In this document: piece after piece, positions 1 through 36,153 of the stretch
How the letters are laid out: every line of letters begins with the position of its first letter
Position numbering within the stretch: position 1 is the first letter of the stretch
DNA from: Puniceicoccaceae bacterium
Lineage (GTDB): Bacteria; Verrucomicrobiota; Verrucomicrobiia; Opitutales; Coraliomargaritaceae
DNA length: 36,153 nt
Direction of reading: 5' to 3'
NCBI GenBank assembly: GCA_017854655.1
Contig: JAFMHF010000015.1
Location: 1 to 36,153 of the forward strand
The notes under the pieces: model-generated
Told to the model about the DNA's origin: nothing
The model's input: the letters and a program-made list of their open reading frames with translations, nothing else
Database searches by the model: none
Made by a program: the position numbers and the translations under genes

Positions 1-207
1 CTGTCTCCAACCACCCCGAGGAGTCCGACGAGTGCATATAAATGTCACTTCCCCGTCGGTTTCAGACTTCAGCCAATAAGGAAGATTGGTCACTCCTACT
101 CTTAAGCGTAACGAGGCCGAATTTGTCAGTTGCCCAAAGGGCACCCACGTCTCACCCTTCAGTTGAGTTGTCGCACGAAGACAGTGCCAAAGCAGGGAAA
201 TTGGCAC

Positions 208-243
208 AAAAAAAGGGCCACACTCCCTAAAGTGCGGCCCTTA
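208..243 (-). terminator. Rho-independent terminator of the oxidoreductase remnant
   Basis: On the minus strand a ten-base stem (GGGCCGCACT paired with AGTGTGGCCC, including one G-U pair) is followed by a run of seven T. It lies just past the stop codon of the Gfo/Idh/MocA fragment and is oriented to end its transcription. Nothing recognisable lies between it and the left edge of the window. Confidence 0.85.
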
Positions 244-254
244 CCTATGTTATC

Positions 255-683
255 CTAATTGGAATTAGAAATTATAAAATAGCTCCACAGATCCTCACCG
301 TAGGACCAGCCCTCGCGGACGGGATCCTTTAGGTATTGATTGAGCTCCGGACGATTGGTGATCTGCATGGTTTTCGCATCCCATTCGATACGTCCGCCAA
401 AACGAGCGGCCAAGGCTCCGAGTAGCATGACTTCTGTAAAGCGGCTCGCCTCCTCAAAGTTGCAGCCAGGCTCAGGCCCCTCGGCTTTGATTGCGCGAGT
501 CCATTCTACAAAGGGCCCACCTTTCACGCGCGGATATTTCTCATCCGGATAGCCCTGCTCCTTAAAGGCCTTCATTTCGTCACGATTCGCCAAGCGCGGA
601 TTGCTGGAACGATTATCGGTGAAACTGATCGTCTTCTCGCCGAAAAAAAAACTGCCGCCCTTGAGTAGTTCGTCACCCCATGT
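255..683 (-). pseudogene. Gfo/Idh/MocA-family oxidoreductase, C-terminal remnant
   Basis: This frame is open from the stop at 684-686 to the stop at 255 and encodes about 143 residues with no ATG near its beginning. A TTG at 591-593 would give only 112 residues. The text matches the C-terminal substrate-binding domain of verrucomicrobial Gfo/Idh/MocA oxidoreductases: GGSFFFGEK, NPRLANRDEMKAF, GPFVEWTRAIK, GPEPGCNFEEASRFTEVMLL and GGRIEWDAKTMQITN. The whole N-terminal Rossmann domain with its GxGxxG motif is missing, although family members are usually 350-480 residues long. The break lies within about 25 bases of the end of menF, so a deletion or rearrangement probably removed the 5' part. 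The retained terminator supports a once-complete gene. It is unlikely to be a functional enzyme. Family assignment is by motif recognition. Confidence 0.72.
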
Positions 684-706
684 TCAGTTGTCAGGCTTAC
701 TAAAGC

Positions 707-2134
707 CTAGGCAATCAAGGCATCGAGTAAGGCGCGCAACTTCAACTCGGTCTCGCGGGTTTCTTTGTCTGGATCCGAGCCCTCGACGATGCCAGCGCCT
801 GCATACAAGTTGGCCGTAGTGCCTTCGATCAGAGCCGAACGAATGCCAACGATCATCTCGCCCTCATTGAGGTGATTAAACCAACCGATCACTCCAGAAT
901 AAAGACCCCGATCTAGCTGTTCCAAGTCATGTATCCGCGCCATTGCTTTTTCGCGTGGCGTCCCTCCGACGGCCGGCGTCGGGTGCATCTCTTGCAAAAT
1001 ATTAAGCAGGTGCACATCGCCGCCCACTTCCGCTTCAATCGCAGTTTGTAGGTGCTGTACATTAGCCAAAGGTAACAAGCGTGGCGCAGAGTCCGCATGC
1101 CCGTTGACTCCGACGGCCTTTAAGCGACGTAGAATCGAATCGCGCACACAGGCGTGTTCATGTAAATCCTTATTGCTGTCCAATAAGTCTCGGGCGAGCT
1201 TGGCATCCTCACCGGCAGTCTCACCGCGTGGCGCCGACCCAGCAATCGCCTCGGTCAAAAGCTTACCTTCGCGAATGCGCAATAAACGCTCCGGCGTGGC
1301 GCCGATAAAGCTGCGCCCATCTCCGCCGCCAAACGAAAAGGTAAAACATCCGGCAAACCTTTCACGCAAGCAGTTTAAGGCATGTAGCGGCTGCCACGGC
1401 TCATTGGCCTGCAACTTAATTCCACGCGCCAGCACGATCTTCTCATACGCCCCATCAGCAATCTCTTGCAGCGCTTCAGTCACCGCTCGTGGATATACAT
1501 CTGGCGCCAACTCTGAGCGTTGCACCGCAGTCGGCTTTACCGCAGGCGGGGTTTCGACAGGAGTCGTGGAATAATCAAACATTGAAAACTTTTGATACGC
1601 GCCCCACACCCGAGCCACCAGTTGATCAAGGTCTGCGTCGGGATCGATGCGAATATTCGCCACTGCGCCATATTTCCCTTTGACGCGCGAGACCTGCCAA
1701 CGCGGCAGGAAAATTGTTGCCGGCGCAAAGGCGCTGCCCTCAGGCACCGTGTCATTAAAAGTAAATGCAGTAAAGAAATGCGGCCCAGTAAACGGTTCAT
1801 TCAGATCCCCGACCACGATCGTATTATCCATGATCTCATCTGCAAAGGCCTGCGCCTGAGCGAAACGATCCACTCCAGTAAACGTCGCCTCGGCGACCGC
1901 CTCCGCGCCGGCCAGCGCCTCCTCATCAGCTGCACGCTCGATATAAAAATGCAACTCACTCGGTTCGTAGATCGATTCTAATACTGCCAACGGCGCAATA
2001 TGCTTAACCGCCAACGAAATACTCGCGATTTGAAAATGCTGCTTGGCACGCGCCGTCTCCCGACAACCCTCCAAAAAAACACGCAACGCGTCTTGGTCGC
2101 GCTCTGGAAGCATACTGGAAGGTATAATTTGCAT
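707..2134 (-). CDS. menF: Isochorismate synthase (MenF/EntC family)
   Basis: Converts chorismate to isochorismate, the first committed step toward menaquinone (or, in other organisms, catecholate siderophores), in the cytoplasm. Family motifs occur in order: EKIVLAR with the presumed catalytic lysine, FIGATPERL with the conserved glutamate, [42 protein letters not shown] and [12 protein letters not shown] near the C-terminus. The ATG at 2134 gives 475 residues. A TTG at 2173 would add 13 residues, and neither has a clear Shine-Dalgarno sequence. The protein is full length with the usual variable N-terminal third. No entB or menD-like gene is adjacent, but a MenH-like gene lies at 31.5 kb, so the menaquinone role is preferred by inference. 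The gene is transcribed away from the helicase at 2425. Confidence 0.93.
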
Positions 2135-2424
2135 AGTTGCTAAGTAGTAGAGAAACCAACGATCAGGCTGCAATCAAAATGGACAGAATGGCATGATCAA
2201 ATTAAACAAACAAGGAATCGGCCTGTGAACTTAGAGCAACCCCATGAATGCCTTTGTGATTAAATTCAATAATTTCGAAAGGATGACGATGATTGCTCAT
2301 TTTCACTTTGCCCTCTGCCGCATTATTCTAGATTCAATAGGTAGAAGTGCTGAGCCAGCAACTCACTACCCACTTGCTTCGCTATCCACGGCAGACCTCC
2401 GATTAGCTGCTAACTCTATTTTTA

Positions 2425-4422
2425 ATGACCGATTTTTACGACACCGAATCCAGCGCCTTAGCGCCAATCGACTTTCGCGCTGAACTCAACGACGAGCAAT
2501 ACGCCGCCGTCACCGCCGAACCAGGCCCCGCGCTCGTCCTCGCTGGTGCGGGCTCGGGCAAGACACGCACTTTAACCTATCGTGTCGCCTACCTGATACA
2601 CCAAGGCATCAAACCTTACGAAATCCTGCTGCTCACCTTTACCAATAAATCCGCCAAGGAAATGTTGGAACGTGTGGAAGACCTGACCGGCGTCAAAAAA
2701 CACCAGCTCTGGGGCGGCACCTTCCACAGCATCGCGCAGCGCATCCTCCGCGTGCATGGCGAGGCAGTCGGCCTCCAGCGCAACTACACCATCCTTGACC
2801 AGAGCGAGTCAGAGAGCCTGCTGAAAAATGCGATCAACACGGTCGACCCCACATTCATCAAAGGTAAGAACAACCCTAAGCCGAAGGTGGTGCACAACAT
2901 GATCAGCTATGCGCGCAACACCTGCCGCAGCGTGCTGGAAGAAGCTGACGACCACTATCCTTTCCTCGAGGGTATGGCGCAAAAGATTGCCGACATCTAT
3001 AAGGTCTACAGCAAAACCAAGCTAGAGCATCAGGTTGTCGACTACGATGATCTGCTCGAATACTTGCTCAAACTCTTGCGCGAGCACCCCGAGGTAGCGG
3101 CGCAATATCAGCAACGCTTCAAGCACATTTTGGTCGACGAATTTCAAGACACCAACCGCCTGCAATCCGAGATTGTCGATATCCTCGGCGTGCACCACCA
3201 GATCATGGCGGTGGGTGACGATGCGCAATGCATCTACACGTGGCGCGGTGCGGATTTTGACAACATCATGCGGTTCACCGAGCGCCACCCCGGCGCAACG
3301 ATTCATAAGATCGAGACGAACTACCGCAGCTCTCCGCAAATTCTCGAATTTGCCAACGCCGTGCTCGCCGCACAACCAGCCGGCATGGGCTACTCCAAAG
3401 AGCTGCGCCCCGTGCGCCCCGATGGAGAGAAGCCCTATTTCACACCCGTCATGGATGCGCGTGGCCAAGCCAATTTCATCATCCAGCGCATCGAAGGCCT
3501 AATCGACGAAGGCCGTGACCTCTCCGAGGTCGCGGTGCTCTACCGCGCCCACTATCAAGCGATGGATCTGCAGATGGAGCTGACGCGCCGTGGTATCGAT
3601 TATCAAATCACTAGTGGCGTGCGCTTTTTTGAACAATCCCACATCCGCGACTTCTCCGCACAGCTGCGCTTCGCCTCGAACCCTGCCGACGTCTCTGCGT
3701 TTGCACGCTTCACATGCCTACTGCCCAAAGTCGGCCCCAAGACCGCAGAGCGCATCCATGCGTTCACCAAGAAACTTGCAGAGAAGGAAGAGAAAGATTT
3801 CTGTGAAGTCCTCACCTCTGAGGCGGTGCTGAAAAAAGTGCCCAACGACGCCAAAGAAGAATGGCCGTCCTTGGCCGAAACACTTCGCGAAGTGTCCGTG
3901 GCACTGACAAGTGAAACGCCGGAAGCGATCGTGCAACTTGGCCTCGACGGCTGGTATAGCTCCTTCATTCGCGAGATCTATCCGAACTGGACCGAACGCG
4001 CCGACGACTTGCAGAGCTTGATCAGTTTCGCCAGCCGCTTCGACACGATGGAAGAACTGCTCTCGCAGCTCGTGCTGCTCGCTTCTGAAAGTAACGAGCG
4101 CGACTCAACTGAAGCCTTAAACTGCTTACGCCTAACCACGATTCACCAAGCGAAGGGCCTAGAGTTTCCGATCGTATTTGTCATCGGACTCGCCGATGGA
4201 CTGTTTCCACTCAAGCGCACCATCGATGATGGCGACCTGGAAGAAGAGCGCCGTCTATTCTACGTAGCCGTCACCCGTGCGATGGAAGAGCTCTACCTGT
4301 CCTACCCGATGCTCAATCAACAAGGCAATACGGTAATACGCCTCAACCCGAGCCGCTTTGTGCAAGAAGTCGATGTCAGCCGTTACGAGACCTTACGCGT
4401 TGCACCGACACGAAGTTGGTAG
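2425..4422 (+). CDS. UvrD/Rep/PcrA-type superfamily 1A DNA helicase
   Basis: An ATP-dependent 3'-5' DNA helicase of 665 residues, probably acting in repair or replication restart. Superfamily 1 motifs are all visible: Walker A GAGSGKT (41-47), Ia [12 protein letters not shown], the UvrD-specific [12 protein letters not shown], Walker B VDEFQDTN (about 237-244), motif [17 protein letters not shown], motif IV ETNYRSS, motif [18 protein letters not shown] and motif [16 protein letters not shown]. The extended C-terminal tail typical of PcrA/UvrD is short, which fits the compact Rep-like variants common outside Proteobacteria. Which of uvrD, pcrA or rep it corresponds to cannot be decided from the sequence alone. 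The gene stands alone, divergent from menF. The ATG at 2425 is the first start upstream of the Q-motif region (LNDEQYAAV). Confidence 0.95.
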
Positions 4423-4524
4423 AGGTTAGCTCGATTAATGTATTTGAGACAATCGAAACGATGCAGTTTGCATCTGATCGATCGTGTGTGGGCGCGAAAA
4501 AATAAGGTTCATAGCGAGGGTAAA

Positions 4525-4580
4525 GGAGGGAGGGCGACTCGCCCTCCTTTGCAGCAATGTGGGCGAGTCGCCCACACTCC
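4525..4580. repeat. Paired palindromic intergenic repeat (REP-like)
   Basis: Two perfect palindromes sit 10 bases apart: 4529-4547 has 9-base arms around one central C, and 4558-4576 has 9-base arms around one central G. The second unit is an imperfect inverted copy of the first, with the shared core GGGCGACTCGCCC. The pair lies between the convergent helicase and cimA genes and could form a bidirectional transcription stop, though neither stem has a T-run. The layout resembles the hairpin pairs of REP/BIME elements. Confidence 0.75.
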
Positions 4581-4637
4581 TATCGCGGCAATGGCACCAA
4601 CAAGCCCCCCTGAGCAGCAGAGTTTGATGGCAATCCC

Positions 4638-6215
4638 CTACGCCTCAGAATCAAGCAGGATCTTATATTCGACGGAGTCCACCAGCGCGCGCCATGTGGC
4701 TTCGATGATGTTATCACTGGCGCCAACAGTACCCCAAGTCGCTTCGCCATCAGTGGACTCGATCAGTACACGAGTGATCGCATCGCTACCCTGCTCAGTT
4801 TCGAGAATACGCACCTTATAGTCAATCAGTTCAACGGCCATGATCTCTGGGAACACGGGCGCAATCGCTTTACGCAAGGCATGGTCAAGCGCGCCGACAG
4901 GGCCATTGGCCTCGGCCACGGTATGATGCACTTGGTCGCCAATCTTGACCTGCACAGTTGCTTCTGAAACGACGCGACCTGAAGACTCCTGGTGACTCAC
5001 CATCACACGATAGCCAACAAGCTCAAAATCAGGCTGTTTGCCCTTCAGAAAACGACTCAGCAGTAATTTGAAAGATGCATCGGCGGCTTCGTATTCATAG
5101 CCTTTAAATTCTAGCTCTTTCAACTCACCAAGGAATTCCTTCAACTGCGGCGAACGCGGGTCGAGATCGACTCCAATTTCCTTGGCCTTCATCATCACAC
5201 TACTACGGCCGGACATATCGGAAACCAGTACCCGTGTGCGATTGCCGACCAGCTCTGGCGCAATGTGCTCGTAGCTGTGTTTTACTTTGGCGGCAGCATC
5301 GGCATGCACCCCACCCTTATGCGCAAAGGAACTCGTACCGACAAATGGCAATGTCGAATCCGATGCACGGTTGGCCATCTCATCGACAAACAACGAAAGA
5401 TCACGCAGTTTATTCAAGTTAGGTGCGCAGTTCAGGTCCGCATCCATCTTCAAGATCAAATTCGGGATAATGGCACTGAGATTGGCATTACCGTTACGTT
5501 CACCGAAACCATTCATTGTGCCCTGTACCAGCGTTGCGCCTGATTCGATTCCTGCGAGCGACAATGCGACCCCGAGGCCTGAATCATTATGGCAATGCAT
5601 GCCAACAGACGTATGCGGGAAATGTGCCACGACCTTACTAACAATTGCTTGCATCTGACTGACAAGCTGGCCGCCATTGGTATCGCAAAGTGTCAAGTTG
5701 ATCGCACCGCCACGTTGCGCGGCTTCAAGTGTCTGGATCGCGTATTCTGGGTTGTCGCAATAGCCATCGAAAAAGTGCTCCGCATCATAGATCACTTCGC
5801 GACCATTATCAGTCAGGAAGCGTACCGATTCTTCGATCATCTTAAGATTCTCTTCGGCAGTCGTGCGGATGATCTCCGTGACATGCAGCAACCAAGTCTT
5901 ACCAAAAATGGTGACTACCGGGGTATCCGCATCAAGTAAGAGCTGCAGCTGCGGATCTTCCTCAGCCTTAAGACTAGCGCGACGAGTAGAACCAAAAGCA
6001 GCGATCTTGGCATGCTCCAAGTTCAGCTTCTTTGCTTCGTCGAAAAACGCCATATCGCGCGGGTTCGAACCCGGCCAGCCGCCTTCAATATAATCAATCC
6101 CAAACTGGTCCAGCTTCTCAGCGACGCGGATTTTAGCCGCGACGGTAAAAGAGACTCCTTCGCCTTGGGTGCCATCGCGTAGGGTTGTGTCGTAGATTTT
6201 GAGTGCTGGTGTCAT
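4638..6215 (-). CDS. cimA: (R)-citramalate synthase (LeuA/CimA family)
   Basis: Condenses pyruvate and acetyl-CoA to citramalate, which gives 2-oxobutyrate for isoleucine without threonine. The 525-residue protein starts at the ATG at 6215, four residues before KIYDTTLRDGTQGEG, the conserved catalytic start of the DRE-TIM barrel. The longer open frame to 6308 adds a non-conserved stretch and was rejected. H207 and H209 (GMHCHND) are the expected metal ligands, and the segment NGFGERNGNANL matches the second signature. Residues after about 390 form the LeuA-type allosteric domain (for example SSGRVVSEATVQVKI and GPVGALDHALRKAI), which usually binds isoleucine or leucine. The overall pattern fits the long CimA subtype rather than 2-isopropylmalate synthase. 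ilvE at 20.6 kb would complete isoleucine synthesis. Distinguishing CimA from homocitrate synthase rests on family resemblance. Confidence 0.9.
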   Translation of the reverse strand: MTPALKIYDTTLRDGTQGEGVSFTVAAKIRVAEKLDQFGIDYIEGGWPGSNPRDMAFFDEAKKLNLEHAKIAAFGSTRRASLKAEEDPQLQLLLDADTPVVTIFGKTWLLHVTEIIRTTAEENLKMIEESVRFLTDNGREVIYDAEHFFDGYCDNPEYAIQTLEAAQRGGAINLTLCDTNGGQLVSQMQAIVSKVVAHFPHTSVGMHCHNDSGLGVALSLAGIESGATLVQGTMNGFGERNGNANLSAIIPNLILKMDADLNCAPNLNKLRDLSLFVDEMANRASDSTLPFVGTSSFAHKGGVHADAAAKVKHSYEHIAPELVGNRTRVLVSDMSGRSSVMMKAKEIGVDLDPRSPQLKEFLGELKELEFKGYEYEAADASFKLLLSRFLKGKQPDFELVGYRVMVSHQESSGRVVSEATVQVKIGDQVHHTVAEANGPVGALDHALRKAIAPVFPEIMAVELIDYKVRILETEQGSDAITRVLIESTDGEATWGTVGASDNIIEATWRALVDSVEYKILLDSEA

Positions 6216-6371
6216 CAGTGGAAACGATTTGAAAAACCGACGAAAACAAAGGCTTAGGGGGTCTGGGGCAAACCTAAACGGCAGCAGAGCAGTCAGATGC
6301 CGTGCCAAAACTTACTGCACACGTCGAATATTGATGAGTCAAGTATGCCGTCGACGTGGTAAGCCGTGCGG

Positions 6372-7808
6372 CTACGAGCGCTGGAGATAGACCACTTGTG
6401 TCTGCATAAATTCATACAGTCCGTGCTTACCATCCGCACCTCCGATGCCCGACTTGCGCCAACCCGCGTGGTAGCCCTGCATGGCCTCAAAGTGCTCACG
6501 GTTAATATACGTTTCGCCGAAATTGAGTGCTTCGACCAAATTCATCGCCTCATTGATGTCATTCGAGAACACCGAGGATGTAAGTCCGTATTCCGTGTCG
6601 TTGGCCATGGCGATCGCTTCCTCGATTTCATCAAAGATCACCACCGGGATAACTGGGCCAAAGATTTCCTGAGTCACAATGTCCATCTGCTGAGTGCACG
6701 CGCCAACGACCGTCGGCTCGAAATAGTAGCCAGATTCATCCGCACCGCGCTGACCGCCGCACAAAATTTGCGCACCATCGTCCACTGCGCTAGCCAGCAA
6801 GCTCACAATCTTATCGAAACCAGCTTTATTGATCATTGGTCCATAATCGACTGTCTCGTCTTGCAACGGGTTGCCAAAACGTGCGGCCTGCATCTTCTCG
6901 ATCAACTTCGCAGTAAAAGCTTCAGCCACACTGCGTTGCACATAGATACGCTCGGCGCAATTACACACCTGTCCGCTATTGATGACACGAGAGGCCTGAA
7001 TCGCAGTCGCCGCGAGGTCAAGGTCCGCATTGGCAGTGACAATCGCTGGTGCTTTGCCGCCAAGCTCCAAATTGACACGCGTAATGTGCTGCGCGGCAGT
7101 CGCCATGATGCGCGAACCGGTGTCCACACTCCCAGTAAAGCTGATCATGCCGATCTTCGGACTCTCGGTTAATACGCGGCCCGCAGTCGCTCCATAACCT
7201 GAGATGAGATTGACGAGGCCTGCTGGAATATCGGTCTGCGCTAGGATTTTACAAAATTCAAAGGCGTTGTTGGGTGTCTCCTCACTCGGCTTGAGCACGA
7301 TCGCATTGCCCGTAATTAATGCAGGGGCCAATTTGCGAGCGATCAGGAAAAAAGGGAAATTCCACGGCAAGATGCCCGCCACCACGCCAATCGGCTTGTG
7401 AAACAGGAAGATATTCTCCTTCGGCCGATCGCTCTCGATGATCTCACCTTCGATTCGGCGTCCCCACTCGGCCATGTAGTCGAGATAATCGGCGGTAAAG
7501 TTCACCTCCACACGAGCCAGCCCGAGTGTTTTGCCCTGCTCCTCAGTGATGACACGGGCCAGAGGCTCGACTTGTTCACGAATTTTATCCGCGAGCACAT
7601 GCAAATGCTTTCCCCGGGTAACAGCTGGCAGAGCCGCCCACGCTGGTTGAGCGGCTTCTGCGGCAGCAATCGCGGCCTCGACCTGCTCGGGCGAACTGTC
7701 AGGGATCGTCGAAATCGCAGCGCCTGTGGCGGGGTTGATCACGGTGATCGTATTTGAGTGAGGGGATTCGACAAATTGACCGTTAATGTAGTTGGAGTAA
7801 TGGATCAT
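6372..7808 (-). CDS. aldA: Lactaldehyde/glycolaldehyde-type NAD-dependent aldehyde dehydrogenase
   Basis: Oxidises an aldehyde to the acid with NAD. It closely resembles E. coli AldA, which turns L-lactaldehyde from fucose and rhamnose breakdown into lactate. The length of 478 residues equals that of AldA within one residue. Visible elements are PWNFPFFL with N150, KPSEETP for cofactor binding, FTGSVDTGSRIM, LELGGKAPA with the general base E248, GQVC with the nucleophile C282, and the AldA-like ends FTADYLDYMAEW, YINREHFEAMQG and WRKSGIGGADGKHGL. In a marine verrucomicrobium this fits degradation of fucose-containing algal polysaccharide, but no other fucose gene is in the window, so the physiological substrate is inference. 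It is transcribed divergently from fusA across a 227-base gap. Confidence 0.93.
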   Translation of the reverse strand: MIHYSNYINGQFVESPHSNTITVINPATGAAISTIPDSSPEQVEAAIAAAEAAQPAWAALPAVTRGKHLHVLADKIREQVEPLARVITEEQGKTLGLARVEVNFTADYLDYMAEWGRRIEGEIIESDRPKENIFLFHKPIGVVAGILPWNFPFFLIARKLAPALITGNAIVLKPSEETPNNAFEFCKILAQTDIPAGLVNLISGYGATAGRVLTESPKIGMISFTGSVDTGSRIMATAAQHITRVNLELGGKAPAIVTANADLDLAATAIQASRVINSGQVCNCAERIYVQRSVAEAFTAKLIEKMQAARFGNPLQDETVDYGPMINKAGFDKIVSLLASAVDDGAQILCGGQRGADESGYYFEPTVVGACTQQMDIVTQEIFGPVIPVVIFDEIEEAIAMANDTEYGLTSSVFSNDINEAMNLVEALNFGETYINREHFEAMQGYHAGWRKSGIGGADGKHGLYEFMQTQVVYLQRS

Positions 7809-8035
7809 GCTGAAAACATCTTTAGAGATTCCACTCAGTTCAATCAGAAAGTCTAATCCGATTAATTTAACGTCATAACGATATAACCTGCGAATACCCT
7901 GTTTTCTTGCCTTGCAGTATTCAAAATCAGCCCTAATCTCCGCCTCTTTTTTGGAATTTCGTGGGCGATACTCGCGTATACACAGCCCTCAATTTTAAGT
8001 AGTAAACACAATCTCTAAACACATCAGATCAGATC

Positions 8036-10129
<2,094 letters not shown>

Positions 10130-10152
10130 GCGCCTAGCAACACACTTCTAAC

Positions 10153-10187
10153 AAAAGTCCCCGACTCGAAAGAGCGGGGACTTTTTT
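10153..10187 (+). terminator. Rho-independent terminator of fusA
   Basis: A ten-base perfect stem (AAAAGTCCCC with GGGGACTTTT), a 13-base loop and a run of T end the fusA transcript 24 bases after the stop codon. Confidence 0.93.
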
Positions 10188-10380
10188 GTTGCTGCCGCTA
10201 AACAGCGGTGCAGTTAGTTAACAAAAAATAAGAGCTCGAAAGGCAACTCCGTCACTCGCCCGACGAGGACAATACATAGCCGAAAGGCAACGGTTACAAA
10301 AAGCGATCCGCGCGTAGCAAACCAATGGCACCACTCGCTTGCTCGTCCGCTCACCACCCACGAGCTGTCATTTTGCGGAA

Positions 10381-10405
10381 TAAAAATGGGGTGGCTAACG
10401 GGATT
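10381..10405. repeat. Outer copy of tRNA-His 3'-end direct repeat (att-like)
   Basis: These 25 bases are identical to 10512-10536. They reproduce, on the minus strand, the last 16 bases of tRNA-His (from the T-loop through the discriminator), the encoded CCA and six downstream bases. Weaker similarity continues a few bases further left. Beyond the repeat the sequence bears no relation to a tRNA, so this is not a second gene. Duplications of exactly this part of a tRNA are typical of tyrosine-recombinase attachment sites. Confidence 0.8.
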
Positions 10406-10433
10406 GCCGTGCCTTCTTCATGCTTTTCAAGAC

Positions 10434-10447
10434 GGGACGTTCGTCCC
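10434..10447. repeat. Short perfect palindrome
   Basis: A 14-base perfect palindrome (GGGACGTTCGTCCC) lies between the two copies of the tRNA-His repeat. It is similar in kind to, but different in sequence from, the palindromic elements at 4.5 kb and 31.7 kb. No function can be assigned. Confidence 0.5.
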
Positions 10448-10463
10448 TAAAAGCACTACGTCA

Positions 10464-10501
10464 AACCCGCTGATTCGCGGGTTCAAATCCCGCCGCATGC
10501 A
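10464..10501 (+). other. Orphan tRNA-like 3' fragment (T-arm plus acceptor)
   Basis: On the plus strand 10477-10493 form a standard T-arm (GCGGG, loop TTCAAAT, CCCGC). Seven bases and an A follow, exactly the spacing of an acceptor strand and discriminator. No matching 5' acceptor strand, D-arm or anticodon arm lies upstream, so it is not a complete tRNA or tmRNA. Upstream, AACCCGC at 10464-10470 instead pairs with GCGGGTT at 10477-10483 as a simple hairpin. It may be a second integration scar or chance resemblance. Confidence 0.4.
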
Positions 10502-10511
10502 TTTTACTGCG

Positions 10512-10536
10512 TAAAAATGGGGTGGCTAACGGGATT
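10512..10536. repeat. Inner copy of tRNA-His 3'-end direct repeat (att-like)
   Basis: Perfect 25-base match to 10381-10405, offset by 131 bases. This copy is part of the intact tRNA-His gene: 10521-10536 are tRNA, 10518-10520 the encoded CCA and 10512-10517 the downstream flank. The sequence between the copies is only 106 bases and carries no integrase or other gene. Confidence 0.85.
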
Positions 10537-10595
10537 CGAACCCGCGACCCCCGGCACCACAAGCCGGTGCTCTAACCAACTGAGCTATAGCCACC
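10518..10595 (-). tRNA. tRNA-His (anticodon GTG)
   Basis: The minus strand folds into a complete cloverleaf: acceptor GTGGCTA with TAGCCAC, a D-arm beginning GCTCAGTTGG, anticodon stem CCGGC/GCCGG with loop TTGTGGT (anticodon GTG at 10558-10560), and a T-arm with TTCGAAT. The extra G at position -1 that defines histidine tRNAs is encoded at 10595, the discriminator is C, and the CCA tail is encoded at 10518-10520. The 3' end is duplicated 131 bases away. Confidence 0.97.
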
Positions 10596-11126
10596 ATCTG
10601 GAGAAATGTACAGTGCGCACATCCCTAAAGAAGAGCCGATATGCTCTTCCTGATCGTCCACTTGTCAATAGTCCTTTGGCGGAATTTTATCTTTTTTTCA
10701 GTGGACTGAAAATCTGGTCTACATGGGCCTAGATAGCCACCCTAGTTCCTGCCAACAGAGTCGGTATTTGCTAAGGATTCCTAGCTCTATCACGAATCAT
10801 CCTACCCTGATTACACCTCTAGGATGCCAGCCGAAACTCCGTCCCACAGAGAATTGAACCGGACCATCTGCAGTGGCAACCCGCGGGATAACGCTGATCG
10901 TGTAAGGTGTTGCTCGCGACAGTCGATTGCGGCTTAGGCGAGCAAGCGCGACCACTAGATTCGTGCCATTGATCCTGAGCTCTAACACCGCTCCTGCTGA
11001 ACTCACTGTGCCAATGCTTATAATTAAATGCCTGTGAGCGCTTACGTGCACTTGCCAGCAATCCGAAGAATACCCATAAAGTCTCAAGTTGCTCAAACAA
11101 AGGAGCTGAATCAAAAATATTTTTAT
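10596..11126. other. Gene-poor stretch, no supported gene
   Basis: About 530 bases between tRNA-His and the first HAD gene. Two overlapping minus-strand open frames (to 11114 and 11160) run in different phases. One ends in a stretch such as ATPYTISVIPRVATADGPVQ, which vaguely resembles the beta-rich end of an extracellular protein, but no start, family motif or ribosome-binding site supports it. It may be decayed coding sequence next to the tRNA scar, or simply non-coding. I see no RNA gene or terminator in it. Confidence 0.5.
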
Positions 11127-11789
11127 ATGAAAACGGTACTCTTCGACTTAGACGGCACACTGATAGACCATTTTACCACAATTCATCGTTGCGTCGTATT
11201 TACACAGCAGCAGCTCGAGTTGCCAGAGTCAGACTATGACACCGTGCGAGCGACTGTTGGTGGCTCTGCGCCAGTGACACTTAGCAAATTGCTGGGTGAA
11301 GCATACGTCGATACCGCGCTACCGATATTCCAAAATCACTTCGAGCAAATCATGTTTGAAGACCTGATCGCACTACCAGGATCTAATTGGATACTAAATA
11401 AACTGAAGCAACGCGGCTACCAACTCGCAGTTTTCACCAATAAAAATGGCAATCAATCGCGCACAATTTTAGACTTTTTAGATCAGGCACAATACCTAGA
11501 TGCGATCATCGGCACCGGAGACACCCCTTACCGCAAGCCTGATCCAGAGTTCACTGCTCATGCACTCGAATGCTTAACAGCGTCCGCCAAAGATACCATT
11601 CTCATCGGCGACTCGCCCTTTGACTTCGCCGCCGCAGAAGCGGGCCAGCTCAAAACGTACCTCGTCGCAACAGGCAGTCACAGCAAAACTGAATTGGCTG
11701 CGGCAACACAGCCAGCCGGCATCTACGCCGACCTCTACGAGCTGGGAGCCGCACTTTTCGATCTCACACCCGAAACCGCTAAAGTTTAA
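11127..11789 (+). CDS. HAD-superfamily phosphatase (phosphoglycolate phosphatase-like), first of a pair
   Basis: A haloacid-dehalogenase-type phosphatase of 220 residues, probably acting on a small phosphorylated metabolite. The ATG at 11127 places the nucleophile motif DLDGTLID at residues 7-14 (D7 nucleophile, D9 acid/base), as is usual. The longer open frame from 11028 adds 33 unsupported residues. Motif II is FTNKNG, motif III the lysine in RKPDPEF, and motif IV IGDSPFDFAAAEAG. The cap between motifs I and II is helical, as in the Gph/PGMB subfamily. The substrate cannot be read from the sequence. The stop codon is followed at once by the ATG of a second HAD protein of the same length, so the two are almost certainly co-transcribed. 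Confidence 0.87.
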   Translation: MKTVLFDLDGTLIDHFTTIHRCVVFTQQQLELPESDYDTVRATVGGSAPVTLSKLLGEAYVDTALPIFQNHFEQIMFEDLIALPGSNWILNKLKQRGYQLAVFTNKNGNQSRTILDFLDQAQYLDAIIGTGDTPYRKPDPEFTAHALECLTASAKDTILIGDSPFDFAAAEAGQLKTYLVATGSHSKTELAAATQPAGIYADLYELGAALFDLTPETAKV

Positions 11790-12452
11790 ATGCCACGCAC
11801 TCCGACACTCCCACGACCAAAGGCAATCCTTTGGGATATGGACGGCACCTTGATCGACCAAACTGCTGCGATCATTCGCGCTTACGGCGACGTCATCCAA
11901 TCAATGGGCGGCGGCATCCCTGACCCTGAGGTAATACGCCGTAGCCTCGGTGGGCCGATGGCATCAACCATGGCGCTGTTTATTGATGACGCAGGCTTAG
12001 ACGAAGCTTCCAAGCGCTTTCGGCTACGCTTCCCAGAGATTATGTTCGATGGTTTGATTATCTTAGCCGGCGGACTGGAGCTAATCGAAAGCGCCCATAA
12101 GGCACATATCGCGCAAGTCATCTTCACCAATAAGCACGGTGACACTGCTCGCAAAGTCAGCAAATATGCCGGTTTCTCCAAATACATCCCCATCTGCATC
12201 GGCAACACTGATACGGAATGGCACAAGCCAGAGGTAAAACTGACGCGCTATGTATTGGAGCAAATTAACGCCACGGCTGAAGGTGCTTGCATGATAGGCG
12301 ACTCACCAACTGATATCAAAACCGCACATAATGCTGGGCTCCCCTGCTACTGCATCGCCACCGGCGCACATAGCACCGCCGAGATGTTAGCGGCTGGAGC
12401 TGACGCAGCCTTCAACAGTCTGGTCGAACTCAAAGCAGCCTTCGGCTTGTAG
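11790..12452 (+). CDS. HAD-superfamily phosphatase, second of a pair
   Basis: A second 220-residue HAD phosphatase whose ATG abuts the stop of the first (TAAATG junction), indicating translational coupling. Motif I is WDMDGTLID (D16 nucleophile, D18), motif II IFTNKHGDT, motif III the lysine in WHKPEVKL and motif IV IGDSPTDIKTAHNAG. The pair shares architecture, length and several short identities (for example ATGAHS here and ATGSHS in the partner), which fits an old tandem duplication followed by divergence. The cap regions differ, so the substrates may too. It might also be annotated as a phosphoglycolate phosphatase or beta-phosphoglucomutase relative. The gene ends 16 bases from the convergent beta-helix gene. 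Confidence 0.87.
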   Translation: MPRTPTLPRPKAILWDMDGTLIDQTAAIIRAYGDVIQSMGGGIPDPEVIRRSLGGPMASTMALFIDDAGLDEASKRFRLRFPEIMFDGLIILAGGLELIESAHKAHIAQVIFTNKHGDTARKVSKYAGFSKYIPICIGNTDTEWHKPEVKLTRYVLEQINATAEGACMIGDSPTDIKTAHNAGLPCYCIATGAHSTAEMLAAGADAAFNSLVELKAAFGL

Positions 12453-12468
12453 CACAAGTCGAGTTAGC

Positions 12469-13152
12469 TCAATCGACACGGGGAGCAGTCTCGATTTTCT
12501 CTTTAATAGAAGCGATTGAGTTAGCCTTTAGATAACCGCGAAACGCCATCGTCGGCATCACCAGTGAGCGTCGCCCAAGGATTGATCCAGGATTCAACAC
12601 TGAGTTGCAACCCACCTCCGCGGCATCACCGACGAGTGCCCCGAGTTTACGCAGGCCAGAGCCACAGCGTGAACCATCTGGCAACTGCACAGGCACCTCG
12701 GATTGATCTAAACGTAGGTTCGAACACGTCACTCCAGCGGCCAAGTGCACTTTATTACCAAGCACACTGTCACCGACATAACTAAAATGGGGCACTTGCA
12801 CGTCATCCAGGAGCAGGCAGTTTTTAAATTCACAAGAGTTACCCAGCACACAATTCGCACCAGCAATCACGAAGCCACGAATATAAACGCCTGGTCGCAA
12901 CTCACAGCCTTCGCCTATATAAGCGGGGCCAGTGATCGAACCAAATGACGGTAATTTAACTGATGGATGAATGAAAACCTGTCCTTCGACATGTAGCCCG
13001 GGGGGAATCTCATCTCTAAGCGATTCAAACGGGAACGCTTTGAGTGCCTCGGCAATCAACGGCACCCACTGCCACGGAGCAAGCTCGGCAGAGAAAACTT
13101 GATCGAATGGTAACGACTCGGGGAAATCAAAAAGGTCACGGGCTTTAAGCAT
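12469..13152 (-). CDS. Left-handed beta-helix (hexapeptide) transferase-like protein, GlmU C-terminal-like
   Basis: A 227-residue protein. Residues from about 55 onward show the hexapeptide-repeat pattern of a left-handed beta-helix (GQVFIHPSVKL, GPAYIGEGCEL, GVYIRGFVIAGANCVLG, VGDAAEVGCNSVLNPGSILG). This fold is found in acyl- and nucleotidyl-transferases such as the C-terminal half of GlmU and in glucose-1-phosphate thymidylyltransferase-like proteins. The first 50 residues (LFDFPESLPFDQVF and WQWVPLIAEAL) resemble the leader of stand-alone GlmU-like beta-helix proteins. No N-terminal pyrophosphorylase domain is present, so it is at most an acyltransferase or a regulatory sugar-nucleotide protein. 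The reaction is unknown. It diverges from hflX across 120 bases. Confidence 0.75.
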   Translation of the reverse strand: MLKARDLFDFPESLPFDQVFSAELAPWQWVPLIAEALKAFPFESLRDEIPPGLHVEGQVFIHPSVKLPSFGSITGPAYIGEGCELRPGVYIRGFVIAGANCVLGNSCEFKNCLLLDDVQVPHFSYVGDSVLGNKVHLAAGVTCSNLRLDQSEVPVQLPDGSRCGSGLRKLGALVGDAAEVGCNSVLNPGSILGRRSLVMPTMAFRGYLKANSIASIKEKIETAPRVD

Positions 13153-13272
13153 TCAGAAATTTGAACCATTCACAGGCTTCTGAGCGAACTTAAAAAATGC
13201 TTACAATTCAGGTTTGTTTTCGCAAACAAAGGGGGTAGGTTGTCCAAATCATTAATTTAGAACCAAAACCTA

Positions 13273-14568
13273 GTGCACGACGTTAAAGAAAAACCAAGAA
13301 TGGTCGAACGGGCCATGCTCATCGGCATTACCCTGCCCGGTGAGGACGACACCACCACCCGCAGCCTACTCGATGAGCTGCGTGAACTCGTCACCACCCT
13401 TGGCATCGGCATACAGCACGAAGTACAACTCTCGATCCGCAAGCCTCAGGCAAAATTCCTGCTTGGCACAGGCAAGGCCGAAGAAATGATCGAACAAGCG
13501 AAAGCGCATAATTGCGACGTCATCGTGTTTGATAATGAGCTCACTCCCGCGCAGCAGCGGAACTGGGAGCAAGCGGCGGATGACAAGATCTTGGTCATCG
13601 ACCGCCAAGAAGTGATTCTTGATATTTTCGGTAAACGGGCGCAAACTAAAGAGGCTGTCTTGCAAGTTGAATTGGCGCGTCTCGAATACAATTTACCACG
13701 CTTGAAAAGCGCATGGACGCACCTAAGCCGTCAACGTGGTGGTGGCTCGACGCAACGAGATGCCGGCGAGACGCAGCAAGAGCTGGACCAACGTATGGTA
13801 CGCACACAAATCACACGCGTGAAGCGTGAGCTCGAAAGCGTGATCCAGCACCGTCATGTGCAGCGCAAAAAGCGCATGACCGTGCCAGTGCCAACCTGCG
13901 CAATCGTCGGCTACACCAATGCCGGCAAGTCTTCTTTGCTCAACCAGCTAACAAATTCGGATATTCTCGTGGAGGACAAGCTGTTTGCCACGCTCGACCC
14001 CACCTCGCGCCGTTGCCCGCTACCAAGTGGTCAACCACTCATCATAACCGACACTGTCGGCTTTGTGCGCAACCTGCCCCACCGCCTAGTCAATGCCTTT
14101 AAAGCGACTTTGGAGGAAGCAGTCGTCTCCAACTTTCTGATCCATGTGCTGGATGTTAACAGCCCCGAGATCGAAGCCCATGCAGAAACCACACTTTCGG
14201 TCCTCCATGGACTCGGTGCCGATGAAAAGAAAATCATCACAGTATTCAACAAAATCGACGACCTTTGGAGTGAGGACATACGCCTCACCCTGTCCTTTAG
14301 GTATCCGGAGGCACTCTTTGTCAGCGCACATACGGGCGAAGGCATTCCTGAATTACTAGAGCGTATCGAAGCCATTGTCGAAAGTGACTTTGCGCAATTA
14401 CGCTTACTCATCCCGCATAATCGCTATGATCTGGTCGCTCGCCTACACCGCGAAGGTGGTGTGCGTAAAGAAGAAGCGCGAGATGACGGCACATACATCG
14501 TCGGTTCTGTACCCGAGCGAATGTTATCAGCCCTGCACCCTTTCCTACTAAGTAAAGACCAGCCTTAA
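13273..14568 (+). CDS. hflX: Ribosome-associated GTPase HflX
   Basis: HflX binds the 50S subunit and splits stalled or hibernating ribosomes in many bacteria. The 431-residue protein has the N-terminal HflX domain (LLGTGKAEEM, VIVFDNELTPAQQRNWE, VIDRQEVILDIFGKRAQTKE), the glycine-rich linker QRGGGSTQRDAGE, and a GTPase domain with G1 GYTNAGKS (213-220), G3 DTVGFV (260-265) and G4 NKID (326-329). The frame begins with GTG at 13273, and an ATG at 13300 (residue 10) is an equally possible start. Neither has a clear Shine-Dalgarno sequence. It appears to be a single-gene transcript, divergent from the beta-helix gene. Confidence 0.95.
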   Translation: MHDVKEKPRMVERAMLIGITLPGEDDTTTRSLLDELRELVTTLGIGIQHEVQLSIRKPQAKFLLGTGKAEEMIEQAKAHNCDVIVFDNELTPAQQRNWEQAADDKILVIDRQEVILDIFGKRAQTKEAVLQVELARLEYNLPRLKSAWTHLSRQRGGGSTQRDAGETQQELDQRMVRTQITRVKRELESVIQHRHVQRKKRMTVPVPTCAIVGYTNAGKSSLLNQLTNSDILVEDKLFATLDPTSRRCPLPSGQPLIITDTVGFVRNLPHRLVNAFKATLEEAVVSNFLIHVLDVNSPEIEAHAETTLSVLHGLGADEKKIITVFNKIDDLWSEDIRLTLSFRYPEALFVSAHTGEGIPELLERIEAIVESDFAQLRLLIPHNRYDLVARLHREGGVRKEEARDDGTYIVGSVPERMLSALHPFLLSKDQP

Positions 14569-14723
14569 ACGTTGGCTTCATCGACCATCTTTCGAAGGTC
14601 TTTGCAGTCATCCGAGTCCAGGGGCTTGGATTTTCAAAGCATGATTGATCCAATAGCGCAGTAAAAGTAAATTCAAAATACACCTTCGCGTCGCACTCTT
14701 GAGATAATTAATTAGTATAAATT

Positions 14724-15284
14724 ATGAACGTATCCAGACACACCACCACACCCAATAACTCACTGATCGTCATTCTATGGGGGCTGATCTTCGCAAAATG
14801 CTTTAGTCTGGAATACTTCGTCCAAGTTTATGCGGTGCCTATTAATTCAGCCCTCTATATATGGACACTCACTCTCACCATGGCAACAGTTGCTACATTC
14901 GTATTTTTGCGAATCAAAGCCAAAGGAAGTAGTTTCCAAGAAAGCCTGCAGCGCAATTTAGTCATCTGGGGCACATCTGCGATCGCAATGCTCATCGCTC
15001 TGGTAATCGCATTCACTTCACAAAGTATCAATCCATACAGTATTCCATCGCTCCTGGCAGTCTGTCTTGGCGCTAGCTACCTGTTTCAAAGTCGGATAAA
15101 TAGCAGTCTAAGCGACAGACTTAGCGGCAGCGGTTGGTTGATCGGAGCTGGAATCCTCTTTGTGCAGAGTGCGGTTGAAAGCCTAATTCTGTTCGCTTTT
15201 TTAATCCTCACACTATCAGTCTTCCCAGTTGTGGTTCAAATGATCCGCCCGAAGCAAACACGCCAACAGGCAAGTTGCCATTAA
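14724..15284 (+). CDS. Uncharacterised integral membrane protein
   Basis: A 186-residue protein I do not recognise. It has five or six hydrophobic segments: roughly residues 13-35 (SLIVILWGLIFAKCFSLEYF), 42-62, 79-100 (LVIWGTSAIAMLIALVIAF), 105-118 and 140-168. These are separated by short basic loops, and the C-terminus is basic and polar (RPKQTRQQASCH). It has no signal peptide, lipobox or enzymatic motif. An AT-rich box resembling a -10 element (TATAAA) lies directly before the ATG. It sits between hflX and a uracil-DNA glycosylase gene with gaps on both sides, so the context says little about its role. Confidence 0.65.
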   Translation: MNVSRHTTTPNNSLIVILWGLIFAKCFSLEYFVQVYAVPINSALYIWTLTLTMATVATFVFLRIKAKGSSFQESLQRNLVIWGTSAIAMLIALVIAFTSQSINPYSIPSLLAVCLGASYLFQSRINSSLSDRLSGSGWLIGAGILFVQSAVESLILFAFLILTLSVFPVVVQMIRPKQTRQQASCH

Positions 15285-15377
15285 TCGATGCCGCTAATTG
15301 CGCACACAGATGCGTAATTTACCTTCCACCAGAAAAGTAGCTGGACGCTCGTGGCTGCTTGCTCAAGGTTAAGTAAT

Positions 15378-16280
15378 ATGTCGACCGATCTCGATCCAGT
15401 CTATGAGGAACTTAAGCGCTTACAGCTTGAAGGAATGGATCGTGTCTTCATCGAAGACAGCACCATGGCATTACTTAAACCTATGGACACTCCAGCGGCA
15501 CCGGTAGTGCCTCCCGTGGTAGCGATCGACCTGCAATCCGCAGTCAATTCCGGGCAACAGTCAAATACCGCCGCGCCGAAGGTGACGCCACGTACAAAGG
15601 CCGTTGCCACATCCATGCCACTCCCCGACGCCCCGACCATCGAACTGCCCGCGGGTGATGCAGCGACTCAAATGCAATGGCTCCAACAACAGGTGGAGAA
15701 CTCGCCAGTATGTAAGGAGCACCTGAGAGAGGACGAAAAAGTGGTCTTCGGCGAAGGTTCCTTGACTGCCGATATATTTTATTGTGGCGAAGCTCCCAGC
15801 GAGGAAGAGGCAGCAGTGGGCAGTCCTTTCCAAGGAAAATCTGGTGAGCTCTTAAGCAAAATATTCAACGCCATGGGTCTCTCGCGCGAGACGGTTTATA
15901 TGACCAACATTCTAAAGTGGCGACCGGAACACGACAAGCCCTACGGCAACCGCCCACCCACTCAGGACGAAATGGAATTTTGCCTGCCCTACTTGAAGGC
16001 TCAACTCCAAATCGTGCAGCCGAAAGTCATCATAGGGCTTGGTAATGCGACCGTGCCTGGTCTATTAGGAGCAGACCCCGACCGTAAGATGGCAGCCATC
16101 CGTGGCACATGGCAGACCTTCGAAAAAATTCCGCTCGTCTTCACTTTTCAACCTTCTTACCTACTCTTCAATGACACGATGAAGACTAAGCGCATGGCAT
16201 GGGAAGATATGTTGAAAGCAATGGAAAAAGTCGGCATGCCGATCAGTGAAAAGCAGCAAAGCTTCTTCCTGCCAAAGTAA
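15378..16280 (+). CDS. Uracil-DNA glycosylase superfamily protein (family 4-like)
   Basis: Probably a DNA-repair glycosylase that removes uracil, or a relative of one. The 300-residue protein starts at the ATG at 15378; a GTG nine codons earlier is less likely. Its N-terminal 95 residues are variable and proline/alanine-rich. The family core follows: VVFGEGSLTADIFYCGEAP, then GSPFQGKSGELL (motif 1 region, 137-156), TNILKWRPE, NRPPTQDEMEFCLPYL and the C-terminal motif. At that C-terminal motif, where family members have a conserved HP(S/A), this protein has QPS (258-260). The N-terminal iron-sulfur CxxC appears as SPVC, with one cysteine missing. The active site may therefore be altered. It converges on clpC with a shared terminator. 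Confidence 0.87.
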   Translation: MSTDLDPVYEELKRLQLEGMDRVFIEDSTMALLKPMDTPAAPVVPPVVAIDLQSAVNSGQQSNTAAPKVTPRTKAVATSMPLPDAPTIELPAGDAATQMQWLQQQVENSPVCKEHLREDEKVVFGEGSLTADIFYCGEAPSEEEAAVGSPFQGKSGELLSKIFNAMGLSRETVYMTNILKWRPEHDKPYGNRPPTQDEMEFCLPYLKAQLQIVQPKVIIGLGNATVPGLLGADPDRKMAAIRGTWQTFEKIPLVFTFQPSYLLFNDTMKTKRMAWEDMLKAMEKVGMPISEKQQSFFLPK

Positions 16281-16305
16281 ACGCGCGACCAACAAAGCAT
16301 CGACA

Positions 16306-16335
16306 AAAAAGGCCGCAGACACCTGCAGCCTTTTG
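16306..16335. terminator. Bidirectional terminator between the UDG and clpC genes
   Basis: A stem with arms AAAAGGC and GCCTTTT, extended inside by GCAG/CTGC around the loop ACAC, lies between the convergent stop codons at 16280 and 16356. The A-run on one side and T-run on the other let it act on both strands. Confidence 0.85.
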
Positions 16336-16355
16336 TAATTAGAAGCTTATTGCGA

Positions 16356-18839
16356 TTATGAACCAGCGGCACCGGACACGTGCTGGCCTTGCTCGAAACT
16401 CAAGTGATCATCCTGCACATCGACCTGAATGACCTCACCCGACTTGATTTCGCCTCCGAGAATAGCCTCAGCCAGAGAATCTTCGAGATGACGCTCAATC
16501 GCACGACGCAGTGGGCGCGCACCATATTTTGCGTCGTATCCTTTTTCGATTAGGAATGACTTTGCTGCTTCCGAGAAATCAAACACCAAACCTTGATCTT
16601 TCAAACGATTCGATACGTTACGCAATTCGAGCTCGACGATTGCTTTCATATCTTCACGCCCAAGTGACTTAAAAATCACCAACTCATTCAAGCGATTCAA
16701 AAACTCAGGCTTAAAGACGCGCTTGGTCTCATCGAGGATCTTCTCGCGAATCTTCTCATATTCATTCTCGGCATTATCTTCGAGCCCGAAGCCCATCGAC
16801 GTATTTCGCTGAAGAATCTCAGCTCCCACATTCGAAGTCATAATCAAAATAGTGTTACGAAAGTCGATTTTACGTCCGAGACTATCAGTGAGGCGGCCTT
16901 CTTCGAGCACCTGCAAGAGCAACTGCACCACGTCTGGATGGGCTTTCTCGATTTCGTCAAACAACACCACCGAATATGGCTTACGACGAACTGCTTCAGT
17001 CAACTGACCGCCCTCTTCGTAACCGACATAACCAGGGGGCGAACCCACTAAACGTGAGACTGCAAACTTCTCCATATATTCAGACATATCAATCTGAATG
17101 ATGGCATCTTGATTACCAAACATCTCTTCCGCTAACACTTTTGCTAGTAAGGTTTTGCCGACACCAGTGGGTCCAAGAAACATAAACGAACCAATCGGAC
17201 GGCGCGGGTCTTTTAAGTCCGCACGAGAACGACGCAGCGCTTTAGAGACGACTTCGGTCGCTATATCCTGACCAATGACTTCAGACTGTAAATGGCTCTC
17301 GAGCTTGAGCAACTTCTTGCTTTCTTTTTGCTCCATGCGTGACAGCGGTATACCTGTCCAAGCAGCGACCACTTCGAGCATGTCCTCTTCGTCCACCACG
17401 ATTTTGGTCTCTTCGCGGCTCTTCTTCCATTCCTCAATGATGTCGACTTGTTTTTGACGTAGTTGCTTCTCTTCGTCGCGGAATTTAGCCGCTTCTTCGA
17501 AGTGTTGCCCACTAATCGCATCTTCCTTTTTCGTGCAGACATCTTCAATCGTGGCATTCATCTCCTCAATTTCAGGGGGACGTTTGAGCGACTCGATACG
17601 TGCACGCGCACCTGCTTCGTCCAATATGTCGATTGCTTTATCAGGCAAGAAACGAGCCGTTATATAACGTTCAGATAGTTTAGTAGCGACCTCCAGCGCA
17701 CCGTCGGTGAACTTCACTTTATGGTGATCTTCATATTTACTACGGATGCCCTTTAAGATCAAAATCGTATCTTCGATCGAAGGTGCTTCGACCTTGACCG
17801 ACTGAAATCGACGATCCAAGGCACTATCTTTTTCGATGTATTTACGGTATTCCGCAAGAGTGGTGGCACCAATACACTGCAACTCACCGCGGCTCAGTGC
17901 TGGCTTAAAGATATTCGAGGCATCCATTGCACCTTCGGCAGCACCTGCACCAACAATAGTATGCAGCTCATCAATGAAAATAATCACATTCTTCGCGCGG
18001 CGAATCTCGTCCATCACTGCTTTGATACGCTCTTCAAACTGACCACGATACTTCGTGCCAGCGACCATGAGTGCCAAATCCAGTGTGATCACACGCTTAT
18101 CAACCAAAATTTCCGGCACGACGCCTGAGGCAATTTCCAGCGCCAAACCTTCAACAATCGCAGTCTTACCGACGCCCGCTTCACCAATAAGAACCGGATT
18201 ACTCTTTGTACGACGGCACAGGATCTGAACCATACGGCGGATCTCATCTTTACGGCCGATCACTGGATCGAGTTCGCCCTTCTTTGCCATCTCAGTTAAA
18301 TCGCGGCCAAAGGCTTTCAGCGCAGGCGTCTTGGATTCTTTTTTCTCATCCGAACCTCCAGGGCCTGCTGCAGCTTCTTCTGGCTCTCCGGAGAAATTGG
18401 GATCGAGTTCTGCAAGAATCTCATTACGGCAGCGCTCAATATCAACTTCGAGTGATTTAAGCACACGTGCGGCAACGCCCTCACCTTCGCGCAACAATCC
18501 GAGCAAAATGTGCTCTGTGCCGACATACGAATGATTCAGTGCCTTGGCTTCTTTACCGGCCAGCGCCAACACCTTTTTAACCCGAGGCGTATATGGAATA
18601 TTCCCAGAAGGCTTACTCTCTGGCCCGGTGCCAACCTGTTTTTCAACTGCAGCGCGCACGGTCTGTAGGTCGAGCCCCATCTTTTGCAGTACGTTCACGG
18701 CAACCCCCTGCCCTAAGTTGATTAGGCCTAACAATAAGTGTTCGGTGCCCACGTAATTATGATGAAAGCGATCCGCTTCCTTTCGAGCCAGTGCCAGAAC
18801 TTGTTGAGCACGCGGGGTAAAGTTATTCATTGGTTCCAT
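16356..18839 (-). CDS. clpC: ATP-dependent Clp protease ATPase subunit ClpC
   Basis: An AAA+ unfoldase of 827 residues that feeds proteins to ClpP. It has two N-domain repeats, each with a GTEH motif (31-34 and 107-110). In Bacillus subtilis ClpC the glutamates of these motifs bind phosphoarginine, so the docking site seems retained. D1 follows with Walker A GEAGVGKT (219-226) and an IDELHT Walker B. Next comes a UVR-type coiled middle region ([19 protein letters not shown]), then D2 with GPTGVGKT and the pore segment [15 protein letters not shown] sits at the usual ClpP-loop position. M1 and M4 are both possible starts. It is last in the mcsA-mcsB-clpC cluster, 21 bases after mcsB. ctsR, which accompanies this set in Firmicutes, is absent. 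Confidence 0.96.
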
Positions 18840-18860
18840 GATAGTATCGTTTGCTAATGA

Positions 18861-19949
18861 TTACTCCTGTTCTGCCAACTTGTCAAAAGCTAGAGCCGGT
18901 AGATTTGAAAATTCTTGTCGAAGTTTATCCGCACGCGCAATATCGCGAACATCGGGTGCAATTCCCTCTTGCGCAGCATACTGCACATGGCCTGGTTGGC
19001 TCTCGATCACGAGTCGATCGACGTCGGCACGATTCGCTTCTGGCAACATTCCAAAATCGACCGCTAAGCGAATAAATGACAATAAATTTAGCGCTTCGTC
19101 CGAAGCGATGACATGTGCATTCTTCAGCACGCCAAAGGCACGGCCAATTTGATCGAGCAACTTCGCGCGGTTCTCTTCGAGATACTTAAAGCGCGCGTTC
19201 AACTCATGATCGATCACCGTCTTTAACACATTCGCTAGACTTTCCAAAATCTCGGATTCACTCTCGCCTAATGTCTGTTGATTTGAAATCTGAAAGATGT
19301 GGCCGCTGGCATCCGATCCTTCACCGAAAAGACCACGCACGGTAATCCCCAATTGGCTGACCGCACGAATCACACGCTCCATTTGGCCAGAGATCACCAG
19401 CCCTGGCAGATGCATCATCACCGACGCACGTAATCCGGTGCCCAAGTTTGTCGGGCAAGCCGTCAGGTAGCCGAAATCCTCAGAAAACGCGACGTCAATG
19501 GTCTTTTCCAACTCCGAATCAAATGCATCGATCAACTTCCAGACTGATTTCAAATTGAAACCTGCTTTCAAAAACTGGATTCGCAGATGATCCTCCTCGT
19601 TGATCATTACCGAGCAAGTCTGCCCCTTATTAATGTAAACCCCGGTGCCTGCTTCGCCGTCGCACAGTTCTCGACTGATTAAGTGACGCTCCACCAGCAC
19701 TTGCTTCTCCAAGGCTGATAAATCTGCGATATCAAGAAAGCTGCCCTTATTCATCTGCGGCAGCGCACTCAGTTGATCTGCACAGCGGGTAAGTACTTCG
19801 CGGCGTTGCAACACATCCGCACGTTCGGGAAATGGCTGACCGACCAAGTTTCTGGCCAAGCGAATCCGAGTGCTAAGCACAACCGGTGCCGCTTTTTTGG
19901 CTGCCTGCGTCAACTCGGCGCGCTCATCATTGATGAGTGATTCGATCAT
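18861..19949 (-). CDS. mcsB: Protein arginine kinase McsB
   Basis: Phosphorylates arginine residues of misfolded proteins, marking them for ClpC-ClpP. The 362 residues match the ATP:guanido phosphotransferase fold: STRIRLARNL (26-35), VYINKGQTCSVMINEEDHLR in the nucleotide and substrate region, TACPTNLGTGLRASVMMHLP with the conserved cysteine and ATP-binding arginine, and RVIRAVSQLGITVRGLFGEG. The RDIARA motif at 335-340 matches the RDxxRA phosphoarginine sensor that distinguishes McsB from creatine and arginine kinases. The start overlaps the mcsA stop by four bases (ATGA), indicating coupled translation. Substrates are not evident from sequence. Confidence 0.96.
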   Translation of the reverse strand: MIESLINDERAELTQAAKKAAPVVLSTRIRLARNLVGQPFPERADVLQRREVLTRCADQLSALPQMNKGSFLDIADLSALEKQVLVERHLISRELCDGEAGTGVYINKGQTCSVMINEEDHLRIQFLKAGFNLKSVWKLIDAFDSELEKTIDVAFSEDFGYLTACPTNLGTGLRASVMMHLPGLVISGQMERVIRAVSQLGITVRGLFGEGSDASGHIFQISNQQTLGESESEILESLANVLKTVIDHELNARFKYLEENRAKLLDQIGRAFGVLKNAHVIASDEALNLLSFIRLAVDFGMLPEANRADVDRLVIESQPGHVQYAAQEGIAPDVRDIARADKLRQEFSNLPALAFDKLAEQE

Positions 19950-20455
19950 TTAGAAGAGACCTCCAACTCTTCAGCCTCTTTAATTACTTTGATTTGATCG
20001 CGAAATTTAGCGGCGTCCTCATAAGCCTCCTCGGCAACAGCACGTGCCAACGAATCCAGTAGTTTTTTCAACTGCATTTGACTGGATTGACGACTCAACG
20101 CGGCCGTTGGCACCTTACCTTGATGCGCGGTGCCCGCGTGCATATCTTCAAGCACCGGAAAGACCAATGATCTAAAGACCGTATAGCAATCTGAGCACCC
20201 TAAGCGCCCCGTGCGGCGAAAATCCGCCGACTCCTGCCCACAGCTTTCACACACCACCTGCGCTTCACCAGAGACAGGCGTGAGTGGCGTCTTTGACATC
20301 AAATCTGCCAGCGAAAAGCCTTCAGGGTCTGTGACCCCTTTCTTTTGGGCACAAGACTCACAAAGGTCCACTTTATGGATCTTATTATTAACGATCTGCG
20401 TCAGATGCACGGTGGCTTCTTGGTCGCAGATACTGCACTTCAAATTCTCTGCCAT
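19946..20455 (-). CDS. mcsA: McsA, zinc-binding activator of McsB (UVR-domain protein)
   Basis: In Firmicutes McsA binds zinc and activates the arginine kinase McsB. This 169-residue copy has four CxxC pairs (C7/C10, C32/C35, C69/C72 and C87/C90), enough for two zinc sites, and a C-terminal UVR-type helix pair (LDSLARAVAEEAYEDAAKFR). It is the first gene of the cluster and overlaps mcsB by four bases. The ATG at 20455 is preceded by an AT-rich TATAAT-like box. The 180 bases upstream contain neither a CIRCE element (GAGTGCTAA-type) nor any CtsR-like direct repeat that I can recognise, so stress control must differ from Bacillus. Confidence 0.93.
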   Translation of the reverse strand: MAENLKCSICDQEATVHLTQIVNNKIHKVDLCESCAQKKGVTDPEGFSLADLMSKTPLTPVSGEAQVVCESCGQESADFRRTGRLGCSDCYTVFRSLVFPVLEDMHAGTAHQGKVPTAALSRQSSQMQLKKLLDSLARAVAEEAYEDAAKFRDQIKVIKEAEELEVSSK

Positions 20456-20636
20456 ATATTATAAAGTATAAAAGTCGGATTGTTTGGCAAAGCGAAAACT
20501 TCGATTCAAGGTGTTCAAATGCGCTTTATCAATAGGTTTACAAGCTTTTGACAGCCGCCAGCGAAAGATGTGCCCCGCGCCCAAGAAAATACTTGAGCAA
20601 GACTGTAATCAGCAGAACTGAGCTTTGCCGCGCACA

Positions 20637-21503
20637 TTAAAGCATCGTGCCCTCAATCGAGACTCGGCGTTTGAAACTCTCGAGGAATTTCGCTGTCACT
20701 GGGCCAGGCTTACCATTGCCAATCACGCGCGCATCAATCTCAACGATTGGCACAATCTCGGCAGCCGTCCCAGTTAAGAACACTTCCTCTGCAACCCAGA
20801 CGTCGTAACGCGTCATATTCGCCTCGCGCCAAGGAATGCCCAGCTCATCAGCAATCGCCAATGCAGTGTCACGGGTAATACCCTTCAAGGCACCGGAACT
20901 TGCGGCGGGCGTGATCAACTCGCCCTTATGCACAATAAAGATGTTATCACCAGTGCACTCAGCAATATAGCCCTGATCATTGAGCATAATCGCCTCATGA
21001 TAGCCAAGGTGCTGTGCTTCGATTTTAGCCAGAATATTGTTCAGGTAGTTGAGCGACTTCACTGCTGGCGGCAGTGCCGAAGGATTACAACGACGCGTCG
21101 GCACAGTGATAATTTTCAGGCCATTGTCGTAAAACTCCTGCGGGTACAATTGGATCGTATCCGCAATGATAATCAATTGCGGCTTGTCGCAGTTCTTGAT
21201 CGAAAGGCCAAGACTGCCAACGCCACGCGTCACGACCAAACGAATGTAGCCATTTTTCAAGTCATTCGCACGACAAGTCTCGCACAGCGCATCCGAGATC
21301 TCTTGGCGCGTCCATGCTAATTCGAGCATGATCGCTTTGGCGGAATACTCTAAACGCTCCAAATGCTCATCAAGCTTAAATACACAGCCATCATAGAGGC
21401 GAATACCTTCAAAAATACCGTCACCATAGAGCAAGCCATGATCGAACACCGAGACTGTAGCCTCACTAGCATCGACCAACTTATCATTCATATAAATCTT
21501 CAT
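20637..21503 (-). CDS. ilvE: Branched-chain amino acid aminotransferase (class IV PLP)
   Basis: Transfers the amino group from glutamate to the 2-oxo acids of valine, leucine and isoleucine. The 288-residue protein has the fold-type IV markers FDHGLLYGDGIFEGIR (20-35), the PLP lysine K149 in AVKSLNYLNNILAK, the E182 region (YIAECTGDNIFIV), the phosphate-binding SGALKGITRD and the late signature EVFLTGTAAEIVPI. The YGDGIFEGIR form and the length match IlvE more than D-amino acid transaminase or aminodeoxychorismate lyase, but these relatives are close. It is a single gene, about 180 bases from mcsA and 280 from deoA, both on the same strand. With cimA it supports an isoleucine route via citramalate. 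Confidence 0.9.
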   Translation of the reverse strand: MKIYMNDKLVDASEATVSVFDHGLLYGDGIFEGIRLYDGCVFKLDEHLERLEYSAKAIMLELAWTRQEISDALCETCRANDLKNGYIRLVVTRGVGSLGLSIKNCDKPQLIIIADTIQLYPQEFYDNGLKIITVPTRRCNPSALPPAVKSLNYLNNILAKIEAQHLGYHEAIMLNDQGYIAECTGDNIFIVHKGELITPAASSGALKGITRDTALAIADELGIPWREANMTRYDVWVAEEVFLTGTAAEIVPIVEIDARVIGNGKPGPVTAKFLESFKRRVSIEGTML

Positions 21504-21730
21504 AAATATAAAGAATATGAAGGCGAATTTGGTTTTGTCTAGCCTCCATCACACCTCAAATGCGAGTTCGTTCGACAAAATTCAACTGGGCGCGATATTT
21601 AGACTCTAAGGCATCGAGTCGCAGTTGCCCGACCAAAGCGCTCAATGCAAAACTCCAAGTACACCAACCAGCTTGTCGTGAATGCTATCGACCTTGCTAC
21701 AGTTGACTCGGCACACTGCCGCGCGGGCAC

Positions 21731-21763
21731 AAAAAAGCCCCAGCCATAACGACAGGGGCTTTA
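21731..21763 (-). terminator. Rho-independent terminator of the deoA-like gene
   Basis: On the minus strand AAAGCCCC pairs with GGGGCTTT and a run of T follows, 20 bases past the stop codon at 21783. Confidence 0.92.
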
Positions 21764-21782
21764 GTGGAAATTATGGCGTCAT

Positions 21783-23117
21783 TTACGCGACGCGTTCGAC
21801 AATCAGTAGCGGTGGATTCGGACGCTTCGGAGCCAGGCGGTATGCCGTCTTGAGGTACTCAAGTGCTTCTTCCATCTTAGCTTCGTCGTTGTAGTGGATC
21901 ATCATCAATGGCTCGCCTTGCTTGACCTGCGTGCCGACCTTCTTGATTTCAGAAACTCCCACTGCTGGATCGTATGTACCGTTCTTCTTCAGCGCCAACT
22001 TCTGCACGCCTTCGGCGATCAGGCCAGCATTAATAGTGTGAACATAGCCACGCTTAGGAGCTGGCAATTTACGCACGTGCTTCGCTGTGGGGAACTTGTC
22101 GGGATCATCGATCACTGAGATATCACCACCTTGCGCCTCGACCATATCTTTAAACTTCTGCAGCGCGGAACCATCTTTGAGGTGGCGTTGCACAGTCTGC
22201 TTTGCGGAGAGTGTTGAACCAGCGACCCCAGCGAGGCGCACGATTTCCATACCGAGCTTGAGCACTAACTCTTGCAAATCCTCTGGCCCCTCACCCTTGA
22301 GCAACTGAATCGCTTCCTTAATTTCAAGCGCAGTACCAACGGTATCACCGAGTGGTTGATTCATATCAGTCACCAATGCCACGCAACGGCGCTTCATTGA
22401 TCGACCGACACGGGTGATCGAACGTGCCAACTGCTTGGCTTGTTCGACATCCTTGATGAACGAACCGTTGCCCCACTTAACATCGATCACGAGGCCTTCC
22501 GCACCTTCAGCCAACTTGCGGCTGAGCACACTACCGGTGATCAATGGCAAACTCGGAATCGTGCCAGTCAACTGACGCAATTTGTAAAATTTCGCGTCCA
22601 CCGGAGAGATCTCCGGATCTTGCTTAATAAAGGTGCAACCGACTGTCTTCAACTGAGCTTTAAAGCCTTCCAAATCGAGGATCGGATTGAAATTCGGAAT
22701 TGAAGACAGCTTATCAAGATTACTAATAACATGCTCTTCATCAACGCCATTCATAGTTGGCATGACCACGCCACAAGCAGCTGCGAGCGGACCGAGCACG
22801 AGTGTGGTCTTATCACCAACACCACCGGTTGAGTATTTATCGATCTTCGGGCGGGAGATGCCAGTCAGGTCAATCACTTCACCAGACAGCATCATTTCCT
22901 CAGCAAAAATCGCCGTCTCCTGAGCAGACATGCCCTGGAAAAAGATCGCCATTGCTAAAGCTGATTGTTGGAATTCAGGAAGGTCATCATCCAAAATGGA
23001 ATCGACGATGTAGCGGATCTCCGCGTCGGAGAATTCGCCACCGTCACGCTTCTTTTCAACTAGAAAGCTGAAGGAAGGCTTGATGAACTTACGAGCACTG
23101 ATAATATTCTTTCTCAT
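21783..23117 (-). CDS. deoA: Thymidine/pyrimidine nucleoside phosphorylase homologue with altered active site
   Basis: A member of the nucleoside phosphorylase-II family (phosphorolysis of pyrimidine nucleosides), 444 residues and full length. The KYSTGGVGDKT loop (94-104), VTDMNQPLG, VIDVKWGNGSF and the C-terminal pyrimidine-nucleoside-phosphorylase domain are all present. The alignment to E. coli DeoA is gap-free through the core, but key residues differ. H85 is Y95, S113 is N123, T123 is N133, and the signature SGRGLGHTGGTLDKLE reads NGVDEEHVISNLDKLS. The lysine that binds the base in DeoA (K190) appears as arginine. It could use a different nucleoside or sugar, or act in another way, so the deoA symbol marks the family only. 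It is a single gene with its own terminator. Confidence 0.85.
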   Translation of the reverse strand: MRKNIISARKFIKPSFSFLVEKKRDGGEFSDAEIRYIVDSILDDDLPEFQQSALAMAIFFQGMSAQETAIFAEEMMLSGEVIDLTGISRPKIDKYSTGGVGDKTTLVLGPLAAACGVVMPTMNGVDEEHVISNLDKLSSIPNFNPILDLEGFKAQLKTVGCTFIKQDPEISPVDAKFYKLRQLTGTIPSLPLITGSVLSRKLAEGAEGLVIDVKWGNGSFIKDVEQAKQLARSITRVGRSMKRRCVALVTDMNQPLGDTVGTALEIKEAIQLLKGEGPEDLQELVLKLGMEIVRLAGVAGSTLSAKQTVQRHLKDGSALQKFKDMVEAQGGDISVIDDPDKFPTAKHVRKLPAPKRGYVHTINAGLIAEGVQKLALKKNGTYDPAVGVSEIKKVGTQVKQGEPLMMIHYNDEAKMEEALEYLKTAYRLAPKRPNPPLLIVERVA

Positions 23118-23336
23118 TTAATGAAAATGTAGGAACTGATTGATTTGCCCATCGAGAAGGCATAAACATTTATGTATTAGGCGATTAGAAGGGGTATTGT
23201 CGAGCCTTAAGAACGGGATTCTAGAAATAGAACCATTCACCATACTCAGCCGAACTGGCATAAGTAATAGAATCACACAGAAAGTTCCCAAAAGCAGAGC
23301 TTGACGCCGAGCGCTCTGGATTTTGCTCTGCTCCCC

Positions 23337-25115
23337 ATGAAGGTTTGGTTCAACCCATCTAAGGCAATCGAAAGTGCGCTATCGACAATCGCAGCTCAGA
23401 CAGAGGGCTTCGGCTCGGAGTTTGTGCCCGGCGTGCGCCCTGCTGATCCACGTTTCGGCGACTATCAGGCTAATGGCGTGCTCGCCTTTGCGAAGCAGAA
23501 CGGGCTCAATCCCCGCGAACTTGCTACCCGCCTGATCGCCGCTGCAGAAGCCTCCGACGAATTCGACCCTGCGTTCGTCACGCTCGATATCGCTGGCCCT
23601 GGCTTCATCAATTTTACGCTCACCCCGGAGTTCATTTGGCAGTGGCAACTCGCGTTCTCCACCAAAGAGGACTACCAAAGCGGTGCTAAAGCCCTCAAGG
23701 ACGGTCGCAAAGTCATCATCGACTATCCGAGTGCTAATACCGCCAAGCAAGCACACATCGGCCACTTGCGCCCAATGGTGATTGGCCAGGCCATCGCTCG
23801 CCTGCTCGATTTCTGTGGAGCCGACCTGATCCGCGACAACCACATCGGCGATTGGGGCACCAACTTCGGCACCTTAATCATGAAGATCAAGCGCGACGGC
23901 GTCGACCTGTCCGAGCTGGGCGAAAATGCCCTCGTCACCCTTGATCAACTCTACAAAGACGGCAGCGCACTCGAAATCGAGCAACCTGAACTGCGCGATA
24001 TTTCCCGCAACGAGCTGGTGCTCCTACAAAACGGCGATACCGAGAACACCGCACTTTGGAACGAAATCGTCGAAATCTCCAAAGTCGCGTTTGATAAGCT
24101 ATTCGTGCAAATCGGCGTCGAGATCGACATCACCCTCGGCGAATCCTTCTACCGCGACAAAGTGCAACGCATCTACGCCGAGCTGACCGAAGTCGGCCTC
24201 GCCGAACAAAGCGACGGCGCACTGGTTGTCTGGCACGACGAGATCAAAAAATTCTCGCGCGATAACGAACGCCCCTTTCCATTCAACATTCGCAAGCAAG
24301 ACGGCGCCAGCAACTACGCCTCTACCGATCTGGCGACCGTGCTTTATCGCTTGGAAGAGTTTAAGGCCGACGAGATTATCTACCTCACCGACGCCCGCCA
24401 ACAAGATCACTTCCAGCAGCTCTTTCTCACCACCGAAAAATGGTTCAAGGCCAAGGGCTATGCACAGCCAGAGATGAATCATGTCTTCTGGGGCACCATT
24501 CTCGGGGCCGACAAGAAGCCCTTTAAAACCAAGTCCGGCGAATCGATTAAACTCCAGGAACTCCTCGACGAAGCCCGCAACCGCGCCTTCGACGTCGTCA
24601 CCGAGAAAAATCCAGACCTCGACGAAGCCGAGCGACGCGAGATCGCTGAATCCGTTGGTATTGGTGCAATAAAATACGCCGACCTTTCCAGCAACCGCAC
24701 ACAAGACTACGTCTTTAGTTGGGATCGCCTCCTCAGCTTCGAGGGCAACACCGCGCCCTATCTGCTCTACGCAGTCGCACGTATCAACAGTATTTTCCGT
24801 AAAGTCGGCGTCGATCCCGAAGCGCCAATCGAAGCGGCAAGCCAAGCAGAGACAGAGGCCGAACTTGCGCTCGCACGTAAGATCATGGGCTTCGTCACGG
24901 CACTGGAGCTAACGCTCAATGACCTGCGCCCGCACTTCCTCTGCACCTATTTGTATGAATTGGCTGGTGCCTACAGCAGCTTCTACAATGCCGATAAGGT
25001 GATGGTCGAGGATACCGAAATCAAAGCCCGCCGCCTGTTACTTTGCGCACGCACCCGCACTGTGCTGATGACTGGCCTAGAGCTGCTCGGTATTAAGCCG
25101 TTGGAGCGCATGTAA
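23337..25115 (+). CDS. argS: Arginyl-tRNA synthetase
   Basis: Class Ia synthetase that charges tRNA-Arg. From the ATG at 23337 the protein has 592 residues; the frame opens 12 codons earlier, but that leader is not conserved. The N-terminal additional domain precedes the catalytic core, with YPSANTAKQAHIGHLRPMVI (130-149) containing the HIGH motif. Further on are NDNHIGDWGTNFGTLI-like sequence, DARQQDHFQQLF, NHVFWGTILG and KTKSGESIKL, which replaces KMSKS as in most bacterial ArgRS. The DALR anticodon-binding domain ends the protein. It is plainly functional and stands alone between divergent and convergent neighbours. The argS coding strand is opposed by a 248-codon antisense frame, which is a shadow. 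Confidence 0.96.
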   Translation: MKVWFNPSKAIESALSTIAAQTEGFGSEFVPGVRPADPRFGDYQANGVLAFAKQNGLNPRELATRLIAAAEASDEFDPAFVTLDIAGPGFINFTLTPEFIWQWQLAFSTKEDYQSGAKALKDGRKVIIDYPSANTAKQAHIGHLRPMVIGQAIARLLDFCGADLIRDNHIGDWGTNFGTLIMKIKRDGVDLSELGENALVTLDQLYKDGSALEIEQPELRDISRNELVLLQNGDTENTALWNEIVEISKVAFDKLFVQIGVEIDITLGESFYRDKVQRIYAELTEVGLAEQSDGALVVWHDEIKKFSRDNERPFPFNIRKQDGASNYASTDLATVLYRLEEFKADEIIYLTDARQQDHFQQLFLTTEKWFKAKGYAQPEMNHVFWGTILGADKKPFKTKSGESIKLQELLDEARNRAFDVVTEKNPDLDEAERREIAESVGIGAIKYADLSSNRTQDYVFSWDRLLSFEGNTAPYLLYAVARINSIFRKVGVDPEAPIEAASQAETEAELALARKIMGFVTALELTLNDLRPHFLCTYLYELAGAYSSFYNADKVMVEDTEIKARRLLLCARTRTVLMTGLELLGIKPLERM

Positions 25116-25181
25116 GTTCAAGCCGCAAAGCCAGACTTCAAATCCGACTTTGATTTATAATACAGAGGGGAACGCACTTCC

Positions 25182-26075
25182 TCATTCGCCATCACTAAGG
25201 TCGACAAGTACAGCCAGCAAGGCCTGCCCCAATGAACGATCCGAGGCAACTAGCACGCCGCGGTGATTCATGAATGTAGAATCTGCTCGATTTAAATCCA
25301 AGCGCTGTCCGGCAACATCACTGCACCACGCGCCCAACTCTGCGTAGATGCACGCCGTCGCAGCATAATCCCACAGACTGCCGCCGCCGGCTTGCGGCTT
25401 CGGGAATTTGAAATAGCACGCAGGCGCTTGCTCCAATACCCACAACGCATTCATCACCGCACCGCCCGTCAAAGTTGTTTGCAGCCCGTCCTGGCCGAGC
25501 TCACTCGCCAATACCTGCAACTGCGCCAGCGCCGCGTCAAACTGCGGGTGACTCACGATGCTACGATCTGAAATAAAGCTCAGAGGCGCAGCCTCTGACG
25601 ATGGTGGCAACGTCCAAGGCTCACCATCACGCAACGCCCCCTGCCCCGCAACTGCCTGATAACTCGTGCCGGTCGAGGGATCATAGACCACCCCAATCAA
25701 CGGCGTACCATCCCGCGCCACCAACGCAATCGAAACCGCATAACCGGGGATTGACTCCGTAAATGGCAAAGTCCCATCGAGCGGATCAATACACCAGAAG
25801 GCATCTTTTTCTAAACGACTGCCATCATCTGGCTGCTCTTCAGTCAACAGTCCGAGATCGTAGGCCGCACAGCTCGGCAGCAAGTGCTTTAGGATAATCG
25901 CCTGGCTCAGCTCATCCACCTCCGTCACGACCTGCGAGGCGAGACTCTCGCCGCCGGCCTTGTGCTGTACCAGAACCTCACGACCATCGTACTGAGCAAT
26001 CAAGACGCCTGCCTCCTTCACTGCCGTCGCCGCGCACCCAACGAGCTGGATCAAATCTTCCGCGCTTAATCGCAT
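25182..26075 (-). CDS. Inositol monophosphatase-family phosphatase (CysQ/HAL2-like)
   Basis: A lithium-sensitive-type metal-dependent phosphatase of 297 residues. The metal-binding motifs are TEEQPD (E79/E80), [14 protein letters not shown] (D97, D100, G101, T102) and, near 230-240, [12 protein letters not shown] with the third aspartate. These place it in the IMPase/FIG superfamily. The wide spacing and the DGTLPF wording suggest the 3'(2'),5'-bisphosphate nucleotidase branch, but an inositol or sugar phosphate substrate is equally possible. Its start overlaps the end of the upstream kinase gene by ten bases, so the two are co-transcribed. A kinase and a phosphatase in one unit hints at opposing or sequential action on related small molecules. 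Confidence 0.83.
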
Positions 26076-27064
26076 CGTGCAGCATCCTGTAAACTGGCAA
26101 GCACTTCACGAGCCAAGCGCTCACTGTAGCCATTGATCTTCCAATGCCCCGGGCTCCAGCCTTTTAGAAAGCGATGAAAGTCCGTCCATGCCACTGGATA
26201 AAGCGACCGCCAATCACGCTCCAAGGCATCCAGATCGAGGTTAGTTCCTTGGGCCGTTAATGCACCACGCAAGACACCGAAATACAGATCCAACAGCGCA
26301 GACTCCTCCCGCTCGCACGCCAGTTCGTCGAGACAACTGCCGACAAGGTAGGCGACGTCCTTGATCCCACACCCTGCTCCTACATACTGAAAATCCACCG
26401 CCGCCACCGACGCGCCATCTTCTGAAAAACAAAAGTTCGCCAGCTTGGCATCACCATGCACCAGCGTCTGATATGGACTAGCCCTGAGCTTTTGATCGAT
26501 CGCAACTGCCGCGTTTTTCAATGCCGGATCTTCCTTCGCTAAGATCGCCAGCTCATCCGGCCGTGTATCCAAATGCCAATACGTGCCCTGCTCCCACAAG
26601 CCCCTCGGCTCGGCCCCCATAAAAGTCGCGTGGAAATGCGCCAACCACGACAAGCAGGCGTGCAACTCAGTCTCACCCACGGTCGTGCGACGCAGCGCAA
26701 ACCCCGACGCATCCAGATCCTCTAATACCATGATCGACTCGTGCCGCACCGACTCCAGCGCCAAGCACTTCGGCACCCGGCAACCCGGCCCACAACGCGC
26801 ACTCCAGTCACGATACCAGGCCGCCTCCACTTCGTAGGACTTGAGCTTACGTTGATGCGACAGATCCGTATTCCACCCCCTTGGGTGTGTCACTGCCGCC
26901 GGCAGCGACACGTGTTTGACGACCACACTTTCCACAGACCCGCCCTTCAACCCATAACGCACAATCGAACCATAGCCGCTCCAAAGACTCTGGATCACGC
27001 CCAGCTCAATCAGCTCAGTGGCTCCGGTGGAGCTCAGAATCATCGATTTTAAATGCGTATTCAT
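26066..27064 (-). CDS. Aminoglycoside phosphotransferase/CHK-like small-molecule kinase
   Basis: A protein-kinase-like-fold phosphotransferase of 332 residues from the ATG at 27064; an alternative start at 27097 would add 11. Visible elements are SVVVKHV with the presumed ATP-binding lysine (K50 in this numbering), [11 protein letters not shown] as the hinge, [13 protein letters not shown] with the catalytic H-G-D-x4-N (203-210) and [10 protein letters not shown] with the metal-binding D224. This layout is found in aminoglycoside, choline and ecdysteroid-type (DUF1679/CHK) kinases. The target is probably a small metabolite; nothing indicates antibiotic resistance. The stop codon overlaps the phosphatase start by ten bases. 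The upstream minus-strand open frame ends in a TAATG junction with this start. Confidence 0.8.
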
Positions 27065-27246
27065 TAGGAGATAGAACATGAACAGCTCATGCCACAATCC
27101 AAGAGCGAACTAGCCGAGGCAGTATTCCACAGCGCATGAGTCAGGCCGAGGTACTCATCGACCTGCATCCAATTCAATGGTACCTTGCGATGGCGCAAAC
27201 TCCAGTGATGCGCGAAGCCATACGTACCGGTCGGCATCCCATCCAT
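27064..27246 (-). CDS. Possible small protein, 60 residues, unrecognised
   Basis: A short frame beginning [20 protein letters not shown] whose TAA stop shares its last base with the ATG of the kinase gene (TAATG), a typical coupling junction. It fills the otherwise empty 190 bases between the kinase and msrB. There is no Shine-Dalgarno sequence, no known motif and an unusual run of H, W and C residues. It may be a real leader protein or chance. Comparison with related genomes at this position would settle it. Confidence 0.25.
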
Positions 27247-27288
27247 AACTATAAAGTGAACAATGCCGAGAGCTCGAAATATGAAATA

Positions 27289-27918
27289 CTATTTCGCTTC
27301 GCGATACCATACCTCAACCAACTTTTTGATGGCATCGGCAGACTCAGCGGCTTCGAAATTTAATGATGCGGAATTGATGCAGTAACGCAGTCCCGTAGGC
27401 TCTGGACCATCGGAAAAAACGTGGCCTTGATGCGAACCGCAGACCGCGCAATGCACTTCGACGCGGGTCATGCCATAGCTCACGTCACGCGTTTCACCTA
27501 TTGTGCGTTTATCAATTGGCGTAAAGAAGCTCGGCCAACCGGTGCCAGAATCAAACTTTGTGGTGCTACTGAAAAGCGGCGTATCACAGCCGACACAGCG
27601 ATACAACCCAGTCGCCTTATTGTCGTTGTATGGATTGGCAAAGGGCCGCTCGGTGCCTTGTTTACGGGCGACCTCATACTGAATGTCTGTCAGGCGCTCC
27701 TGCCACTCGGCATCGCTGCGTAAGACCGGAAAGCGATCACCGCCTAGATCCACATGCGAAGGCAGCCCACAGGCGCTCGCACATTCGCTCACAGTTTCAT
27801 CAATTGATTCGGGAAGAGTATTTGGTTCGTCGGCCATGCTGAATTGAATTAAAAAGCCCCCCACAATCAAACTAAGCAGGGCAGTAATGGAGATAGTGGT
27901 GCGGGATATGTGGTTCAT
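27289..27918 (-). CDS. msrB: Exported peptide-methionine (R)-S-oxide reductase MsrB
   Basis: Reduces methionine-R-sulfoxide in proteins. The ATG at 27918 gives 209 residues with an N-terminal signal or anchor segment ([19 protein letters not shown]), so the enzyme works in the periplasm; the frame from 27948 only lengthens the leader. After a 50-residue linker the MsrB domain has the zinc-binding pairs CVGC and CAVC, the signature [10 protein letters not shown] and the catalytic cysteine in [11 protein letters not shown]. The resolving cysteine positions are not certain from sequence. No msrA is next to it. It lies 58 bases beyond the dnaX extension on the same strand. Confidence 0.93.
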
Positions 27919-27976
27919 TAGAAAAATAAGATAGCACTCATGCTGCATTTATTCCCGCGAAGTGCAAGTAGCTCTG

Positions 27977-28344
27977 CTAAAACAGCATATCGTCCTCATC
28001 CGGATAGCGAATCTCTGTGAGACTGCCGTTGAATTTAGCTGCCAGGGCTGCCATAATTTCAGCACCGATGCGCGATGCCGCGACCTCTTCGGTTATGAGT
28101 GACTCACCAGAGTGTACAACTGCTGGTGCTGCCTTTACTGTAGAAAAACTCCCAGCCGACTCTTGCGCCTGTAGATCTGCGGCAGCATCTATTGCTGCGT
28201 GCTCTGGATCCACGTCTGGCAGCTCCACATCGAGCAATGCATCGACCACACTATCCGGCGCATCCAGTGCGACTTTTACTGGTGTATCAACAACCAGTGT
28301 CGCTTCGACCTCGATCGCCTCAGGCGTTGACGGGACTAGGGCTT
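27977..28344 (-). CDS. dnaX: dnaX -1-frame extension (tau-like C-terminal tail)
   Basis: After the A10 run the -1 frame stays open for about 122 codons to a stop at 27977. The zero frame stops at once (TAG at 28336-28338). The extension begins [18 protein letters not shown], is rich in alanine, acidic and proline residues, and ends in [19 protein letters not shown] plus an acidic tail. The last part reads like a small folded domain, as in short bacterial tau C-termini. Its own ATG-less start (a GTG at 28249) and lack of any ribosome-binding site argue that it is made only as part of DnaX. Alternatively a missing A in the homopolymer is a sequencing error and the gene is simply continuous. Confidence 0.75.
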
Positions 28345-28370
28345 TTTTTTTTCGGGTAGCGTCGCCCCTG
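28336..28370 (-). promoter_or_regulatory. Candidate programmed frameshift/transcription-slippage site in dnaX
   Basis: On the coding strand ten consecutive A (28352-28343) are followed by G, giving the heptamer A AAA AAG used for -1 frameshifting in E. coli dnaX. The zero-frame stop TAG comes two codons later. A purine-rich AGGGG lies 12 bases before the A-run and could act as an internal Shine-Dalgarno stimulator. A small hairpin (CGCC/GGCG) lies about 17 bases after it. Ten A is also long enough for RNA polymerase slippage, as in Thermus dnaX. Confidence 0.7.
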
Positions 28371-29469
28371 CGCCTGCCAATTGCTTGATCAAGCTGTCGA
28401 TCGCACGCGAGCGGGACTCTTCGGCTGCTTTCAATAGCACCACCTCAAAATTTACTTTTTCTGACAGTCCGCGTTGCACCGATGCTTCACCACGATTCAA
28501 GGCATCGAGCATACGCATAATCGACTCGGTTGTCAGTGCGACGCCGAGTTGATCGCTGGAACCACCCTTCTGAATAGCATCGAGCAGTGCTTCGCGAACA
28601 TACACTTCGAGATCCTGCAAAATGCGGAATAAATCGCGCCCTTCTTCAGCATAGAGATCGACCGCGGCAATGATCGCTGGATAATCAAGTGAACCGAGCG
28701 CTTTAGCGAGTTCGGCAATACGCTCGCCTGAAACCAAGCCATACACATCGAGCACGTCGCTATCGGCGATTTTACTGCCGCAGAATGAAATCATTTGATC
28801 GAGAATCGACTGCGCATCACGCATGCCGCCATTGGCGAGACGGGCAATCGATGCAATGGCCTCAGCTTCGACTTCGATACCTTCAGCCTTTGAAATCTCG
28901 GTTAGCTTATCAGCAATGACGTTGTCCGAAATTGGTCGAAATTCAAAACGCTGGCAACGTGAGACGATGGTCGGCAACACTTTATGCGCTTCGGTCGTTG
29001 CGAAGAAAAATTTAACGTGCTCAGGAGGTTCTTCGAGTGTCTTCAGCAGCGCATTAAACGCAGCAGTCGAGAGCATGTGTACTTCATCAATGATGTAGAT
29101 TTTGTAGGTGCACTGCGTTGGCGCGTATTGACAGTCGTCGCGCAGTTCACGTACTTGATCGACGCTGTTGTTCGAAGCACCATCGATCTCGATCACATCC
29201 ATGCAGGAACCACCCATGATGGCTTGGCTGATCTCGGATTCGTTGTCAGGGGTAGCACTCGGTCCGCCTTCAGCATTGAGCGCTTTAGCAAACAAGCGCG
29301 CGGTGCTGGTTTTACCCGTGCCGCGCGGCCCGACAAACAGATAGGCATGTGCTATACGCTTAGTATCAATCGCATTGCGTAGGGTGCGCACGATATGATC
29401 CTGCCCCACCAGTTCATCAAACTGTTTAGGGCGCCAGCGGCGTGCGATTACTTGATAACCTTTTTCCAT
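28336..29469 (-). CDS. dnaX: DNA polymerase III subunit gamma/tau (DnaX), zero-frame product
   Basis: Clamp-loader ATPase of 377 residues in the zero frame, corresponding to a gamma-like form. It has [20 protein letters not shown] at the N-terminus, Walker A GPRGTGKT (47-54), Walker B IIDEV (126-130), the SRC motif (170-172) and domain III up to about residue 365. The usual zinc module between Walker A and DVIEID is present in length but none of its four cysteines remain. The frame ends KKKP-stop within an A10 run that resembles a programmed slippery site. The gene lies directly downstream of the SRP RNA gene. Confidence 0.95.
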
Positions 29470-29602
29470 CGAGGCTTTAAAAAAAGCTCTGATTTGGGGG
29501 AAGTTGCAAGGGGCTTTTTCAAGAACTTTGCCCTTTTCTAAAATCCAGTAAAGTGAGTCGGTAAATAGCTCCGAATTCCAGCTGATTCATATGTCCGGAC
29601 AC

Positions 29603-29706
29603 AAAAGTGGCCAGGCACCCTACGGCACATGAGGATTAGGTGTTCGCTGCTTCCTTCCGGATCTGACGAGGTCAACCTGTCCAACATTGCATAGGACCCG
29701 GCCACC
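29603..29706 (-). ncRNA. ffs: Signal recognition particle RNA (4.5S-type)
   Basis: On the minus strand the conserved domain IV hairpin is explicit: GTCAGATCCGGAAGGAAGCAGC, the Ffh-binding loop of every bacterial SRP RNA, is present with flanking pairing strands. The 5' GGTGGCCGGG pairs with the 3' end (CCTGGCCAC), and a T-run (TTTT at about 29603-29606) ends the RNA. The length is about 100 nucleotides, the short form without an Alu domain. It targets membrane and secreted proteins with Ffh. It lies immediately upstream of dnaX, as the equivalent gene does in Bacillus. Confidence 0.95.
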
Positions 29707-29836
29707 GATAAAAGACATCCACTCTTCCCCTTCGTTCAACACTAAAATGAACTATTTTTCAGTCAATTAAGGGAAAATCACGCCCCGACTCCTTTCAGGT
29801 TCGACCTTAGCGGCTGAATCTTCGATCTTCTGACTC

Positions 29837-30910
29837 ATGCAGCCAGCCGTCACCCAACAGCGAAAGCAATTCTTCCCAATTAACAACCTCTTCCGGGAAT
29901 ACCTCAATATCTTCCACCGCAGCCTAGATCTACCTGTCAGCTACGAAGATTTACTCAAATACGACGACTCCTTTCCGCTGATCAACAAGGAGGGCAACGA
30001 CACGCTCTGGCAGACCTTGATCTATGAGCAACAATTCGGCCGTGATGTCTATGAAGGCCTGAAACGCATCTACGTCCAGCTCCGCTCTGGCGGCGACGAG
30101 TCGATCCTAGGCAATCTCTACATTGATCGCGTCGATTTTTGTACCTTCGGTAATACCAAACCAATGCGCGTGCGCATTGTGAATCAATACAACGATAACC
30201 ACGACTATTTCTACGTCAAAAAAGCCGATGCGTCGCGTGTCTACGGGCTTGAACTCGAAGAGCTACTCTCGCCCAATCATATCAACTTCCTGGTCGACGG
30301 CGACACCTTGATCGAGGAGCACATTATCGGCGTGCCCGGCGACGACTTCATTCGCGACTACCTGCCGCGCTCCGACTTGCACGAAGTCCGCCTTGCCAAG
30401 GAGTTCATTAAATTTAACGAGCGCTGCTTCGTGCGCCTGCTCGGCGACATGCGCGCCTATAACTATGTAGTGGAAGTGACTCCTGACTTTGAGCAAAATC
30501 AGTACCGCGTGCGCGCGATCGACTTCGACCAACAAAGCTACGAGGGCCGCCGCAGCCTCTACTTACCGCAGTTTTTCAAAAACAACCTACCGGTGGTGAA
30601 GCTCTGCACCGACCTGATCAATCTAGAGACGAGTCAACAATATCAACGCGAAGAGCGCTCTTTAATACGACGACGCCTGAAATTTGCACTGCACCGTATG
30701 CAGCACTTGCGTAACTGCATGTGCGCCGACCAAATTTCCAGTACTGAAAAGACTTACCAGTTACGCAAAGAACTGGCGCAAATGCACAACGACCATCGCT
30801 TCATGCTCTGTCATTCGATGGGCGAACTCACCTTCCTCAATATCACTCTCACACTCGGACTCGAAGGCGACGCTGCCTACTTCCCCGAAGGCGCTGGTAG
30901 ATTCATCTAA
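29837..30910 (+). CDS. Uncharacterised protein with kinase-fold-like motifs
   Basis: A 357-residue protein I do not recognise by name. Several segments resemble the protein-kinase-like fold in the right order: YFYVKKAD (K128/K129) like the ATP-binding lysine strand; TLIEEHIIGVPGDDF (158-171) like the hinge and following glycine; LLGDMRAYNYVVEV with D204-x4-N209 at the catalytic loop; and VRAIDFDQQ with D229 and D231 like the metal-binding DFx. The N-terminal 110 residues and the C-terminal helical part (250-357, many R, K, L, H) have no match I can name. There is no signal peptide or membrane segment. It sits alone after the divergent SRP RNA, upstream of ppiB. The fold assignment is inference and needs profile searches. 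Confidence 0.6.
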   Translation: MQPAVTQQRKQFFPINNLFREYLNIFHRSLDLPVSYEDLLKYDDSFPLINKEGNDTLWQTLIYEQQFGRDVYEGLKRIYVQLRSGGDESILGNLYIDRVDFCTFGNTKPMRVRIVNQYNDNHDYFYVKKADASRVYGLELEELLSPNHINFLVDGDTLIEEHIIGVPGDDFIRDYLPRSDLHEVRLAKEFIKFNERCFVRLLGDMRAYNYVVEVTPDFEQNQYRVRAIDFDQQSYEGRRSLYLPQFFKNNLPVVKLCTDLINLETSQQYQREERSLIRRRLKFALHRMQHLRNCMCADQISSTEKTYQLRKELAQMHNDHRFMLCHSMGELTFLNITLTLGLEGDAAYFPEGAGRFI

Positions 30911-31003
30911 GTCGAATCGCACCGAAAAATTCGGTTGCGCCTGAGCGCGGAAGCCAGCCTACTAGCCAAAGTTTTTATCAAAACACGTAAACATCAAATA
31001 ATT

Positions 31004-31477
31004 ATGTCAGAAAATCTCATCATCGAAACCACACAGGGCAGCATCGAGTTCAAGCTGTTCGACGATATCGCACCTAAAACTTGCGAAAACTTCCGTACTC
31101 ACGCGAAAAACGGCTACTACAACGGCATCATTTTTCACCGTATTATCGAGGAGTTCATGATTCAAGGTGGCGACCCAACTGGCACTGGCCGTGGTGGCGA
31201 GTCGATCTGGGGCAAAAACTTTGAAGACGAGTGCGTCAGCTCACACTCCTTTGACCGCCCGGGTCTATTGGCGATGGCAAATGCAGGTCCAGGCACTAAC
31301 GGCAGCCAGTTCTTCATTACTACCGTCGCAACTCCTTGGCTCAACATGCGCCACACTATTTTTGGTGAAGTCGTCAACGGCATGGATGTCGTTGATGCGC
31401 TCGAAGGCGTGAAAAAAGGCGCTGGCGACAAACCAGTCGAAGATCAAAAGATCATCAGCATCAAAACTGCTGAATAA
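31004..31477 (+). CDS. ppiB: Cyclophilin-type peptidyl-prolyl cis-trans isomerase
   Basis: Catalyses proline isomerisation during folding. From the ATG at 31004 the protein has 157 residues with no signal peptide, so it is cytoplasmic (PpiB-like). Motifs are [19 protein letters not shown] with the catalytic arginine, [20 protein letters not shown] and the tail [18 protein letters not shown] frame from 30935 reads 23 further non-conserved codons and was rejected. The stop codon lies inside the first codons of the next gene (menH), suggesting coupling. Confidence 0.95.
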
Positions 31478-32297
31478 ACAGGCACAGATTCTTGCCCTGC
31501 ATGGGTTTACCGGATGTGGCGAGGACTTTGCGGAGTTCTCGCCACTTTGCGGTGCGGCCAACACATGGACCTGCCCGAACCTCCCTGGCCATGGACCAGA
31601 GCCTTCGCTTGATTGCAGCCCCAAGGCTACGGTTGATCTGGTGCAGACACATGCGGCTACGCTGCAGGCGAAGCGATCAAACGACGTAGCAGCGACACTC
31701 CTGTCGCTTGACCTAAAAAGCGACAAGAGTGTCGCTTCTACAACGCCCAAGATATTGCTCGGCTATTCGATGGGAGCACGTGCTGCACTCCTTCATGCTA
31801 TCTCCAATCCCAAGCACTGGGATGCCTTAATTCTAATCAGCCCGAACCCTGGCATCGAATCAGCAGCCGAACGCAGCGCCCGTGCCGCCAGCGATACTGC
31901 GCTCGCGCAGCGAATCATGCGCGCAGGCGTGCCCGCTTTCCTTGATTTTTGGCAACAAAGCCCGATCATTGGCAGCCAGCAAAACATACGCGCAGATTGG
32001 CGAGCGACCATGCAGCAACATCGACTGCTACATACCGCCGCAGGGCTCGCAGCGAGCGTCGAGCAATTTGGTCAAGCAGCCTGCCCCGACCTCTGGCCGC
32101 AGCTCAGTGAACTGCAGTGTTCGATCCTATTGATCAGCGGCGAGCACGACTTAAAGTACTGCACGATCGCCAAGCGTATGCAGCGTGCACTGCCACAGGC
32201 GCAGTGGATCAAAATACCAGATGCTGGCCACATGCCACACTTAGAAGCGCCCGAAGCTACGGCCGCCGCGATCCGCCGCTTCCTCGATCAGCTCTAG
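31470..32297 (+). CDS. menH: MenH-like alpha/beta hydrolase (SHCHC synthase family)
   Basis: An alpha/beta-hydrolase of about 275 residues resembling MenH, which makes 2-succinyl-6-hydroxy-2,4-cyclohexadiene-1-carboxylate in menaquinone synthesis. Motifs (numbering from 31470) are [13 protein letters not shown] (oxyanion H11-G12), [22 protein letters not shown] with nucleophile S100, SGEHDLKYC with D227 and [12 protein letters not shown] with H254. No ATG occurs before 31641, which lies after the first motif. The start is therefore a non-ATG codon, probably CTG at 31467 or 31470, overlapping the ppiB stop and coupled to it. Residues 73-91 are encoded by a palindromic repeat element. A generic hydrolase role remains possible. 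Confidence 0.75.
31686..31741. repeat. 24-bp inverted-repeat element inside menH
   Basis: Two 24-base arms (31686-31709 and 31718-31741) match as inverted repeats at 22 of 24 positions, separated by the loop GACCTAAA. Each arm is itself a small palindrome (AGCGACA/TGTCGCT). The structure resembles the paired palindromes at 4.5 kb but has a different sequence. It lies within the coding frame of the MenH-like gene, which stays open through it. It looks like a MITE/REP-type element tolerated as a surface loop. Confidence 0.85.
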
Positions 32298-32303
32298 ACG
32301 CTG

Positions 32304-32879
32304 CTACTCGATATTTGGCAAGTTCGGATCTTTCTCGATACGTTCTGGGAATTGTTGAATCGACCGACTTAACGATTGCACCACACGCGCCTCCGAATGC
32401 TGAATCGCATCAAAAATATTGGGTAGCTCTGCACGCCAGAAAATTTCGTTGGTGGTCGAATCATAGATCTCCACAGTGAGCGAGACACGAACCGCAGTTG
32501 ACGCACTGCCATAGTTACGCCGATGCATCGTCGAAGTGGCACCATCGACAGAGTCAAACAGGCCAGCATAAGTACTGATCTGCTTATGCCACTTCGCGAC
32601 GACATAAAAATCGCCATTCGATTCAGTCGCCTCAAAACCACGCGCACTCAGCTCTTTTGTTAATACCTGTTCCGACAATGCATTAAGCTCTGCCTCCTCA
32701 ACATCTCTATAGGTCATGCCCGACACGACAGTCCGACCGTAACTAAACGAGTCGAGTTTTGAAAAATAAATCGAGCGCACAAAGTCCCCTGAAGTGCGCG
32801 TCGGCTTCAACGTAGCGCACCCAGTCAAGAATACGGCAGATAGTAGCACGATATTAAGCAGTGGATAAAAAGATTTCAT
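32304..32879 (-). CDS. DUF4136-like lipoprotein, downstream copy
   Basis: A lipoprotein of 191 residues starting at the ATG at 32879. Its signal peptide MKSFYPLLNIVLLSAVFLTG ends in a lipobox LTGC with C21. The body resembles the DUF4136 family: SKLDSFSYGR, LSEQVLTKELSARGFEATES, DFYVVAKWHKQIS and EIYDSTTNEIFWRAELP, followed by a region of small repeats. The function of the family is unknown; an outer-membrane location is likely. The start overlaps the end of a second, similar gene by 26 bases. A long frame up to 33050 exists but lacks a signal peptide at its own start, so 32879 is preferred. Confidence 0.8.
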   Translation of the reverse strand: MKSFYPLLNIVLLSAVFLTGCATLKPTRTSGDFVRSIYFSKLDSFSYGRTVVSGMTYRDVEEAELNALSEQVLTKELSARGFEATESNGDFYVVAKWHKQISTYAGLFDSVDGATSTMHRRNYGSASTAVRVSLTVEIYDSTTNEIFWRAELPNIFDAIQHSEARVVQSLSRSIQQFPERIEKDPNLPNIE

Positions 32880-33405
32880 AAGGACAATGTAAGTCGGGAA
32901 TTGGTAACTCGGAGACCTTTGGTGTGTGATCAGGGAAATTCTGAATTGCCAGTCGCAATGTCTGCGAAACGCGTGCATCAGACCACTGTAAGGCATTAAA
33001 AATGTAAGGCAATTCAGCGCGCCAGAACAAGGATTTATTGGCCGCATCATAAAGCTCCACGATTAGAGAAAAACGCACCGCTTCGGCTGCACTCAGGTTA
33101 ATTTCCTTACGCCACTTCGATACAATATAAAAATCGGCCTCCTGCCCTGCCGAAGCATAGCCACGCTGACTAAGTTCCTCGGTTAGCACATTCTCCGACA
33201 ATTTCTTCATGACCATTGCTTGGGTGCTTCTTAGACCAAGCATACCCGCAACCATCGTATGCTCATACCTAAAACTATCTAATGAAGACATGTCAGTTGG
33301 TTTAACAAAACCACCAATAAGAGTGGTCGATTCAAAAGATGCGCAGCCTGACAGCAAAGCGACAAAGAAGAATGTAACCACACAGGGTCTAAAATAAAAT
33401 CTCAC
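32854..33405 (-). CDS. DUF4136-like lipoprotein, upstream copy
   Basis: A paralogue of the next gene, 183 residues, with start at GTG 33405. The leader MRFYFRPCVVTFFFVALLSG puts the lipobox LSGC with C21 at the same position as in the partner, which supports this start over the TTG at 33432. Shared segments are SLDSFRYEHTMVAGM, LSENVLTEELSQRGYASAG, DFYIVSKWRKEI and ELYDAANKSLFWRAELPYIF. The pair looks like a tandem duplication with 26 bases of overlap and is probably co-transcribed. A stop codon lies just upstream of the TTG, so no longer start is possible. Function unknown. Confidence 0.77.
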   Translation of the reverse strand: MRFYFRPCVVTFFFVALLSGCASFESTTLIGGFVKPTDMSSLDSFRYEHTMVAGMLGLRSTQAMVMKKLSENVLTEELSQRGYASAGQEADFYIVSKWRKEINLSAAEAVRFSLIVELYDAANKSLFWRAELPYIFNALQWSDARVSQTLRLAIQNFPDHTPKVSELPIPDLHCPYEIFLSTA

Positions 33406-33477
33406 AGGCGTATTAAACCTGATTCGCTGCAAAATTCAAACCTTGTCCTACATTCAGCAATATAATCATATGCTTAC

Positions 33478-33564
33478 ATGCGTTTGACCCAACAAGAACG
33501 ATATAGCTTATCGGTGGTATCACTAATTCTAGTGCTAGCCTTGATCGGCTACATCATCTTTTAA
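33478..33564 (+). CDS. Possible 28-residue single-span membrane peptide
   Basis: An ATG frame encodes 28 residues: a short basic/polar N-terminus (MRLTQQERYS) and one hydrophobic helix (SVVSLILVLALIGYIIF) to the stop. No family is recognised and no ribosome-binding site is clear. It stands alone between the lipoprotein pair and the TPP riboswitch. Confidence 0.35.
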   Translation: MRLTQQERYSLSVVSLILVLALIGYIIF

Positions 33565-33751
33565 CTTAGCAGCGTGTCCGTAAGCTTTTATTTGAGCGGA
33601 GACAGCGCAGTACGGTATGCTCGCGGGCGCTGTTCAGGCTGACAGGCGGCGCGAGACCTGCCAGGCTAGCGCCGAAATGAATTCACCCCGCAGCCGTACT
33701 CGGTTCTAATTCTAGGTTGACAAGGTAGCAGCCCTCCTTCTTTTCTGACGA
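33565..33751. other. GC-rich structured stretch before the riboswitch
   Basis: No gene is seen. Arms AGTACGG (33609-33615) and CCGTACT (33694-33700) form an imperfect long-range pair around a GC-rich interior with nested short inverted repeats (ACAGCGC/GCGCTGT at 33602-33632, GGCGC/GCGCC). This could be a leader RNA structure or decay product. A function cannot be assigned. Confidence 0.3.
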
Positions 33752-33858
33752 CCTTCCTTAGGGGTGACCTAGTCTGGGTCTGAGATGTTTCCTTGCAACT
33801 GCACAGAAATGATCCCTTCGAACCTGATCCGGTTGACACCGGCGTAGGAAAAGGAAGG
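33752..33858 (+). promoter_or_regulatory. TPP riboswitch (THI element)
   Basis: The conserved thiamin-pyrophosphate aptamer elements occur in order. A P1 strand CCTTCC (33752-33757) pairs with GGAAGG (33853-33858). GGGGTG (33761-33766), CTGAGA (33780-33785), CCCTTCGAACCTGATC (33814-33829) with the ACCTGATC core, and CCGGCGTAGGAAA then follow. It binds TPP and should repress the downstream TonB-dependent receptor gene, whose ATG is 75 bases on. A terminator hairpin with a T-run is not seen, so translation control is more likely than attenuation. Confidence 0.92.
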
Positions 33859-33902
33859 GAGCGTACTTTATTGCACGATCCCACTTTTCGCCGCCAGAGG
33901 CC

Positions 33903-33930
33903 GGATCTCAAACAACACTGATTGAGATCC
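33903..33930 (+). promoter_or_regulatory. Hairpin at the TonB receptor start codon
   Basis: Perfect 8-base arms (GGATCTCA and TGAGATCC) with a 12-base loop end two bases before the ATG at 33933. There is no T-run. As a stem directly against the start codon, lacking an exposed Shine-Dalgarno sequence, it is a plausible expression platform for the upstream TPP aptamer. This is inference. Confidence 0.55.
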
Positions 33931-33932
33931 AA

Positions 33933-36128
33933 ATGAAATACATACCAACAATACTCGCCATCGCCATCTGCTCGGCTGGCTTACATGCGCAATCCGCCAC
34001 GGAGGCTCCTGTAAACAGCCAGCCAGAAGCCAACCAACTGCCGACCACCATCGTCACTGGTAGCCTGTGGGAATCCGAACTCGAACGCACCACCGCCAGT
34101 GTGACGGTGATCGATCAAGCCCGCCTCGAGACGAATGGCGTGCAGCACTTTGAGGACATCGTCAATGCGATCCCGAATCTCACATGGACCGGCGGCAGCT
34201 CTCGCCCACGCTACATTCAAATCCGTGGTATCGGCGAAAACTCCCAATTCGAAGGCGAAACACCCGACTCTGCCGTGCGCTTCCTGATCGACGACCTCGA
34301 CCTCACGGGTTTGGGCACGGTCGGCAACCTGTTTGACGTGCAACAAGTCGAAGTACTACGCGGCCCACAAGCGGGGGCCTTCGGTGCCAACGCCGCAGGT
34401 GGTGTGATTCGCATCGTCACCAATGAGCCAACACCGTACTGGACTGGCCAAGTCGAAGGCACTGTCGGTGAAGATAGTCTCGTCGCAGGCGGACTCGCCG
34501 TCGGTGGACCCATTATCGAGAGTGATCCCGATAAACTCACCTTCCGACTGGCGCTGCATCAGCTCAACCAAGATGGCTTCCGCGACAACCAGTTCCTCGG
34601 TAAGGACGATACCAATCGGCGCGACGAGCTCACCACCCGACTAAAGCTGCGCTGGTTGGCCAATGACGACTGGCAGTTCGACGGCCAACTTTTCTACGCA
34701 AATGCCGACAACGGTTTTGACGTGTTCTCACTCGCGAATAATCGCACCAAAACTTTCACCGACCAACCCGGACGAGATGAACAAGAGAGCCTAGGCCTCA
34801 GCCTTCGCAGTTCATGGCTCGGGCATGACTTGGTTAAAATAGTCAGCACGACAGCTTTCAACTCAAGTGATTCGCTTTACAGCTTTGACGCAGACTTTGG
34901 TGCAGGCGAATTACAACTAGCGCCGTTCAAGAGTGGTTATACTGAATTCTTAGAAATTAAACGCGATCGTGATGTTTTTTCTCAGGAAATACGCGTCGAT
35001 TCGCTAGAAGATGCACCCGCGATCGGCTTAATTGATCGATGGACCTTGGGCTTGTACTTAGAGTCTTTCGACGAAATTACTCAAACTACAGGCGCATTCC
35101 CAGTGCCTAGCTTCAATACCGATTACGAAAGCGAGACGCTTGGTCTATTTGGCCAAATAACACACGAGGTTACGGAAAAACTACGCCTCACGCTTGGTCT
35201 GCGCGGTGAGTATTATCAACTTGACGGAAAAATTGATAATGAAGGAAACACTATTTTCGATGACGGCTACGGAACAACTTTTCCCATTATCCAACGCCCT
35301 AGTATCGGTTTCAATGACACACTATTCGGAGGAAAAATTACGGCGGAGTATGATTTATCTACCGAGCATCTTTTATTTGCATCATTTGCACGTGGCTACA
35401 AAGCTGGCGGCATCAATCTATCGCCCTCGCTGAATCTTGCCGACTTCGACGATTCCTTTCCCTCTGGAACGCTTCCCGCCGACTATGATACTGAAACACT
35501 TTATAACTATGAAATCGGACTGCGGTCTACTTGGTTTGATAGTGCAGTGAAAACTAAGCTCACCGCCTTTTATTTACAGCGCGACGATGCTCAACTACGA
35601 GGATCAGCTGGCGCACGTAATGCGTTTACTTACTTCACAGTCAACGTAGATGAGGCAGAACACTTTGGACTGGAAGCGGAAATCGACTGGCAAATTAATC
35701 CATACTGGAAAATCAGTTTGAGCGGCGGGCTCCTCGAAACGGATCGAGACCAGTTTTCGGTTCCAGGCGCACCTGGAATCCTTTCAGATCGCAGCGAACT
35801 CTCGAACTCTCCAAATTATACGTACTCAGTTAGGCTCAATTATGACTCGCTCGATCACTTCTTTGCTAATATTGAAATCACAGGGAGTGACGCTTACTTT
35901 GAAGAGAACACAATCGAGGAAAAGCGGAACGCTTACGATGTCGTGAATGCGTCCGTCGGCTACCGCTACGAAAACTGGACGTTCACCATCTGGGGCAAGA
36001 ACCTGTTTGACGAAGGCTACGAAGACCGCGTATTTTTCTTCGACAATTATGATGGCACTGGCAACCGTCGCTTCGAAGCCCCCGCAGCCCCGCGCACCTT
36101 TGGCATCACCGCCAACTACCGCTGGTAA
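33933..36128 (+). CDS. TonB-dependent outer-membrane receptor, TPP-riboswitch controlled
   Basis: An outer-membrane active transporter of 731 residues. A signal peptide (MKYIPTILAIAICSAGLHAQ) is followed by a TonB-box-like LPTTIVTGSL, the plug domain (SVTVIDQARLETNG, YIQIRGIGENSQ, VEVLRGPQAGAFGANAAGGV) and a long beta-barrel ending in the aromatic W of NYRW, as outer-membrane proteins do. The TPP riboswitch upstream suggests uptake of thiamin or a precursor; in Bacteroidetes similar riboswitches are known before TonB-dependent receptors. GC content is markedly lower in the central barrel than at both ends (see findings). The gene is complete. Confidence 0.92.
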   Translation: MKYIPTILAIAICSAGLHAQSATEAPVNSQPEANQLPTTIVTGSLWESELERTTASVTVIDQARLETNGVQHFEDIVNAIPNLTWTGGSSRPRYIQIRGIGENSQFEGETPDSAVRFLIDDLDLTGLGTVGNLFDVQQVEVLRGPQAGAFGANAAGGVIRIVTNEPTPYWTGQVEGTVGEDSLVAGGLAVGGPIIESDPDKLTFRLALHQLNQDGFRDNQFLGKDDTNRRDELTTRLKLRWLANDDWQFDGQLFYANADNGFDVFSLANNRTKTFTDQPGRDEQESLGLSLRSSWLGHDLVKIVSTTAFNSSDSLYSFDADFGAGELQLAPFKSGYTEFLEIKRDRDVFSQEIRVDSLEDAPAIGLIDRWTLGLYLESFDEITQTTGAFPVPSFNTDYESETLGLFGQITHEVTEKLRLTLGLRGEYYQLDGKIDNEGNTIFDDGYGTTFPIIQRPSIGFNDTLFGGKITAEYDLSTEHLLFASFARGYKAGGINLSPSLNLADFDDSFPSGTLPADYDTETLYNYEIGLRSTWFDSAVKTKLTAFYLQRDDAQLRGSAGARNAFTYFTVNVDEAEHFGLEAEIDWQINPYWKISLSGGLLETDRDQFSVPGAPGILSDRSELSNSPNYTYSVRLNYDSLDHFFANIEITGSDAYFEENTIEEKRNAYDVVNASVGYRYENWTFTIWGKNLFDEGYEDRVFFFDNYDGTGNRRFEAPAAPRTFGITANYRW

Positions 36129-36153
36129 CTGCTGCCTAGCATATTTCGAATCA

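Follow-up and report, generated by a model that had tools for sequence, protein, structure and literature searches.

A putative translational OFF riboswitch for TPP ahead of a candidate thiamin-compound receptor gene in marine Opitutales

External vitamin B1 is needed by most marine bacterioplankton, and the receptors that capture it have been assigned mostly on the basis of riboswitches alone. The locus analyzed here, in which a TPP riboswitch precedes a TonB-dependent receptor (TBDR) gene, raises the question of how such a switch acts on its receptor and which compound that receptor imports. The window, that is, the whole stretch of DNA analyzed (36,153 nt), is an entire contig that ends 25 nt past the receptor gene, and it belongs to a 2.3 Mb, 91% complete Opitutales MAG, the close relatives of which are Opitutia MAGs, BACL24 among them. 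Elsewhere in the window, a tRNA (10521-10594, minus strand) and a bacterial small SRP RNA (29606-29703, minus strand) score above their Rfam thresholds. Two adjacent DUF4136-like, lipoprotein-like genes (32307-33050 and 32857-33432, both on the minus strand), the second slightly below the Pfam cut-off, are divergent from the receptor gene and are retained in several relatives. The features of the locus itself are as follows.

33750..33867, plus strand: TPP riboswitch aptamer (THI element, RF00059), matched over its full length by Rfam
33826..33834, plus strand: putative switching strand GATCCGGTT in aptamer P4/P5, able to pair with 33899-33907 (antisequestor), from the pairing analysis of a 27-sequence alignment
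33857..33882, plus strand: variable-sequence hairpin that may link aptamer and platform, proposed from this sequence and its relatives
33899..33907, plus strand: putative antisequestor arm GGCCGGATC, sharing 5 nt with the sequestor, from pairing and alignment
33903..33911, plus strand: 5' arm of the sequestor hairpin, GGATCTCAA, with double changes at 5/9 pairs
33922..33930, plus strand: 3' arm of the sequestor hairpin, TTGAGATCC, covering a weak SD-like GAG and lying 2 nt before the start codon, from pairing and alignment
33933..36128, plus strand: TonB-dependent receptor gene (731 aa) with Plug and barrel domains, candidate thiamin-compound receptor
34080..34406, plus strand: Plug domain, residues 50-158 (PF07715, 7e-16)
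34593..36005, plus strand: beta-barrel domain (TonB_dep_Rec_b-barrel), residues 221-691 (PF00593, 4.4e-36)

The original prediction held that all hallmark elements of a TPP aptamer are present at 33752-33935, and the Rfam search that it proposed confirms this, with a match to RF00059 of 72.6 bits against a gathering threshold of 54.3 (E 1.3e-12) that covers the full model (positions 1-105 of 105) and begins within 2 nt of the predicted 5' end; the predicted 3' end reaches the start codon. The aptamer contains the invariant CUGAGA and GAACCUGAU segments as well as both elements of the conserved core, defined as CUGAGA plus GAACCUGAUC-type segments. The aptamer lies 65 nt from the receptor gene. 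A genome-wide search of the same assembly revealed no second TPP riboswitch, and a sigma-70 promoter scan found nothing.

The region between aptamer and gene can form two alternative helices. The sequestor is a 9-bp hairpin (33903-33911/33922-33930) that adjoins the start codon, and its 5' arm shares GGATC with the antisequestor arm, so that the two helices are mutually exclusive. When TPP is bound, the P4/P5 region of the aptamer would be folded, leaving GGATCTCAA free to pair with TTGAGATCC; the resulting hairpin would close the region immediately before the start codon and switch receptor production off. When TPP is absent, the P4/P5 strand GATCCGGTT would instead pair with GGCCGGATC, breaking the sequestor hairpin and opening the start. 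The SD-like element before the ATG consists only of GAG, which the predicted pairing closes in the aptamer state and leaves partly open when the antisequestor forms. In the sequence studied here, energy models computed without ligand favor the sequestor state by 5.8 kcal/mol. Equilibrium folding alone hence does not explain the ON state, which under these models would need co-transcriptional folding or tertiary effects that lie outside them.

This arrangement is conserved. A search for the platform pattern CCGGATCTCAA-N2-16-TTGAGATCC in 273 genomes of the order identified 24 genomes with one copy each, and the reversed pattern, used as a control on the same 273 genomes, gave no matches. All 24 loci present thi-box segments upstream and, in frame downstream, a homologue of the receptor (some 47-78% identical among relatives with long matches), the reading frame of which begins 0-5 nt from the hairpin; each of the nine loci newly checked against Rfam is a member of RF00059. 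Shared by 24 or more genomes of the order, the succession of aptamer, platform and receptor gene is not due to chance, and the pairing of riboswitch and receptor is retained across several families. The sequestor is paired in 95.5% of the cells of the 27-sequence alignment and shows both-sided changes at five of its nine pairs, a number that none of 500 shuffles equalled. The antisequestor is paired in 97.1% of cells across the same 27 sequences, with a single double change that does not exceed the shuffles; its covariation is slight, and it is in any case largely constrained by the aptamer and the sequestor. Its best support is the CC that lies outside the sequestor and is nearly invariant, together with a G-to-A change in aptamer P5 of one relative (G022) that is matched by a C-to-U change in the platform. 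In a contig labelled as Gammaproteobacteria (L037), the same aptamer and a near-identical platform precede a receptor with 57% identity, and this contig may have been mis-binned from Opitutales or may result from transfer. Receptor frames are fragmented at L054 (G024), L040 (G006) and the Sulfurovum locus L215, which may reflect assembly errors or decay.

A stable hairpin ahead of a start codon might also be read as a terminator, in which case the riboswitch would operate through transcription termination. However, the hairpin is followed by AAATGAAA and not by a U run, nor is a U run found after the hairpin in the relatives, and a terminator scan of 33420-34000 was negative at the platform. 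In G026, moreover, the matching arm (GAGATCC) is located just after the ATG, inside the coding sequence, with the start codon in the loop. This location and the lack of a U run argue for translational control, and we consider termination unlikely. The leaders of the thiC operons in prototrophic relatives (L044, L043, L047 and L065) possess a different platform with T5-T7 runs, unlike the receptor leader of the same genomes; such runs might belong to a terminator, and a terminator scan of the thiC leaders confirmed none and saw the U run alone. We met no earlier description of the receptor platform. Under translational control, thiamin might leave mRNA levels unchanged, and transcript counts of genes of the omr1 type, discussed below, would miss the regulation. 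In RNA-seq data from Bacteroides thetaiotaomicron (PMC5613172), the biosynthetic operon changed and the transport operons linked to riboswitches stayed the same, which would fit this idea.

The gene that follows the riboswitch had been predicted to encode an outer-membrane receptor, in agreement with its Plug and TonB-dependent barrel domains, which both exceed their Pfam cut-offs; a signal peptide (MKYIPTILAIAICSAGLHA-Q) and a TonB-box-like LPTTIVTG were recognized by eye only. The best general matches of the product are siderophore-receptor models, such as TIGR01783, and among solved structures the pesticin receptor (4epa, E 4e-23) is nearest in sequence, as would be expected of a siderophore or heme receptor that stands behind a TPP riboswitch by coincidence. 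Nevertheless, every siderophore-receptor model match falls below its family cut-off (139.8 bits against 223.5 for TIGR01783), coincidence does not sit well with a pairing kept in several of the order's families, and the closest homologue on a plasmid, from Sulfurovum, also adjoins a TPP riboswitch and a PnuC gene. A siderophore or heme receptor is hence very unlikely.

The thiamin genes of the genome point to the substrate. Using queries from G010, tblastn yielded no match for ThiC, ThiE, ThiG or ThiD in this genome, so that no genes for de novo synthesis are detectable. TPK and ThiK are also missing from the genome, no ThiK scored above cut-off in any relative searched, and ThiL is retained. 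Given this combination, the bacterium seems unable to make either half of thiamin and should need thiamin or one of its phosphates. The genome is 91% complete and these absences are accordingly provisional, but relatives that are 97-99% complete (e.g. G014, G016, G022 and G023) show the same pattern. Four relatives that share its genus or family (G005, G010, G013 and G020) harbor the full ThiC/E/G/D set in an operon with its own, second TPP riboswitch, in addition to the riboswitch-receptor pair. An APH/ecdysteroid-kinase-like protein is encoded in the window (26069-27097, minus strand), across most of the genus and in three searched relatives outside it. This gene was rejected as a general ThiK, since outside the genus it occurs only in G020, G023 and G034 and it is missing in most receptor-bearing relatives.

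TPP riboswitches also control transporters of precursors, such as thiV, which adjoins one in Pelagibacterales (PMC10881298), and the receptor might thus take up precursors or breakdown products of thiamin (HMP, HET or AmMP) in place of thiamin or its phosphates. Yet a genome with no match for ThiE or ThiD would be unable to join precursors, and the ThiL that it keeps acts on TMP; we therefore regard uptake of such compounds as very unlikely. Import of a thiamin compound, as originally proposed, remains the best reading, supported by the lack of detected thi genes, by the single TPP riboswitch of the genome and by the retention of the pair in relatives. Taken together, we infer with high confidence a TPP-sensing OFF riboswitch, most likely translational, that acts on a TBDR importing thiamin or its phosphates in a thiamin-auxotrophic marine Opitutales bacterium. 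The locus offers a concrete and conserved switch suited to a reporter test.

The analysis also exposes a gap, namely the conversion of thiamin to TMP in genomes that possess ThiL and no TPK or ThiK, for which a candidate gene can be named. Of the 18 relatives with an alignable receptor, 17 have a PnuC-family gene that scores above the Pfam cut-off, the exception being a 74% complete genome (G002), and few relatives without the receptor have one; in the genome studied here it lies outside the window (G000:C43:3446-3976). In the relatives, the PnuC-family gene is followed by a gene for a NadR-like AAA_28 kinase, and in G034, G083, G221 and G250, which represent three other families, the two genes are oriented divergently from the riboswitch-receptor gene. 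Loci L132, L192, L193, L194 and L218 exemplify the Asp-type PnuC gene (motif described below) and the NadR-like kinase gene that travel with the riboswitch-receptor gene. Persicobacter (Bacteroidota) displays the order PnuC, NadR-like kinase, TPP riboswitch and TBDR; the place of the kinase is occupied by an APH/choline-kinase-family gene in Sulfurovum and in Novosphingobium, at whose locus no TPP riboswitch was detected, and by TPK in Bacteroides. We took Asp in place of the final Asn of the ENWxxWxxxN motif as the mark of a thiamin-type site. This motif ends in Asn in the E. coli and N. mucosa PnuC proteins, which are nicotinamide riboside carriers, and in Asp in the PnuC encoded on C43 and in nearly all of the receptor-linked clade (G191 has N); four plasmid pnuC genes that adjoin TBDRs, three of them with TPP riboswitches, carry D as well. 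Asp at this position may thus mark thiamin specificity.

Genomes with the receptor-linked PnuC-kinase pair present ThiL and lack TPK or ThiK, and the NadR-like kinase may consequently be a thiamin kinase. A complete B1-import route without TPK or ThiK, in which this kinase would supply TMP to ThiL downstream of the riboswitch-controlled receptor and a PnuT-like transporter, seems to us about equally likely to be right or wrong. An informative exception that fits the idea is G026, which has the receptor, a lone PnuC and TPK, and in which the NadR-like kinase was not found. Against it stand the kinase being unseen in the genome studied here, where contig C43 ends inside pnuC, the presence of an Asn-type PnuC together with the receptor in G141 and G233, and the fact that PnuC and a NadR kinase make up the standard nicotinamide riboside pair (PMC7221760). 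Kinase residues that differ between clades failed as substrate discriminators, with H. influenzae NadR sharing some of them with the receptor-linked clade. Among the papers listed by our literature search, none tied NadR-type kinases to thiamin.

The combination of a TPP riboswitch and a TBDR belongs to a class that is already known, from OMthi in Bacteroides and from omr1, including that of Opitutales. Genetic evidence supports OMthi of B. thetaiotaomicron (BT2390), encoded together with PnuT and thiamin pyrophosphokinase, as a thiamin receptor: losing the receptor in addition to biosynthesis raises the thiamin requirement of mutants roughly tenfold above that of the biosynthesis mutant (PMC5613172). 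The locus reported here resembles it in the TPP riboswitch ahead of the receptor gene, but the receptor of the relatives is not trailed by PnuC and TPK, and the candidate kinase is a different one. A comparison with the receptor of a B. finegoldii plasmid (TPP riboswitch, order TBDR-PnuC-TPK), to which our receptor is about 23% identical over 224 aa (E 8e-4), revealed no close homology to the Bacteroides OMthi type. The putative thiamin receptor omr1 has been described close to TDP riboswitches of SAR86 and Flavobacteriales (PMC10881298), and a 2025 metatranscriptome from the Baltic Sea reported omr1 uptake transcripts and an omr1 uptake strategy for Opitutales (PMC12442306). The notion that the substrate is unassigned in this group hence does not wholly stand. 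As with omr1, a candidate receptor gene is here placed under a TPP riboswitch in an Opitutales host, and the available text of both papers calls the specificity unclear and describes no platform or kinase. In the plasmid collection, the closest receptor is encoded on NZ_CP087125 from Sulfurovum mangrovi (E 9e-63; 38% over the N-terminal 300 aa) and likewise has its own TPP riboswitch; there, the TBDR, PnuC and kinase genes are codirectional, a choline/ethanolamine-kinase-family gene replaces the NadR-like kinase, and the receptor reading frame is broken in that record. An earlier survey (PMC2771747) placed predicted thiamin receptors in three distinct clusters of the receptor family, and a receptor that is distant from the B. 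finegoldii type and related to that of Sulfurovum fits this division.
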